NCBI GenBank assembly: GCA_019116805.1
Contig: DXAV01000083.1
Span: 1-64,000, forward strand
Source of the DNA: Candidatus Bacteroides merdavium
Lineage (GTDB): Bacteria; Bacteroidota; Bacteroidia; Bacteroidales; Bacteroidaceae
Length of the DNA: 64,000 nucleotides
Direction of reading: 5' to 3'
In this document: positions 1-64,000 of the stretch, one piece after another
Numbering within the stretch: the stretch's first letter is position 1
Layout of the letters: each line of letters begins with the position of its first letter
Notes under the pieces: generated by a model
Database searches by the model: none
Seen by the model: the letters and a program-made list of their open reading frames with translations, nothing else
What the model was told of the DNA's origin: nothing
Program-made: the position numbers and the translations under genes

Positions 1-58
1 TCGTTTCATTGCTTTCTTTGTTTTTTAATTGTTTACATTTAGATTGGTTCATTGTCCG

Positions 59-146
59 GTCTGCCACCGAGGCTGCATCGGTCCGACACCAAGGCGGCTT
101 CTGTCCGACACCAAGGCCGCCTCGGTCCGACACCGATGTTACCCCT
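59..146. repeat. About four tandem imperfect 22-nt repeats (GTCCGACACCAAGGCSGCYTCK)
   Basis: Units at 59, 81, 103, 125, each starting GTCyGmCACC; units 2 and 3 nearly identical; period 22 exact. Confidence 0.85.
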
Positions 147-378
147 CGTCAGAAGTGCCTGTAGAGGGGATATAGGCCGTTACAAAAGTCTTTACTTCGT
201 GCGACACGATGACGCGCCCCGACCCTTGGCACTGGGGGCAGACAGCGCCGTCCGTTTCGCCTTTGCCGCCGCACACCCGGCAGGCCACGATGTGGGGCGG
301 GATGGTGCGCTCGTGCGTGGGTTCCGGCTCCTGGGGCGCCGGGCGGCGTTGTTTCTTGAATTTGTCGAATAGGTTGTT
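139..378 (-). CDS. Small DnaJ-type zinc-finger protein (two CxxCxGxG motifs)
   Basis: CRVCGGKG...CPQCQGSG in the ORF; start assigned to MNNLFDKFKK. Confidence 0.65.
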   Translation of the reverse strand, partial: NNLFDKFKKQRRPAPQEPEPTHERTIPPHIVACRVCGGKGETDGAVCPQCQGSGRVIVSHEVKTFVTAYIPSTGTSDEG

Positions 379-400
379 CATTGCTTTTTTTAGTTTACGA

Positions 401-460
401 GTTGACAAGGTTTCAGGCTACAAGGCCCTTGTTGCCTTGTTAACTTGTCCCCTTGTCAAC
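401..460. repeat. Inverted repeat GTTGACAAGG...CCTTGTCAAC between two zinc-finger ORFs, with internal CCTTGT repeats
   Basis: Perfect 10-bp arms at 401-410 and 451-460. Confidence 0.75.
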
Positions 461-463
461 TGA

Positions 464-703
464 TTAATCATTTTCTCCTTCGTCGGCCACCCATTGGATG
501 GTGACGATGGCTTTCAGTTTCTTCTTTCCCCGGCACACGGGGCAGGGCTGCTTGACGCGCTCCAGACTTTCATCTGTGCCCCAGAACCAGCCGTTGCCGT
601 GGCAGTAGTTGCAGGGGATGCCCCCGAACTCCTCGCGCTCCACGGGCGTCTCGGCGGGGAACAGCGGCGGGGTGACCAGCAGCATGGGTTGTTTCTTGCT
701 CAT
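464..703 (-). CDS. Small DnaJ-type zinc-finger protein
   Basis: CNYCHGNG...CPVCRGKKK motifs; co-oriented with operon. Confidence 0.65.
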   Translation of the reverse strand: MSKKQPMLLVTPPLFPAETPVEREEFGGIPCNYCHGNGWFWGTDESLERVKQPCPVCRGKKKLKAIVTIQWVADEGEND

Positions 704-924
704 AGCTTTCTTTCCTTGTATCGCCAGCCGTTCAGCCGGTAGGTCTCGCGCCGGGCCTCCTCACGGGTGAGGAACTCCGCCACCTTGTCGCCGGTGGTGA
801 ACAGCCGGGGCGAAGGGCCGCCCTCCTCGCGGTAGGTGGTGAACAGGTAGACCGCCCAGCACCTGCCGTGGGGTTTGTAGCGATATTCGCGGCTGACGGC
901 CTCCAGGTCAGGCTTCCACTGCAT
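700..924 (-). CDS. Hypothetical phage early protein (74 aa)
   Basis: Overlapping ATGA-type junctions with neighbours, co-directional with operon. Confidence 0.6.
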   Translation of the reverse strand: MQWKPDLEAVSREYRYKPHGRCWAVYLFTTYREEGGPSPRLFTTGDKVAEFLTREEARRETYRLNGWRYKERKL

Positions 925-1432
925 CGGCTTCCTTCTTGGGTTCCACGAAGAAGGTTTCTTCCTGCACCACTTGCACGCCTATCTTGGGAAACATTTCGGC
1001 CACTTCGGGCAGGGCGCGGTCGGCCAGCAGGCGGTCTTTGGCCAGTTCCTCGGAGGTGCGGATGTAGGCGGGCAGCAGTTCCTTCACCAGGTTGGTCACC
1101 GCCGCCCAGGTGAAGCCGCGCAGGTTCTTCAGCTTGGGCGTGCCGGTGCGGAAGCCGAAGGTGCCGTGGGCGCTCTCCAGGCTCTTGCGCTTGGCGAAGA
1201 GTTCGTCTTTGTTCTCCATCGCGTAGGATTGCAGGATGTCGAAGTTCTTTTCCTTCACTTCGTTCAACTCTGCCAACTGTCCGGCATACTTCTCGCGGAT
1301 GCGGGTCATTTCGAGGTCCATCTTGGACGTCAGGTGTTGCACCCGTGCGTCGGCGCCGGCATAGTCGGCAAACGCCTGTTCGGCTTGTTCGCGGCTGATG
1401 CCGCTGAGGATGGTTTTCTTGGTTCTTGCCAT
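908..1432 (-). CDS. Mu Gam-like host-nuclease inhibitor family protein
   Basis: 174 aa, coiled N-terminal region and 'GTFGFRTGTPKLKNLRGFTW' typical of Gam-like proteins. Confidence 0.8.
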   Translation of the reverse strand: MARTKKTILSGISREQAEQAFADYAGADARVQHLTSKMDLEMTRIREKYAGQLAELNEVKEKNFDILQSYAMENKDELFAKRKSLESAHGTFGFRTGTPKLKNLRGFTWAAVTNLVKELLPAYIRTSEELAKDRLLADRALPEVAEMFPKIGVQVVQEETFFVEPKKEADAVEA

Positions 1433-1483
1433 GATGTTTACTTGTTAATGGTTAATGATTAGTGGTTAGTGGAATGCTTTTGC

Positions 1484-1533
1484 CAAGTGCGTTATTTGGC
1501 CGCATCAAGTGCGTTATTTGACCGTGCCAAGTA
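1484..1533. repeat. Tandem 22-nt repeat (CAAGTGCGTTATTTGRCCGyry), two full copies plus a partial third
   Basis: CAAGTGCGTTATTTG at 1484 and 1506; CAAGT again at 1528. Confidence 0.8.
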
Positions 1534-1571
1534 GCTACCTTGTCAAAAAGCCCCATTTCCAATTCTCAATT

Positions 1572-1727
1572 TTACTCGTCCATGTCGTTCCAGCAAAGCA
1601 GCTGGCGTTCGTTCTCCAGTTCAACGATAAGTTGCTGGAGATATTCGTCATATCTTTCCTCGCTCAATCCGCTGGTCAGTTCACGGATGCGATCCATTTC
1701 TTGTTCTACAAATTGTCTGGGTGTCAT
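1572..1727 (-). CDS. Small phage protein (51 aa), not in the supplied ORF track
   Basis: Read manually: MTPRQFVEQEMDRIRELTSGLSEERYDEYLQQLIVELENERQLLCWNDMDE*. Confidence 0.55.
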   Translation of the reverse strand: MTPRQFVEQEMDRIRELTSGLSEERYDEYLQQLIVELENERQLLCWNDMDE

Positions 1728-1733
1728 ACGCGC

Positions 1734-2162
1734 TTAGTTTAAGAGTTTGCTATTATTGTTCTTGTCTGTCTCCTTACGAAGGATGATGCGGAGCTTGATG
1801 CTGAGGGCTTCCAGTTCGTCTACTGTCAGCCTTTGAAACTCCTTGCCCGCCAGCCGGGGATGCAGGCAGTAAGCATCCACCCGTTTCCAGTCCGTGGTGT
1901 CGATGCCCAGCTTCTGCATCAGGTGCAGGGCAGTGGAACGTCGGCGGCGCAGTTCGGCGCGGTAGATGTCGCGGGCACGGCGGTTGGCATCCTGCCGCTG
2001 TAGTTCGTCGCACAGGGCGTCATACTCCCGGTCGGTCATTTCGCGCAGCGACTCGGTTCGGCCGCCGGTGAACTGGCTGACCAGTTGCGCCTTCAGCTCC
2101 TCGCGGTCGCCGGTCGTGGGCAGCCGGTTCAGCAGCACGTAGAATCTTGCGTAATTTCTCAT
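1734..2162 (-). CDS. Phage early protein, possibly GemA/gp16-like
   Basis: 142 aa; 'RVDAYCLHPRLAGKEFQRLTVDELEALSIKLRIILRK' resembles the C-terminus of Mu GemA/gp16-like proteins. Confidence 0.55.
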   Translation of the reverse strand: MRNYARFYVLLNRLPTTGDREELKAQLVSQFTGGRTESLREMTDREYDALCDELQRQDANRRARDIYRAELRRRRSTALHLMQKLGIDTTDWKRVDAYCLHPRLAGKEFQRLTVDELEALSIKLRIILRKETDKNNNSKLLN

Positions 2163-2175
2163 TGTCTTTCCTCCT

Positions 2176-2400
2176 TTATTTGGTTATGTTCACTTTGCAG
2201 CCGGGGTGCCATTGCCGGATGCGGTTGGCAAACAGCACGTCCCTGGTCTCCATCACGACGCAGCCCTTGGTCCTGGCGCGTCGGAAGCGGATGTCGGCCT
2301 GTATGTTCCTCTCCAGCCATTCTTCCATCACTTCGGCGGCCTCGTGGCCGGGCAGCAGGATTTGGTAGAGCTCGGTGCCGGTGTAGGTGGGGGTATTCAT
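2176..2400 (-). CDS. Hypothetical phage early protein (74 aa)
   Basis: MNTPTYTGTELYQ...; ATG overlaps the stop of the upstream ATPase gene. Confidence 0.6.
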   Translation of the reverse strand: MNTPTYTGTELYQILLPGHEAAEVMEEWLERNIQADIRFRRARTKGCVVMETRDVLFANRIRQWHPGCKVNITK

Positions 2401-3035
2401 GATTTGTCCTCCTCGATTTGTCCGGCCCAATACGCGGCGGCTCCTTCTTCCCAGATGGTGAAATGGTCGCCGGGCTTGGTGATGAAACGCCCTTTGCATA
2501 CGGCGCGGAAGCCTTGGATGAATATCTTCACGTCGGCATCGTAGGCCACCTTCTTGGCGGCGCGGCCTTCCGGCCTCATGCCCTCGCAATGGCTGACGAA
2601 TACCAGCAACTTGTTGGCGTGCTTCTCCTTCAATGCCTTGTAGGAGGCGTAGGTCAGTCCGGTGTATTGGAAGCTGTCGATGATGACCACGTCCGGACTG
2701 CGCCGTTTGGCCAGGCGTTGGCTCAGTTCGTCCATCGGTTCACGGTCCAGTATCTTGAAGCGGCGGTTCACTTCATCCATGCGTTCACGCTTCAACGTGT
2801 TCTGCAACGAAAGACCGGTGCTCTCCTCCAGGCTGTCGTAGGCCACCGTGCACCACCGGCACAAGTATTTGGCCAGTTTCATCACAAAGGCGCTTTTCCC
2901 GTTGCCACTTTCTCCCCAGATAATCCACGTCCCGGTGCGTGACGGGTGGCCGAAGGCGGCTTCCCACTCTCCCTCAAAGGGGAAGCTGGGGATGTGCATC
3001 GCCTGCACTTCGGTCGGTGAATAGGCTCTTTTCAT
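2397..3035 (-). CDS. P-loop (RecA/AAA-like) ATPase of the phage early operon
   Basis: Walker A GESGNGKS, Walker B-like VVIIDS. Confidence 0.75.
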   Translation of the reverse strand: MKRAYSPTEVQAMHIPSFPFEGEWEAAFGHPSRTGTWIIWGESGNGKSAFVMKLAKYLCRWCTVAYDSLEESTGLSLQNTLKRERMDEVNRRFKILDREPMDELSQRLAKRRSPDVVIIDSFQYTGLTYASYKALKEKHANKLLVFVSHCEGMRPEGRAAKKVAYDADVKIFIQGFRAVCKGRFITKPGDHFTIWEEGAAAYWAGQIEEDKS

Positions 3036-3038
3036 GGC

Positions 3039-3917
3039 TCAGGCTCCTTTCTTCAACTTTTCGATTTCAGTATAAACCCGTCGTAGGCTACCGCCGGTGC
3101 GGTTCACCACCTTCACGATGTCGGTGTCGGCGGGCGCGTTCAGCTTGGCCACCATGGCCGCCTGTGCTTTCAGGAAGGTATCCCGCTCCTTGGCGTCGTC
3201 CGGGGTGACCTTGCTGTATTTGTCGCCATAGCGGGAAAGCATCTCGGTGTAGCCCACCTTCTTGCACTCGATGGAGCGGTTGATTTTCTCCTTCAGACCG
3301 TCGGCTCCCATCATGTACCAGGCGCAGCAGCGTTCGGTGGCGTTCCACAGGGCTTTCAGTTCCAGGAAGGCTTCATATTGCAAGTCTCCGGCTTCGTCCA
3401 AGATGATAAGCGGGTGGTCCAGCGTCCGCAAGTAGAACACCAGGTCGTCGTACACGTCCACATAGCGGCCGTTCGTGCTGATGCCGAATTCCTTGGCGAT
3501 GAAGCGGATCAGGCGTTGCTTGGTTTTCACCTGCGAGCAGTCCACATAGATGGCGTTGCGGTGCGCCTTGACGTAGGCCCGTGCCGTGAAGGTCTTGCCG
3601 ATGTTGGCCATGTCGCAGAGGATGGCGCTCATGCCTCCTTGCTGGCAGGTGGCCAGTTGCTCGCTGATGAAGATGTAGGTAGGCGTCTCGGCGGCGTGCC
3701 ATTCCATTTCCTCCGAAAGCGACACGTTCAGCCGGCGGGCGATGCAAATCCAGTTCGTGTCGCTCACCTGGCGGTCGATGTTTCCTTTCTTCAGGGCGTT
3801 GTAGACGCTAGCGGATATGCCGAGGGCGGCGGCGTGCTTGTTGTCGCTCGGATAGTTGTCACGGTTGGCGCGGATGGCCTCCATGATGCGCTGTTTGATT
3901 TCGTTCGTTAGTTCCAT
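3039..3917 (-). CDS. MuB-like ATP-binding target-selection protein
   Basis: 292 aa; N-terminal HTH-like region, Walker-type core, 'LIILDEAGDL' Walker B; immediately follows the MuA-like gene. Confidence 0.85.
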   Translation of the reverse strand: MELTNEIKQRIMEAIRANRDNYPSDNKHAAALGISASVYNALKKGNIDRQVSDTNWICIARRLNVSLSEEMEWHAAETPTYIFISEQLATCQQGGMSAILCDMANIGKTFTARAYVKAHRNAIYVDCSQVKTKQRLIRFIAKEFGISTNGRYVDVYDDLVFYLRTLDHPLIILDEAGDLQYEAFLELKALWNATERCCAWYMMGADGLKEKINRSIECKKVGYTEMLSRYGDKYSKVTPDDAKERDTFLKAQAAMVAKLNAPADTDIVKVVNRTGGSLRRVYTEIEKLKKGA

Positions 3918-3949
3918 TCTATTGCTGTTTTAACGTTGTTCTAATAGGA

Positions 3950-6058
3950 TTATATCGACTTGATGGCTGCTCCCTTGTAGCCGCTCACGTCATAGTTCAG
4001 GAAGTCGGCGGTGTCCTCTGCCTTGGTTTGCACAGGCTGCGCCGTGGCTTCCTCTATCTGCCGGGCGGCTTCTTGCCTCATCACGGCCACCGGGGCGACG
4101 GCCTCGCGCTTCATCATGGCGTCGAACTTGCTGATCAGCTTATTCTGTTCGGTCATGATGCGGGTATCTTCGTCCGTCCGTTCGGCCAGGGCCTCGTTGA
4201 AGGTACCGACATCCTTCAGACGGTCTATCAGGTTCCCGTTCTGGTAGATGTAGACATCACCCGTTTCCCCGTTTTCGTCCGGCAGGTAGTAGGCGTCCAC
4301 CTTCAGGTTGTTGGGCTCCAGCTTGTCCAGCACGTCCGGGTCGCTCAGCCAATAGTCCTTGTAGGCCACGCGGCAGTAGCTGTTCCGGCGGATGCTGGTG
4401 CTGACGTGCTCGCCGATGAAGCGGTAGAGCATGGCTTTGTCCAGCGGTTGCAGGTTGGGGTTCATGTTGGCCTCCAGCACTTGCCAGCGGGTCATGCCGG
4501 GATATTTCTTCTGGTTGGGGTGCAGGCTGTTGTTGAACTCCCGCACGTCCGCCATGTCCTCGGCAATCAGTTGCTCCCAGGTGTAATACTCGCGGTCCTC
4601 GTAGGTGTCGTTCAGTTCGTCGCTGACCTTCCTGCTTTCGGTGCGGTATTTTTCGTTCTTGGCGTAGAAGCGGCCGATGCCCAAGTGGTTGCGGTGCTCC
4701 ACGCTCTTCTTCTTGGCACCGTTGAAGTGCTCGGAGCGTTTCTCCTGCGAGTTCAACGGGGCGCAGAAGCGGACAAAGGGGAATATCACGCCGGCCTTCA
4801 GGAAACTGTCTTTCCATTGGGTCATCAGGTGGTTTTCCACTTCCACCTGTGCCGGACAGCACCATCCTTTGTGCTCGATGAGCCGGAACATGCTGCGGAA
4901 CATGTCCACCACCAAGTCCACGTTCTTGTTGCGGTTGTAGGCGAAGCCCACCACGCACTGGCTGGCCACGTCGTAGGCGTAGTATGCCTTGGGGCGTGCC
5001 TTGGTGTCCTTCAGCTTGCGCGGCAGGTCGCGGTCGTCGAACGATATTTTGCTGAACGAGAATTCGGGCGAATGGCGGTGGACGTGCGGCCGCTGCTCGT
5101 GCATGAAGGTGCTCCAACTCATCAGGGCGTTGTTCACCAGCACCTTGTTCTTGGGCTGGTTCAGGTAGGCGTTGATGGTGGAGGGGCTCAATTCCATGGG
5201 CTGCCCGTTCTTGTCCCGGAAATCGGCAGGGTCGAACACTTCACCAGTCTTGGGGTCGAACACTGTCTGCCGTCCGTTCACAAAGTCGGTGTACATGGTC
5301 CACACATCCTTGTTCCAAGGCTTGTTGGGCATCGTAGCCAAGGCCAGCAGCAGGCGTTCGATGTTCACGTTGACCTTGCGCGTGTTCTGGTTGCAAAACT
5401 TCCCGCTGATCAGGGAGGCGTAACTTTTTTCCTGGAACTCCTTCACGCGCTTCTTGAAGCGGGCGGGCGAAGTGGGCAGCGTGTGCCCGAATTCCTTTTG
5501 GTAGAAGCTGATGGCGCCGCTCATTTCTTCCCACTTGACGCGGCTGCCCTGCATCACGGCGCGCTTCATCTTGGTGTCGTTCATCAGCCGCACCACCGCC
5601 TGCAAGGCCGATGCGTTCAGCGTGTATTCCTGCTGCTGCTCCGGCGTGAGGGGTTTCCCGGAAGGCAGCCTGTAGAGGGAATACCAGCTTTGTGCCGCCT
5701 GGTCAATCTCCCAGTGCGTGCCAAACCAGTTCCGTAAGGCTTCTGTATCCATATCTCCGTATTTTTCTTCCACTCTTTTCTTGTATTTCTCCGGCAGGCT
5801 TTCCACGGAAACCAAGGCGGACACGCCACGTCCTACACCTTTGCGGACGACCAGGATCTTGCCGCGGTAGACCAACAGCTTGTAGCAACTCTCACTCATG
5901 ATGGGTGCCAAGACTTCGAGGCTCCACATGGACGGGTGCATCCCGTTTATCTCGCGGGACTGGCTGTAGTCCAGGTTCCCATTGGCCAGTTGCACCGGGC
6001 GGTCGTCGCGCGTCAGGTCGTTCTTTGAAATACATAATATCTTCCCGTAGTATTCCAT
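3950..6058 (-). CDS. MuA-like DDE transposase
   Basis: 702 aa; rve-type core (YAYDVASQCVVGFAYNRNKN, later 'VEVENHLM'), Mu-transposase-like C-terminal part; operon context. Confidence 0.9.
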   Translation of the reverse strand: MEYYGKILCISKNDLTRDDRPVQLANGNLDYSQSREINGMHPSMWSLEVLAPIMSESCYKLLVYRGKILVVRKGVGRGVSALVSVESLPEKYKKRVEEKYGDMDTEALRNWFGTHWEIDQAAQSWYSLYRLPSGKPLTPEQQQEYTLNASALQAVVRLMNDTKMKRAVMQGSRVKWEEMSGAISFYQKEFGHTLPTSPARFKKRVKEFQEKSYASLISGKFCNQNTRKVNVNIERLLLALATMPNKPWNKDVWTMYTDFVNGRQTVFDPKTGEVFDPADFRDKNGQPMELSPSTINAYLNQPKNKVLVNNALMSWSTFMHEQRPHVHRHSPEFSFSKISFDDRDLPRKLKDTKARPKAYYAYDVASQCVVGFAYNRNKNVDLVVDMFRSMFRLIEHKGWCCPAQVEVENHLMTQWKDSFLKAGVIFPFVRFCAPLNSQEKRSEHFNGAKKKSVEHRNHLGIGRFYAKNEKYRTESRKVSDELNDTYEDREYYTWEQLIAEDMADVREFNNSLHPNQKKYPGMTRWQVLEANMNPNLQPLDKAMLYRFIGEHVSTSIRRNSYCRVAYKDYWLSDPDVLDKLEPNNLKVDAYYLPDENGETGDVYIYQNGNLIDRLKDVGTFNEALAERTDEDTRIMTEQNKLISKFDAMMKREAVAPVAVMRQEAARQIEEATAQPVQTKAEDTADFLNYDVSGYKGAAIKSI

Positions 6059-6069
6059 GGCGAACCTCC

Positions 6070-6432
6070 TTATTTCAATGCGCCTGCCCAGTTCTGAATG
6101 TCATTTATGACGCTGGTCATCACGCCGTCCCAATGCTTCACACATTCGCCCTCAAAGAAGGCGTCGCAACTGCCTGTGTTCTTGTTGAACTCCAAAATCG
6201 CGCCGTTCGGCAGGTACTGGTACATGAAGTTGTCGCTGTCATGGAAGCACTCCAGGGCCGGGCCTATATTCACAATGAACCCGCCGCGCTGCAAGGCCAA
6301 CCGCCGGATCTTCTTGGCGAGGTCCGTGTCGCTTTGGAAGGCCAATGCCTTGAATACCATCCGTTCCGTGACGTTGAAAGCCTTCATCAGGAACTCGCGG
6401 TTCTCTCTGGTTACAGAAATCTTCTTTTCCAT
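6070..6432 (-). CDS. Hypothetical phage early protein
   Basis: MEKKISVTRENREFLMKAFNVTERMVFKALAF...; start moved inside ORF 6070..6594. Confidence 0.65.
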   Translation of the reverse strand: MEKKISVTRENREFLMKAFNVTERMVFKALAFQSDTDLAKKIRRLALQRGGFIVNIGPALECFHDSDNFMYQYLPNGAILEFNKNTGSCDAFFEGECVKHWDGVMTSVINDIQNWAGALK

Positions 6433-6544
6433 ACGCTTATATCTGTTTTTGCTGTTAATACTCTGTCTGAAAATCCTTCCGCTATCCTCCCGGACCACGG
6501 AAGTTTTGCTACCTTTGTAGCATGTTTCACTAAAATTACCGTTT

Positions 6545-6913
6545 ATGAACATAGATTTTTTAATGCTGAAGGCGCAGTTCAACGCGCTTCGCAATTTTTA
6601 CATGGGCCATCTTGGCAGCAACCCCGACAAGGACATCGCTTGGAGGGATAAATATCTCTTGTGGGAGTTTGAACGCGATCTTCTGTCATCCTGTGATAAT
6701 ACTCAGCTTTCTTCTCCTGAGAACGAAATACTGGAGCGCCGCCGTTTCCAGCTTCAGGTGCTGATGGATGTCGCATACCTTCAGGGACATCTTGAACGAT
6801 TTGGCGTAGCGCGTCTGATACAACCCGGATCACGCGATATTGCTGACGCTGTGTTTCACGATTCTGACGGGAGCGAGGAAACGATGCTTCCGCTGATTGA
6901 CCGATACTTCTGA
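6545..6913 (+). CDS. Moron-like ORF, hypothetical 122-aa protein, opposite to the early operon
   Basis: ORF with natural-looking composition and a -7 element TACCTTTG at 6510-6517 just upstream. Confidence 0.6.
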   Translation: MNIDFLMLKAQFNALRNFYMGHLGSNPDKDIAWRDKYLLWEFERDLLSSCDNTQLSSPENEILERRRFQLQVLMDVAYLQGHLERFGVARLIQPGSRDIADAVFHDSDGSEETMLPLIDRYF

Positions 6914-7094
6914 CAAAGATTTCTTCCTTTCCCAAGACAGCGATGCCACGAACCAGTACATTGCTGAACATCGCTGTTTCGGGAAGGTTGTGCAGTTCTG
7001 CTTTTATCTTATCCAGCAGTTCATGCTTGTTATAGCATTTACCGGTTGTGAACTCTATTGATTCCAGTCTCTGACATACCACTTTCAGTTCCAT
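6579..7094 (-). CDS. Hypothetical phage protein; only the first ~60 codons look native, remainder is antisense to 6545..6913
   Basis: MELKVVCQRLESIEFTTGKCYNKHELLDKIKAELHNL...; overlap with plus ORF. Confidence 0.4.
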   Translation of the reverse strand: MELKVVCQRLESIEFTTGKCYNKHELLDKIKAELHNLPETAMFSNVLVRGIAVLGKEEIFVRSIGQSAEASFPRSRQNRETQRQQYRVIRVVSDALRQIVQDVPEGMRHPSAPEAGNGGAPVFRSQEKKAEYYHRMTEDRVQTPTRDIYPSKRCPCRGCCQDGPCKNCEAR

Positions 7095-7105
7095 ACACTT
7101 GTCTT

Positions 7106-7315
7106 TTATTTCAGTTCCACAATAATCGGTTCCTCAAAATCCGTCAGCAGACGCGCCTTGAACCAGTCCATGGCGTCCTCGTCCTCGCACACCGCCACGA
7201 ACGTGACGTTGTCCACTTGGTAGACGAACGTGTCATCTTCATATTTGAACTCGCGAAGGAAGTCATCCACCTTCGACCACTCGTTAAATCCTACTGATAC
7301 TCTGATTGCTTTCAT
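7106..7315 (-). CDS. Hypothetical phage early protein (69 aa)
   Basis: MKAIRVSVGFNEWSKVDDFLREFKYEDDT... Confidence 0.6.
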   Translation of the reverse strand: MKAIRVSVGFNEWSKVDDFLREFKYEDDTFVYQVDNVTFVAVCEDEDAMDWFKARLLTDFEEPIIVELK

Positions 7316-7462
7316 ATTGCTGTTGTTTTTAATGTTACTGTAGTAGGGCGCGGGGAATCGAACCCCGCCGCAAACAACCAGTGCCCCGCGTGTCTTTCCA
7401 CGCCGTCCGACCGTCTCTTTTCACGCCTTCCGGTCTGTCACGCTTCTGGGTTATCCTACAAT

Positions 7463-7855
7463 CTACTTACCCTGTTCGTCAATCATCGAAAGAATACATT
7501 TCCGGTCTTCGTCCCAAAGCGGAAGCCCCAACTCGATGGTCCGCTTTACCACATCCATTTCCCCGACCAGCTTCACCGCTTGGTTCCGGAAGTCCGTATC
7601 GTCATGGGCATGTGCCTTTCCTATCAGGAAGTCGGCCAATTCGTTGATGACGTTCTCTTGTCGATCGCACTTCATCTTATAGTTCAACACCCGCACATGA
7701 ACCTCGCGGATAATCCGGCTTTCTCCGTGCTTTTTATATTCCTTGCAGAATTCGTCTTTGTTCATCGACGTATTCATATAAACTGCGTGGATGTAATCAA
7801 ACTCCTCTGTTGTCGGGGTGATACCGGTTCTCTCTTCAAATTCCTTCTGTGTCAT
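7463..7855 (-). CDS. Hypothetical phage early protein (130 aa), first gene of the early operon
   Basis: Directly downstream of the early promoter region. Confidence 0.65.
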   Translation of the reverse strand: MTQKEFEERTGITPTTEEFDYIHAVYMNTSMNKDEFCKEYKKHGESRIIREVHVRVLNYKMKCDRQENVINELADFLIGKAHAHDDTDFRNQAVKLVGEMDVVKRTIELGLPLWDEDRKCILSMIDEQGK

Positions 7856-7945
7856 ATCTTCGCTATTTTTAAGTTTTACATCTAATATTCGCTAATCTCG
7901 CCGCTTTTCACTATATTTGGCGGCTGTTCCGTACTGAACACGGTG

Positions 7946-8008
7946 CAAATATAAACATTTTGAGTAATACAATCCAAACATTCTGAGAAATAATTTCTCA
8001 TTTTGTTT
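7946..8008 (-). promoter_or_regulatory. Early promoter (-7 TATATTTG, minus strand) overlapped by three operator-like copies of AAACAWTYTGAGWAAT (two direct, one inverted)
   Basis: AAACATTTTGAGTAAT 7953-7968; AAACATTCTGAGAAAT 7976-7991; inverted AAACAAAATGAGAAAT 7993-8008; 'caaatata' 7946-7953. Confidence 0.65.
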
Positions 8009-8025
8009 TTATTTAATGTTCGCTT

Positions 8026-8679
8026 ATGAATAAAAAGGAAATGCTACAAGCCTTAATTGACCATTACGATAATGGTAATAAGTCACAGTTTGCCAAAAGA
8101 TTAGGTATTTCTGCGCAAGGTATAAGTACCTGGCTCAGCCGAGGAACATTGGATATTGAGTTGATTTACTCAAAATGCGAAAGAATTAATTCAGAATGGC
8201 TTCTGACTGGTGAGGGCAATATGCTAAAAGAGGGAAAAGCACAGAGGCAACAAGAACCGGCGTGCCCTACACCAAATAATAGTATAGAAGGTATCCCGCT
8301 ATTGCCTCTCAGTGCAATGGCGGGTGCATTTACCGGCGAGGCTTCCGTGATGGAATACGAGTGCGAACGCTATGTTATTCCGGCATTCAAAGGCGCGGAC
8401 TTCCTTATTCAAGTCAAAGGGGATTCGATGCAGCCCACCTATTATTCAGGCGACCTTGTGGCCTGCCAGCGTGTTCCGCTCAGCGATCTGTTTTTCCAAT
8501 GGAACAAAACCTATGTGCTCGACACCGTGCAAGGTCCTCTGATCAAACGTGTGCGCCGGGGTTCGGATGACGACCACCTTCTTATCGTTTCAGACAACGC
8601 GGACTATGAACCCTTCGAGCTTTCGAGGGATCAGTTCTATGGCGTGGCGCTGGTACGCGGATTGGTGCGCCTCGAATAA
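8026..8679 (+). CDS. Phage repressor: N-terminal HTH plus C-terminal S24/LexA-like peptidase domain
   Basis: HTH 'SQFAKRLGISAQGISTWL'; S24 'VKGDSMQPTYYSGDLV'. Confidence 0.9.
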   Translation: MNKKEMLQALIDHYDNGNKSQFAKRLGISAQGISTWLSRGTLDIELIYSKCERINSEWLLTGEGNMLKEGKAQRQQEPACPTPNNSIEGIPLLPLSAMAGAFTGEASVMEYECERYVIPAFKGADFLIQVKGDSMQPTYYSGDLVACQRVPLSDLFFQWNKTYVLDTVQGPLIKRVRRGSDDDHLLIVSDNADYEPFELSRDQFYGVALVRGLVRLE

Positions 8680-8924
8680 ACACGTGCAATACCATGCGGC
8701 ATACCCCATCCGGGGCGAAATCACGGACACACACACTCTTTTCGCCCCGCTTAAGTATGGTTTTGTGTATAAATCGCTGTAAATAAGGGAGTAATAAGCA
8801 CATCCGACGCCATTATAACCTATTTATATAGTGGCTTTTTCTACCCGCTTAAAAGCGCATTTGCGCCAAAAACACGGCTTCCCCATCCGCTTTCTACCTA
8901 TTTTCAAACGTTCAAAACAAGGAA

Positions 8925-8996
8925 TTTGTAACCCTTTTGTAACCCTTTTAACATATAGAAATGTAGCCCTTATACGTAACCCTTTTTTGTAACCGG
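8925..8996. repeat. Cluster of GTAACCC-type repeats near the presumed prophage left end
   Basis: GTAACCC at 8928, 8939, 8976; variants GTAGCCC 8963, GTAACCG 8989. Confidence 0.6.
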
Positions 8997-9004
8997 ATGG
9001 GCAT

Positions 9005-9052
9005 AAAAACGGCCGTCGCAATGCTCCGGGAAGTAAGCACCACGACGGCCTA
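9005..9052 (-). terminator. Intrinsic terminator (minus strand) of the 70-aa ORF
   Basis: GGCCGTCG...CGACGGCC stem followed, on the minus strand, by GTTTTTA. Confidence 0.65.
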
Positions 9053-9072
9053 AACAGCAATATAACAGCTAC

Positions 9073-9285
9073 TTAACGGTTGCCTCTGATAAGATGGGAC
9101 ACCACAATCCGGGCACGCTTCGTCATCTTGACGCTTCCATCCTCCATTTTGGCGTGCAGGAGCGTGCTTTTCTTGATGCCGATGCGGTCCTCGTCCAGCG
9201 TTTCAAACACCGCCGAGAGGCTTCCGAAATAGAAGTCCTTCTTCTCGAAAATCAGGTGTACATGAACAACTTTTATAGGTCCCAT
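9073..9285 (-). CDS. Small hypothetical protein (70 aa), probably mobile-element associated
   Basis: MGPIKVVHVHLIFEKKDFYFGSLSAVFETLDEDRIGIKKSTLLHA...; own terminator. Confidence 0.6.
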   Translation of the reverse strand: MGPIKVVHVHLIFEKKDFYFGSLSAVFETLDEDRIGIKKSTLLHAKMEDGSVKMTKRARIVVSHLIRGNR

Positions 9286-9383
9286 AATTGAAGTTTTTAC
9301 GCTGCAAATATACTAAATAACTCTTATATGGAAGTATTTGACACAAAATAAATTCATTTCCTGCCCAAAATTCAGCCCACAAC

Positions 9384-9429
9384 AAAGCCGCCAGACCGTC
9401 GGCCTCAAATGGCGCGTTCTGACGGCTTT
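9384..9429. terminator. Hairpin AAAGCCGCCAGACCG...CGTTCTGACGGCTTT (bidirectional terminator-like)
   Basis: 15-bp arms with two mismatches. Confidence 0.4.
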
Positions 9430-9639
9430 CAAATGCCATTCCAATAGAAGATAACAGGCGCAAGCCGAAAAGCCAACCAGCGTAAAGCAAATGCCCTCAT
9501 TTCGCCCCTAAAATGTAAGCCATGTGTAAGGCAAAAGTAAATTTCGTTTTGATAGGCCCTCCGAGGCATCCGCCCTCTAACTCGCTATCACCCAAAGCGT
9601 TGCCGCCCGTTTCGGTTCACCCTCATCTTTACGCTTCGT

Positions 9640-10244
9640 TCTGTGCCCCATACTACGCCCAAGAAAGCGCAGGCGGTAAAGGTATATTTTGTTTTGTTCA
9701 AGTTTCAGATACCAACAAGTTCAAAGGGCATTTCAACGCATTGCAAGAAGCATTCAAGGCCAACGGGCTGATTATAGATGAGCAGTGTTCCGATATTAAC
9801 AGAAAGCGTTTTGTGGCTTATGACCCCAATCCATACATTAATAGGAATGCGGTAATATATAAGGATGTAAAGGAGGATATAATAATCCAATCAATCCAAC
9901 CGAACACAACAACCACACCAACCCACCGAGCGATAACAACGTGGCCAAGCGGGTGGGCACACTATACGGACAGGCAGAAAGCAGAATATATAATAACCCA
10001 ATGTATCACAAAAGGCATATTGATAAACAAGAGCCACGCAGACAGCCTAACAATAGCATCCGCATTGAAGACCATCTATAAATCAAACGACACAGGGCTA
10101 AATTATTGCTTACAATTGCGACAAATGCGAAAGGGCACGGACGTAACAAAACAAACATATATGTACCAAAACGCAACGGAAAAAACAAATGCAGTCGGAT
10201 GTTTGGTAAATCTTTACAAAAATGCAATAATAGTCCAAAACTAA
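9640..10244 (+). pseudogene. 5'-truncated BT4734/VirE-N-like replication/primase-associated protein
   Basis: 'YYAQESAGGKGIFCFVQVSDTNKFKGHFNALQEAFKANGLIIDEQCSDINRKRFVAYDPNPYIN' matches the core of this family; expected N-terminal part absent. Confidence 0.6.
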
Positions 10245-10291
10245 CCGATAGTTTTCAATTGATACAAATATTTATATATAAAAAGAAAGTT

Positions 10292-10519
10292 ATGAGAAAA
10301 GAAATAACACGAGAAGAAGCGTATATAACAATATATCAGAGGCTTAAGGCCAAAGATATGTCCGAAATTGAAATAAGAAATTTCTTTTTAGACAAATTTT
10401 CGGTCGATATAGCAAAGGTTAGAGCGCAAGCAAAACGCAATTCCAAACCGTTAACAGATAATCAAAAGAAAATCCTAAACAAAATTTCAATGCTATACAA
10501 AGAAATTGGAAATCTATAA
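10292..10519 (+). CDS. Small hypothetical protein (75 aa) of the capsid-bearing remnant
   Basis: MRKEITREEAYITIYQRLKAKDMSEIEIRNFFLDKF... Confidence 0.55.
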   Translation: MRKEITREEAYITIYQRLKAKDMSEIEIRNFFLDKFSVDIAKVRAQAKRNSKPLTDNQKKILNKISMLYKEIGNL

Positions 10520-10546
10520 TAATAAAGATAAAAATCAAAAACACAT

Positions 10547-11458
10547 ATGTTAACTGAATTAATTCAAGGAGCAATTAAAAAACAATTTACAAATGAACAA
10601 AGACAAATAATCGACAGGACACAGGATAATATGCAAGCCGCAGGGCTGAACTACATAGGGACTTGCATCCCGTTCAAGTCTGAGGCCGAAGAAAGAAGCC
10701 TGAAAGCAAGCGCAGTCGCAGGCGTGGATGCGTGGGACTTGGAAAGCGCAATTTACTCTACAAGTGCCCTTAAACAAGCAGGCGCAAAGTTTATATTTTC
10801 ATTAAAGAACAATGTACAAGTACCTTTGTGCGACAAATTGAAGGCCTATTGGGCAGCTGAGACGGGCGCACCTGAAGGCGATGCCGAGCCACAATTAAGC
10901 GAAGCAAGCATTGCACCACACAGACTGACAACGTACGTCACAATAAGCAAGATGTTATTAAATCAAACGCAGAACGTTGAAGCCCTGTTAACCGAAATGC
11001 TTGCAACCGCCATTAACGAAAAATTGGAAAGCACAATATTCAGCACAGTGCAGGAAGCCAACGCCGTAAAGCCGTTTTTATCCGAAACAGCCTCAACCAT
11101 AACAAGTTATGCCGACTTATGCAACTTGGAAGATACAACGGCAGACATCCTTAAGCCTACATACGTACTATCCAAAGCCGCAAAGAATAAGTTAAGACAA
11201 ATGTCAAAAGGAAATAGCTTTGTGATGGATGGCGGGAAGATAGACGGAACAACCACCATAACCTCAAGCAACGTACAGGACTCTTATTTGGTCTTTGGCG
11301 ATTTCAGCAAATTTAAGGTGTGCGTTTGGAGTGATGGAATAGATGTATTGATAGACCCCATCACGCAGGCCAAAGATGGAAATACAAGATTGATAGTTAA
11401 TTTCTATGTGGATTACTACATAAGCAATCCTAATGCGTTCGCAATTGCTACGGTTTAA
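10547..11458 (+). CDS. HK97-fold-like phage major capsid protein
   Basis: 303 aa; 'APHRLTTYVTISKMLLNQTQNVEALLTEMLATAINEKLESTIF' and 'PTYVLSKAAKNKLR' typical of HK97-like MCPs. Confidence 0.75.
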   Translation: MLTELIQGAIKKQFTNEQRQIIDRTQDNMQAAGLNYIGTCIPFKSEAEERSLKASAVAGVDAWDLESAIYSTSALKQAGAKFIFSLKNNVQVPLCDKLKAYWAAETGAPEGDAEPQLSEASIAPHRLTTYVTISKMLLNQTQNVEALLTEMLATAINEKLESTIFSTVQEANAVKPFLSETASTITSYADLCNLEDTTADILKPTYVLSKAAKNKLRQMSKGNSFVMDGGKIDGTTTITSSNVQDSYLVFGDFSKFKVCVWSDGIDVLIDPITQAKDGNTRLIVNFYVDYYISNPNAFAIATV

Positions 11459-11549
11459 AGTTTTATTTGTATTTCTGTTTTTTGTGATTATTTTATGCGA
11501 ACGCAGCTCTTCTTCAAATATATAGACAAAAATTCTACACTATTTTTGG

Positions 11550-11578
11550 GGTGTGTCATAAGTGGCACACCTTTTTTT
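11550..11578 (+). terminator. Intrinsic terminator after the capsid gene
   Basis: GGTGTG-N10-CACACC followed by TTTTTTT. Confidence 0.7.
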
Positions 11579-11829
11579 GTGTACCCCCCCCTATGATAAT
11601 TTATAGATTTAAGTGACAGAACCCCATCCCAACCTCACTTCGCACAAAAGGCAATTTCTGAAAGTTTTGGTTTTTGACACCAACGGCGATATAATAGACT
11701 ACAACTTTATATTAATTAAAAATAATATGCTACATTTGCAATGCACTTTTTTACGTCGGCAATAGGAATGCCACACAAAGTGACACACTATTTTTAAATT
11801 TATTGTAAAACATTGATAATTAAATTATT

Positions 11830-12294
11830 ATGGCAATGCATACTTGGTTCGAATGTAAGATTCGATATGAGAAAACAATGGAAAACGGCATGAACAAGAA
11901 AGTGACCGAACCCTATCTGGTTGATGCGCTAAGCTTCACAGAGGCTGAAGCTCGCATCATCGAAGAGATCACTCCCTTCATCAGCGGCGAATTTACTGTA
12001 GCCGACATCAAACGTGCCAACTACAGCGAACTGTTCCCCTGCGACGAAGAGGCCGCCGACCGTTGGTTCAAGTGCAAGCTTGTCTTCATCACACTGGACG
12101 AAAAGAGCGGAGCCGAGAAGAAGACTTCCACACAAGTACTGGTACAGGCAGCCGACCTGCGTGACGCCGTAAAGAAGCTGGACGAAGGTATGAAGGGGAC
12201 TATGGCCGATTATCAGATAGCCTCTGTGGCCGAAACACCACTCATGGATGTTTATCCCTACAGTGTTGAGCCCGACGACAAGCCGGAAGTGTAA
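11830..12294 (+). CDS. DUF4494-like protein
   Basis: 154 aa; 'MHTWFECKIRYEKTMENGMNKKVTEPYLVDALSFTEAEARI'. Confidence 0.75.
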   Translation: MAMHTWFECKIRYEKTMENGMNKKVTEPYLVDALSFTEAEARIIEEITPFISGEFTVADIKRANYSELFPCDEEAADRWFKCKLVFITLDEKSGAEKKTSTQVLVQAADLRDAVKKLDEGMKGTMADYQIASVAETPLMDVYPYSVEPDDKPEV

Positions 12295-12309
12295 AGAATC
12301 AGAAAGGAT

Positions 12310-12975
12310 ATGATAGGAGAACGCATCAAAGAAATACAGAACGAACTGCCAGCCGGCGTACGGCTGGTAGCCGTATCGAAGTTCCACCCGAACGAGGACA
12401 TCGAAGAGGCCTATCGGGCCGGACAGCGTATCTTCGGCGAAAGCAAGGTGCAGGAAATGACGGCCAAATACGAAAGTCTGCCGAAGGATATCGAATGGCA
12501 TTTCATCGGCCACCTACAGACCAACAAAGTGAAATACATCGTGCCCTACGTAGCACTGATTCATGGCATAGACTCCTTCAAGCTCCTGGCCGAAGTGGAC
12601 AAGCAGGCAACCAAAGCCGGCCGTAGGGTGAATTGTCTGCTCCAACTGCACATCGCCCGCGAAGAAACCAAATTCGGTTTCAGTTTCGACGAATGCCGCC
12701 AGATGTTGGCCGAAGGAGAATGGCACCAGCTGGAACACATCCGCTTGTGCGGTCTCATGGGTATGGCTACCAATACGGACAACGCCGAACAAATTAAGGA
12801 GGAATTCCGTTCCTTAAGCTGCTTCTTCCACGAAGTGAAGTCCACGTGGTTTGCCAATGACGACAACTTTTGCGAACTTTCGATGGGTATGTCGCACGAC
12901 TACCACGAAGCCATTGCCGCAGGTAGCACACTGATACGCGTAGGAAGTAAAATCTTCGGAGAACGAATTTATTAA
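12310..12975 (+). CDS. YggS-family PLP-binding protein
   Basis: 'RLVAVSKFHPNEDIEEAYRAGQRIFGESKVQEM', 'WHFIGHLQTNK', 'LSMGMSHDYHEAI'. Confidence 0.92.
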   Translation: MIGERIKEIQNELPAGVRLVAVSKFHPNEDIEEAYRAGQRIFGESKVQEMTAKYESLPKDIEWHFIGHLQTNKVKYIVPYVALIHGIDSFKLLAEVDKQATKAGRRVNCLLQLHIAREETKFGFSFDECRQMLAEGEWHQLEHIRLCGLMGMATNTDNAEQIKEEFRSLSCFFHEVKSTWFANDDNFCELSMGMSHDYHEAIAAGSTLIRVGSKIFGERIY

Positions 12976-12995
12976 TCTTAAAAAAATACATCATC

Positions 12996-13976
12996 ATGGC
13001 AACAACGTTACAAACAACATTCGCCGGGCTTTCCTTGAGAAACCCCATTATCGTCAGCAGTTCAGGTCTCACCGACAGCGCAGCCAAGAACCAGAAGCTT
13101 TGCGAAGCCGGAGCAGGAGCCATCGTACTGAAGTCGCTTTTCGAGGAACAGATCATGATGGAAGTATATCAGCACGACGATCCTTCCATGTCACCCGAAG
13201 CGGCAGACAAGTTGTCTGTTTACATCCTTCATCACAAATTGAATGAGTACCTCAGCCTGATACGCGAAAGCAAAAAGGTATGCGACATCCCCGTCATCGC
13301 CAGCATCAACTGCTATAAGGACGATGTGTGGGCCGACTTTGCCAAACAAATCGAAGAAGCCGGAGCCGACGCGTTGGAAATCAACATATTGTCCCTACAG
13401 ACGGACGTGCAATACACATACGGCAGCTTCGAACAGCGCCATATCGACATCCTGCGCCACATCAAGAAAACAATCAAGATACCTGTCATCATGAAGCTTG
13501 GCAGCAACTTGACTAACCCTGTAGCCCTCATCGATCAGCTTTATGCCAACGGAGCCGCCGCCGTTGTTCTGTTCAACCGTTTCTATCAGCCGGATATCAA
13601 CATCGACAAGATGACACAAGCGGCCGGTGACGTGTTCAGCAACGAGGCTGATTTGGCCAATTCACTCCGTTGGACGGGCATCGCTTCGGCAGCTGTCAGC
13701 AAGATAGATTATGCCATTTCGGGCGGTATCCATTCGGCCGAAGGTGTGGTAAAGGCTATTCTTGCCGGTGCCTCGGCCGTAGAAATTTGCAGTGTACTTT
13801 ACCAAAAGTCATCAGCCGTCATCAACGAATACAATAAGTTCGTGACCAACTGGATGGCAAGCAAGGGCATGGAAAACATCGCGCAGTTCAAGGGCAAACT
13901 GAATGTAGGCGACGTGAAGGGCGTAAATACCTTCGAACGTACGCAATTCCTGAAGTATTTTGCGCAGCACGAATAA
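12996..13976 (+). CDS. Dihydroorotate dehydrogenase-like protein
   Basis: TIM-barrel 'GLSLRNPIIVSSSGLTDSA', 'VIMKLGSNLTNPVALI'. Confidence 0.88.
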   Translation: MATTLQTTFAGLSLRNPIIVSSSGLTDSAAKNQKLCEAGAGAIVLKSLFEEQIMMEVYQHDDPSMSPEAADKLSVYILHHKLNEYLSLIRESKKVCDIPVIASINCYKDDVWADFAKQIEEAGADALEINILSLQTDVQYTYGSFEQRHIDILRHIKKTIKIPVIMKLGSNLTNPVALIDQLYANGAAAVVLFNRFYQPDINIDKMTQAAGDVFSNEADLANSLRWTGIASAAVSKIDYAISGGIHSAEGVVKAILAGASAVEICSVLYQKSSAVINEYNKFVTNWMASKGMENIAQFKGKLNVGDVKGVNTFERTQFLKYFAQHE

Positions 13977-14000
13977 GCTCCTTCTAGCCCAAACAAGAAA

Positions 14001-14043
14001 AACAGGCTGAATTCCACTTCCCTGAAGTAGGATTCAGCCTGTT
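14001..14043 (+). terminator. Long hairpin AACAGGCTGAAT...ATTCAGCCTGTT
   Basis: Near-perfect inverted repeat downstream of the DHOD-like gene. Confidence 0.6.
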
Positions 14044-14116
14044 CCGTTTTCAATATCCACACGTCATCCTTTCATTCTCCAAACCAAACAGATTGCCCAC
14101 ATTGAACAGACAGACC

Positions 14117-14220
14117 GTTTAAGCAGGGAAAACAGATCGTTTAAGCTGGGAAAACAAACTGTTTAAGCTGGATAAACGGATTGTTTAAGCTGGGCAAACA
14201 GATGCTTTCCCCAGCTTAAA
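14117..14220. repeat. Four tandem 22-nt repeats GTTTAAGCTGGGAAAACAGATY plus a terminal inverted half-copy
   Basis: GTTTAAGC at 14117, 14139, 14161, 14183; inverted CCCCAGCTTAAA at 14209-14220. Confidence 0.9.
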
Positions 14221-14353
14221 TGACTGGCCTCTGCAAGAGGAATCATTATCTTTCTGAAATAAGGACTATTGTCATCGACAGATAGAAGGAAGGAATTGAT
14301 TAGAATCTCTTATTTTAAACAACTTCACTATACTTTTATCAGCATATCCGCAC

Positions 14354-15529
14354 CTATGACTTCCTGCAAAAATCCAGAAAACGTTTCAGGCCTTCGGCCA
14401 GCGTAGTACGCGGACAGGCGATGTTCCACCGCATGAATCCTTCCCCTTCCACTCCGTACATAGTACCGGCATTGAGCCACAGTCCGGCCTCGGCAACCAG
14501 GCGTCGTTCAAGCTCCTCAGACGACAGACCCAACGTCCGGCAATCCATCCACACGAGATAGGTTCCTTCCAATATAGCGAGGGGAAACTGCGGCAGGTAC
14601 TTCCTACAAAAGTCCTGCATATAAATATAGTTCGCATGCAAATATCCGATGAGTTGATCCAGCCATTCTTCACTTTCATTGTAAGCCGCCTGGGTAGCTA
14701 TCACACCGAACGGATTGACATCGCACACCTCGTTATCATTGATGGCTCGATCTATTTTAGCCCGGAGAACAGCGTCGATGCAGACAATATTGGCAATCTG
14801 AAGGCCGGCTATATTGAACGCTTTGCTGGGCGACAGACACGTCACAGAATGTTGCAGAAACTCTTCCGAGATAGAAGCAAACGGCATGTAACGATAGCCG
14901 GGGAAAACCAACTCACAATGGATTTCATCCGAAACGACCGTTACACCGTGACGGATGCACATGTCACCAAGACAAACGAGCTCTTCACGCTTCCACACCC
15001 GCCCGACGGGATTGTGGGGATTGCAGAGGAGCATCACCTTCACTTGCGGGTCGGAAAGTTTCCGTTCCAGATCATCATAGTCCATCACATAAGTGTTGCC
15101 GACAGGCATCAGCGGTGAAGACACTATCCCACATCCGTTGTTGCGGATCGAAGAAAAAAAGCAATTGTAAACTGGAGTCTGCACCAGCACCTTGTCGCCC
15201 GGACGAGTCAGCGCCTTGATGACAGCCGATATGGCAGGCACCACTCCCGACGTATAAAGCATCCATCCGCGGTCAATCGCCCACCCGTGACGACGCATAA
15301 ACCAACTGGTCACTGCCTCATAATAACTGTCAGGTACACGGGTATAACCGAAGATGCCGTGTTCCACCCGCTGACGCAGGGCATCAACGATGGCCGGAGC
15401 AGTACGGAAATCCATATCAGCCACCCACATCGGCAATACATCCGAGTTGCCTGCACTGTCCCATTTATAAGAATCTGTTCCCCGACGGAGAATCATTTGG
15501 TCGAAATCGTATTTCATACTTACCTCCAC
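14354..15529 (-). CDS. MalY/PatB-family PLP-dependent cystathionine beta-lyase/aminotransferase
   Basis: 'LPMWVADMDF', 'LLCNPHNPVGRVW', 'SPSKAFNIAGLQ'. Confidence 0.92.
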   Translation of the reverse strand: MEVSMKYDFDQMILRRGTDSYKWDSAGNSDVLPMWVADMDFRTAPAIVDALRQRVEHGIFGYTRVPDSYYEAVTSWFMRRHGWAIDRGWMLYTSGVVPAISAVIKALTRPGDKVLVQTPVYNCFFSSIRNNGCGIVSSPLMPVGNTYVMDYDDLERKLSDPQVKVMLLCNPHNPVGRVWKREELVCLGDMCIRHGVTVVSDEIHCELVFPGYRYMPFASISEEFLQHSVTCLSPSKAFNIAGLQIANIVCIDAVLRAKIDRAINDNEVCDVNPFGVIATQAAYNESEEWLDQLIGYLHANYIYMQDFCRKYLPQFPLAILEGTYLVWMDCRTLGLSSEELERRLVAEAGLWLNAGTMYGVEGEGFMRWNIACPRTTLAEGLKRFLDFCRKS

Positions 15530-15532
15530 TTT

Positions 15533-16399
15533 TCAATCGACAGGATACGTCTGTCCGTTCCTGAGACGGATTACACAATCGGCAGGAGCCTTGATGTTCC
15601 GGTCGATTGTCACCGAGCCGAACGCATCGGCCACGATAGAACCCGAGGCGGGATTCTTGATGTTTGTGATGGAACCGCGGATATCGGCATGCAACGTACT
15701 GTACTCGAAAGCGCGGTCACATTCTGGTCCGAAAGTACAGTTTTCCAACACAAGGTCGTGTGCGTAGCAGAGCGGCTGTTCACCGGTAATGTGACAGTTC
15801 ACCAGGCGCAAGTTCTTCGAATGCCAGCCGAGGTACTCGCCATTAAGCTCGGAGTCGTAGATAGTCACGTTCTCGACCTCCCAAAAAGCATCTTTCGTCG
15901 TAATCTTGGCATGATGAATCTCCACATCCTTCACATACTGGAAGACATATTTGCTGTCGCTTTCCAATCCGTCCACATAAATATTACTGCTGAACATGAA
16001 GGGATAGGTACCATCGTGCAGCTTGAGGTTCTTGACGCGGATATTCCGACAACGCCAGAACACCTCATCGGCATCATTCATCGTAACATTCTCCACGTCG
16101 ATATCGGTCATTTCGCGGAACATCTTCGGCGCATCAATCACCGTGTCGGTCATTTTCAGATGGTCGGAATACCATAAGGCCGAACGACCTCCGACATCGA
16201 AATAACAACGGTCAATCTTGAATCCGTGTACATGCCAGAAGGGATAATTGCCTTCGAAACGGCATTCGAACGCTTCTATATTACTGCACTCCTTAATGGC
16301 CGATTCTCCGGCACGGATAATAACATTCTCCAATCGGAGGTTGTGTGACTCGAACAAGGGACGTTCACCACCAAATTCTGTATTCTTAATCAGTTGCAT
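15533..16399 (-). CDS. DUF3737-like beta-helix protein
   Basis: MQLIKNTEFGGERPLFESHNLRLENVII...; repetitive beta-helix pattern. Confidence 0.8.
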   Translation of the reverse strand: MQLIKNTEFGGERPLFESHNLRLENVIIRAGESAIKECSNIEAFECRFEGNYPFWHVHGFKIDRCYFDVGGRSALWYSDHLKMTDTVIDAPKMFREMTDIDVENVTMNDADEVFWRCRNIRVKNLKLHDGTYPFMFSSNIYVDGLESDSKYVFQYVKDVEIHHAKITTKDAFWEVENVTIYDSELNGEYLGWHSKNLRLVNCHITGEQPLCYAHDLVLENCTFGPECDRAFEYSTLHADIRGSITNIKNPASGSIVADAFGSVTIDRNIKAPADCVIRLRNGQTYPVD

Positions 16400-16488
16400 A
16401 TTATTTGATAAAAAATCTTTTCCTAATGCAAAGTTACGCCATAGCGGAGACTTCTCTAGTAGATGGATTACGGATAAAACAACCTGTA

Positions 16489-17934
16489 TTACGGAAGTCC
16501 GCCAATCCCTTTCTTCATCCATCGCTCACGCTTCAAACGGATGAGAAAAATCAGTCCTCTAAAACACAATTCGACACACATGGCTATCCACACGCCCTTG
16601 AGTCCCAGCGACGGAGCGAGCCATGCTGCCAGGGACAGACGCACCGCCCAGATACTGAAGAAATTCATCAGGCAAGGAACAAGCGTATCCGCCGCCCCAA
16701 CAAACACGCCATAGGCAACAATGGAAGCCGCGAACATCGGCTCGGCAAACGCCTCGATGCGCAGAGCCATCACGCCCAATTCCCGAATCTCGGCCACTGG
16801 AGTCATCAGGCCGATAATCTGAGGAGCCAACAGATACATGAATACCCCCATCACCCCCATGACCACCATACCCATCAGCACCGTAATGCGGGCAAAACTG
16901 CGGGTCAGTTTCCTGCGCCCGGCCCCTACGCTCTGCCCGACCAGCGTAGTGGCCGCATCGGCAATCCCGTAACCGGGCATATAACAAAGGCTTTCGGCCG
17001 TAATAGCAAACGAATTGGCAGCAATGGCGAAAACACCCAGCGGGGCTACAATAATCGTCGTCATAATTTGCGCACCGCAAATCACAAGATGCTCCAACCC
17101 CATTGGAAAACCGATGCGGACAGCCTTTTTCAAGGTACCCGCCTCTGGCAGGAAACTGCCTTCCTTCCCTTTCTGACTCAATTCGGAAGAGCGGGTCCAA
17201 AGATACCACAGCAGGATGTAAGTCGCTACCACTTCGGCACCGGCGGTTCCCAAAGCGGCTCCGCAGACACCCAGCCCGGCTCCCGGCACCATGAATGAAA
17301 ATCCCGACACGTTCCATTCGCGTGAAGGGAAAATCAAGAAGAAATTAAAGACAACATCCAATATGCACATCACCACGCCCAACAGACTCGGAACATGCAT
17401 GTTGCCACTGCACCGCAACATGCCTCCCGCCAAGAAGTTCATCTGCAAGGCAGGCAGAAAAAGCGAGAATATGAGAAAATACAGCGATGCATCCCTTTGG
17501 ATGGAAATATCCCCTCCCAACCAGCCAGGCAGCGAGCCGCTGATAGCTGCTCCAAGCACAGCCAGCAGCAGACTGAAAGCCAGTGTGGCCGTCAGCGCCT
17601 GACGCATGACGGTTCGCGCACCGGCCATGTCGCCTGCCCCAATTTTATGGGCCACTTGCACGGAGAAACCCGTAGCGGCAGCCACGCACAATCCCCAAAA
17701 CAGCCAGGTGGTTGTCGATACCAAACCAATGGAAGCCGAAGCCTCAGCCCCCAGGCTTCCCACCATGGCCGCATCAATGTATTGCATGATGATGGAAGAC
17801 AATTGGGCTATCACGGCTGGGATGCTCAGCTGCACGGCCAGATGCAACTGTTGTCCCAACGTCATCGACTTTCCCTCGCGGATCAGCGCAAGCAACCTGT
17901 GCGTTCTATCAACGTTTGCAGTCATCTGTTCCAT
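16489..17934 (-). CDS. MATE family efflux transporter
   Basis: 481 aa, multiple TM segments, 'VGQSVGAGRRK' motif. Confidence 0.9.
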   Translation of the reverse strand: MEQMTANVDRTHRLLALIREGKSMTLGQQLHLAVQLSIPAVIAQLSSIIMQYIDAAMVGSLGAEASASIGLVSTTTWLFWGLCVAAATGFSVQVAHKIGAGDMAGARTVMRQALTATLAFSLLLAVLGAAISGSLPGWLGGDISIQRDASLYFLIFSLFLPALQMNFLAGGMLRCSGNMHVPSLLGVVMCILDVVFNFFLIFPSREWNVSGFSFMVPGAGLGVCGAALGTAGAEVVATYILLWYLWTRSSELSQKGKEGSFLPEAGTLKKAVRIGFPMGLEHLVICGAQIMTTIIVAPLGVFAIAANSFAITAESLCYMPGYGIADAATTLVGQSVGAGRRKLTRSFARITVLMGMVVMGVMGVFMYLLAPQIIGLMTPVAEIRELGVMALRIEAFAEPMFAASIVAYGVFVGAADTLVPCLMNFFSIWAVRLSLAAWLAPSLGLKGVWIAMCVELCFRGLIFLIRLKRERWMKKGIGGLP

Positions 17935-18113
17935 TTTTCAACATGTTTGAAGGCCAACCTCACCAGTTTCCTGTCATTTCTGTATTTTATCTGCAAAAAT
18001 AACGCAAAACGCAAGAACATACAATAGACGGATTACAGATATTACAACCTCAATTACCTGACTGTCCGGCGGATTCTACCTACCATTGTTTCCGATGTAT
18101 GCCGACCGACAAG

Positions 18114-18201
18114 AAAGACAATGCCCCAAGGCAAAAGATGCAATGTTTTACCATTAAAAAAGCAATGCTTTTCATAGGAGAAAGCATTGCTTTATAAGTT
18201 A
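18114..18201. repeat. Four tandem 22-nt degenerate repeats centred on CAATG/CATTG; last two form a perfect hairpin
   Basis: CAATG at 18119, 18141, 18163, CATTG at 18185 (exact 22-nt spacing). Confidence 0.8.
18159..18193. terminator. Hairpin AAAGCAATGCTTT-N9-AAAGCATTGCTTT
   Basis: Perfect 13-bp stem downstream of phoH (minus strand). Confidence 0.55.
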
Positions 18202-18237
18202 GGGCAGGACACCCTTCATCAAGATACCACCAAACGT

Positions 18238-19563
18238 TTACATCAAGTTACTGGCCAGTTCGCTCAACTCGCTGCGCTCGCCCTTCACGAGGTTGACGTG
18301 GGCGAAGAGGTTTTGGTCGCGCATGCGGTCAATCATATACACAAGGCCGTTGGACTGGCTGTCCAGATAAGGTTGGTCAATCTGCTGGATATCGCCCGTA
18401 AATACCATCTTCGTGCCTTCGCCCGCACGGGTGATGATAGTTTTTATCTCATGGGGCGTCAGGTTCTGCGCCTCATCGATGATGCAGTAGGTCTCGCTCA
18501 GGCTTCGCCCGCGGATGAAGGCCAAGGCCTCGATGACGAGCTGGTCGCTCTTCTGCATGTCCTCCAAACGCTTCACTTCACTGGAGCTGGCGGCAAACTG
18601 GTGCTTGATGACGTTCAGGTTGTCGAACAGAGGCTGCATGTAGGGCGCCACCTTCTCGTTAGCATCACCAGGCAGGAAACCAATGTCCTTGTTGGACAGG
18701 GCCACAATGGGGCGAGCCAGCAAAATCTGCTTGTATTCGTTCATCTGACGCAGGGCAGCGGCCAAGGCCAAGAGGGTCTTTCCCGTACCGGCCTTACCCG
18801 TGAGTGCCACGAGCTTGATATTGGGATCATTCAGCACTTCGAAGGCAAAACTCTGTTCGGCGTTGCGCGGCTCGATTCCGTAGTTTTTCGACTTGTTGAC
18901 GCGACAGATGCTGTGGCTGAATGGGTTATAGCGGGCCAGAACGCTGTTGCGGTCGCTCTTCAGCACAAAGCACTCGTTGGGATGGATGATGTCCTTAAAA
19001 GGAAACTCACTGATGTCGATACCCTCCTTGGCGGAGTAGATATTGTCGATCAACGCGGGGTCGGTTCCTTCAAACACTTCGTTGGACTTCTCGAAGATAT
19101 CGACATTGATGACTTTGTCGTTGATGTAATCCTCGCACAGAATGCCGATGGAACGTGCCTTCATCCGCAGGTTGACATCCTTGGTGACAAGAATGGACTT
19201 CGTCTTGGGATACTTCGTCATCAGCCAGTCGGTCACGGCCAGAATCTGATGGTCGGGCTTGTGCTCGGGGAAGGAATCATACACACGCTTGGAGTCCACG
19301 TTACCCGTCACGACGAACAGTTTACCCAAGCCTTCACCCAAAGGAGCTCCTTTCGTAAAAAGATTGTCATCGGTGATTTCATCCAGCTCGCGGACAAACT
19401 CACGGGCGTTGTAGTTGATCTGCTCGTTGCCTTTTTTGAATTTGTCCAGTTCTTCGAGTACAACAATGGGAAGATAAATATCATTCTCTTGGAAATTCTT
19501 CAGACACTTATAGTCATGCAGAATGACATTCGTGTCGATTACAAAATTTTTCTTCGCTCCCAT
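18238..19563 (-). CDS. PhoH family protein with N-terminal PIN domain
   Basis: 'KNFVIDTNVILHD' PIN; 'GKAGTGKTLLALAAAL' Walker A; 'IIDEAQNLTPHEIKTIITRAG'. Confidence 0.95.
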   Translation of the reverse strand: MGAKKNFVIDTNVILHDYKCLKNFQENDIYLPIVVLEELDKFKKGNEQINYNAREFVRELDEITDDNLFTKGAPLGEGLGKLFVVTGNVDSKRVYDSFPEHKPDHQILAVTDWLMTKYPKTKSILVTKDVNLRMKARSIGILCEDYINDKVINVDIFEKSNEVFEGTDPALIDNIYSAKEGIDISEFPFKDIIHPNECFVLKSDRNSVLARYNPFSHSICRVNKSKNYGIEPRNAEQSFAFEVLNDPNIKLVALTGKAGTGKTLLALAAALRQMNEYKQILLARPIVALSNKDIGFLPGDANEKVAPYMQPLFDNLNVIKHQFAASSSEVKRLEDMQKSDQLVIEALAFIRGRSLSETYCIIDEAQNLTPHEIKTIITRAGEGTKMVFTGDIQQIDQPYLDSQSNGLVYMIDRMRDQNLFAHVNLVKGERSELSELASNLM

Positions 19564-19690
19564 AACTCATAAGATTTAAATAGTTAATATCTTTGTCCGA
19601 CGAAGATAGGGAATGAACCGCTATCTTTGTTGCCTTTAAAGATAACAAATTAGTAGATAGAAAGGATTTGTTTCCAGTTAAATATTTCAA

Positions 19691-20947
19691 ATGATGGACT
19701 ATCAGAGCACTTTAGCATACTTATACAACAGTACTCCCCTGTTTCAACAGGTAGGTAGTGCGGCTTACAAGGAAGGACTGGAGAACACACTCGCCCTGGA
19801 CGAACACTTCGGACACCCGCACCACTGCTTCCGCACCATCCACGTGGCGGGAACCAACGGTAAGGGTTCTTGTTCGCACACCCTGGCCGCCATCCTGCAG
19901 GAGAGCGGCTACCGCGTGGGCCTCTACACGTCGCCACACCTGGTGGACTTCCACGAACGCATCCGCGTGAACGGGCAACCCATATCAGAGGAATACGTCG
20001 TGAACTTTGTGGAGAAGGAACGAGCTTTCTTCGAACCGCTCCACCCGTCGTTCTTCGAACTGACCACCGCCATGGCTTTCCGCTATTTTGCCGACGAGCA
20101 GGTGGACGTGGCCGTCATCGAGGTAGGTCTGGGCGGACGGCTGGATTGCACCAACATCATCCGGCCTGATTTGTGCATCATCACCAACATCAGCTTCGAC
20201 CACGTGCAGTTCCTGGGTCACACGCTGGCACAGATAGCGGGCGAGAAGGCAGGCATCATCAAGGAAGGTACGCCCGTAGTCATCGGCGAAACGACTCCTG
20301 AGACGAAGCCTGTCTTCCTGGCCAAGGCAGCCGAGATGCACGCCCCTATCTACTTTGCCGAGGACTATGACCGCGAAGACTACCCGGGCATCGAATTCGA
20401 ATTGAAAGGACTCTACCAGAAGAAGAACAAACAGACCATCCTCACCGCCCTGCCCCTGTTGAAGGAAGCCGGTTACCGCATTGACGGCACCAGCGTAAGG
20501 AGCGGCTTTGCGCACGTCACCCGTCTGACGGGACTCATGGGACGCTGGCAAAAGCTTCAGGATGCTCCCACCCTGATCTGCGATACAGGACACAACGTGG
20601 GCGGCATCCGCTACATTGTGGAGCAGTTCAAACAACAGACTTACCGCCGCCTGCACATCGTCATGGGCATGGTGAACGACAAGGATATCCGCGGCGTGCT
20701 GGCCATGCTGCCGCACGATGCCGTATATTATTTCACCCAAGCCAGCGTGAAGCGTGCCCTGCCCGCCGAAGAAGTGAAAAGACAGGCTGAGGAGGCCGGA
20801 TTGAAGGGAGAATGCTACCCCGACGTACCCGCTGCCGTCAGGGCCGCACAAGAAAAAAGCCTCCCCGAAGACTTCATCTTCGTGGGAGGCAGCAGTTTCA
20901 TTGTGGCCGACCTGTTAGCGCACCGCGATGCACTCAATCTCCACTAA
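19691..20947 (+). CDS. folC: Folylpolyglutamate synthase / dihydrofolate synthase
   Basis: 'VAGTNGKGSCSHTLAAILQESGYRVGLYTSPHLVDFHERI'. Confidence 0.95.
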   Translation: MMDYQSTLAYLYNSTPLFQQVGSAAYKEGLENTLALDEHFGHPHHCFRTIHVAGTNGKGSCSHTLAAILQESGYRVGLYTSPHLVDFHERIRVNGQPISEEYVVNFVEKERAFFEPLHPSFFELTTAMAFRYFADEQVDVAVIEVGLGGRLDCTNIIRPDLCIITNISFDHVQFLGHTLAQIAGEKAGIIKEGTPVVIGETTPETKPVFLAKAAEMHAPIYFAEDYDREDYPGIEFELKGLYQKKNKQTILTALPLLKEAGYRIDGTSVRSGFAHVTRLTGLMGRWQKLQDAPTLICDTGHNVGGIRYIVEQFKQQTYRRLHIVMGMVNDKDIRGVLAMLPHDAVYYFTQASVKRALPAEEVKRQAEEAGLKGECYPDVPAAVRAAQEKSLPEDFIFVGGSSFIVADLLAHRDALNLH

Positions 20948-21289
20948 AGCATCCTTGGGCAGCGCCTTCACAGCTACTGCCGAACGAGCAGGGAAATCGC
21001 CCTCGAAATAGGTGGCATATACCAAGTTCATATCAGCAAAGAGAGACATATCGGCTAGGAAAACGGTGGTCTTCACGATATTGGCCATACCCAAACCTAC
21101 CTCTTCGAGGATGTGCTTCACGTTCTCCAAAGACTGGCGGGCCTGCGCGGCAGCACCTTCAGGCATCGTACCCGTAGCTGCATCAATAGGTAACTGTCCT
21201 GATACAAACACCATTCCGTTGGCCTCAATGGCCTGGCTGTAAGGGCCAATGGCTCCAGGAGCCTTCTGACTACAAATTACTTTCTTCAT
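20915..21289 (-). CDS. ridA: RidA family protein
   Basis: 'KAPGAIGPYSQAI', 'NMVYATYFEGDFPARSAVAVKALPKDALVEIECIA'-type signature. Confidence 0.94.
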   Translation of the reverse strand: MKKVICSQKAPGAIGPYSQAIEANGMVFVSGQLPIDAATGTMPEGAAAQARQSLENVKHILEEVGLGMANIVKTTVFLADMSLFADMNLVYATYFEGDFPARSAVAVKALPKDALVEIECIAVR

Positions 21290-21467
21290 GTTCTTTTACT
21301 TTTAGTTTTAGGTTCTATATATTTTTATCCTTTTCGATTATTTTTTTCTCCAATCGTGCAGTATTTCTCATCTGCCTGCATTTACAATAATGAATGCAAG
21401 AAGCAAAATTCACTCATAACCTTTTTTTCGTACCTAGACTTAACTAAGTAAGGGGAACTTCCCTGAG

Positions 21468-21512
21468 GGGAGGATGTGCATGCAAAGGCACATCCTCTTT
21501 CTTTTTTTCCAT
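21468..21512 (+). terminator. Plus-strand intrinsic terminator between two minus-strand genes
   Basis: GAGGATGTGC-atgcaaag-GCACATCCTC followed by TTTCTTTTTTTCC. Confidence 0.65.
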
Positions 21513-21522
21513 CCAAACGAAG

Positions 21523-23229
21523 CTATTTACAATTCTTCTCAATCAAGGCATCCACATTGGGGTCGCCCAGTTCTTTGGCCTTGGCAAAACTTTCGCAGGC
21601 TGCTGCTTTCTGTTTCATCTGTATTTGGGCAATGCCTATCAAACGATAAGCTTCGGCATACTTGGGGTCAATCGTCAAAGCTTCCTGCAAAATCTTCACA
21701 GCCTCTTCGTTACGTCCAACACGAATATTAATAACCGCCAGCTCTGCCCGATAGGTCAAGTCTTTTGGATTAAGTTCAATAGCTTTGGCCATATCATCAA
21801 GGGCACGCTGAAACTGACGCGCCTTCAAGGCCGCCTGTTCACGATAATAATAGAACACATCATTTACGTTTCCCTTTACGGCATCATAATAAGAGTCATA
21901 GTCAATTACCGCATTACGTGCCTTCCCTGCGTTCATCAAGGCCTGAGCACGCTCCAGCAAATAAGGAGCAGCTTCCTGCGTATAAGGTTTGTTGAAACGG
22001 GCCACACAGCTGTCGAGCACAGCCAACACCTCTTCGGGCGAAGCACCCATGGCTTCCTTTATCTTAGCCGTAGTGAAGAGGGTAGCTGCAGAACCAATTT
22101 CAGATTGATTTACTTTATCATAAGCCTGCAAAGCACCCGCATAGTCGGCCTTGGCATAGAGTATATCACCCTCCGTCTGCACATAAACAGGTAAAGGTTG
22201 AATAGCGATAGCCTGACGAATTTCGTCCAAAGCCTTATCGAACGACCAATCGTCATAAGGCTTCTCTGCATGGGAAAGAACATAGTTATAGATCATCTTG
22301 GCACGGCTGAAAAGAACATCGTCCTTCTTTGCGGCAACCTTTAGGGCTTCGTCCATATCTTCAACCACAAGCTTCATGGAAGCCTCGTCGTCCGAAGCGA
22401 ACATGCGTTGCGACGCACGACGCAGATAACCGTCCGAACTGTTCGGGAACTGGTGAATAAAATCTTCCAATGCCGTCATATATTTTTCAGGCGAGAGCTG
22501 TGAAGAGGCCATCAACAAGAATATCAGCGCTTCCTCCTCTGTCTCGGGTAGAGCCTTTTTAATACCGATATCTTTCAAGGCCATATCGTTATAGGACAAA
22601 GCAGCAATCTTCTGTGCCATTACGTAATTGGCATCCACCGCATAACAGATGCTGGCCGTATCCTGTCCCGAAGCTTTCTGCGCCAAGCCAAAGACATTTC
22701 CTTCCATTGTCATCAACGGACAACTCACCATTTTATCTTTCAATTGCATATCAAGAGTGTAATAAGCGTAATTGTCGGCCACCTTGTCAACCGCCTTTAC
22801 CTTACCAGCCGTATAAGCACGACTCTTTTGGGTGGAATAAGGCAACAGGCATACATCGGCTCCTACGACCGGCGCAACAGAAGCAAGTGGTAAAGCCGGT
22901 ACTTTCTTCTCCGTAATAGCCACCTTGAACTTCACGACATCATACATATCGTCAGCACCCATGATAGCTTCCACAGGCATTTCCTTGCCCTCGTAATTAA
23001 TGATGACGGCACGGCGCGCTCCTTTAAACAAGGAGTAGTCTGACAATGCCACTCCGTCTTCACTCACAAAAAATCCGTTGCCCGTGTTCAGCATCTTGTC
23101 TTCCTTGTCGTAAGTCACAATGGAGAACACGGCACGCTTGGCCTTCTCCACCCACTTGGGTTGGGAGAAAGCCCATTGAGCCACCAGCGAGATGGCAAAT
23201 AACAATAGTATTTTCTTTTTCATCAGCAT
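21523..23229 (-). CDS. Trypsin-like (apparently degenerate) domain plus TPR repeats protein, secreted
   Basis: Signal peptide; 'GNGFFVSEDGVALSDYSLFKGA' aligns with the HtrA-type fold; TPRs at C-terminus. Confidence 0.8.
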   Translation of the reverse strand: MLMKKKILLLFAISLVAQWAFSQPKWVEKAKRAVFSIVTYDKEDKMLNTGNGFFVSEDGVALSDYSLFKGARRAVIINYEGKEMPVEAIMGADDMYDVVKFKVAITEKKVPALPLASVAPVVGADVCLLPYSTQKSRAYTAGKVKAVDKVADNYAYYTLDMQLKDKMVSCPLMTMEGNVFGLAQKASGQDTASICYAVDANYVMAQKIAALSYNDMALKDIGIKKALPETEEEALIFLLMASSQLSPEKYMTALEDFIHQFPNSSDGYLRRASQRMFASDDEASMKLVVEDMDEALKVAAKKDDVLFSRAKMIYNYVLSHAEKPYDDWSFDKALDEIRQAIAIQPLPVYVQTEGDILYAKADYAGALQAYDKVNQSEIGSAATLFTTAKIKEAMGASPEEVLAVLDSCVARFNKPYTQEAAPYLLERAQALMNAGKARNAVIDYDSYYDAVKGNVNDVFYYYREQAALKARQFQRALDDMAKAIELNPKDLTYRAELAVINIRVGRNEEAVKILQEALTIDPKYAEAYRLIGIAQIQMKQKAAACESFAKAKELGDPNVDALIEKNCK

Positions 23230-23233
23230 ATAA

Positions 23234-23974
23234 TCAATTAATTCGTTGTTTCACAGCTTCGTAAATCAGGATGCCTGCCGCTACGGATACGTTGAGCGAC
23301 TCGATGGTGCCCAGCATCGGAATCTTCACCCACTCGTCACACAGGGCCAAGTTGTCGTAGGAAACGCCCTTGTCCTCGGCTCCCATGATGATGCACATCG
23401 GGCCGGTATAGTCAGCCTTCGTGTAGTCGTAGTCGCCCTTCTCGGTGGCGGCTACGATGTGGAAACCGCTGTTCTTGAGGTATTGCAGGGTTTCCTTCAG
23501 GCTCTGCTCACGACACACGGGCAGGGTATGCAGGGCGCCGGCCGAGGTTTTCATGGCATCGGCATTCACCGTCACGCTGTTCTTGGCAGGGATGATGACG
23601 GCATCGACCGCCGCACACTCGCAGGTACGGGCGATGGCGCCAAAGTTGCGTACGTCCGTCACGCCGTCGAGCATCACGAAGAGCGGATTCTTGCCCTGCT
23701 CGAAGAGGAAGGGTACGAGGTCCTCCGTCTTCTGGTAGGTGACGGCCGAAACGAAAGCCACCACACCCTGATGGTTCTTGCGCGTAATCTTGTTGATGCG
23801 CTCCACGGGCACCCGCTGGACAGGTATCAGTGTTCCTTTCAGTGCGGCAAACAGCTCCTTGGACAAGTCGCTCTGTATGTCTCTCTTCACCAGTATCTTG
23901 TCGATGTCCTTACCTGCCTGTATGGCTTCTATCACGGCACGGACGCCGAAAATCATTTCGCTTTTGTCTGTCAT
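23234..23974 (-). CDS. rlmB: 23S rRNA (guanosine-2'-O-)-methyltransferase RlmB-like (SpoU family)
   Basis: 'FGVRAVIEAI', 'DGVTDVRNFGAIARTCECAAVDAVIIP', 'IMGAEDKGVS', 'SLNVSVAAGILIYEA'. Confidence 0.93.
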   Translation of the reverse strand: MTDKSEMIFGVRAVIEAIQAGKDIDKILVKRDIQSDLSKELFAALKGTLIPVQRVPVERINKITRKNHQGVVAFVSAVTYQKTEDLVPFLFEQGKNPLFVMLDGVTDVRNFGAIARTCECAAVDAVIIPAKNSVTVNADAMKTSAGALHTLPVCREQSLKETLQYLKNSGFHIVAATEKGDYDYTKADYTGPMCIIMGAEDKGVSYDNLALCDEWVKIPMLGTIESLNVSVAAGILIYEAVKQRIN

Positions 23975-23991
23975 TCGTTTATCTTATTAGT

Positions 23992-25656
23992 TTATTTATC
24001 CAGTTTCAGCAAGGCGCGGGCGTTGTTCAGCGCGGCCTCGGTCAAGGTGGCTCCGCTCAGCATGTGGGCCAGTTCCTCCACCCGTTCGTCGTCGGTCAGG
24101 CGACGAATGTGGCTGTTCGTCTCCACCTCGTTATCTTCCTTATATACTTTATAGTGGGCACGTCCGCGCGCAGCTATCTGCGGCAGGTGGGTGATGCTGA
24201 TGACCTGGCGGTCGTTGTCGCCCATCTCCTGCATGATGTCGGCCATGCGGTCGGCAATCTCGCCCGACACGCCCGTGTCGATTTCGTCGAACACGATGGT
24301 GGGTAACTTGACGGCTCCGGCTATCATGGCCTTGACAGACAACATAACACGTGCTATCTCACCCCCCGAAGCCACGGACGAAATGTTCTGCAACACCCCG
24401 TTCTTGTTGGCCGAGAAGAGGAAATTCACCGTATCTGCTCCATGCACGCCTGGCTCCTTGCGTACACCCATCTCCACCTGGAAACGGACATTGGGCATGC
24501 CCAGCGGTACCAGCCGTGCGGCCATCTGCCGCTCCACTTCGCGGGCGGCACGGGTGCGCGCTTCGGTCAATACCTGTGCCTGCGCGATGACCTGGCTGAA
24601 GAGTTCCTTCACCTGTGCTTCAAGACGGGCAATGTCTTCGTCGGACGACGTGATGGCCGAAAGTTGCAAAGCATAGTTTTCCTGCAAGGAAAGCAGTGCT
24701 TTGACCGTATCAACACGGTGCTTTTGCTGAAGGGAATAGATGAGATTGAGGCGGGCATTCACTTCGTCGAGGCGGACGGGGTTGAATTCAACTTCTTCTT
24801 CCTTGTCGGCCACCTCCTGCGAAATGTCCTTCAGCTCGATATAAGCACTATCTAGGCGGTCGGCCAGTTCGCCCGCAGGAGCAAAGACCGAGCGCAAGCC
24901 CATCATCGTATTCTGGCAATCCTTCAGCGCCCCCAATACACCGCCTTCGTCAGCATTCAGTGCCTGTCCGGCCCGATAGAGTCCGGCCTTGATGTCTTCG
25001 GCATGAGTCAGTATCTCCGCTTCCTGCTCCAGCTCTTCCTGCTCGCCGTCGGTAAGGTTGGCTTCCTCCAGCTGCTCCAGCTGGAAGCGGATGTAGTCTT
25101 CGTCCGCACGACTCTGCTCGGCACGGGCCACAAGCGCCTCCAGGTCCTGACGGGCCTGCCGCCAGTCGTTGTACAACTTCTGATAGGCGGCCAGCTCGGC
25201 GTCGTCGTGCGCCAACAGGTCGAGCACGTTCAGCTGGAAGCCCTCCTTGTTGAGCAAGAGGTTCTGATGCTGGGAGTGGACGTCGATGAGCAGTTCGCCC
25301 AATTCCTTCATCTGTACCAGTGAAGCAGGCGTGTCGTTGATGAAGGCACGGCTCTTGCCCGAAGCATAGAGCTCGCGACGCAGGATGCACTCGTCTTCGT
25401 ACTCCAACTCATTGGCTTCGAAGAAAGGTTGCATGCCGTAGGCCGACACGTCGAAGCGCGCCTCGATGATGCACTTCGAAGCCCCCTTGCGGATGGACTT
25501 CACGTCGGCACGCTGACCCAGCAACAGGCCGATGGCTCCCAAAATGATGGACTTGCCGGCACCAGTCTCGCCTGTGATGACTGAGAAACCACTGTCGAAG
25601 CCTATGTCCAGCTTCTCGATCAGTGCATAGTTTTGTATGTAGAGCGAACGCAACAT
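23992..25656 (-). CDS. recN: DNA repair protein RecN
   Basis: 'GFSVITGETGAGKSIILGAIGLLLGQRAD', 'SGGEIARVMLSVKAM', 'VFDEIDTGVSG'. Confidence 0.96.
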   Translation of the reverse strand: MLRSLYIQNYALIEKLDIGFDSGFSVITGETGAGKSIILGAIGLLLGQRADVKSIRKGASKCIIEARFDVSAYGMQPFFEANELEYEDECILRRELYASGKSRAFINDTPASLVQMKELGELLIDVHSQHQNLLLNKEGFQLNVLDLLAHDDAELAAYQKLYNDWRQARQDLEALVARAEQSRADEDYIRFQLEQLEEANLTDGEQEELEQEAEILTHAEDIKAGLYRAGQALNADEGGVLGALKDCQNTMMGLRSVFAPAGELADRLDSAYIELKDISQEVADKEEEVEFNPVRLDEVNARLNLIYSLQQKHRVDTVKALLSLQENYALQLSAITSSDEDIARLEAQVKELFSQVIAQAQVLTEARTRAAREVERQMAARLVPLGMPNVRFQVEMGVRKEPGVHGADTVNFLFSANKNGVLQNISSVASGGEIARVMLSVKAMIAGAVKLPTIVFDEIDTGVSGEIADRMADIMQEMGDNDRQVISITHLPQIAARGRAHYKVYKEDNEVETNSHIRRLTDDERVEELAHMLSGATLTEAALNNARALLKLDK

Positions 25657-25673
25657 GGTATCTTACTCCGTTT

Positions 25674-26897
25674 CTATTGGTTCAATACTTCGGCCAGCCG
25701 GTCAACGATGTCGGCAGCCACCTCATCTTTGGTTTTCAGCGGATATTCCCTACGGCCTTCGGCATCGATAAGGGTCACCTTGTTGGTGTCGCAACGGAAA
25801 CCTGCCCCCTTGTCGTTCAGCGAATTCAGGACAATGAAATCCAGATTCTTTCGCTTCAGCTTGTCTTCGGCATTCTGCTGTTCGTTGTGCGTTTCGAGCG
25901 CAAAGCCCACCAGCACTTTCCGTCCGACCGAATCGGCCTTCAGGCGCCCCAAAGCGGCGGCAATATCCTGTGTAGGTTTCAGGGCGAGGGTCATGTCGCC
26001 CGTCTTCTCGCGCTTGATTTTCTCGTCGGCCACATGCTCGGGCGTATAGTCGGCTACGGCCGCACAGAGGATGGCGGCATCGGCTTGGGGGAAGAGCGAA
26101 GTAGCGGCTTCGTACATCTGCGCCGCCGACTCCACATCGCGCCTTTCGGCCATCGGATAGCGGGTCGTGCGTTGTACAGGTCCTGTCACGAGTAAAACAC
26201 GGGCGCCACGGCTGGCGCACTCGTCGGCTAGTGCAAAGCCCATCTTGCCCGACGAATAGTTGCCGATAAAACGAACAGGGTCAATCTTTTCGTACGTCGG
26301 CCCTGTGGTTATCAGGATGGTCTTTCCTTTGAGGTCGCCTTCCTGCGCCGCAAAGTATCGCTCCAAGTGACGAATGATATTTTCGGGTTCTTCCATGCGG
26401 CCCTTACCCACCAGATGGCTGGCCAGTTCGCCCGTACCCGGCTCGATGATGTGGTTGCCATAAGAACGGAGCTTCTCCAAATTCTGTTGGGTGGACGGAT
26501 GGGCAAACATGTCGAGGTCCATGGCCGGAGCCACGAATACAGGCGCCTTGGCCGATAGGTAGGTCGTGATGAGCATGTTGTCGGCAATGCCGTTGGCCAT
26601 CTTGCCGATGGTCGAAGCGGTAGCAGGCGCTATCAGCATGGCGTCAGCCCAAAGGCCCAGGTCCACGTGGCTGTTCCACGTGCCGTCGCGCTGAGCAAAG
26701 AACTCGCTGATGACGGGCTTGCTGGTGAGGGCGGACAACGTGATGGGCGTGATAAACTCCTTGCCCGCAGGCGTGATGACCACCTGCACCTCCGCCCCGC
26801 GCTTGATGAGGCCGCGGATGATGTAGCAGGCCTTATAGGCGGCAATGCTGCCCGTAATGCCCAAGACTATCTTCTTGCCTTTCAATACATTTGCCAT
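25674..26897 (-). CDS. coaBC: Bifunctional phosphopantothenoylcysteine decarboxylase/phosphopantothenate-cysteine ligase
   Basis: 'LGITGSIAAYKA', 'ITTGPTYEKIDPVRFIGNYSSGKMG'. Confidence 0.96.
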   Translation of the reverse strand: MANVLKGKKIVLGITGSIAAYKACYIIRGLIKRGAEVQVVITPAGKEFITPITLSALTSKPVISEFFAQRDGTWNSHVDLGLWADAMLIAPATASTIGKMANGIADNMLITTYLSAKAPVFVAPAMDLDMFAHPSTQQNLEKLRSYGNHIIEPGTGELASHLVGKGRMEEPENIIRHLERYFAAQEGDLKGKTILITTGPTYEKIDPVRFIGNYSSGKMGFALADECASRGARVLLVTGPVQRTTRYPMAERRDVESAAQMYEAATSLFPQADAAILCAAVADYTPEHVADEKIKREKTGDMTLALKPTQDIAAALGRLKADSVGRKVLVGFALETHNEQQNAEDKLKRKNLDFIVLNSLNDKGAGFRCDTNKVTLIDAEGRREYPLKTKDEVAADIVDRLAEVLNQ

Positions 26898-26909
26898 AAG
26901 CATTTTCTT

Positions 26910-27683
26910 TTATTTCTGAGTCAGTTCACGCAGACGGATTTTCGTCAGCATGGCCTTGGTGTTCAGTGTAAAATCACTGTTCAATATCCAGCCGTAGTAG
27001 CCAGGGTCACGCTTCAGTACTTCGGCTACAGACATGCCCTTGTACTTACCGAAGTTGAAAATTTCCACCCCCTGGTCGTCGTAAACCATACGGCCGGCAA
27101 AGTCAACATTCTTGTTGAAACTCGAAAAGTCGGAAAGGAAATTCACGTCGTTCTGCAAGTCTTCAGGATAGCGATCGAGCTGCGCCATCAGCACTTCGTA
27201 GGTAGCCCTTGTGTCGGCCTCGGCCGTATGGGCATCCTCCAGGTTCTTGCCGCAATAGAACTTGTAGGCGGCAGAAAGAGTGCGCTGCTCCATCTTGTGG
27301 AAGATGACCTGCACGTCAACAAACTTACGCCGGCTCAGGTCGATGTCCACCTCGGCACGGAGGAACTCTTCGGCCAGCAGGGGAATGTCGAAACGGTTGG
27401 AGTTGAAACCGGCCAGGTCACACCCCTCGATGTCATTGGCTACGCTACGTGCTACTTCCTTGAACGTGGGGCAGTCTGCCACATCGGCATCATAGATGCC
27501 ATGTACGGCGGATGCCGCTTCAGGAATGTGCATACCCGGATTGATACGCATCGTCTTCGACTCTTCGTTTCCGTTGGGATAGACCTTGAGGTAGCAGATT
27601 TCTACAATACGGTCGCTGTTGATATTGGTACCGGTGGTCTCCAAATCGAAGAACACCAGCGGATTTTTCAAATTGAGTTTCAT
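26910..27683 (-). CDS. 3'-5' exonuclease (DEDDh, PolIII epsilon-like)
   Basis: 'PLVFFDLETTGTNINSDRIVEICYLKV', 'GFNSNRFDIPLL', 'HTAEADTRATYEVL'. Confidence 0.92.
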   Translation of the reverse strand: MKLNLKNPLVFFDLETTGTNINSDRIVEICYLKVYPNGNEESKTMRINPGMHIPEAASAVHGIYDADVADCPTFKEVARSVANDIEGCDLAGFNSNRFDIPLLAEEFLRAEVDIDLSRRKFVDVQVIFHKMEQRTLSAAYKFYCGKNLEDAHTAEADTRATYEVLMAQLDRYPEDLQNDVNFLSDFSSFNKNVDFAGRMVYDDQGVEIFNFGKYKGMSVAEVLKRDPGYYGWILNSDFTLNTKAMLTKIRLRELTQK

Positions 27684-27711
27684 ATCATTTGATTAAAATA
27701 AGGGCGACAAA

Positions 27712-27789
27712 CGAACGAGTTGGCAAGCCAATAAAACCATCACGAAAACACATCGTTTTCCCAGGCTTTACCACTTGTCAACTCGTCCG
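27712..27789. repeat. Nested inverted repeat (CGAACGAGTTGGCAAG...CTTGTCAACTCGTCCG with inner GAAAAC/GTTTTC) upstream of exonuclease gene and downstream of dnaN
   Basis: 16-nt arms, two mismatches; inner 6-bp stem 27744-27760. Confidence 0.65.
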
Positions 27790-27813
27790 TCCGACAACCT
27801 CGGACTATTTGGG

Positions 27814-28938
27814 TTAGTCGTTCAACATCATCGGCATCAGCAACATCAGCAGGTCTTCGTTCTCTTCCTGCTCTACAGGGATGATGACACCCGCACGCGA
27901 AGGATCGGCCAGCTCAATGACCACTTCTTCGGCCGAAATATTGTTGAGGATGTCCAACAGGAAGGTTGATTTGAAACCGATACTCATATCGTTGCCGTCG
28001 TACTGGCAGGTCTGCGTTTCCTCAGCCGAGGTGGAGAAGTCGATGTCCTGCGCAGAAATCGTAATCTGATTGTTGCTCAGACGAAGTTTGATAAGGCTGC
28101 TGGCCTGTGACGAGAAAATGGAAACACGGCGCAGGGCACCAATCAGCGACTGCCGATCTATAGTCACCTTATAAGGATTATTCTGCGGAATAACCGAATT
28201 GTAGTTGGGATAACGCCCTTCAATCAAACGGCACACCATGCGATAGTTTTCCAACGTGAAAACTGCGTTTCGTTCATCAAACTCAATCGTCACCGTCCCC
28301 TGCTCGCGGGCAAGAAGGTTCTTCATCAGATTGGCAGGCTTCTTGGGCAGGATAAAAGCGGCACGCTCGTTGCCACGGGCAGCCAGCGTCTTACAACGCA
28401 CCAGCTTGTGGCCATCGGATGCCACCATCGTGATATCATCGGTCGTGATGTCGAAATAAATACCGTTCATCACAGGACGAAGCTCATCATCGGCCGTAGC
28501 AAACACTGAACGATTGATGCCGTTCAACAGCACTTCCGCATCAATTTCCACACGTACCGCATTGTCGCTCAACTGGGTCAGTTGCGGAAACTCATCAGCA
28601 TTCTGTCCCATCAAGCTGTACTTTCCATTCTGATACTGCACGTTGATTTCCAGCGTATTGATATTGACGTCGAAAGCAAGCGGCTGCTCGGGGATTTCCT
28701 TCAGGGCATCCAGCAATGTCTTGGCCGTGACGGCAAAACGTCCGTCCGCATCACTTTCGTTCACTTCAAGAGAAGTCACCATAGTAGTCTCGCTGTCCGA
28801 AGCCGTGACAGACAGGGTTCCCTCCTGCAAGTCAAACAGGAAACAATCCAAAATAGGCAGCGCATTCTTCGAATTGATTACGCGGCTAACCGCCTGTAAA
28901 TGACTGGAAAGCGCAGTGCTCGACACAATAAATTTCAT
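27814..28938 (-). CDS. dnaN: DNA polymerase III beta subunit (sliding clamp)
   Basis: 374 aa; 'MKFIVSSTALSSHLQAVSRVINSKNALPILDCFLF', C-terminal 'LLMLLMPMMLND'. Confidence 0.97.
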   Translation of the reverse strand: MKFIVSSTALSSHLQAVSRVINSKNALPILDCFLFDLQEGTLSVTASDSETTMVTSLEVNESDADGRFAVTAKTLLDALKEIPEQPLAFDVNINTLEINVQYQNGKYSLMGQNADEFPQLTQLSDNAVRVEIDAEVLLNGINRSVFATADDELRPVMNGIYFDITTDDITMVASDGHKLVRCKTLAARGNERAAFILPKKPANLMKNLLAREQGTVTIEFDERNAVFTLENYRMVCRLIEGRYPNYNSVIPQNNPYKVTIDRQSLIGALRRVSIFSSQASSLIKLRLSNNQITISAQDIDFSTSAEETQTCQYDGNDMSIGFKSTFLLDILNNISAEEVVIELADPSRAGVIIPVEQEENEDLLMLLMPMMLND

Positions 28939-29114
28939 ATATCCGTAGTATTTAAGTTTTTTATATCAATAAGTTGAAGTTTGCAGCACAAAGTTAACAA
29001 AAGAATTTCCTACTGACAAAGAATATGCAAAGAAAAAACCATGGATAATACTTCCTATATTCCTAAAAAATCGTAACTTCGCCCCATCAAAAATTAGAAA
29101 ATACAACAATTACA

Positions 29115-29489
29115 ATGGAATTTACAGGAAGAATTATTGCCATATTGCAGCCCAGAGGCGGCACGTCCAAAGCTGGCAACGAGTGGAAAGCGCAGGAATA
29201 CGTCATTGAAAATCACGACCAGTTTCCTCGCAAAATGTGTTTCGAAGTGTTCGGAGCCGACAAGATTGAGCAGTTCAACATTCAGATGGGCGAAGAACTA
29301 ACCGTTTCGTTCGACATCGATGCCCGCCAATGGCAGGACCGCTGGTTCAACAGCATCCGCGCCTGGAAGGTGGAGCGTGTCAGCACAGCTGCTCCCGTTT
29401 CCGCCCCCGGCATGCCGACTCCCCCGCCCGCACCTACAGCCGCCCCCGAATTCATGACCGGCGACTCGAACGACGACCTGCCATTCTAA
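29115..29489 (+). CDS. DUF3127-like (OB-fold-like) protein
   Basis: 'MEFTGRIIAILQPRGGTSKAGNEWKAQEYVIE', acidic tail DSNDDLPF as in SSB-like proteins. Confidence 0.88.
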   Translation: MEFTGRIIAILQPRGGTSKAGNEWKAQEYVIENHDQFPRKMCFEVFGADKIEQFNIQMGEELTVSFDIDARQWQDRWFNSIRAWKVERVSTAAPVSAPGMPTPPPAPTAAPEFMTGDSNDDLPF

Positions 29490-29518
29490 ATCCAAGATAC
29501 GGACAGAAATGCAACAAA

Positions 29519-29554
29519 AGAGAAGAGAACGCAACCAACGTTCTCTTCTTTTTT
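29519..29554 (+). terminator. Intrinsic terminator after the DUF3127-like gene
   Basis: AGAAGAGAACG...CGTTCTCTTCT + T-run. Confidence 0.75.
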
Positions 29555-29578
29555 ATACCCCACCCTCTTCTCCAAGAG

Positions 29579-29644
29579 AAAACAATGCTTTACCGTCCCC
29601 AAAGCATCGTTTTTCCCCCAAGAAAACACTGTTTTTCAAGCAAG
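29579..29644. repeat. Three degenerate 22-nt repeats (AAARCAnyGyTTTwCC...)
   Basis: Units at 29579, 29601, 29623, each AAA-R-CA-NN-G-Y-TTT. Confidence 0.7.
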
Positions 29645-29838
29645 CACACACCAGCACCATCCAACCTTCCCATTTTCAACGATATAAGAAAAAAACAACA
29701 AATGCAAAATCTTTAATAAACCTTAATCTGACGAACAAAACCACTCAAAAGGAGTTTTTAGCTCTCGGTAAAAAGATTAAAAGTGGAGAGACTTCCCCCG
29801 CATGAATTCATCATCCATAAACAAACAGAGCAGTAATA

Positions 29839-31695
29839 ATGAAAAAGGTTTATTTATTCTCCCTGTTTCTGCCGGCCATTCTTATGGCCTGCCACGATGA
29901 ACAGGACTATTTTGAAACCATCAAAGAACAGCCACGAACCACTTTCCATCTCATGCAATCGGATTATGACGGTGAGACAACACCAGCCACCAAAAGCATC
30001 GCCACTCCATACGACCGTATGGAGCATTACATCATGGATGCCGATGGACAAGTTGTGACCAACATACGGACGGCATATAACCCTTCGACCTCGGAAATAG
30101 TTGCCGAAGGCTTGCATGAAGGCAGCTACGTCCTGCTGACATTAGGCATCAGAGGCGACTATACCTCCGACAAAGCGGACATACATCGCATCCAATCGGC
30201 TACAGACACATGGCTCACCTTCCCCGACACACTCGACCATCCGTTGAGAGCCGAATATTTCTATTCGCGCACGCCTTTTCATGTCAGCCTCGTCGAGATA
30301 GAAGACGGACGTCATGAAGTCGCTTCCCTGCAGCGACAAGTAGTCCTGCGTCGCATCGTAGGGCGGATAGACTTCAATTTTACGTACAACAACCAGTACG
30401 TCAGAACAGCTCTGACCGAGCAACAGTTGGAGCTTCAGGAAGTATTTTGCTACACCAGCTTCTCGGCAGACAGCACTTTCGACGGACGTAGCCAAGGATA
30501 CATGTCACCGATAGACTTGACCAACCAAAAGTCTTTCCTCTTGATGCCCACCGTAGCCTCAACCCAAGTAGACGGCAACATCAAAATGGAAACACGTCGC
30601 TACACAGGCAAATGTCTGAAACAGGAGTATCAATTCGAAAACATCATCGTCAGCCCCAACCGCCTGGAGCAGGTCAATACAAGAGTACAGCATCCTGACG
30701 ACCATTCTGGTACTTTATTCTTTACTCCTAAGGCATATGAAGAAGGGAAATTTTCAGAAATTCTGCAAGACGACGAACCGGCCGAAATATACGCCGACAA
30801 AAACCAGCGTTCTTTCCACACAGGCCATCCCCTGCAAGTGACGTTTACCGAAGAAGGCCAATTGCATGTACGCTTCTATTCGCCACGCAACGTGACTCAA
30901 ATGAAAATCATGGCACGTATCCCTGCCGCTGGAGAAGAATATATTGACATCGCCTATTTCGACACCATCCCTGCCTTTGCGGATATCTATGCCGACACGC
31001 CTCTTGCCTCACAAGCCTCTGTCTGTCAGACGGAATCAGGTAAATTGAAAGAAATCCCCATACTTACCACAGAAGAGCTGCAAAAGGCCGAATTCAAACT
31101 GGTATCGGAAGATTTTTATTGGCGAAAACTAAAAAAAATTGAACACGGATGGAATGTTAGCTTCGGCCTTTACGGAGGCGATCCTACGCGTGAAGACGGA
31201 GGACCCAGCGGTAACTGGATGGGCATCCGCCCTGTGCATTGCCGCGAAGTAGTAGCTGTACTGCTGAACTTCACCTATATGATTGACATGCCCGAGCATG
31301 AACAAATCCTAAAAGAGAATATTGACATCCTGTATGATGACAACAAACAGCCTGTCACCCCCGAAAAAGTGCTTGCCCAAATGCGTATTGAACGCAGCCT
31401 TGTCGTAGGCCTGGTTTATAGCAAACATGGTGTCGTAGGCCTTGGAGGCGGAAACGTATGGGGTGTCTATCAACAGGCCTATGTGCAACACTATACCAAT
31501 CCGTATTCGTGTGAGCTGATGTTTCATGAACTGGGACACGTCATGGGATACGGACATGCCAGTTCGTTCACTTACGGTTCTTGGGCGCAAAGCCTCATGA
31601 ACAATTTCTATGTATCCAACCTAGAAAAGTTCCCCATTGATTCACCCAAATACCTGAATACAGCAACCAACCCCAACCTGTACAAAAGTTTCTAA
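29839..31695 (+). CDS. Fimbrillin/Mfa2-like lipoprotein with C-terminal metzincin-type zinc motif
   Basis: Lipobox LMAC; HELGHVMGYGH (HExxHxxGxxH) at 31525-31557. Confidence 0.75.
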   Translation: MKKVYLFSLFLPAILMACHDEQDYFETIKEQPRTTFHLMQSDYDGETTPATKSIATPYDRMEHYIMDADGQVVTNIRTAYNPSTSEIVAEGLHEGSYVLLTLGIRGDYTSDKADIHRIQSATDTWLTFPDTLDHPLRAEYFYSRTPFHVSLVEIEDGRHEVASLQRQVVLRRIVGRIDFNFTYNNQYVRTALTEQQLELQEVFCYTSFSADSTFDGRSQGYMSPIDLTNQKSFLLMPTVASTQVDGNIKMETRRYTGKCLKQEYQFENIIVSPNRLEQVNTRVQHPDDHSGTLFFTPKAYEEGKFSEILQDDEPAEIYADKNQRSFHTGHPLQVTFTEEGQLHVRFYSPRNVTQMKIMARIPAAGEEYIDIAYFDTIPAFADIYADTPLASQASVCQTESGKLKEIPILTTEELQKAEFKLVSEDFYWRKLKKIEHGWNVSFGLYGGDPTREDGGPSGNWMGIRPVHCREVVAVLLNFTYMIDMPEHEQILKENIDILYDDNKQPVTPEKVLAQMRIERSLVVGLVYSKHGVVGLGGGNVWGVYQQAYVQHYTNPYSCELMFHELGHVMGYGHASSFTYGSWAQSLMNNFYVSNLEKFPIDSPKYLNTATNPNLYKSF

Positions 31696-31752
31696 ACAGG
31701 AATGAACAAGTTATGAAGTTTAGACTAAAAACTTAAAAAGCAATCTGACAAA

Positions 31753-33984
31753 ATGATATACAAACAAAAGAATATCCTACTGACTTTATTGCTGTCCCTC
31801 TTTTCGGCAAGCTGCACCAACCATACGGACGATGAAAATATGAATTTGCCAATCAAAAGGATAGACATACGAATCGCTCCTTATAACACAACAACCGAGA
31901 GTAAAGAAACTATCCCTCAAGAATGGAGTGCCTATCTATTTTAGGACAGCATTTTGAGCCATGTGTATCAAGGTGTCCCACAGGCAGACGGTACCATCCA
32001 ACTCAACCTAGATGCTAAAGACGGATCGCTCTACTTTCTTGCCGATGGAGAAGAGCTCCTCACCACGAAACCCGAAACTGGTAAAACTCGCTTGGAAGAT
32101 TTCAAGCAGACAAATACCCCGACAAACCAGGAAGCCTGCCCCAGCCTCTTCCTGTCCGGCTACATGGAGCTGACCTCGGATGCATCGCAAGAAACACTTA
32201 CCTTGGCCAGAGGTATGGCACGCATAGATGTCGAACTGGAAACAGACGACGTGGCAATAGACAGCATCCTAATGCACAACGTTGCCAACGCAGGATATCT
32301 CTTTAGTCAAAAGCAAATAACCACCTCGCCCGCAGCTAGCCTGACCACCCTGTACAGACACTACAAACAACCGTTGGTACAAAACGAAAGTCACGTATTC
32401 CACCTGTTCGAGCAATCTGGCAAAGACATCCGAGCCGAACTTTACATGCGGACAAAAGGCAGCAAACAGATTGTAAACGCCGTATTTCCGACTTTAATCA
32501 AGCGTAACACGCTCTACAAAATACGTGTGCGCGGAAGCGGCACTACCCTTTCGGCCATTGTCACCGAAGTATCTGACTGGGACACTGGAAGTGAAAACGA
32601 CACCAAACCATCCAATCGGATCTTGATAGACAAGGAACAGACCATCCTAAGCCCACAAGCACGCATCGGAGAGCAAGGCGACACATTATTTCTCCCTTAC
32701 ACGGCAAGTGACATCACACTGGCGCTTACCTCTGAAACGACTACCGAATACCAGGTAACAGGGTATGCAGATGGAGTTTCCGTGACCGAACTTTCCTCCA
32801 GTAAAAGCACGCTATATGGAAATATGTTTCGGATAACTTCCACACTCAGAGCCCCACAATCTCAAACTGAATACATTCACCTGGATGTAAAATCGCCTAC
32901 AGCCCCACAGACATACACAAGCACAATCGTCATAGTCATTGCACCCAACGGCAACCTTTTCAAAGGATTTGAGACATGGGATGCAAAGACCTACACCTGT
33001 AACTACAACCGATACATAGACGGTACTTTAGGCATTGTCCGACCAAGTACGGGCAAACAACTGAAAATAGAGTTTGAAAATGGCGAAGACCCTTGGATAA
33101 CTCTACGTGAAGCCGAAAACGAGAACAACGCCTATCGGGTAGTAGCCGGATGGCGCCCCAATGACCTCACCGCCAACGGCAGGGAACAACGTGCCAAGCT
33201 GGTTATCACGGATAGCGAAGGGGACAACAAAGAAGTTTATACACTCATCCGAAAGAACTGGGGACTCCCTGTCGTCGAAATAAACGGCCTGTGGTGGTGT
33301 AAATACAACCTTCGTGGAAACTCCCGTCTGTTCGAGGACCAAGTATCCATCGAAAAAGATCCCGCACGGATTGCCGGAGTGAGTGTAGCCGATTACTTGG
33401 ACACCTGTCCTGCAGAAGAATATTTTGGAATCTGGGGAGACGGTTATCAAGGAAGTAATACAACAGGCTTGAAACTGGAATATAAAAACGGACTCTTCCA
33501 ATACGCTAACTATGCGAGTAACATTTCCCAAAACATGTCGGCACTTCCGCACGAAAGTCATTGCCCGGATGGCTACCAAATTCCGTCGGTAGAGGACTTC
33601 AAAACCGTCTTGAGAAATGGCACCGGCATTTTTTATAGCCGTGAACAGACTGCCTATACATCAGAAAAAGGCCAACAAATGATTGGCATACCGCACAAAC
33701 GAACTGACATGTTCTATAATGGTGGTAAATTCTCTGAATTATACCACTATGAACTGACATCGGGTGAGCAAAGTATCACGCTTTATGGACCAGGATATCA
33801 ACCTGATGAAAATAGCGGATTAGTGAACAATTATGTCATTTATGCTACCTATACAGGAAATAGTAATGACAACTGGCTGATTGAAAAGAAAGCTGATAGA
33901 GGCGAATTCTGGCACGTGAGCAGAGCCAACAAACAGACAAGAATCAAACTCTGTATCAAAAAGCCCGTAGAATACATTTATTGA
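31753..33984 (+). pseudogene. Fimbrillin-like lipoprotein (743 aa if read through) interrupted by one in-frame TAG at 31942-31944
   Basis: ORFs 31753..31944 and 31954..33984 are in the same frame; lipobox SASC; strong similarity in pattern to 34036..36267. Confidence 0.8.
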
Positions 33985-34035
33985 GCAAACCTAACTACCA
34001 AGCATTTATAATTCGAACATACAAGTAGTATCCAT

Positions 34036-36267
34036 ATGAAAAAACAAATACTCTTCATTTATTTTATATCGGCCATAGCAGGTATCTTTTTCGCTGCCTG
34101 CGACAACGAAACTCCCCAAGAGCCTATTCAGTTGTCAAACGCCATATTCATTACTCTTCACCCCAAAACATTCGTGGTCAACGGGACGAGTTCTCCTATT
34201 CAGGGGGAAAACCAGATAGAAAAGATCAATGCTTATCACTTTATAGACGGCCAGTTGAAACAATGTTTCACAAATCCACATTCTACCGCCGAGAACCAAT
34301 ATCAAATAGGCGTTACAGAAAAGAAAGGAACTCTCTACTTATTGGCAAATGTTCCTAAACTGGATAAAATTACAGAAGGCATGTACGAAGAAGATTTCCT
34401 ACAATTACCCACTGCAGAAGGTGACGCCTCTCCCAAAGCCATGAGCGGTATAATCCCAATAGGTACAGACGCGACATACACGATTGACATGAAACATGGA
34501 GCTGCACGTATAGATCTGCTCATTAAAACATCCAACGTAAAGGTGAAAAATATACGCATCAACCACGTAGCCCAACAAGGATACCTGTTTGCACAAGATG
34601 TTGTGCAAGACGTCCCCAATACATCTTTCACTACTATCAGTCAACAGTTCGATCCTTTTATCACCGAAAGCAAATTCGGCCTGTTTTATCTCCACGAACA
34701 AAACAATGAACAAATGACCGTCAACATTCTGACAGAGATAGATGGTATAGAAAAAACCTTGGAGAGCCAATTACCCGAAGTAATCAAAAGGAATCATGTC
34801 TATAGCCTTGAAATCACAGAATCAGAAAACACGAATCTCCATATCGAAATCAAAGAATGGGATAGTGAAGATGGTGTCATTGCTACCCCTGATGTCTCAA
34901 ATGTGATACGTATTGACCGTACCCGTTCACAAATACCTAGCTCAGTAAAGATTACGAGCGAAGAAGATTACGATATGGTCGAAATCCCATACACGCGCAC
35001 TGAACTACAAATCGCACTTAATGCACAAAGTGAAGTGGAACTAATTCCTGAAAGCAACTACCAGGACCTGACTATTGAAAAGAATCCTGATGGGACGTAT
35101 TTAGGTAACAACTTTCGTATCAGAACAGCCCTACGTCACCCTGGAGAAGAAATTCAGGACGCAATCTACAAAATAAAATTCAAGCACATGAACAATGCTT
35201 ATGAGGATAAAATTATATTTCGGCTAAAAGCCAATGAGAATCAATTTGACGGGCAATTGATCTTCAACGAAGACTTTGTGTGTCAATTCAACACCTACAT
35301 TGACAACGAGCTGGGCACACTGACACCCGCTCCAGGAAAGATAGTAAACGTGGAGGTGGAAGACCCACAGGCTCCATGGCTAAGAATTACGGAAAGTGAA
35401 GAAAAGAACGGAACCTTCCGTATTGTAGCCGGATGGCGCCCCAACGACCCAGAAGCCGACGGACGCCCCCAAAAAGCCAAACTCATCATCAGCGATCTTG
35501 ACGGAAACAACCGCGAGGAATACACAATCATCAGACGTAACTATGGCCTGCCCGTCACACTAATGAACGGTATCTACTGGTGCAAATACAATTCAATGGG
35601 TAATCCTAAAAATTTTGAAGAACAAATCTTGGTGCCTGATGATCCCGCAGTGACTGCTGGGAAGAGTGTTCTGGAATATTTGAATGAATGTTCTGCAATT
35701 GATTACATCAAGTTGTGGAAGTGGTCATACCAAGGGAACAAGCCCATGCAGGTAGTAGAAGGTGATCAGAACGTTGTACATGAGGGGTTCGTTACTGGAG
35801 GGATTTCCAATACAAACCAACTTGATCCCTATGCTTTGGCTCCTTCCGGTTACGAGATGCCCCACATTGAATATTATAATCGTATTTTCCAAGAATACTG
35901 GATGTATATTGACCGAAGTGGAGGCCCCTATAATGTTTATACTCCTTGGGAGAATAACCGACAAGTATTCGTTACTTCAGGAAGTCGATATGATCTGAAA
36001 TTCGGAACCATCACCCTCCCACAAACATTTCACTTTAAAGTGTTCAACAAAATAAACGGAGTGAAAAAGGAATCTGTCACGTTCTATGGTCCCGGTGCAC
36101 AATGGGGAGAAAGCGGCGTCAACCATAACAAAATACTTTTTGCTTGCTACTCGGCTAATGGGAACGGATGGTACAACGGAACATGGGGATTACAATTCAA
36201 TGGAGGGGGCCCCAAAGATACACGTATCGTTCGCTTTATCAAATCTCCAGTAGAATTTATTTACTAA
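34036..36267 (+). CDS. Fimbrillin-like lipoprotein, intact tandem paralog (743 aa)
   Basis: Lipobox FAAC; shared 'YRVVAGWRPNDxxADGRxQxAKLxIxDxxGxNxExYTxIRxNxGLPV', 'WCKYN', C-terminal 'KxPVEYIY'. Confidence 0.75.
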   Translation: MKKQILFIYFISAIAGIFFAACDNETPQEPIQLSNAIFITLHPKTFVVNGTSSPIQGENQIEKINAYHFIDGQLKQCFTNPHSTAENQYQIGVTEKKGTLYLLANVPKLDKITEGMYEEDFLQLPTAEGDASPKAMSGIIPIGTDATYTIDMKHGAARIDLLIKTSNVKVKNIRINHVAQQGYLFAQDVVQDVPNTSFTTISQQFDPFITESKFGLFYLHEQNNEQMTVNILTEIDGIEKTLESQLPEVIKRNHVYSLEITESENTNLHIEIKEWDSEDGVIATPDVSNVIRIDRTRSQIPSSVKITSEEDYDMVEIPYTRTELQIALNAQSEVELIPESNYQDLTIEKNPDGTYLGNNFRIRTALRHPGEEIQDAIYKIKFKHMNNAYEDKIIFRLKANENQFDGQLIFNEDFVCQFNTYIDNELGTLTPAPGKIVNVEVEDPQAPWLRITESEEKNGTFRIVAGWRPNDPEADGRPQKAKLIISDLDGNNREEYTIIRRNYGLPVTLMNGIYWCKYNSMGNPKNFEEQILVPDDPAVTAGKSVLEYLNECSAIDYIKLWKWSYQGNKPMQVVEGDQNVVHEGFVTGGISNTNQLDPYALAPSGYEMPHIEYYNRIFQEYWMYIDRSGGPYNVYTPWENNRQVFVTSGSRYDLKFGTITLPQTFHFKVFNKINGVKKESVTFYGPGAQWGESGVNHNKILFACYSANGNGWYNGTWGLQFNGGGPKDTRIVRFIKSPVEFIY

Positions 36268-36269
36268 AA

Positions 36270-37892
36270 TTATTCCACAAGCAAATCAGGATAAGTATAG
36301 AGGAGTAAAAGGTTAGGATAAACTACTCCCTCTGTATAACAGAGTTGGATGGAAAGTTGGAAATGACGGAAGAAATCGGCATGTGCCAAGAAAAAGGAGG
36401 GAAGCAAATCACGACAATACCTAGACTGAAACAACACTTCTCCCATATCTGCCGTTACCAAAGAATGATATGTAGGGGCCAATTTATCAGTTGTCAAGCC
36501 ATACAACGGAACAGCCTCAAGCATATCATTCCGCTCCAGCGATGCTATATATTCAATCAAGCCCTGTTCATCAGATGAAAATAACAAACGTCCCTGATAA
36601 AAACAGGCACAAGTAAAAGAAATCCCATCATTACAACCCGCCAAACGAGTTGTCAGTCGATGGTCCGGCAAATGAAAGAGCCGCAATCCAGATACACCTG
36701 TCGCTGCCGTAAAACTCTTGTAAAAAGAATAACGTCCCAGAGAAGCTGCATGCAATAGTTTGTGCAACTCCCATTGTGCATGAGTTACATCTTTCATCGG
36801 AATACTTAGTATTGTACGAACTTGTTTGTCCAACGAATCACCAGAAAGGAAGAAACAGGAAAGAACCTTAGAGCCAGCCTCCAACTGAAAATATTTAGCC
36901 AAAGCCTCATCAAAGGTTGCACTATCTGTAGTGACAGGTACACTATCTGACTTTATCTGTTGAAGTAAACACCCCATTTCAGTTTTTGTCGCCGAGAGAG
37001 CATAAACTTTATAAAAAAAAGTAGAGCTTGGTAATTCATCACCTAGAAATCCATTTAATGGAGGGGAAGTGAAGAAAGCCTGACAACAAGTGTCCGCAAC
37101 AACATCACCATTAACAAAACCCGCACAATATACACCTTCTTCAGCAAACTTCAGATTGAACGACAGCCAAAGAGACTTGTCCAAACCTGTCTCCATCAAA
37201 TAAGACGAAGGTTTCCAACGGGCATAAACCATCGCTTTGTTCTCCTCGCGTCGATCTCCACTGACAGAACGAAAGACATCGAGCCGAGCAAGAGACTTCT
37301 TCTGCTTCCATGTATCAATCACCCGTTCTATCAATCTCTTTTGGAAGCTAACAACCAGAAAGTCACGTTTTATCCAAACAGTCAAGAAACGACCGTCTGA
37401 AAGAGGATATATTTCAATAACTTGCCCTTTATAATCAAAGACTTTAAAAGAATAACCAGATACAGCATACCGACCAATGTATGATTCCAACAACTTCCGA
37501 TCATCAATACCCAACCGGCAATAAAGAACTTGATCATTCTTCAAGTCAGGATTATGGAAGCTGATAAGGATTTTATTCATTTCTCTACTCAAACCATGCG
37601 GTTCTTTTTCCATGAGAACACGAAAAAACTTCTTCACACAAGAAAAAAGATCGGAAGCATAAAGGAAATGGTTATCACGACTACATGCCATATCATCAAT
37701 CTGCTCAATCAGTTCTGCCACACGATCTGTCTCGAACACAGCCTCCACATCTTGAGGGATTAAAGTATAAAGATTGAAATCACGCCGCTCATCCATTGCA
37801 TCCAGACGCATAAAAGAATACACGGCAAAGCCCGTACATAGAAGTACGATGCAAACAATCAAACAGACTCGTATCAAATAATTAGGTTTCAT
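36270..37892 (-). CDS. Membrane-anchored hypothetical protein (DUF3352-like)
   Basis: N-terminal TM anchor 'YLIRVCLIVCIVLLCTGFAVYSF'; 'YTLIPQDVEAVFE' pattern. Confidence 0.6.
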   Translation of the reverse strand: MKPNYLIRVCLIVCIVLLCTGFAVYSFMRLDAMDERRDFNLYTLIPQDVEAVFETDRVAELIEQIDDMACSRDNHFLYASDLFSCVKKFFRVLMEKEPHGLSREMNKILISFHNPDLKNDQVLYCRLGIDDRKLLESYIGRYAVSGYSFKVFDYKGQVIEIYPLSDGRFLTVWIKRDFLVVSFQKRLIERVIDTWKQKKSLARLDVFRSVSGDRREENKAMVYARWKPSSYLMETGLDKSLWLSFNLKFAEEGVYCAGFVNGDVVADTCCQAFFTSPPLNGFLGDELPSSTFFYKVYALSATKTEMGCLLQQIKSDSVPVTTDSATFDEALAKYFQLEAGSKVLSCFFLSGDSLDKQVRTILSIPMKDVTHAQWELHKLLHAASLGRYSFYKSFTAATGVSGLRLFHLPDHRLTTRLAGCNDGISFTCACFYQGRLLFSSDEQGLIEYIASLERNDMLEAVPLYGLTTDKLAPTYHSLVTADMGEVLFQSRYCRDLLPSFFLAHADFFRHFQLSIQLCYTEGVVYPNLLLLYTYPDLLVE

Positions 37893-38022
37893 GGCTTTCC
37901 GTGAATTTGTTTTGCAAAAATAAACATTTTTGCAAATAAAGCAAAATAACGCCAAAAAAAATAAAAGAAACGAGCAAATTATCTGTATATCGTCGTAACA
38001 GACCTTTGTAAGATTAACATAT

Positions 38023-38790
38023 TTAAAATTCAATCTCTAACCCATCATAGGCAAACTGAATATGTGGAGGCATCTGTTTACATATTTCAGCATGCAACCC
38101 CGCATGATGTCCCATATGAATAAAGTATGTCTCTCGAGCTGCAATGCGGCGAGCTGCTTCCAATGCTTCAGAGATAGATTGATGTGAGCCATGAGGTGTA
38201 GAACGCAAAGCATTCATCACAAGCACATCAATTCCTTGGAGCAAACGAAACGACTCATCAGACATTGTCAACATATCCGTCACATACCCCAAACGTCTCC
38301 CAATACGAAAACCAAGAATAGGCAGACGCCCATGCAGCACCTCCAAAGGTAACACTTCCGTTGCGCCGATAAAAAACGGAATACCAGCTTCCACCTCGTG
38401 AAGTGAAATACGGGGGACACCAGGATATTTATGTTCAACAAAGCAATAAGGCATACGCATACGCAGATGTTGAGCTGTATAATTATCTGAGAAAACTGGA
38501 ACTTCGGCAAATCGGCAAAAAGGACGCAAATCATCCAATCCACCCACATGGTCATAATGTTCGTGAGTAATAAGTACACCGTCTATGGGACCAAACCAGG
38601 AGGAACGTAACATCTGCTCTCTAAAGTCAGGTCCACAATCTATCAAAAGAGTAACACCATCATCGGTGTGCAACAGGGCTGACGTACGCAAACGGTTGTC
38701 TCGAAAATCAGTCGATGTACATACAGGACAAGTGCATCCCACTTCGGGCACACCAGTAGAAGTTCCGGTTCCTAAAAATCTCAATTTCAC
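38023..38790 (-). CDS. MBL-fold metallo-hydrolase (PhnP-like)
   Basis: 'FLGTGTSTGVPEVGCTCPVC', 'LITHEHYDHVGGLDDLR'. Confidence 0.92.
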   Translation of the reverse strand: MKLRFLGTGTSTGVPEVGCTCPVCTSTDFRDNRLRTSALLHTDDGVTLLIDCGPDFREQMLRSSWFGPIDGVLITHEHYDHVGGLDDLRPFCRFAEVPVFSDNYTAQHLRMRMPYCFVEHKYPGVPRISLHEVEAGIPFFIGATEVLPLEVLHGRLPILGFRIGRRLGYVTDMLTMSDESFRLLQGIDVLVMNALRSTPHGSHQSISEALEAARRIAARETYFIHMGHHAGLHAEICKQMPPHIQFAYDGLEIEF

Positions 38791-38813
38791 AATTTCTGTT
38801 TTTTTATTCTCAT

Positions 38814-39815
38814 TCAGATGAAGTTCACTTCCGGCTCAATAACAAGACCAAAGCACTCGGACACAGCTTCTTGCACAGCATGAGCTAAGGCCACAATGTC
38901 TGCCCCCTCAGCTCTACCCAAATTAACCAATACCAAAGCCTGCTTGTCATGAACGGCAGCACGTCCCAATATTCTCCCTTTCCAACCTGCCTGTTCTATC
39001 AACCACCCGGCAGGTACCTTCACATAATCTGTATCTACACCGTAACAAGGCATAGAAGGGAATTGAACACACAATTGTTCATACAATGTCCTAGGTATAA
39101 CAGGATTCTTAAAGAAACTACCTGCATTACCCAACCTAGTAGGATCAGGCAATTTTTTACGGCGAATATCCACTATAACCTGGCGAACACAAGCCAAATT
39201 CACTTCACCGTAACGCAACAACTCCTCACGCACATTCCCATAGTCGAGTCTAAAATAAGGATGTTTGTACAAGCGAAAATTAACATAAAGAATAAAGACT
39301 GATTTCATAGAAGGACGTTTAAAGATACTGTCCCTATATGAATAACCACATTCCGACGCTTTATAGACTCGCTTTACACCATAAATATCCATCGTTTCTA
39401 CAGAGTCTATCAAGTCGCAAACCTCCACTCCGTATGCACCGATATTCTGCACAGCTGCAGCCCCCACTTCTCCAGGTATAAGCGACAAATTTTCGGTTCC
39501 ATACCAACCATTCTCCACACAACGTTGCACGAAATCATCCCAAAGCACTCCACTACCCACACGCACTTCTACCCAGTTACGATTCTCGTAAATAACCTCT
39601 ATTGTCCTAAGTGCTGAATGAAGAAACGTCCAATCATAACGTTTCTTCGTAAAAAGTAGATTACTTCCACGACCTATACAAAAAAAAGGACGAGACAAAA
39701 ATACCCCCTCGTTTACCATACATTTCAGCTCCCTCTCGGAAGCGAACTCCCGAAAGTCAAGCGTTTCCGCTTCAATGCCAAACGTATTGTGTGGCAATAA
39801 TGAATAATATTCCAT
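38814..39815 (-). CDS. murB: UDP-N-acetylmuramate dehydrogenase
   Basis: 'NTFGIEAE', '[22 protein letters not shown]', '[12 protein letters not shown]'. Confidence 0.95.
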
Positions 39816-39829
39816 AATGCGTAAACTTG

Positions 39830-40693
39830 TCAGATACCCGTGTCCTCGTACTTATACAATTCCCATTCGCGTCCCTTCTTCCTAAAATAGAAAATATTCG
39901 AGTAACCATTACTTATTCCGTTTACCTTCAATATTTTGGTTGAAGAGCCATCTTCATTTCTTTGTCCGTAATTGATATTAGAGAGTTTGTTAACAGGAAG
40001 AGCTGGCCTAAACACATACCACTGATCCACATCGAGTGTTGTTTCCAAAATAGAAAATTCGTCATCGGGATCGACCGTCACAAATTGTAAAGGCTGACAA
40101 ATATGCTCCCTCTGATAAAGGCTGTCTACTGCGAAACGAGTATAAAAAGTAACAAAACTAGAATTCTCATTTTCCGTTTCTTCTTCCATCTTCCGGAGGT
40201 TGATAGCTTCAAGCATCCACATACCTTTACTTCGTTCAAAATAGTAACGCTTCACCATTCGTGTTTTAAGGAAGATCCACTCAACTTGAACAGATGACAA
40301 TGCCGTATCACCGACCAAATCCATGTCATCCTCGCTATCGAAAAGTAAAGTATAACACGTTTGATCAGCAAAAAGGGGATCGTGTTTCCAATACTTCTTT
40401 TCTATTTTCAACGGAGTATCAACATTGTAATAAGGCAAGGGAAAAATCGTTCGCTGCCGTTGGAACAAAGTGTCTGTGGCATAATTAAAAATAAAGTCAT
40501 CAAACAGCTCATCCGCACCTATCGGCTTAGGAGTATCATCCTTTACCTGATCCGACTCCTGCGAATGCATATCTGCAGCACCAACCGAATCGACCATAGC
40601 GGTTATTGCACTGAAAGTATCGATGTTTGCCTTTGGATTCTTACAAGAGAGCAATAAGGCAAACACCGATAAACCCCATAACAAATTTCTCAT
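39830..40693 (-). CDS. DUF4348-like lipoprotein
   Basis: Lipobox LLSC; '[23 protein letters not shown]'. Confidence 0.75.
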
Positions 40694-40713
40694 ATCCAAC
40701 GGACGAGCAACAA

Positions 40714-41670
40714 TCATTTATTCAATTTAGCCTTCAACTTTTCCAACATGTCCACGGTCATGGACTCAAGATCATACTGAGGTTTCCAATCCCATTCTTC
40801 ACGGGCACAACTATCATCCATACAATCGGGCCAGCTGTCAGCAATGCTTTGCTTCAAGGGATCTACCTCATAGATCATCTCAAAATTGGGCACATGCTTC
40901 TTGATAGCAGCATAAATGGTTTCAGGAGCAAAACTCATAGAAGCAATATTAAACGCATTACGATGTTTCAATCTAGCAGGATCAGCTTCCATCAACGTAA
41001 TAGCAGCATTCAATGCGTCAGGCATATACATCATATCCATCAACGTTCCTTCCTTTAACGGGCAAACGAATTTTTCGCCTTTCACTGCTGCATAATAAAT
41101 ATCCACGGCATAATCCGTTGTTCCACCACCCGGAGGAGTCACATTCGAAATGATACCTGGAAAACGTACCGCACGCGTATCAACCCCATATTTAGTATGA
41201 TAATAGTCACTTAACAATTCTGTAGTAACCTTGCTGACACCATACATTGTGCGCGGACGCTGGATGGTATCTTGTGGAGTCATTACATGTGGGGTATCTT
41301 GCCCGAACGAACCAATAGAACTCGGAGTAAATACTGCACATCCATGCACACGAGCCACTTCCAAAACATTCCACAAACCGTCTATACCGATTTTCCAAGC
41401 CAAACGAGGTTTGCTTTCGGCCACTACGGAAAGCAATGCAGCCAAGTTGTAGATTGTATCAATATTATATGCCTTAACAGCCGACTCTATGGCATCGAAA
41501 TCCGTCACATCTGCCAATACAGAAGGACCCGTTTCCTTCAAATCACCCTTAGGCTCGGCCCCCTTAATGTATCCGGCAACAACATGTTCGTTACCATAAC
41601 GTTTACGCAACTCCATCGTAAGTTCCGATCCTATCTGACCGGTAGCTCCAATTACCAAAATATTTTTCAT
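40714..41670 (-). CDS. NAD-dependent epimerase-like L-threonine 3-dehydrogenase
   Basis: 'MKNILVIGATGQIGSEL', YxxxK 'YGVSKVTTE'; divergent to kbl. Confidence 0.88.
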   Translation of the reverse strand: MKNILVIGATGQIGSELTMELRKRYGNEHVVAGYIKGAEPKGDLKETGPSVLADVTDFDAIESAVKAYNIDTIYNLAALLSVVAESKPRLAWKIGIDGLWNVLEVARVHGCAVFTPSSIGSFGQDTPHVMTPQDTIQRPRTMYGVSKVTTELLSDYYHTKYGVDTRAVRFPGIISNVTPPGGGTTDYAVDIYYAAVKGEKFVCPLKEGTLMDMMYMPDALNAAITLMEADPARLKHRNAFNIASMSFAPETIYAAIKKHVPNFEMIYEVDPLKQSIADSWPDCMDDSCAREEWDWKPQYDLESMTVDMLEKLKAKLNK

Positions 41671-41831
41671 TTCGAACAAAATAAAGTTAGAGAATTCTTT
41701 TTTCTAAAAGGTATGCAAAGATAACGACTTTTTTTTCAAAATTCTATCATTACGATATTGTTTATTTCGAGAAAAATGATGTCCTTTGCATTGTGTGTAA
41801 CTATTTGTAAAAAACCTAAAACTACAACGTT

Positions 41832-43019
41832 ATGTATGGTAAAATGAAAGAGTTTCTCAGCCAGACACTTGCTGAGATAAAAGAAGCCGGTCTCTATAAG
41901 GAAGAACGCCTGATTGAAAGCGCACAACAAGCCGCTATCACTGTAAAAAAGCAAGAAGTACTAAACTTCTGTGCCAATAACTATTTGGGACTATCCAATC
42001 ATCCACGCCTGATTGAAGCAGCCAAAAAAATGATGGACGACCGCGGATATGGTATGTCATCCGTTCGTTTCATTTGTGGAACTCAAGATATCCACAAAGA
42101 ACTTGAAGCTGCCATTTCAGATTACTTTCACACGGAAGATACTATCCTATATGCAGCTTGTTTCGATGCCAACGGTGGCGTATTCGAACCCTTATTTACC
42201 GAAGAAGATGCCATCATCTCCGATTCACTGAACCACGCTTCTATTATTGATGGCGTACGTCTTTGTAAAGCGAAACGTTATCGTTACGCTAATGCTGATA
42301 TGAATGATCTAGAACGTTGCCTACAAGAAGCCCAAGCACAGCGTTTCCGTATCATTGTAACAGACGGTGTTTTCTCTATGGACGGAAACGTAGCCCCTAT
42401 GGACAAAATTTGCGATTTAGCAGAAAAATATGACGCGCTGGTTATGGTAGATGAGTCACACTCAGCAGGAGTAGTCGGTCCCACAGGGCATGGTGTTAGT
42501 GAATTATACGACACATATGGACGCGTAGACATTTATACAGGCACATTGGGCAAAGCCTTTGGTGGTGCTATGGGTGGATTTACAACCGGGCGTAAGGAAA
42601 TTATCGACTTATTACGCCAACGTAGTCGCCCATACCTTTTCTCCAATTCTGTCGCTCCCGCAGTTATCGGAGCAAGCATTGAAGTATTCAAAATGCTGAA
42701 AGAGAGCAACGAACTGCATGACAAACTAATAGAAAATGTTAATTACTTCCGCGACAAGATGACAGCCGCAGGATTCGATATCAAGCCTACCCAAAGCGCC
42801 ATCTGTGCAGTTATGCTCTACGATGCCAAATTATCTCAAGTATATGCTGCCCGGATGCAGGAAGAAGGTATATATGTCACCGGTTTCTATTACCCTGTTG
42901 TTCCAAAAGGTCAAGCACGTATCCGTGTACAAATTTCTGCCGGACACGAAAAAGCACATTTAGATAAATGTATTGCTGCCTTTATTAAAGTAGGCAAGGA
43001 ATTGGGAATATTGAAATAA
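41832..43019 (+). CDS. kbl: Glycine C-acetyltransferase (2-amino-3-ketobutyrate CoA ligase)
   Basis: 'FCANNYLGLSNHPRL', 'DESHSAGVVGPTGHGV', 'GTLGKAFGGAMGG'. Confidence 0.95.
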   Translation: MYGKMKEFLSQTLAEIKEAGLYKEERLIESAQQAAITVKKQEVLNFCANNYLGLSNHPRLIEAAKKMMDDRGYGMSSVRFICGTQDIHKELEAAISDYFHTEDTILYAACFDANGGVFEPLFTEEDAIISDSLNHASIIDGVRLCKAKRYRYANADMNDLERCLQEAQAQRFRIIVTDGVFSMDGNVAPMDKICDLAEKYDALVMVDESHSAGVVGPTGHGVSELYDTYGRVDIYTGTLGKAFGGAMGGFTTGRKEIIDLLRQRSRPYLFSNSVAPAVIGASIEVFKMLKESNELHDKLIENVNYFRDKMTAAGFDIKPTQSAICAVMLYDAKLSQVYAARMQEEGIYVTGFYYPVVPKGQARIRVQISAGHEKAHLDKCIAAFIKVGKELGILK

Positions 43020-43040
43020 AATTCTTCTACCATTAAAAAC

Positions 43041-43081
43041 AATCGGCCCGAAGCCTGACACCAGTCATCTTCGGGCCGATT
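43041..43081. terminator. Bidirectional terminator between kbl and ferritin
   Basis: AATCGGCCCGAAG...CTTCGGGCCGATT. Confidence 0.75.
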
Positions 43082-43103
43082 TATTTGAATCAGCTATAAC
43101 TTC

Positions 43104-43586
43104 TTACTGACGTTCTCCTAATTTAGAATCCACAAAATATAAATTTGCACTGCCCGCTCTTCTGAGCATCTCCACGATACTTGATGCCGTAGCCTCTTCT
43201 TCCACTTGTTCGCGAACAAAGCCCCACAAGAAATCTTGACTAGCCTTATCTCTTTCAGCAGCAGCAACATCTACCAAGTCATCAATCATCTTTGATACGC
43301 GGCATTCATGTTTATACACCTGCTCAAAAACTTCGAGTGGCGTACCAAAATCATTGGGTACAACATCTATTTTATCCACCTTTGCAGACCCACCACGCTT
43401 GATAATGTAAGACGCCATTTCGAAAGCATGTTCATGCTCCTCAAAAGACTGCTTCTTTAACCAGTTAGCCATACCATTATAACCTTCTTTCTCCATAAAG
43501 AAAGACATTGCTAAATACAGATTGGCAGACCACATTTCAGCTGTAATCTGTTCATTAATTGCATTTTGTAATTTTTCCGAAATCAT
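43104..43586 (-). CDS. ftnA: Ferritin
   Basis: 'LQNAINEQITAEMWSANLYLAMSFFMEKEGYNGMANWLKKQSFEEHEHAFEMASYI'. Confidence 0.95.
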   Translation of the reverse strand: MISEKLQNAINEQITAEMWSANLYLAMSFFMEKEGYNGMANWLKKQSFEEHEHAFEMASYIIKRGGSAKVDKIDVVPNDFGTPLEVFEQVYKHECRVSKMIDDLVDVAAAERDKASQDFLWGFVREQVEEEATASSIVEMLRRAGSANLYFVDSKLGERQ

Positions 43587-43707
43587 ATCAGTTCGCTTTT
43601 TAAATTTGTAAACGTTACAAATATAGCAAGATGTATCCAACCTTGTTCTAACTATAACATTTTTTAAACTAGATCCAATACCCCAAAAGCCTTTATTAAA
43701 AATGACC

Positions 43708-44868
43708 TCATACAAATTCGTCTGACAGATAACCTTGAGGCAATGTACGACAGTTGTATTGTGACGCCATAATCTCCCCATAGGCACCAGCTGAACGCAA
43801 TGCCAAGAAATCGCCACGCTTCACCCGGTTAAGATCAACGACTTTTCCAAACACATCAGAAGATTCACAAACAGGACCTACAACATCATACGTTTCCACA
43901 GGAGCTTCTGATGATATATTCTCTATTTTGTGATAAGCTTGATATAAAGCCGGACGTATCAAATCTGTCATACCTGCATCCAAAATCGCAAACTGTTTAT
44001 TCGTCCCCTGCTTAACATAGAGGACACGAGAAATGAGCGAACCACATTGCCCTACCACAGAACGCCCTAACTCAAAATGCAATTTTTGGTAAGCACGAAG
44101 CTTCAGATGACTTGCATATGTTTTAAAATAGGAAGCAAAATCAGGAACAGATTGACGATTCGGATGATTATAATCTATACCAAGTCCGCCACCGACATTA
44201 ATATGTTCAATACGGATACAATGCGCGTCCAATTTCTCTTGCAACTCATTAATACGATTGCATAACGCTATAAAGTCCCCCATATCCAATATTTGAGAAC
44301 CAATGTGAAAATGCAGTCCTACAAACTTGACATTCTGCATTCCGGCTGCAATATCAATCACACGCTCCATATCCTGCATACTGATACCAAACTTATTTTC
44401 AGCAAGACCGGTCGTGATATTGGCATGAGTATGTGCACCCACATCCGGATTGATACGGAAAGCAATATTGGCCACTTTTCCTTTGGCAGCAGCCAGCTCA
44501 TTGATAACTTCCAGCTCAGGAACAGACTCTACATTGAAACAAAAGATATTGTAGTCCAATCCCACATTGATTTCCCAGTCGGCTTTTCCAACACCAGCAA
44601 ACACGATCTTACTTGCCGGAAAACCTGCCTTGACAGCAGCCTGAATTTCACCACCACTCACACAATCGGCCCCCAGACCACTTTCACGAATAATGGTCAA
44701 TACTTTCGGATTGGCATTTGCCTTCACGGCATAATGCACCACAAAATTCTCATAACGTGCCACTTCTGCACGAATACAATCCAACGTATTGCGCAACACC
44801 TCTGTATCATAATAATAAAAAGGTGTGCGCAATGAGCTGAATTTTTCTATAGGAAAATGTCCTTTCAT
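43708..44868 (-). CDS. lysA: Diaminopimelate decarboxylase
   Basis: 'TPFYYYDTEVL', 'VHYAVKANANPKVL', 'VGGGLGIDY', 'DAGMTDLIRPALY'. Confidence 0.95.
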   Translation of the reverse strand: MKGHFPIEKFSSLRTPFYYYDTEVLRNTLDCIRAEVARYENFVVHYAVKANANPKVLTIIRESGLGADCVSGGEIQAAVKAGFPASKIVFAGVGKADWEINVGLDYNIFCFNVESVPELEVINELAAAKGKVANIAFRINPDVGAHTHANITTGLAENKFGISMQDMERVIDIAAGMQNVKFVGLHFHIGSQILDMGDFIALCNRINELQEKLDAHCIRIEHINVGGGLGIDYNHPNRQSVPDFASYFKTYASHLKLRAYQKLHFELGRSVVGQCGSLISRVLYVKQGTNKQFAILDAGMTDLIRPALYQAYHKIENISSEAPVETYDVVGPVCESSDVFGKVVDLNRVKRGDFLALRSAGAYGEIMASQYNCRTLPQGYLSDEFV

Positions 44869-44887
44869 ATCTCGTCGCAACTTTCTT

Positions 44888-46207
44888 TTAGTTTTCGCCA
44901 AATAAAGCGGCACTCAAGGACTGCAATGCACGTTTCTTATCTTCTTCACGTATCAAGAAGGAGATATTATAATTACTTCCACCGAATGAAATCATACGCA
45001 CTGGAATGTCACGCATAGCATCCAAAGCCTTGGCCTCGAAACCCACGTTTTCCCACTCCAAATCACCTACTACACAGATAATACACATGTTACGATCCAC
45101 TGTCACCGTACCATATTTCTTCAAGTCGTCCAAAATTTCATTCAAGTGCTTCACATTGTCGATGGAAACAGAAACGCCTACTTCAGACGTACAAATCATG
45201 TCAATAGAAGTTTGATAGCTTTCAAAGATCTCAAAAACTTTACGTAAGAAACCATAAGCCAACAACATACGGCTCGACTTGATTTTGATAGCCGTGATAT
45301 TATCCTTAGCAGCCACAGCCTTGATTTTTCCCTTCTCAGTATCGTTCGAAATCAATGTACCAGGAGCCGACGGATCCATCGTATTCAACAGGCGTACAGG
45401 TATATTGGCATATTTTGCAGGCTGAATGCAGGTTGGATGCAAAATCTTGGCACCAAAGTAAGCCAATTCTGCAGCTTCCTCAAACTGCAATTGACGTACA
45501 GGAGACGTTTTGTCCACCACACGTGGATCATTATTATGCATGCCGTCAATATCCGTCCATATCTGAATTTCATCCGCATTGATAGCAGCACCTACCAATG
45601 AGGCAGTATAATCGCTTCCGCCACGTTGCAAATTATCTATTTCGCCATAAGCATTGCGACAAATAAAACCTTGGGTTATATAGATATCAGCATCGGGATG
45701 CAATTCGAGTTGAGCCTGCAACTTTTCACGAATGTAAACGGGATCTGGTTCGGCATTCTTGTCTGTACGCATGTATTCCAATGCCGGCAGCAACACCGAC
45801 TTCACGCCACATTCCTGCAAATAATAGTTCATCATACCTGTTGAAATCAGTTCACCTTGCGCCAGCACAACTTTTTCTTCAAACAAAGTAAACAAGTCTT
45901 TCGTATAGGAACGGATATAGTCGAAATGAGATCTCACCAGTTCCAGACATTTCTGTTTATATTCATCAGTCGAATAGAGTTCGTCAATATGACGACGATA
46001 TTTGCTTTCCAGTTGGTTAATAATCTCATTGGCTCCTTCCGGATTTTTCTTATATAGATAGTCCGAAATCTCGACCAATGTATTTGTCGTACCTGACATG
46101 GCCGACAAAACAACGATCTTACGCTCCCCATCGGTAATCAATTTGGCCACTTCCTTCATCCGCTGAGCCGAACCTACCGAAGTACCTCCAAACTTTAATA
46201 CTTTCAT
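44888..46207 (-). CDS. lysC: Aspartate kinase
   Basis: 'MKVLKFGGTSVGSAQRMKEVAKLI', 'RGGSDYTASLVGAAI'. Confidence 0.95.
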   Translation of the reverse strand: MKVLKFGGTSVGSAQRMKEVAKLITDGERKIVVLSAMSGTTNTLVEISDYLYKKNPEGANEIINQLESKYRRHIDELYSTDEYKQKCLELVRSHFDYIRSYTKDLFTLFEEKVVLAQGELISTGMMNYYLQECGVKSVLLPALEYMRTDKNAEPDPVYIREKLQAQLELHPDADIYITQGFICRNAYGEIDNLQRGGSDYTASLVGAAINADEIQIWTDIDGMHNNDPRVVDKTSPVRQLQFEEAAELAYFGAKILHPTCIQPAKYANIPVRLLNTMDPSAPGTLISNDTEKGKIKAVAAKDNITAIKIKSSRMLLAYGFLRKVFEIFESYQTSIDMICTSEVGVSVSIDNVKHLNEILDDLKKYGTVTVDRNMCIICVVGDLEWENVGFEAKALDAMRDIPVRMISFGGSNYNISFLIREEDKKRALQSLSAALFGEN

Positions 46208-46251
46208 TTTTCCTTCTTATTAAGTTATTAAACCTATATATTATTTTTTAT

Positions 46252-46929
46252 TTATTCTTCCGAGACTTTCCACAACCTATGTCCTTCACAACGATACACC
46301 GTACCTGGGAATTCATTGAGCAATTGCAAGTTATGTGTAGTCATCACTACCAGTGCTCCTTTTTCACTAATCTGATGGAGCAATGTGACAATCGCCCTGC
46401 CTGTTTCCACATCCAGATTACCAGTCGGTTCGTCCGCCAGAATAATACGGGGAGAATTCAACATGGCACGCGCAATGACAATACGCTGCTGTTCTCCTCC
46501 CGACAATTCGTTGGGCAGCTTATATCCTTTATTGTTCATCCCCACCAACTGCAACACTTCCTCAATACGATCCTTCCGTTCCCCACGATGTTTCCATCCC
46601 GTGGCACGGAGCACGAAATCCAGATTGTCATACACCGAACGGTCTGTCAACAACTGAAAATCCTGAAAGACAATACCCAGCTTCCTGCGCAGCTGCGGAA
46701 TATGCTTACGCTTGATACGCTTCATGTCGTATTCCAGTACTTCCGCATGTCCGGCCGCTACTTCCAGCTCGCCATAAAAAGTCTTCAACAAAGAAGTCTT
46801 TCCGGAACCCACTTTCCCTATCAGATAGACAAACTCGCCTGAACAGAACTCCAGATTGACCTCTTCCAGCACACACAATTCCTGCTGGTGTATCTCGACA
46901 TCCCTATATTTTATCAGCGGTTCTCCCAT
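46252..46929 (-). CDS. ftsE: FtsE-like ABC ATPase
   Basis: Walker A '[12 protein letters not shown]', '[32 protein letters not shown]'. Confidence 0.88.
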
Positions 46930-46934
46930 TTTTC

Positions 46935-47552
46935 TCAATGTTTCTTCCAACCCGCGCCATGACGCTCTTTCAATTCGCGCGCAATGTCTTCGATACTATA
47001 GCCTTTTGAGGTCAATAAAACAATGAGATGATACAACAAATCGGCACTTTCATAAATCAAGCGATCATCCGTACCGTTACATGCTTCAATCACGGTTTCC
47101 ACAGCTTCTTCACCGACCTTCTGCGCCATCTTGTTCACGCCCGAGCGAAACAAGCTGGTGGTATAAGACCCTTCGGGCATCTCGCGATGACGCACGTTGA
47201 TGAAGTCCTGCAGTTCCTTCAGGAACATCACCGGCTGTTCGTTCTTCTCACCCCAGCAGGTATCAGTGCCTGTATGGCATACCGGCCCGGCCGGATGCAC
47301 CTGAATGAGCAATGTGTCCCGATCGCAATCTTCCTTGACGGACACCACATGCAGAAAGTTCCCACTTTCTTCACCTTTTGTCCACAAGCGGTTGCGCGTA
47401 CGGCTGAAAAATGTGACCTTACCCGTCTCCATCGTTTTGTCAAACGCCTCACGATTCATGAACCCCAACATCAGCACCTTAGCCGTGTCTGCATCCTGTA
47501 TGATAGCCGGAACAAGTCCATTCATTTTATCAAAATCTATGCTCATATTCAT
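46935..47552 (-). CDS. hisIE: Bifunctional phosphoribosyl-AMP cyclohydrolase/phosphoribosyl-ATP pyrophosphatase
   Basis: 'GLVPAIIQDADTAKVLMLGFMNREAF', 'KVGEEAVETVIEA'. Confidence 0.96.
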   Translation of the reverse strand: MNMSIDFDKMNGLVPAIIQDADTAKVLMLGFMNREAFDKTMETGKVTFFSRTRNRLWTKGEESGNFLHVVSVKEDCDRDTLLIQVHPAGPVCHTGTDTCWGEKNEQPVMFLKELQDFINVRHREMPEGSYTTSLFRSGVNKMAQKVGEEAVETVIEACNGTDDRLIYESADLLYHLIVLLTSKGYSIEDIARELKERHGAGWKKH

Positions 47553-47591
47553 CTTTATGAAATATAATCCATTACTTTATAATCCTATTCT

Positions 47592-48383
47592 TTATATTCT
47601 TACGGGTACACCCTGGCCGCAAAGATACGATTTTAAATCGGGAATTTTAATTTCTCCGAAGTGAAAAACGCTGGCAGCCAGCGCAGCATCTGCTTTTCCC
47701 AACAAAAAAGCATCGCGAAAGTGTTCTTTTGTCCCCGCTCCACCTGAAGCTATGACAGGAATGGAAAGATTGTCGGAAAGAACGGCCAATGCCTCGTTGG
47801 CATACCCTGTTTTTACGCCGTCGTGATCCATACTTGTAAACAAGACCTCACCGGCGCCACGCTCCTGAGCTTCCTTTGTCCATGCAAACAATTCTTTTCC
47901 AGTTTCAACTCGCCCCCCGTTCAGATAGCATTGCCATCCATCCGCCGTTTGCTTGGCATCTACCGCCAGTACACATACCTGAGAGCCGAAATGCCTGGCT
48001 ATTTCATCTATCAGTTCCGGCTTACGAATGGCAGCGGAATTGACAGACACTTTATCTGCTCCTGCCTCCAGCAATCGGGCTACGTCACTCAGCTCATGGA
48101 TACCCCCACCCACTGTAAATGGGATACTGATATTCTCCGCAATGCGACGAACCAGCTCCGTAAAGGTCTTTCTTCCTTCAAAGCTAGCTGTAATGTCAAG
48201 AAACACCAATTCGTCAGCACCCTGTTCACTATAGGTACGCGCCAGCTCCACCGGGTCACCCGCATGGCGCAGGTTTACAAAATTGGTTCCTTTCACAGTC
48301 TGCCCATCCTTAATGTCAAGGCAGGGAATAATTCTTTTGGCTAACACAACTTCTAATCTGTTATCGTTTATCAATCCATTCAA
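47592..48383 (-). CDS. hisF: Imidazole glycerol phosphate synthase subunit HisF
   Basis: '[19 protein letters not shown]', 'PFTVGGGI'. Confidence 0.97.
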
Positions 48384-49099
48384 ACTAATGGCAACAAATC
48401 ACTCAACGTGATGCGCCCTTCATACAGCGCCTTGCCGAAAATGACGGCAGGTACGCCACTCTCATCCAAGCGATAGATATCATCCACACAGCTCACCCCT
48501 CCACTCGCAATCAGATACAAGCCCGGATCATGCTCCAGCATCTCTTTATACAGTCCCAAAGAAGGTCCCTGCAACATGCCGTCGCAACTGATATCCGTGC
48601 AAATCACTTTGGAGATACCTTTCTGGCGATAATTGTCCATGAAAGGAAACAAATCCACATCACTGTCTTCTTTCCATCCTCCCACTGCAATACGACGTTC
48701 TTTCACATCAGCTCCCAAGATAATTTTTTCCGGACCATACGTTTCTATCCAACGACTGAAGATCTCAGGATTCCTGACGGCAATGCTTCCACCTGTCACC
48801 ATCTGCGCCCCACTCTCAAACGCAATCCGCAAATCCTCGTCGGTTTTCACGCCACCGCCGAAGTCGATAACAAGTGAAGTGGCTGTAGCAATCTTTTCCA
48901 ACACGCCATAGTTCACAACGTGGTGTGAAGCCGCTCCGTCCAAGTCAACCAAATGCAGACGCCTGATGCCGCCCGCTTCCAACATTTTGGCCACCTCAAG
49001 CGGATTCTCATTGTACACCTTCTTACTTTCATAGTCGCCTTGCGACAAGCGTACACACTTGCCTCCAATGATATCAATGGCAGGTATCAGTTCTATCAT
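48380..49099 (-). CDS. hisA: Phosphoribosylformimino-5-aminoimidazole carboxamide ribotide isomerase
   Basis: '[19 protein letters not shown]'. Confidence 0.97.
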
Positions 49100-49686
49100 A
49101 GTTCCAAGAAATTTCTCAAAATACGCTCACCTACCGCTCCACTCTTTTCCGGATGGAACTGCGTGGCATAGAAGTTATCTTTATGCAAAGCCGCACTGAA
49201 CGGCAATATATAATCGGTCACAGCTGCCGTACATTCATTCAAAGGTACATAAAAGCTATGGACAAAATAGACGAACTCATCCTTCGTAAAGTCACGAAAC
49301 AGCGGACTACAAGTTTGAGCCAACGTGTTCCAACCCATGTGGGGCACTTTGTCTTCATGCCTCTCAGAACGAAACCGTTTCACATCCACATCAAAGATAC
49401 CCAAGCAATCCACATCTCCCTCTTCCGAATGGCGACACATCAGCTGTTGCCCAATACAGATACCCAGTACCGGTTGCTTCAAGTCTCGGATCAGCTGGTC
49501 CAGCTTCCGTTCTTTCAAATAAGCCATGGTACTTTTCGCCTCTCCCTGCCCTGGAAACAATATCTTGTCGGCCGAGAGGAGCTCTTCTGGATTATCCGTA
49601 ACACGAGGCATCACCCCTACACGCTTCAAAGCATTAACAACGGAGCAGATATTTCCGGCATTATATCTCACTATAGCTACTTCCAT
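49096..49686 (-). CDS. hisH: Imidazole glycerol phosphate synthase subunit HisH
   Basis: '[14 protein letters not shown]', '[12 protein letters not shown]', '[10 protein letters not shown]'. Confidence 0.96.
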
Positions 49687-49702
49687 TACTATAATAATTA
49701 TA

Positions 49703-50557
49703 TCAACTAAATATAACCGTCTTGTTCTTATATACCAGCACCTTCCGTTCAATATGCTTCTGCACGGCACGCGAAAGAACAATCTTCTCCAAATCCTTTC
49801 CCTTGCTAACCAAGTCCTGCACCGTGTCCTTATGTGTGATGCGTACAATATCCTGCTCGATGATGGGGCCTGCGTCCAGCTCCGTAGTCACATAATGACT
49901 GGTCGCACCTATAATCTTCACACCACGTTCAAAAGCCGCATGATAAGGCTTGGCACCCACAAATGCCGGCAAGAAAGAATGATGAATATTGATAATGCGA
50001 TTAGGATATGCGTTAATCATTTGTTCCGAAATCACCTGCATGTAGCGTGCCAATACAATGAATGTTATACCATGCTTGGCCAGTAATTCCATTTCCTTCT
50101 GTTCCTGTTCCGCCTTGTTCTCCTTTGTGATGGGAAACAAATAGAACGGTATGCCAAAACGTTCGGCCACGTGCTGCAGATCCGGATGGTTGCTGACAAT
50201 AAGCGGAATGTCCACATTCCATTCACCAGCCGTATAACGGGCTAACATATCAAACAGACAATGAGACATCTTCGACACGAATATTGCCATACGCGGTTTG
50301 GTGTCCGAAAAATAAAGACGGAAACTCATTGCATATTTTTGCGCATACAATGTGGCAAAATAGTCTTCTATCTTTTCCTGAGGAATTAAGAAATCCTGCA
50401 ACTCCCATTCTATTCTCATGAAGAAAATATTCTCCACATGGTCCACATATTGGTCCAAATAGACAATATTCCCCTTGTTCACGGTTATAAAATCCGTTAC
50501 CTCTGCCAAAATACCAGGTTTGTCAGGGCAGTGCAATAACAGCTTGGCCGTTTTCAT
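49703..50557 (-). CDS. purU: Formyltetrahydrofolate deformylase
   Basis: ACT domain plus formyltransferase 'INIHHSFLPAFVGAKPYHAAFERGVKIIGATSHYVT'. Confidence 0.95.
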   Translation of the reverse strand: MKTAKLLLHCPDKPGILAEVTDFITVNKGNIVYLDQYVDHVENIFFMRIEWELQDFLIPQEKIEDYFATLYAQKYAMSFRLYFSDTKPRMAIFVSKMSHCLFDMLARYTAGEWNVDIPLIVSNHPDLQHVAERFGIPFYLFPITKENKAEQEQKEMELLAKHGITFIVLARYMQVISEQMINAYPNRIINIHHSFLPAFVGAKPYHAAFERGVKIIGATSHYVTTELDAGPIIEQDIVRITHKDTVQDLVSKGKDLEKIVLSRAVQKHIERKVLVYKNKTVIFS

Positions 50558-50849
50558 ACTTCTAAGTTTGTCTTATATCAGTTCAAAATTACAATATTCT
50601 CGTTTCAAGTCCGCAAAAATAACGATTTATTGCTAAAGAACGAATTTTTCAAGCACAAAGTTTCAAACTCACCATTAAGAGTTTCGTTTTCCACATTTCA
50701 GAAGACAAATATAGTTATCAAGCAATCCCTTTCTCCACAAATTAAAATGATTGTTAAATACACAATTTTATTTCCAATCCAACTCATTCAATATGAGCGG
50801 GTAAAAGGAAATCATGCTTTTACACCCTCAAAAAAACTTCCAAATACTA

Positions 50850-50879
50850 TTGCAGGTATAAAAAAAATGCCTACCTTTG
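50850..50879 (+). promoter_or_regulatory. tRNA-Asp promoter (TTG-N19-TACCTTTG)
   Basis: TTG 50850-50852, TACCTTTG 50872-50879. Confidence 0.7.
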
Positions 50880-50918
50880 CAACCGCAATCGAGAGAGATA
50901 GCAACGAAACAATGAAAT

Positions 50919-50993
50919 GGTGCGGTAGTTCAGCCTGGTTAGAATACATGCCTGTCACGCATGGGGTCGCGGGTTCGAGTCCCGTCCGCACCG
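50919..50993 (+). tRNA. tRNA-Asp(GTC)
   Basis: Cloverleaf: GGTGCGG acceptor paired with CCGCACC, anticodon loop CTGTCAC, T-arm GCGGGTTCGAGTCCCGT. Confidence 0.96.
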
Positions 50994-50998
50994 CTTGT

Positions 50999-51034
50999 AA
51001 AGCCTTGATTTCAAAAGAAATCAAGGCTTTTTTA
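50999..51034 (+). terminator. Intrinsic terminator after tRNA-Asp
   Basis: AAAGCCTTGATTTC...GAAATCAAGGCTTTTTTT. Confidence 0.8.
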
Positions 51035-51124
51035 TTCCAAATGTATTCTTTACGCCTCTTTGGGAAAACATCAATCCTATCAAGAAAAGCGATGCAACAA
51101 TCCGCTTGTCCGGAAAGCCTAAAC

Positions 51125-51215
51125 AACAAAGCACTGCATGGGATTCCAACGAAGTGCTTCGTGAGGGGGTAACAAAGCACTGCATGAGCACCCCAAAAAG
51201 CACTTCGTCACAAAC
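51125..51215. repeat. Four 23-nt-spaced imperfect repeats around AAAGCACT/AAGTGCTT
   Basis: GCAC at 51131, GTGC at 51154, GCAC at 51177 and 51200 (exact 23-nt spacing); AACAAAGCACTGCATGRG duplicated 46 nt apart. Confidence 0.75.
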
Positions 51216-51590
51216 AAAGATTTATCCACCTGCCATTACAACAAAAAACGCCCTTTGAAAATCACACTTTTCTTCAAAGGAACAATCGTCCTGGCAGAAG
51301 GAACATTGAAACCAACCTGTACCACGACGCGATTTTCTTCTACCGAAATAAATGTCACGCTGACCGATTGGCCGCGTCTGAACATCTAACAACAAGCAGT
51401 CCTCCACCCGAACCTGCCAAAATTTTCCAAAAGACATCACAAAGCAGCAACATTATCAATTTATTTTATACCTTTACAATCGCAAAATCCCCTATATAAT
51501 AGGTATATAATAACGGGTGAAAACTTCCACCGCAGACCAATGTCCTAACAAAGGGGAGAAGGCAGGAAATAAACCCCAAAATATACACGT

Positions 51591-53720
51591 ATGGAAGAAA
51601 CAACTCTCCTCACTCCCCTGTTGCTGACCATTGCCGGTCTGACAATAGGAGCCATCTTCAAATCGTTGTTCCAACGGACCCGTATTCCTTATACCGTAGG
51701 ACTGTTTGCTATCGGATTGACAGCTGGAATCCTGAACAGGGCCGGTATGTTTCAAGGTACACCCCAGTTTAGCCAGGCACTGGACAGCGTGGCTAACATT
51801 AACCCCGACCTCATCCTTTACATCTTCCTGCCCATCCTGATTTTCGATGCGGCCTACGAACTGAACCTACATATTTTCAAGAAGACTTTGACCAACGCTA
51901 CTCTGCTGGCCGTCCCAGGTTTAATTATCTGCATGCTTCTGACAGCTGCCCTCCTGATGATACTCAGCTGTTTCGTACCCGGCTATGAAGAATGGACATG
52001 GGCCGCCGCTCTGATGTTCGGTGCCTTGATCAGCGCCACCGACCCTGTAGCTGTGGTTGCATTGCTGCAGGAACTAAAGACCAGCAAACGTTTCTCCACA
52101 TTGGTGGACGCCGAGTCGCTGCTCAACGACGGTACGGGTATTGTTTGCTTCATGCTGTTCTTCGGCATCACTGTTTCGGGAGTAAGCAACGAAATGACTC
52201 CCGTCATTGAATTCTGCCAGGTAGTGGCAGGAGGAGCCGTCCTAGGTTTTCTAACGGCACGTCTCGTCATTTGGTTCATCACTCGCATCAACTCGGAAGA
52301 GATGATACAAAACAGTGTCATCATCCTCTCCGCCTATCTGATATTCATCCTTTCACAATATTATTTGGGCATCTCGGGTGTCATTGCACTGGTGGCTTTC
52401 GGACTGACTATCTCCTATGTGGGAAAACCCCGTTTCAAACCGCAGGTCAACACTTTCATGGGCAGTTTTTGGGAACTGCTCACTTACATTGCCAATACGC
52501 TTATCTTCATCATTGTGGGTATTGTGATTGCCGAAAAGGTTGACTTCTCGTGGGCACACTTCGGTATCCTGTTGCTGGTTTACGTATTCCTGAACATTTT
52601 CCGCTACGTGACCATCATGATGCTCTATCCCATAATGAAACGTTCGGGATATGGGCTGAACAAGAAAGAGTCCATCATCCTGACCTGGGGAGGTCTGCGC
52701 GGTGCATTGGGCATGACGCTGGCATTAATGGTTTCTTATACACCAGCCATCCCCGAGGAAATACGCAGCCAGGTTTTATTCTTCACTGCCGGCATAGTGA
52801 CCCTCACCTTATGTGTCAACGCCACCACCATGCGCTGGCTATTGAACAAACTGGGGTTGATATATACACCGACGGCACGTACCATGATGGAAAACAAGAT
52901 ACAGAACCATTTACATGAAAACTCTGAAAAATATTTCGAACGTCTGAAGTCACGCGAGACACTCAACGGAGCTAACTGGGAAAAAGTGACCCACTACATT
53001 GCCAGTAGCCCCAATGCCCAAGAAAGTAAGCCCATGAATAACGACGTAATGAACGAAATCAGATTGCGTGTACTGGACAAGGAAAAGATGTTCATCCACC
53101 AGATTTATGATGAAGGTATCATTGCCAAAACATCATTCATGTTGCTCTGCAATTCGTTGGACGAGCTCTACGACCACGACGGAAAGAGTCCGCTGGACAA
53201 CCGAAAATCCATCTTCAACTTCTGTAACCGTACATTCATCCTCGACAATATGCAACAGATACCGGGTATCGGCCCTTGGATCAGCTTCTACTTCAAGGAA
53301 CGCATCGGAGTGGTCTATGACTTGGGCCGAGGTTTTATCATCCTGCAAAAGGAAGACCTCAAACTGCTGGACGAGCTGGAAAACTCGAACATGCTGAATG
53401 CTGGGCAATCTGTCGTACTGAAGCCTCTGAGAGAAGAGATACAGCACAATATCAACTCCATGGACAAAGTTCTGAACAAATTGTCCAAGGACTTCCCGAA
53501 GGCCTACAAGCATGCCCTGACGCAGAAAGCCATACGCATGCTGCTCTGCAATGAACGCCGTACCATCCGGCAGATGCAGACCGACGGCATATTGTCTGAA
53601 AAAGATGCCGAACACCTGTATGAGAATGTGGACAAACGCAACGATCAGCTCAATTCGCTGAGCCACACTATACCTGCTTCTTTCCTAAGATGGATGAAGA
53701 TCAGGAGGAGAAAAGACTGA
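51591..53720 (+). CDS. CPA1-type Na+/H+ antiporter with cytoplasmic C-terminal domain
   Basis: 'FGALISATDPVAVVALLQELKTSKRFSTLVDAESLLNDGTGIV'. Confidence 0.93.
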   Translation: MEETTLLTPLLLTIAGLTIGAIFKSLFQRTRIPYTVGLFAIGLTAGILNRAGMFQGTPQFSQALDSVANINPDLILYIFLPILIFDAAYELNLHIFKKTLTNATLLAVPGLIICMLLTAALLMILSCFVPGYEEWTWAAALMFGALISATDPVAVVALLQELKTSKRFSTLVDAESLLNDGTGIVCFMLFFGITVSGVSNEMTPVIEFCQVVAGGAVLGFLTARLVIWFITRINSEEMIQNSVIILSAYLIFILSQYYLGISGVIALVAFGLTISYVGKPRFKPQVNTFMGSFWELLTYIANTLIFIIVGIVIAEKVDFSWAHFGILLLVYVFLNIFRYVTIMMLYPIMKRSGYGLNKKESIILTWGGLRGALGMTLALMVSYTPAIPEEIRSQVLFFTAGIVTLTLCVNATTMRWLLNKLGLIYTPTARTMMENKIQNHLHENSEKYFERLKSRETLNGANWEKVTHYIASSPNAQESKPMNNDVMNEIRLRVLDKEKMFIHQIYDEGIIAKTSFMLLCNSLDELYDHDGKSPLDNRKSIFNFCNRTFILDNMQQIPGIGPWISFYFKERIGVVYDLGRGFIILQKEDLKLLDELENSNMLNAGQSVVLKPLREEIQHNINSMDKVLNKLSKDFPKAYKHALTQKAIRMLLCNERRTIRQMQTDGILSEKDAEHLYENVDKRNDQLNSLSHTIPASFLRWMKIRRRKD

Positions 53721-53768
53721 ACTTAGCCGAAAATCGCTATCTTTGCGGCCGATACAAAGTTGAGACTT

Positions 53769-55172
53769 ATGAAACGAACGACTTCCTTCTACCTGATAAC
53801 CGGATGCCTTACATTGCTATCCGTCTTCGCTTCCTGCTGGCAAGACCGCAGCGGCGAATATTATGCACTGGTGGGCTCCAAAAGTTGGATTTATACCACC
53901 ATGCAGGAATATTATCTGTATTATCAGGACGTGCCGGAAGAAAGCGAGCTGAACTTCTTCCAGAAACCGGCCGAGTTCCTGAGTGCTGCGGCATCCGAGA
54001 AAGACGGTAAAAACGGAGTGCTATACTCGCACATAGACTCGGTAAAAACCGCATCTACCCGTACATTGAGCGACTCTCCTACCTTCGGTTTCGAAGCCGT
54101 GATGCTCCAGACCCCCCAAGGTGAATATGCTCTCCAAGTGCTCTACACACAACCGCAGTCACCCGCCGAAGAAGCTGGACTGAAACGAGGGGACCTCATC
54201 ATCGGAGCAGACAGCATGAAGATAAGCTCAAGTGACTATACCAAATACGTCACCAACCCCACTGCCGCCCATCTGTTCACTCTAGGAAGCTATAACGCAG
54301 AATCGGAACAAATAGACACTATAGGTACCGTACAGATGCCTGCGCCCCGCATCATCGAGATACAGAACCTGCTGAAGACAAGCCTCATCAACACGGGCAA
54401 TCGTAAAGCAGCGTATATCCTATATAATGAATTCGGTGAAGATGAAATCCCCCAATGGCAGTCCCTGTACAGCCAGCTGGCAGCCGCACAACCCGACGAC
54501 ATCATCCTGGACCTGCGCTACAATCCTGGCGGATACGTGTCCACCGCACAAGTCGTAGGCACTCTGCTGGCCCCGCAAAGTGCCCTTGGACAGACAATGC
54601 TCTACATGACGGGGAACGACAAGCTGAACCTCACCGAGACCTACACATTCGACACGAATCTGCTGCCCGGCGGAAGTATCCTGAGCTACCAGAACCTCTA
54701 TGTAATCACCTCCGGAAACACAGCCTCGGCCTCGGAAATAATCATCAACTGCCTGCGCCCCTACATGACGGGGAACCTCTATCAAGTGGGTGAAGCCACT
54801 TTCGGCAAGAATGTAGCCCAAGCACTCTACACCAACGATCAATATCCCCAGCTTGAGTTCTGGCTCACCACCTACTACCTGAGCAATGCAGATGGTTACA
54901 AGGACTATGACGTGGAAGGCCTGCCGGCTGACTACACCCAGTCTGAACCCTACGGCGGCAATCTGGGCGAACTGGGAACGGAAACAGACCCGCTAATGCA
55001 ACCCATTCTTATACGCATGGCTACAGGCAGTTTCCCCACAGCTGAAACGGCGACTCGTACCCTGGCATCGCCCCGGATGCTTGTCGTGAAAAATTCCGTT
55101 GCAGAAAAACGAAAGACGGCACGCACCAACCTGTCTTTCCAAAGCCTTTCCGACTTTTTGCCAGGAAACTGA
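53769..55172 (+). CDS. S41 family peptidase lipoprotein
   Basis: Lipobox FASC; PDZ 'SPAEEAGLKRGDLIIGAD'; 'DIILDLRYNPGGYVSTAQV', 'SGNTASASEI'. Confidence 0.9.
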   Translation: MKRTTSFYLITGCLTLLSVFASCWQDRSGEYYALVGSKSWIYTTMQEYYLYYQDVPEESELNFFQKPAEFLSAAASEKDGKNGVLYSHIDSVKTASTRTLSDSPTFGFEAVMLQTPQGEYALQVLYTQPQSPAEEAGLKRGDLIIGADSMKISSSDYTKYVTNPTAAHLFTLGSYNAESEQIDTIGTVQMPAPRIIEIQNLLKTSLINTGNRKAAYILYNEFGEDEIPQWQSLYSQLAAAQPDDIILDLRYNPGGYVSTAQVVGTLLAPQSALGQTMLYMTGNDKLNLTETYTFDTNLLPGGSILSYQNLYVITSGNTASASEIIINCLRPYMTGNLYQVGEATFGKNVAQALYTNDQYPQLEFWLTTYYLSNADGYKDYDVEGLPADYTQSEPYGGNLGELGTETDPLMQPILIRMATGSFPTAETATRTLASPRMLVVKNSVAEKRKTARTNLSFQSLSDFLPGN

Positions 55173-55248
55173 AACAAAGTACCGGGTTTTCGGGGCTTAA
55201 ATCAAATAAATGTGTACCTTTGCAGCCCGAAAACCAGAGAAAAGAAAG

Positions 55249-56121
55249 ATGAACCATAAATTATGCTGCATCGGGTACATCACCCGCGACAAAATCGTTA
55301 CACCCGACAACACTGTTTATATGCCCGGAGGAACGGCTTTCTATTTCGCCAAAGCCATCAGCCGTCTGCAAGCCCAAGACTTCCTGCTGGTCAGTGCACT
55401 GGCAGAAGAGGACAAGGCGGCCGCAGAAGAAATCATCCGCGAAGGTATCGAAGTAAAGCTCGTACCCACCGCCCACTCCCACAGTTTCGAGAACATCTAC
55501 GGCCACAACCCTAACGAACGTCGCCAGCGGGTCACTGCCCAAGCCGATTCTTTCCGCATTGACGATCTCAGAGACGTACAAGCTAACATCATCCACCTGG
55601 GTACCCTGTTAGCCGACGACTTCTCACTGGAAGTCATCAAGTATTTGGCCAGCCGCAGTACGCTAGCAGCCGACGTACAAGGTTTCCTACGCAAAGTGGA
55701 GAACGAAAAGGTATTTCCAGTGGACTGGGCCGAAAAACGTGAAGCCTTAAAATATATCCACACACTGAAGGCCAACGAAAGCGAGATGGAGGTGCTGACT
55801 GGATGCGATGAACCGCATGAAGCAGCCTTGCTCATCGCCGACTGGGGTGTAAAAACAGTACTGCTGACGCTGGGCGACAAGGGTTCGCTCATCTACAGCG
55901 GAGGCCAATTCTACGACATTCCTGCTTATCCCACCATGAAGGTGGTGGACGCCACCGGATGTGGCGACACCTACATGGCCGGATACCTCTACAAACGAAG
56001 CCAGGGAGCCTCCCACCAGGAAGCCGGATGCTTCGCCGCCGCCATGTGCACCCTCAAGCTACAAGCACACGGCCCGTTCAACGGGACGGAAGCCATGGTG
56101 AACAGCATCATCGGAAAATGA
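55249..56121 (+). CDS. PfkB family carbohydrate kinase
   Basis: 'MPGGTAFYFAKAI', 'VVDATGCGDTYMAGYLY'. Confidence 0.92.
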   Translation: MNHKLCCIGYITRDKIVTPDNTVYMPGGTAFYFAKAISRLQAQDFLLVSALAEEDKAAAEEIIREGIEVKLVPTAHSHSFENIYGHNPNERRQRVTAQADSFRIDDLRDVQANIIHLGTLLADDFSLEVIKYLASRSTLAADVQGFLRKVENEKVFPVDWAEKREALKYIHTLKANESEMEVLTGCDEPHEAALLIADWGVKTVLLTLGDKGSLIYSGGQFYDIPAYPTMKVVDATGCGDTYMAGYLYKRSQGASHQEAGCFAAAMCTLKLQAHGPFNGTEAMVNSIIGK

Positions 56122-56143
56122 TTGCACGCGCTATATAATAAAA

Positions 56144-56167
56144 AAGGCGTGGAAATTTCCACGCCTT
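56144..56167. terminator. Bidirectional hairpin AAGGCGTGGAAATTTCCACGCCTT
   Basis: Perfect 12-bp palindrome between convergent genes. Confidence 0.8.
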
Positions 56168-56185
56168 CTTACTATATGCACATCC

Positions 56186-57013
56186 TCATCGTCTTCGCCG
56201 AATGCGTTTCCACCACAAATAATATCCGGTCAGCGGAAGCGCGGCACCCAACAGAGCGGCCAGGAACCAGAGTATGCGTGTAATCATCCCGCCGAAACTG
56301 CCTACATGCACGCCATACACCCAACGCTTGTCTACCCCGAAGAATTCATAAAACCATTCGCGATACCAGCCGAAAGACCACGTAAGCCCGGTCAAGGCCA
56401 TAATCAACAGCAATAGCAAGGCATACATGCCGCCCGCCACATGCAGGCTGTACCAGAAACGCCGCCATCCTTTGCGCACCGTAATCTTCAGGCTGCCGGT
56501 CAACGCCTTCTTCGTCCGGGGCCACCAAATGATGATTCCTGACAGCAACACGATGACAAACAACAACGTACTGACACCCACAATCATCTTTCCCAAAAAT
56601 ATACCGCCGCCATCCGGCCTGCTACCCAACAGCCAGCGGTGCAGACCGAACATGGTGCGGAAGAACGGCAAGCGCTCATACTTGCCCAGCACCTCGCCCG
56701 TATAGGGATTGACAAACACAGCCGCACGCTTGGGCTTGGAAAGATTTACCTGATAAGAACGTTCCGGGTCGGGATATGCAGTCACGCCTTTCACTTTTAC
56801 TCCATCGGGAAGCGTGGCTGCGACCTTGGCCGCAGCTTCTTCCTGTGTAAGCATGGGGCCCGAAAGCCGCTCCACCCGATAAAGGTCGGGACGAGCCCAC
56901 ATCGTAATCTCCTGTTCGAACACCAGCATGGCTCCCGAAAAGCATATCAGCGCGATGAGGACGCCGAAAGGCAGTGACAGCCAAAGGTGCAGTTTACGGA
57001 AAATACTTTTCAT
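56186..57013 (-). CDS. PepSY-domain inner-membrane protein (XusC-like)
   Basis: 'RKLHLWLSLPFGVLIALICFSGAMLVFEQEI', 'GLHRWLLG'; adjacent to DUF4374 and TonB receptor genes. Confidence 0.85.
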   Translation of the reverse strand: MKSIFRKLHLWLSLPFGVLIALICFSGAMLVFEQEITMWARPDLYRVERLSGPMLTQEEAAAKVAATLPDGVKVKGVTAYPDPERSYQVNLSKPKRAAVFVNPYTGEVLGKYERLPFFRTMFGLHRWLLGSRPDGGGIFLGKMIVGVSTLLFVIVLLSGIIIWWPRTKKALTGSLKITVRKGWRRFWYSLHVAGGMYALLLLLIMALTGLTWSFGWYREWFYEFFGVDKRWVYGVHVGSFGGMITRILWFLAALLGAALPLTGYYLWWKRIRRRR

Positions 57014-57116
57014 AATGACAAAGATAATTAAATGAAGAATGAAGAATTTACCATGCGGCATATAGCGTATACAGACAGCGCAGCCTAATTCTTCATTCTT
57101 AATTCTTCATTCTTCA

Positions 57117-58589
<1,473 letters not shown>

Positions 58590-58625
58590 TTATAGATTAT
58601 AATTATTCACTCATCTGATACTTCA

Positions 58626-61046
58626 TCATCCGCCGAAATACACACGCACCTTGCCATAGAACGCCCGCCCCGCCTTCTGTAGGCTGAAATTGTCGTAGAG
58701 CTTGGCATCGGTCAGGTTACGGCACTCCAAGGACAGGTTGTAGCGTCCGTTCTTCAGCGAGTATCCCAACGTGAGGTTGTGCGACAACTGTTCGGGCACG
58801 CGGCTCTTGGTCGACGCATCGCCGAAGGCTTCCCAGTAGAGGGGGAAGTCGTGTTGGTAGAAGCCATCATACGTCAGCGTCAATACGTTGCCCTTGCCCC
58901 ACAGGCCGTGCCACGTGAGGGTGGCATCGAAGTTGGCATACATATACGGCTGATTGGGCATACGCTGTCCGTAGGTGAGGCTTTCCTGCTGAGTGCCTCC
59001 CGCCACGTAGCGTTCGTTGTCACGTATGTTAGTATTGTTGAATGTACCTCCTACGTTAAACCATCTGCCGTAGCTATAGCGGGCGGAGACGTTGAAGCCC
59101 TTGGTCTTGACGCGGCCGTGATTCTCGTAGTAACCGAAACTCATGCCACCCACACGGTCCAGTCCGCGCTGGATGTAATCGCGCGTGTCACGGTAGATGA
59201 AGCTGCCTTCCAGGTAGAGGCCGTGCTTACCAAACTGGCGGTTGTAGCTGAGGTTGACGTTGATGTTATCACTCTTCTCCGGACGGAGGTCGGCTTTACC
59301 CGCTTCGAGGTCCTCGTCGCCGAAAAGCTCGTCGGTCGTGGGCAGGCGGTAGGCCTTCTCGTAGGAGACCTTGGCTTGCAGTCCGTCGAGGATGAAGTAC
59401 GTGCCCGCCGCACCATAGCCCAAAGAGCTGACCCGCTGAGTCATGCTGACGTAGTCACCAATGCCGTCCGAGCTTTGCGACACGGGACCCCGGTTATACT
59501 GATTATAATATTTGCCGAAGGCGGAGAGGTTCCACTTCTCGGTAGGCATCAGGCGGTAGGACAGGCCGGTGATATTCTTACGGGTCACCTTGGGGATGCT
59601 GAAGTCCGACAGTTTGTTGCTGCCTTCCACGTAACTGCGGCTGGTGCGCTTGAAGGTGCTCAGCACGTGATTCAGCGTCAGCGTATGCGCCCGGCTGATG
59701 CGGTAATTGGCGGTGAAGGTAGCGTTCCAGTTCAGATTCTTCGACTCGCTGTTCTGATACGACTGCTCGCCGGGCGTACCGGTGTATTTGCGATCGCCCA
59801 GCCAGTTGTATTTGTAGGTAGCGGTGTCGATGTTCTGAGTGATATTGTGGTTGTAGTTGGCGGTGGCCACCACGTCCAACCCGCGGGTGAAGAGGTTACG
59901 CTTGGTGTACTCCAACGAAGGCGTGAAGGAATGCCCTTTGCGGTGCTTCTGCCCGAAGACGATATACTGGTACACGCCCGTCTGTATCTCCTTGTAATAA
60001 TTGGAGTAATTGAAGCCCAAGGCCAGGCGGTCGGCCCACGACTTGTCCACCACACCTATCTTGCCGATGACAGCCTCGTTGTGGAAGGTGTCGTTGAATC
60101 GCTTAACGTGATAGATTTTCTTGGTGTCAGTGCTTTCGCTCCCGTCCTCGCCGAACTCGGTGATATAGTTGTCAATGTAATAATCGTTGTCCGAATAATT
60201 CTGAAAGGCGTTCACCTCGTACATGAAGCCGTTCTTCAGCGTCTGCCCGAAGTTGACGTACGACTTGTGCGTGTTGAACGAGCCGTAGCTGTAGGACGCG
60301 TCCACGTGCCAGCGGCGGCGTTGTTTGTTGGTGACGATGTTCACCACACCGCCCAGCGCGTCCGTGCCGAAGCCAACGGGCACCACGCCCTTATACACCT
60401 CGATACGTTCGGCAAAGTTCACGGGCAGGTTGTTGAGGTCGAGCGCCTTGCCCGCGCCTTCCTGCGGCACACCGTCGATGAACACCTTCACGTGCTTGCC
60501 GCTGAATCCGTCCAGCATCAGCTGCATGTCCGAACCTACTCCCCCACTCTCACGCAGCTTCATGCCCGGCGCCTTGGCCAGCACATCGCTCAAGCTCTTG
60601 GCCGTGTTCTGCATCTCGGTGGCATCTACGGCCACGGCGTTGAACGCGCTGCGCTTCACGCGGCTCACTCCGCTGGACACGACCACGACTTCCTCCAGCT
60701 GCTGAATGTCCGGCCGGATGGTCAGGTTCAGCACCAGCCGCTCCTCGTCTCCCAAGGTGACCGGCTTCTCCAGGGTCTGATAGCCGACGGCCGACACGAC
60801 CAGGGTGTATTCGCCTGCCGGAGCCTTGATGCGATATTGTCCTTTCTCATCGGTGGCACCACCGAAAGAAGTCCCCTTCAGATATACTGTGGCGAAGTCC
60901 ACCGTCTCCTTCTCCGTCGATGTCACCCTTCCCGTCACAACGGCGCGGTCGCCCCGGTGGTGGTGATGATGGGCACCACGATGCCCTTGGGCATACAGGC
61001 TTCCGATGCCCGTCACGAGCGATAATATAAATGCGATTGTTTTCAT
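58626..61046 (-). CDS. TonB-dependent receptor (XusA-like)
   Basis: Carboxypeptidase-like N-terminal domain, plug 'VVVVSSGVSRVKRSAFNAVAVD', 'GTDALGGVVNIVT'. Confidence 0.88.
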   Translation of the reverse strand: MKTIAFILSLVTGIGSLYAQGHRGAHHHHHRGDRAVVTGRVTSTEKETVDFATVYLKGTSFGGATDEKGQYRIKAPAGEYTLVVSAVGYQTLEKPVTLGDEERLVLNLTIRPDIQQLEEVVVVSSGVSRVKRSAFNAVAVDATEMQNTAKSLSDVLAKAPGMKLRESGGVGSDMQLMLDGFSGKHVKVFIDGVPQEGAGKALDLNNLPVNFAERIEVYKGVVPVGFGTDALGGVVNIVTNKQRRRWHVDASYSYGSFNTHKSYVNFGQTLKNGFMYEVNAFQNYSDNDYYIDNYITEFGEDGSESTDTKKIYHVKRFNDTFHNEAVIGKIGVVDKSWADRLALGFNYSNYYKEIQTGVYQYIVFGQKHRKGHSFTPSLEYTKRNLFTRGLDVVATANYNHNITQNIDTATYKYNWLGDRKYTGTPGEQSYQNSESKNLNWNATFTANYRISRAHTLTLNHVLSTFKRTSRSYVEGSNKLSDFSIPKVTRKNITGLSYRLMPTEKWNLSAFGKYYNQYNRGPVSQSSDGIGDYVSMTQRVSSLGYGAAGTYFILDGLQAKVSYEKAYRLPTTDELFGDEDLEAGKADLRPEKSDNINVNLSYNRQFGKHGLYLEGSFIYRDTRDYIQRGLDRVGGMSFGYYENHGRVKTKGFNVSARYSYGRWFNVGGTFNNTNIRDNERYVAGGTQQESLTYGQRMPNQPYMYANFDATLTWHGLWGKGNVLTLTYDGFYQHDFPLYWEAFGDASTKSRVPEQLSHNLTLGYSLKNGRYNLSLECRNLTDAKLYDNFSLQKAGRAFYGKVRVYFGG

Positions 61047-61168
61047 CCTCTATGTGCTTATTTATTCCGCCGCAAAGGTCGGGATAAAAGCACGCCCCCA
61101 CAATCGCCTGTTATGGGTATTTTAGAAGCCCCTCCCGCCACTCTTCCTGAGAAAACATGCCCGTCAAT

Positions 61169-61183
61169 CCCTATATTTAGGTA
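61169..61183. promoter_or_regulatory. Operator-like CCCTATATTTAGGTA upstream of the TonB receptor gene
   Basis: Matches CCCTA-N4-TAGGTA seen twice at 62.4 kb. Confidence 0.4.
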
Positions 61184-61272
61184 AAACTCTACAAGACAAC
61201 TCACCCCCAAGCCTGGCACATGACACCGTTTCCTCCGTATCATGGCAGCATCCATGTAGTAAGCCGATAGGG

Positions 61273-61355
61273 AATCATGTAGGATGATTCCTACAATCAT
61301 GTTACATGATTCCTACAATCATCATACATGATTCCTACAATCATCCTACATGATT
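61273..61355. repeat. Eight alternating AATCAT/ATGATT hexamers exactly 11 nt apart (22-nt repeat)
   Basis: Hexamers at 61273, 61284, 61295, 61306, 61317, 61328, 61339, 61350. Confidence 0.95.
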
Positions 61356-61431
61356 CCTTGCCAAGTCCGTACTTCGATACGGTTCAGTCCGAGACAAGGC
61401 ATCGGCATCTGACGGATGTTCCATATAAAGG

Positions 61432-62253
61432 TTATTTAGATAGGATTTTATATCCGAGCAGCGAGCTGAATTTGTAGCACAGCCAAGGGATACGCCCCAA
61501 TATCTGTCCGAAGAAAAATCCCCAGCGCGGACGGAAGAACTTCATGTAGTTGGCTTGGTCCAGCAGGTGCAGGGCGGGTTCCCATTGCTCCACCAAGTGC
61601 CCGTTGCTCAGCCCGGAGCGGATTTGTGCCTCGTGCTTACGCAGCGAATCCGGTTTGACGCCGTGCCGGCTCATCATGGTCCCGCAGACATCGAACCAGA
61701 TTTCTCCTCCGCCGAAGCGGCTTGCCACGTGGTGCAGGAAGCTCCTCACCTGCTTCTCGTAGAAATACATCAGCACGCCTTCCACAATGAAGATAAACGC
61801 CCCGTCGGGATGCTTGCAGCGCAGGCCGTCCATCCATTCGGTCTCCAGCAAGGAAGCCGCGATATAAGGGTTGCCCGGCTGTTCGGGTATCAGTTCGCGG
61901 CGCAGCGCGATGACTTCCGGAAGGTCCATGTCATAGAAGACCGCTTTCCCGTTTCCGATGCGCTGGTAGCGGGTGTCCAGTCCGCAGCCTACGTTTACGA
62001 CTACCGGCCGAGGATGCGTGTCGATGAACCGCCGCACGGCACGGTCGAAATACCAGCCGCGCACCACGCAGCCCACTTCGCTCAGCCTGGCCCCGTCGAA
62101 TTGGGAATAATCATATTCCAGACTGTCTGCCAACCGTTCCGCAGCCTTATCATTCAGAATGGGATGGGCACGACGGCTCTCTTTCGCCTGCATGTATAGC
62201 GGAATGAGCAGTGTTTCCGCCACAATGCTCTTAAATTCGTGTTTCTGTTTCAT
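61432..62253 (-). CDS. Class I SAM-dependent methyltransferase (LCMT/TcmP-like)
   Basis: 'VVNVGCGLDTRYQRIGNGKAVFYDMDLPEVIALRREL'. Confidence 0.87.
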   Translation of the reverse strand: MKQKHEFKSIVAETLLIPLYMQAKESRRAHPILNDKAAERLADSLEYDYSQFDGARLSEVGCVVRGWYFDRAVRRFIDTHPRPVVVNVGCGLDTRYQRIGNGKAVFYDMDLPEVIALRRELIPEQPGNPYIAASLLETEWMDGLRCKHPDGAFIFIVEGVLMYFYEKQVRSFLHHVASRFGGGEIWFDVCGTMMSRHGVKPDSLRKHEAQIRSGLSNGHLVEQWEPALHLLDQANYMKFFRPRWGFFFGQILGRIPWLCYKFSSLLGYKILSK

Positions 62254-62361
62254 TGTATATCGCAATTTAATAGTGAATGTTTCGATTGAGTGAGAGCAAG
62301 GCAATTTCATATTTGCTTTGCCGATTGTGAGAAAGATGCGCAATCATGTTTTTTAACATCA

Positions 62362-63879
<1,518 letters not shown>

Positions 63880-63906
63880 CCTGCAACGACCATAGATTTT
63901 ACTTGG

Positions 63907-63936
63907 AAATGCCCTCCGCTGACGGAGGGCATTTTT
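63907..63936 (+). terminator. Intrinsic terminator after enolase
   Basis: ATGCCCTCCG-ctga-CGGAGGGCAT + TTTT. Confidence 0.85.
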
Positions 63937-64000
63937 ATATTATTCCCGGCTCATCAACCGCTGCTCGGCCATGCGCTCGTATTTGGTATCGGGACGGCCG

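Follow-up and report, generated by a model that had tools for sequence, protein, structure and literature searches.

A pilin-type lipoprotein bearing a metzincin-like zinc protease module in a conserved fimbrillin/FISUMP operon of Bacteroidales

Results

The locus and its three lipoprotein genes

The stretch of Candidatus Bacteroides merdavium DNA analysed here (contig DXAV01000083.1, 64,000 nucleotides, hereafter the window) holds three co-directional lipoprotein genes, spaced 57 and 51 bases apart, of which the metzincin gene is the first (Table 1). A terminator-like hairpin downstream of an ssb-like gene separates the latter from the three-gene cluster. No clear Bacteroides-type promoter was found upstream of the cluster. 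The promoter pattern TTTG-N17-23-TANNTTTG occurs six times on the two strands of the 64000-base window, 1.6 being expected, and none of these instances precedes the metzincin gene on the strand of that gene.

Table 1. Coordinates of the metzincin gene, its parts and the neighbouring features in the window.
Feature	Coordinates	Strand	Remarks
Stem-loop with T-run, terminator-like	29521..29556	+	agaagagaacg...cgttctcttcttttttat; stem in scan
Pilin-metzincin lipoprotein gene	29839..31695	+	618 aa; ORF call, full-length relatives
Lipoprotein signal peptide	29839..29892	+	lipobox LMAC, lipidated Cys18
FimB/Mfa2-type pilin-like domain	29935..30687	+	aa 33-283; AlphaFold2 model, Foldseek
β1-β2 loop, site of the type V pilin maturation cut	29959..30015	+	aa 41-59
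Metzincin-like module, beta-rich part then catalytic part	30706..31692	+	aa 290-618 (~330 aa); profile match
Zinc-binding motif HELGHVMGYGH	31525..31557	+	aa 563-573; end of helix 555-568
Met-turn equivalent SSFTYG	31561..31578	+	aa 575-580; Phe577 for Met, Tyr579 kept
Second lipoprotein gene, fimbrillin-like with weak FISUMP match	31753..33984	+	in-frame TAG 31942-31944
Third lipoprotein gene	34036..36267	+	743 aa; FimA/Mfa-type N-domain, Ig-like middle, FISUMP-related C-terminal part

An earlier note on this DNA, made from its letters, had described the first gene as a fimbrillin-like lipoprotein fused to a metzincin-type protease, standing first in a locus that also encodes two fimbrillin-like proteins. 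The open reading frame and its LMAC lipobox are exactly as described there. The fimbrillin-like character of the neighbours is borne out by the model of the third protein (AlphaFold2, pLDDT 87.4), whose N-terminal part matches 3r4r, 6jzk (FimA1), 5dhm (Mfa4) and 5nf4 (Mfa3) in Foldseek, BDI_3522 being matched as well. Within the family of this third protein, 9 of 43 members match the Fib_succ_major (FISUMP) model of Pfam, the best at 2.9e-21, and others match FimA/Mfa models; our literature search found no paper mentioning FISUMP. The second gene is broken in this assembly by an in-frame TAG, which may be a true nonsense mutation or a mistake made in assembly, while relatives hold intact copies.

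The cysteine of the 618-residue protein is followed by an acidic stretch, HDEQDYFE, which resembles the surface export signal described for Bacteroidales (PMC12632263). At least two Asp or Glu residues are present within the six positions after the cysteine in 40/54 relatives, compared with a background of 19%, and the lipoprotein is thus predicted to be exposed at the cell surface. Scanned alone, it reaches none of the curated Pfam or NCBIfam cut-offs and gives sub-threshold hints only.

A pilin-type fold in the N-terminal half

The AlphaFold2 model of the full-length protein, computed from the family alignment, is confident (pLDDT 89.8, pTM 0.81) and resolves two parts, in keeping with the separate fimbrillin-like and metzincin domains for which the earlier note had suggested structure prediction. 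Residues 33-283 are beta-rich. The best solved match of the full-length model in Foldseek is the anchor protein Mfa2 (5nfi, 2.7e-7, prob 1.00), followed by BT1062 (3gf8; an Mfa2 homologue), Mfa3 and other Bacteroidales adhesins (prob 1.00 each); the modest TM-scores reflect the use of the full-length model as query. When family members were scanned singly, PF08842 (Mfa2) was matched by 3/54 at E<=0.1, the best at 2.5e-5; the Pfam Mfa2 and FimA models give no match above cut-off in the window protein, so the pilin fold is present but lies outside the Pfam family. Homology also links the N-domain of the metzincin protein to those of the neighbouring lipoproteins (hhalign 95.4%, E=1.7e-8). At the level of the predicted structure, the FimB/Mfa2-type pilin fold of the N-terminal half is confirmed.

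A metzincin-like module in the C-terminal half

The motif HELGHVMGYGH, which the earlier note had recognized as an HExxHxxGxxH signature, is the only instance of that pattern across all six frames of the window, where composition predicts 0.02 by chance (about 1e-4 in this protein). H563, E564, H567, G570 and H573 are invariant in 54/54 aligned full-length relatives. In the model His563 and His567 lie near the end of the helix, so that the zinc residues are gathered on one active-site helix and the loop that follows it; both this clustering and the conservation of the three His and the Glu agree with a genuine zinc site.

With the window protein as query, phmmer against PDB chains retrieves 9tpb, which is named a metzincin, at 6.6e-10 over residues 307-579, and a profile of the 54 members retrieves it at 1.2e-35 over residues 315-582. 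The same profile matches HomA (9tpy) at 4.1e-8, chiefly in the active-site region, and weak Matrixin (M10) matches are found in 36/54 members, each scanned singly. Residues 290-440 are beta-rich in the model, and we assign them to the metzincin-like module because the 9tpb match spans residues 315-582. The 50 Foldseek matches listed for the full-length model, in which the N-domain dominates, are of pilin type only and include no metzincin, 9tpb being absent, and the evidence for the protease fold accordingly comes from the profile match and from secondary structure, the order of helices around the zinc motif and the turn being that expected for metzincins. Homology of the C-terminal module to zinc proteases is established by these profile comparisons, and from it we infer that the module is catalytic.

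The earlier note had named SLMNNFY as a possible Met-turn. This candidate is ruled out by the model and by the alignment: its M587 lies inside the C-terminal helix 581-593, which follows the turn at residues 575-580, and therefore cannot be the Met-turn. At the true position of the turn methionine, Phe is found in 43/54 members, Met in 10/54 and Ile in 1/54, with the following T-Y-G almost invariant and the Tyr conserved in 53/54. The Phe577 state, shared by the window protein and 42 relatives, marks a single clade on the domain tree (support 100/100). Relatives outside this Phe subclade have SxMTYG at the turn, the range becoming SxMTYG or NMTY when 9tpb is included. Met-type relatives occur, for instance, in Bacteroides oleiciplenus and B. 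faecichinchillae. Since the methionine is a defining feature of metzincins and is absent here, we name the module metzincin-like and not a strict metzincin.

The loss of this methionine, in the 43-member subclade and also in a group of Mfa_like_1-BACON proteins described below, raises the alternative that the module is a pseudoprotease that has lost its cutting activity and works as a binding domain in an adhesin. A dead enzyme, however, would not be expected to have kept the His and Glu residues in every one of the 54 sequences, the turn Tyr in 53 and the Gly over such a long divergence, and we regard this alternative as unlikely.

PDB entries 9tpb/9tpc ('Metallopeptidase, metzincin') and 9tpy/9tp2 ('HomA') are homologous to the C-terminal module and share with it the zinc motif and a Met-turn equivalent placed four residues past the third His; our literature search found no paper on 9tpb or HomA. 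Unlike the window protein, 9tpb has Met at the turn (NMTY), and its chain has no match to the pilin-like domain. Astacins and serralysins combine HExxHxxGxxH with a turn that reads SxMxY(G). The SxMxYG turn of the module, with its conserved Tyr, resembles theirs, whereas sequence matches to them are at chance level only, the spacing from the third His to the turn is very short, and Phe replaces Met in the subclade.

Distribution of the operon and of the module

Scanning a single genome for each species, we found 80 metzincin loci, which span Bacteroidaceae, Rikenellaceae, Barnesiellaceae, Tannerellaceae, Porphyromonadaceae, Prevotellaceae and others. A contig labelled Lachnospiraceae (L078) also carries the operon in a Bacteroidales-type version; this contig is probably mis-binned, and would otherwise point to cross-phylum transfer. 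Among 393 genomes spread over the order, the near-full-length protein was found in 8 (its own genome included), and the module without the rest of the protein in about seven more. Culturable carriers include Phocaeicola plebeius DSM 17135 and Bacteroides mediterraneensis. The FimB-like N-domain is present in 67/80 loci, and the remaining 13/80 have other architectures. Fimbrillin/FISUMP-type neighbours accompany the gene in 67/67 loci with the FimB-like N-domain, as against 0/13 of the other metzincin loci, so the operon is conserved with this protein; some loci seemed at first to lack neighbours, but this was due to faulty ORF calling in high-GC contigs and did not hold up under tblastn. About 25 loci carry an extra fimbrillin-only lipoprotein of about 300 residues. 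A divergent Crp/Fnr-type regulator gene lies upstream of the operon in 35/67 loci (e.g. L028:9286-9897 (-)), in Alistipes, Barnesiella, Cryptobacteroides and their kin, and is absent in the window.

The module is also found on a second scaffold, in Mfa_like_1 fimbrillin-BACON-metzincin fusions (L071-L074, L076 and L084). Downstream of the fusion gene, in all of these but L084, lies the gene for a large lipoprotein belonging to the same cluster, which in L072 matches Mfa2 and Fimbrillin_C and, by eye, has a likely beta-propeller C-terminus. On the domain tree the Mfa_like_1-BACON group is nested within the Phe clade, its exact position being moderately supported (82/84), from which we conclude that the module moved between pilin-type scaffolds, in line with a functional domain at the C-terminus that can be exchanged. 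Other members join the metzincin to a C-terminus that by eye resembles a beta-propeller (L086-L089, L092), and the module also occurs alone. A metzincin lipoprotein fused to or adjoining a beta-propeller-like lipoprotein is a recurring pair (L086:9878-13024, L088, L089, L091 and L092). With regard to spread by plasmids, one distant metzincin, annotated as hypothetical, was found on a Parabacteroides record amid glycosyltransferase and metabolic genes, with no sign of the operon.

The β1-β2 loop and the ordinary pilus operon

Type V stalk and tip subunits lose their lipid-bearing first strand through an Arg-specific cut in the β1-β2 loop, and the anchor, whose loop has no Arg site, retains β1 by a disulphide (PMC5789003). 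The protease reported to cut pilins in Bacteroides is a surface clostripain (PMC12632263). Arg occurs in the loop of 46/54 relatives of the metzincin protein (33.9 expected by composition) and the motif [TSA]R[SATQ] in that of 28/54; among the neighbouring lipoproteins loop Arg falls below expectation, at 14/43 (22.9 expected) and 1/22 (9.6 expected), and the motif is found in none of these 43 and 22 sequences, all these counts being inflated by the relatedness of the sequences. The loop of the window protein itself has Lys51 and no Arg, and there is no Cys between residues 18 and 204. Fimbrillin-only neighbours have a fairly conserved loop, YEGxGxxLxGENxI.

The same genome encodes a C11 clostripain homologue (2e-58) and an ordinary type V pilus operon that looks complete and contains no metzincin (C28; L108:3342-10988). 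As judged by eye, the stalk and accessory/tip subunits of the latter contain GSRV, TSRA, ARA and TRA in the loop region and its Mfa2 anchor contains no such site, while its last gene encodes a fimbrillin-like protein with a FISUMP-like C-terminal part (GWRLPTKEDF), which is consistent with FISUMP being a tip or adhesin part. By the yardstick of this operon, the loop sequences make the metzincin proteins look like processed subunits and their neighbours like unprocessed ones.

The earlier note had suggested that the protease might process, on site, the proteins encoded after it or host substrates. In the first case the metzincin would be a dedicated maturation enzyme, cleaving the fimbrillin-like lipoproteins beside it within their first strand and so enabling their assembly. 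Strict co-occurrence with fimbrillin/FISUMP proteins would fit such a role, as would the conservation of the loop in the fimbrillin-only members, and the absence of the usual Arg site from most neighbours might call for another protease. However, the genome already possesses a homologue of the reported Bacteroides pilin processor (PMC12632263), its ordinary pilus operon does without a metzincin, and the module also occurs alone or with beta-propellers, without such a pilin neighbour; together with the Arg-depleted loops of the neighbours, these observations make a maturation role quite unlikely.

Of the earlier assignment to the Mfa2/FimB-type anchors, the fold stands and the role lacks support. 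A true pilus anchor that also carries a protease would account for the ranking of Mfa2 and then BT1062 as the best fold matches and for the PF08842 matches in three members. Anchors, though, have a disulphide and no loop Arg (PMC5789003), and here the loop has no Cys and bears Arg in most members; moreover, the window cluster contains no ordinary stalk gene. An anchor function seems decidedly unlikely.

Discussion

The reading that we consider probable is that the protein is a surface lipoprotein in which a type V pilin-like scaffold presents a metzincin-like zinc endopeptidase, within a dedicated fimbrillin/FISUMP adhesin operon. The fusion joins two known kinds of domain, pilin and zinc protease, in a new combination. 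The reading draws on the lipobox with its acidic residues after the cysteine, the confident two-part model, the fold matches to Mfa2 and BT1062, the match to a solved metzincin, the invariant zinc ligands and Glu, the neighbours seen in 67/67 and 0/13 loci, the homologous N-domains, the FISUMP-like last gene of the ordinary operon and the recurrence of the module on a second scaffold. The distribution of loop Arg speaks against an anchor that matures the proteins next to it and in favour of a protease displayed or incorporated beside surface adhesins. Counted against this reading are the loss of the Met-turn methionine in the subclade, the curated Pfam and NCBIfam cut-offs that the window protein does not reach, the Lys in place of Arg in its cleavage loop, and the stop codon that breaks the second gene of the cluster.

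On this basis, the metzincin lipoprotein would be made together with fimbrillin/FISUMP lipoproteins acting as adhesins, which would keep an extracellular substrate, a protein or glycoprotein of host mucus, food or a neighbouring microbe, in place for the protease domain to cut. Action on host or other external substrates is possible, and is the option that we favour. The pilin domain may be kept as a lipid-anchored stand, or a clostripain-type protease may make the usual Arg-specific first-strand cut, allowing the domain to be built in as a tip-like subunit. Taken further, the second of these options would yield a pilus-type appendage in which the zinc protease is a clostripain-cut, incorporated tip or displayed subunit, so that adhesins and enzyme share a scaffold; we hold this possible but rather doubtful. 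Since no donor-strand partner for the metzincin protein was identified, pilus assembly is unproven.

The protein shares with the Mfa2/FimB anchors and BT1062 the fold of its N-terminal half and its lipoprotein nature, but differs from them in its C-terminal protease and in a first loop that has no Cys and, in most members of the family, contains Arg. With the type V tip proteins (Mfa3, Mfa5 and fimbrillin-FISUMP proteins) it has in common a pilin domain with an extra C-terminal functional domain and, in most relatives though not in the window protein itself, Arg in the first loop, although here the extra domain is a predicted zinc protease and not a ligand-binding one, and incorporation into a pilus is a proposal.

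The replacement of Met by Phe across a whole subclade bears on how essential the Met-turn methionine is in metzincins. Among the adhesin scaffolds known from gut Bacteroidales, type V pili and fimbrillin-like lipoproteins are the main ones. The pilin-metzincin protein, which many gut relatives share and which is always encoded next to pilus-like adhesin genes, probably represents a displayed enzyme of a kind that has no name yet, and offers a concrete candidate that reaches no curated Pfam or NCBIfam family. A conserved operon with a protease-bearing pilin-type subunit suggests that some of these adhesin scaffolds are enzymatic.

Follow-up and report, generated by a model that had tools for sequence, protein, structure and literature searches.

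The window (the whole stretch of 64,000 nucleotides analysed here) contains an intergenic array of short, alternating inverted hexamers. The gap that holds it is flanked by two minus-strand genes, by the end of an LCM-type methyltransferase gene and by the start of an XusA-like TonB receptor gene. The features considered are the following:

56186..57013, minus strand: PepSY_TM membrane protein (XusC-like)
57117..58562, minus strand: DUF4374 lipoprotein (XusB-like)
58626..61046, minus strand: TonB-dependent receptor (XusA-like), its ATG 226 nt from the array
58650..63350, no strand assigned: recent recombination tract containing the array, 99.8% identical to G093, the representative of another species
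61273..61355, no strand assigned: core array AATCAT N5 ATGATT N5, four 22-nt units, eight hexamers at 11-nt pitch (direct reading, TRF)
61356..61382, no strand assigned: right flank with degenerate 11-nt-phased half-sites, CCAAGT N5 CTTCGA (sequence reading, flank comparison in relatives)
61432..62253, minus strand: SAM-dependent methyltransferase (LCM/TIGR00027-like), its stop codon 76 nt from the array
57-134, 1481-1532, 7389-7432, 14110-14202 and 61273-61355: 22/23-nt arrays in the window (TRF, score at least 40)

Eight alternating AATCAT/ATGATT hexamers at an exact 11-nt pitch had been described here in an earlier note, and re-reading the sequence bears this out, including the spacers then listed. 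The hexamers start at 61273, 61284, 61295, 61306, 61317, 61328, 61339 and 61350, and TRF recovers the array with a period of 22 and a score of 115. Six pattern matches were seen against 0.13 expected from shuffling. If any hexamer sequence is allowed, the window contains 5 chains of four alternating complementary hexamers, and 20 simulated windows contain 0. The array at 61273-61355 is no chance feature. It is single-copy in its own genome assembly, and its right-flank half-sites resemble the outer half-sites of relatives' arrays.

The window was also said to hold about eight 22/23-nt arrays; at the score used, TRF finds the five listed above. Their units do differ from each other, as had been claimed, but they are not all unrelated singletons, as arrays fall into dispersed families. 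The 22-nt array at 14110-14202 (ACAGACCGTTTAAGCTGGGAAA), which lies between convergent genes, is one of a family with the unit TTTAAGCTGGG, found at about 25 other loci of the genome. This unit pair has 70 matches (about 25 loci) in the window's own genome (G000), 3 in G093 and 0 in five other genomes; judged by this distribution, the TTTAAGCTGGG arrays are a lineage-specific expansion in G000. The genome-wide period distribution, which the earlier note had proposed as a check, has the excess it called for: of the 155 intergenic tandem repeats in 1.31 Mb of this genome, 83 show a period of 20-24 nt or twice that, compared with 1 of 10 after shuffling of the intergenic DNA. The tandem arrays of this genome avoid divergent gaps. 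Three of those in the window (57-134, 1481-1532 and 7389-7432) occupy gaps of a Mu-like prophage remnant at window positions 1-9300, which encodes Mu Gam (PF07352, 908-1432), an AAA_22 protein (3039-3917) and an S24 peptidase (8317-8679). Unrelated 22-nt arrays lie upstream of CI-type repressor genes in three genomes (L236, L238 and L267; an HTH and an S24 domain were identified for the repressor at L236), and CI-type repressors may be a second protein family with such arrays.

The AATCAT array is one of many. Of 160 genomes of the genus, 28 contain the pattern ATGATT-N5-AATCAT-N5-ATGATT, some of them at many loci, and the reversed control gave 0. Among 85,462 species, the four-hexamer form was found in 86 stretches, whose titles throughout name Bacteroides, Caecibacteroides or Parabacteroides; beyond Bacteroides it was seen in the near relative Caecibacteroides and in two Parabacteroides, and in none else of these species. 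Viral contigs (IMG/VR) gave no match to the pattern, and the idea of a virus-borne element was rejected. All AATCAT arrays are intergenic. They have mostly 6 or 8 hexamers (range 4 to 12), with AATCAT first and ATGATT last. Hexamers are constant and spacers variable across loci; the conservation of hexamers and spacing in related genomes, a further check proposed for the array, was thus found. The flanks carry phased degenerate half-sites, and a sharp boundary, clear terminal repeats and target duplications appear to be lacking. Arrays can be composite: at two loci (L114 and L067) the AATCAT core is followed on the outside by another periodic unit, CGCCGGTTCATCCGGGATGAAA-like and also with a period of 22 nt.

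The most frequent neighbour of an AATCAT array is a gene for a protein of about 133 amino acids, HU_rel/HU-HIG, with the array upstream of its start. In relatives, the linked protein scores 79-89 bits against TIGR01201, above the curated cut-off of 68.6, and is thus a member of this family; it matches PF18291 with E values of 1e-14 to 1e-15. Its predicted structure is an HU/IHF fold (AF2 pLDDT 90.7), for which Foldseek returns HU, IHF and B. vulgatus BVU_2165 (4fmr). In the 13 Bacteroides genomes examined, there are 8 to 39 strong HU_rel matches per genome. TAnnTTTG is the consensus of the Bacteroides -7 box, and 17 of 19 HU_rel cis arrays start 5-30 nt after such a box, compared to 3 of 87 arrays at other genes. 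When HU_rel genes in general were taken, chosen irrespective of arrays, 44 of 89 had a 20-25-nt array upstream, against 9 of 175 other genes (OR 18, p 1e-16) and none of 861 shuffles. About half of the HU_rel upstream regions are without an array, which we counted against a model based on HU_rel.

The units at HU_rel paralogs differ (CATCAT-N5-ATGATG, CTCGT-GGGG-AACGAG, GACACTT and others), and the period goes with the HU_rel clade, being 21, 22 or 24 nt; the 21-nt period belongs to a clade of about 210 amino acids and the 24-nt period to another clade. Unit similarity correlates with HU_rel protein identity (r 0.59, permutation maximum 0.18). As a leader control, the 50-nt stretch preceding the ATG tracks protein identity only once the proteins are more than 80% identical. 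This control, together with the matching of cis and trans arrays described below, weakens linkage alone as the cause of the correlation.

Dispersed arrays agree in their spacers with the HU_rel array of the same genome: arrays at unrelated loci match in 4.23 of 5 spacer bases within genomes and in 2.74 of 5 between genomes. Several genomes share an orthologous array before ilvC, yet in each the spacers go with that genome's HU_rel array. The ilvC array reads GTAAC-CCTAC-GTTAC where the HU_rel array is GTAAC-CCTAC-GTTAC, and TGGCA-TGGGG-TGGCA in the others. Where one genome has two HU_rel genes of the AATCAT class, its dispersed arrays form two sets that match them. The same was seen for a second class, where two HU_rel genes of one genome have slightly different units and one dispersed array each. 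Two relatives and the window's own genome also have the second-class array between dxr and rseP; a CTCGTGGGGGACAA-type array occupies this dxr-rseP gap in three species (L330 7833-7902 in the own genome, L297 and L314). Trans copies are not a feature of every family: one paralog (G136) has a 21-nt unit that was seen at its own gene and nowhere else. The matching of cis and trans arrays suggests, from these comparisons, that a trans-acting factor links the copies, most simply HU_rel; the pattern is otherwise hard to account for. It is possible that the concerted change of spacers results from copying between arrays and not from selection by a protein.

The window copy stands apart in one respect. 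Neither its own genome (85% complete) nor G093 (99% complete) has an AATCAT-clade HU_rel; the best matches are 45% and 43% identical, and lie outside the array-bearing clade, so that a cognate HU_rel in the same genome was sought and not found for this copy. Since both genomes are without such a gene, the window copy is probably an orphan in its species; by this comparison, it is most likely an orphan or imported site. Import would be in line with the surroundings of the array: over about 4.8 kb (58650-63350) G000 and G093 are 99.8% identical, with about 8% divergence on both sides, which we read as recent recombination between species. The tract spans xusA, the array, the methyltransferase gene and much of enolase. 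As this whole tract is a recent exchange, the identity of the array in G000 and G093 is uninformative, and we dropped any inference from it. Motifs similar to AATCGCCTGTTATGGGTATT and CAATACCTATTTTTAGG lie at window positions 61100-61125 and 62400-62480, near the TonB receptor start and before enolase, and similar ones occur between the orthologous genes at L031; they are possibly the site of another regulator.

Comparison across genomes gives the arrays a common family, invariant hexamers, linkage to HU_rel, clade-specific units and periods and cis-trans matching. Because of the HU_rel linkage, the clade-specific unit and period and the within-genome spacer match, we propose that the array is a helically phased, putative binding array for an HU_rel/HU-HIG protein (TIGR01201, PF18291), and we consider this reading probable. 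HU_rel dimers would recognise the inverted hexamers, whose dyads are spaced 11 bp apart, and a unit of 22 bp would let the dimers stack cooperatively along a single face of the helix. Lying behind the HU_rel promoter, the cis copy would repress the HU_rel gene, and the dispersed intergenic copies could be architectural (BIME-like) nucleation sites, or sinks tuning the level of HU_rel. The earlier note had left the choice between a phased protein-binding array and a slippage-grown foldable repeat. The former is favoured because hexamers stay fixed while spacers change, because of the HU-like promoter location, and because cis and dispersed spacers match; the latter is disfavoured because symmetric spacers are direct repeats and not complements.

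With regard to the dispersed copies, AATCAT arrays away from HU_rel genes lie closer to the preceding stop codon than to the next start (68 and 125 nt, p 4e-5), and the orientation of their flanking genes is the background mix (15 divergent, 5 convergent, 33 tandem). The role that was implied by describing the array as upstream of the receptor thus lacks positional support, dispersed arrays being nearer to the preceding gene's stop. Gene orientation and array position also led us to reject simple regulon operators as a general rule. By analogy, the placement of the dispersed copies (the window copy among them), after genes and not at promoters, resembles that of E. coli BIMEs.

The arrays could instead be mobile, a proliferating MITE- or REPIN-like repeat spread by an unknown enzyme, with HU_rel as partner gene in the way that RAYT accompanies REPINs. 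We regard this as unlikely, though it has points in its favour: loci differ among species, there is lineage-specific expansion and each array family is tied to one gene. Moreover, BrickBuilt, a MITE of P. gingivalis, includes 23-nt tandem repeats (PMC4596501); like the AATCAT arrays, these are intergenic, multicopy and variable in copy number. However, BrickBuilt also includes a leader, a tail and terminal inverted repeats, and a link to HU_rel is not described for it; the flanks of AATCAT arrays are phased degenerate half-sites. In addition, a RAYT-type Y1 transposase (Y1_Tnp) gene was found in 0 of 7 genomes with working positive controls, and we rejected REP/RAYT spread; by that criterion AATCAT arrays are not REP elements.

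More improbable is that the array is an operator by which the HU_rel protein directly controls the xus iron-acquisition operon. As an exception to the general placement, the orthologous xus-like operon of another species (TonB 78% and DUF4374 70% identical) also has an AATCAT array, located after its first gene and before its second, and TonB/SusC receptors recur among array neighbours. However, the background orientation and the stop-proximal position of dispersed arrays speak against such an operator, as does the lack of a matching HU_rel in the window species.

It is very unlikely that the array is a foldable element, a long hairpin of the transcript or of extruded DNA that serves in termination, attenuation or processing. 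In favour of this, shuffled versions of the window array fold much less well than the array itself (RNA z -7.5, DNA z -9.2) and dispersed arrays are often found after stop codons. However, in 84 arrays symmetric spacers are 71% identical as direct repeats, while their complementarity is 36% against 46% for random; 59 of these arrays are of the direct type and 4 hairpin-like, and no Rfam family was over threshold. A conserved hairpin, intrinsic terminator or structured RNA was thus rejected, as spacers are non-complementary across the family despite one good fold. Since symmetric spacers are direct repeats and not complements, the long hairpin that the window copy can form merely follows from its hexamers being inverted. 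Least credible of all is a functionless minisatellite grown by slippage, which would suit the range of copy numbers and the sharp differences of families between near species (the TTTAAGCTGGG counts in G000 and G093), but leaves unexplained why spacers diverge around unchanging hexamers, both at the orthologous ilvC locus and at non-orthologous ones, why the same hexamers stand at unrelated loci in 28 genomes, and the link to HU_rel; slippage accounts for copy number only.

The binding-array reading can be placed beside known systems. IHF sites follow the consensus WATCARNNNNTTR. The partner of the arrays has the HU/IHF fold and the core AATCA resembles WATCAR; however, the array was rejected as an IHF site on direct reading, its sixth base being T and the TTR part being absent. 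Plasmid iterons and parC/tubC have 11- or 22-bp phased repeats, cooperative binding and autoregulation. AATCAT arrays share the 11-/22-bp phasing but are chromosomal, dispersed and without an adjoining rep or par gene. The E. coli BIME/REP arrays are bound by IHF and gyrase. The AATCAT class is likewise extragenic, palindromic, of alternating orientation, dispersed and often located after genes, with one copy in the window's own genome. As in REPIN-RAYT populations, there is one repeat population per partner gene, whereas the 11-nt pitch, the 6-nt half-sites and an HU-like partner with its own cis array set AATCAT arrays apart from BIMEs and REPINs (PMC2817692, PMC8049555). In P. gingivalis, HU PG0121 shows some in vitro preference for a 77-bp inverted repeat before the K-antigen operon (PMC3969353), and here too an HU-family protein of Bacteroidota meets an upstream inverted repeat. 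PG0121 is, however, a canonical-type HU with a single inverted repeat, and paralog-specific tandem arrays are not described. This case and the BrickBuilt repeats are the closest published reports; a search of open-access papers gave no report of HU_rel arrays themselves. We would class the arrays with a known kind, repeat arrays served by HU/IHF-type proteins, and there is a real chance that they are more than that.

It is tempting to generalise that many Bacteroides HU_rel proteins each recognise their own palindromic, helically phased array, with autoregulatory cis copies and trans copies that co-evolve with the protein, as a lineage-specific, paralog-partitioned chromatin or regulatory system, and we put this at somewhat less than an even chance. 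The main gap in this general model is that no HU_rel gene is assigned to the array families that abound in the window species (TTTAAGCTGGG among them), none being located at one within the 1.31 Mb examined. The pairing of HU_rel and array is directly testable thanks to the cis/trans matching.

In summary, our comparisons suggest that gut bacteria have a large, undescribed set of HU-like proteins with matched binding arrays. HU itself is the textbook example of a nucleoid protein that binds non-specifically. If the proposal is true, sequence-specific recognition by HU-type proteins would be widely diversified in a dominant gut genus, a family annotated merely as "HU family DNA-binding protein" would gain a function, and there would be an explanation for why these genomes are so rich in 22-nt intergenic repeats. 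The pairs could thus provide natural, orthogonal protein-array combinations for studies of cooperative DNA binding.
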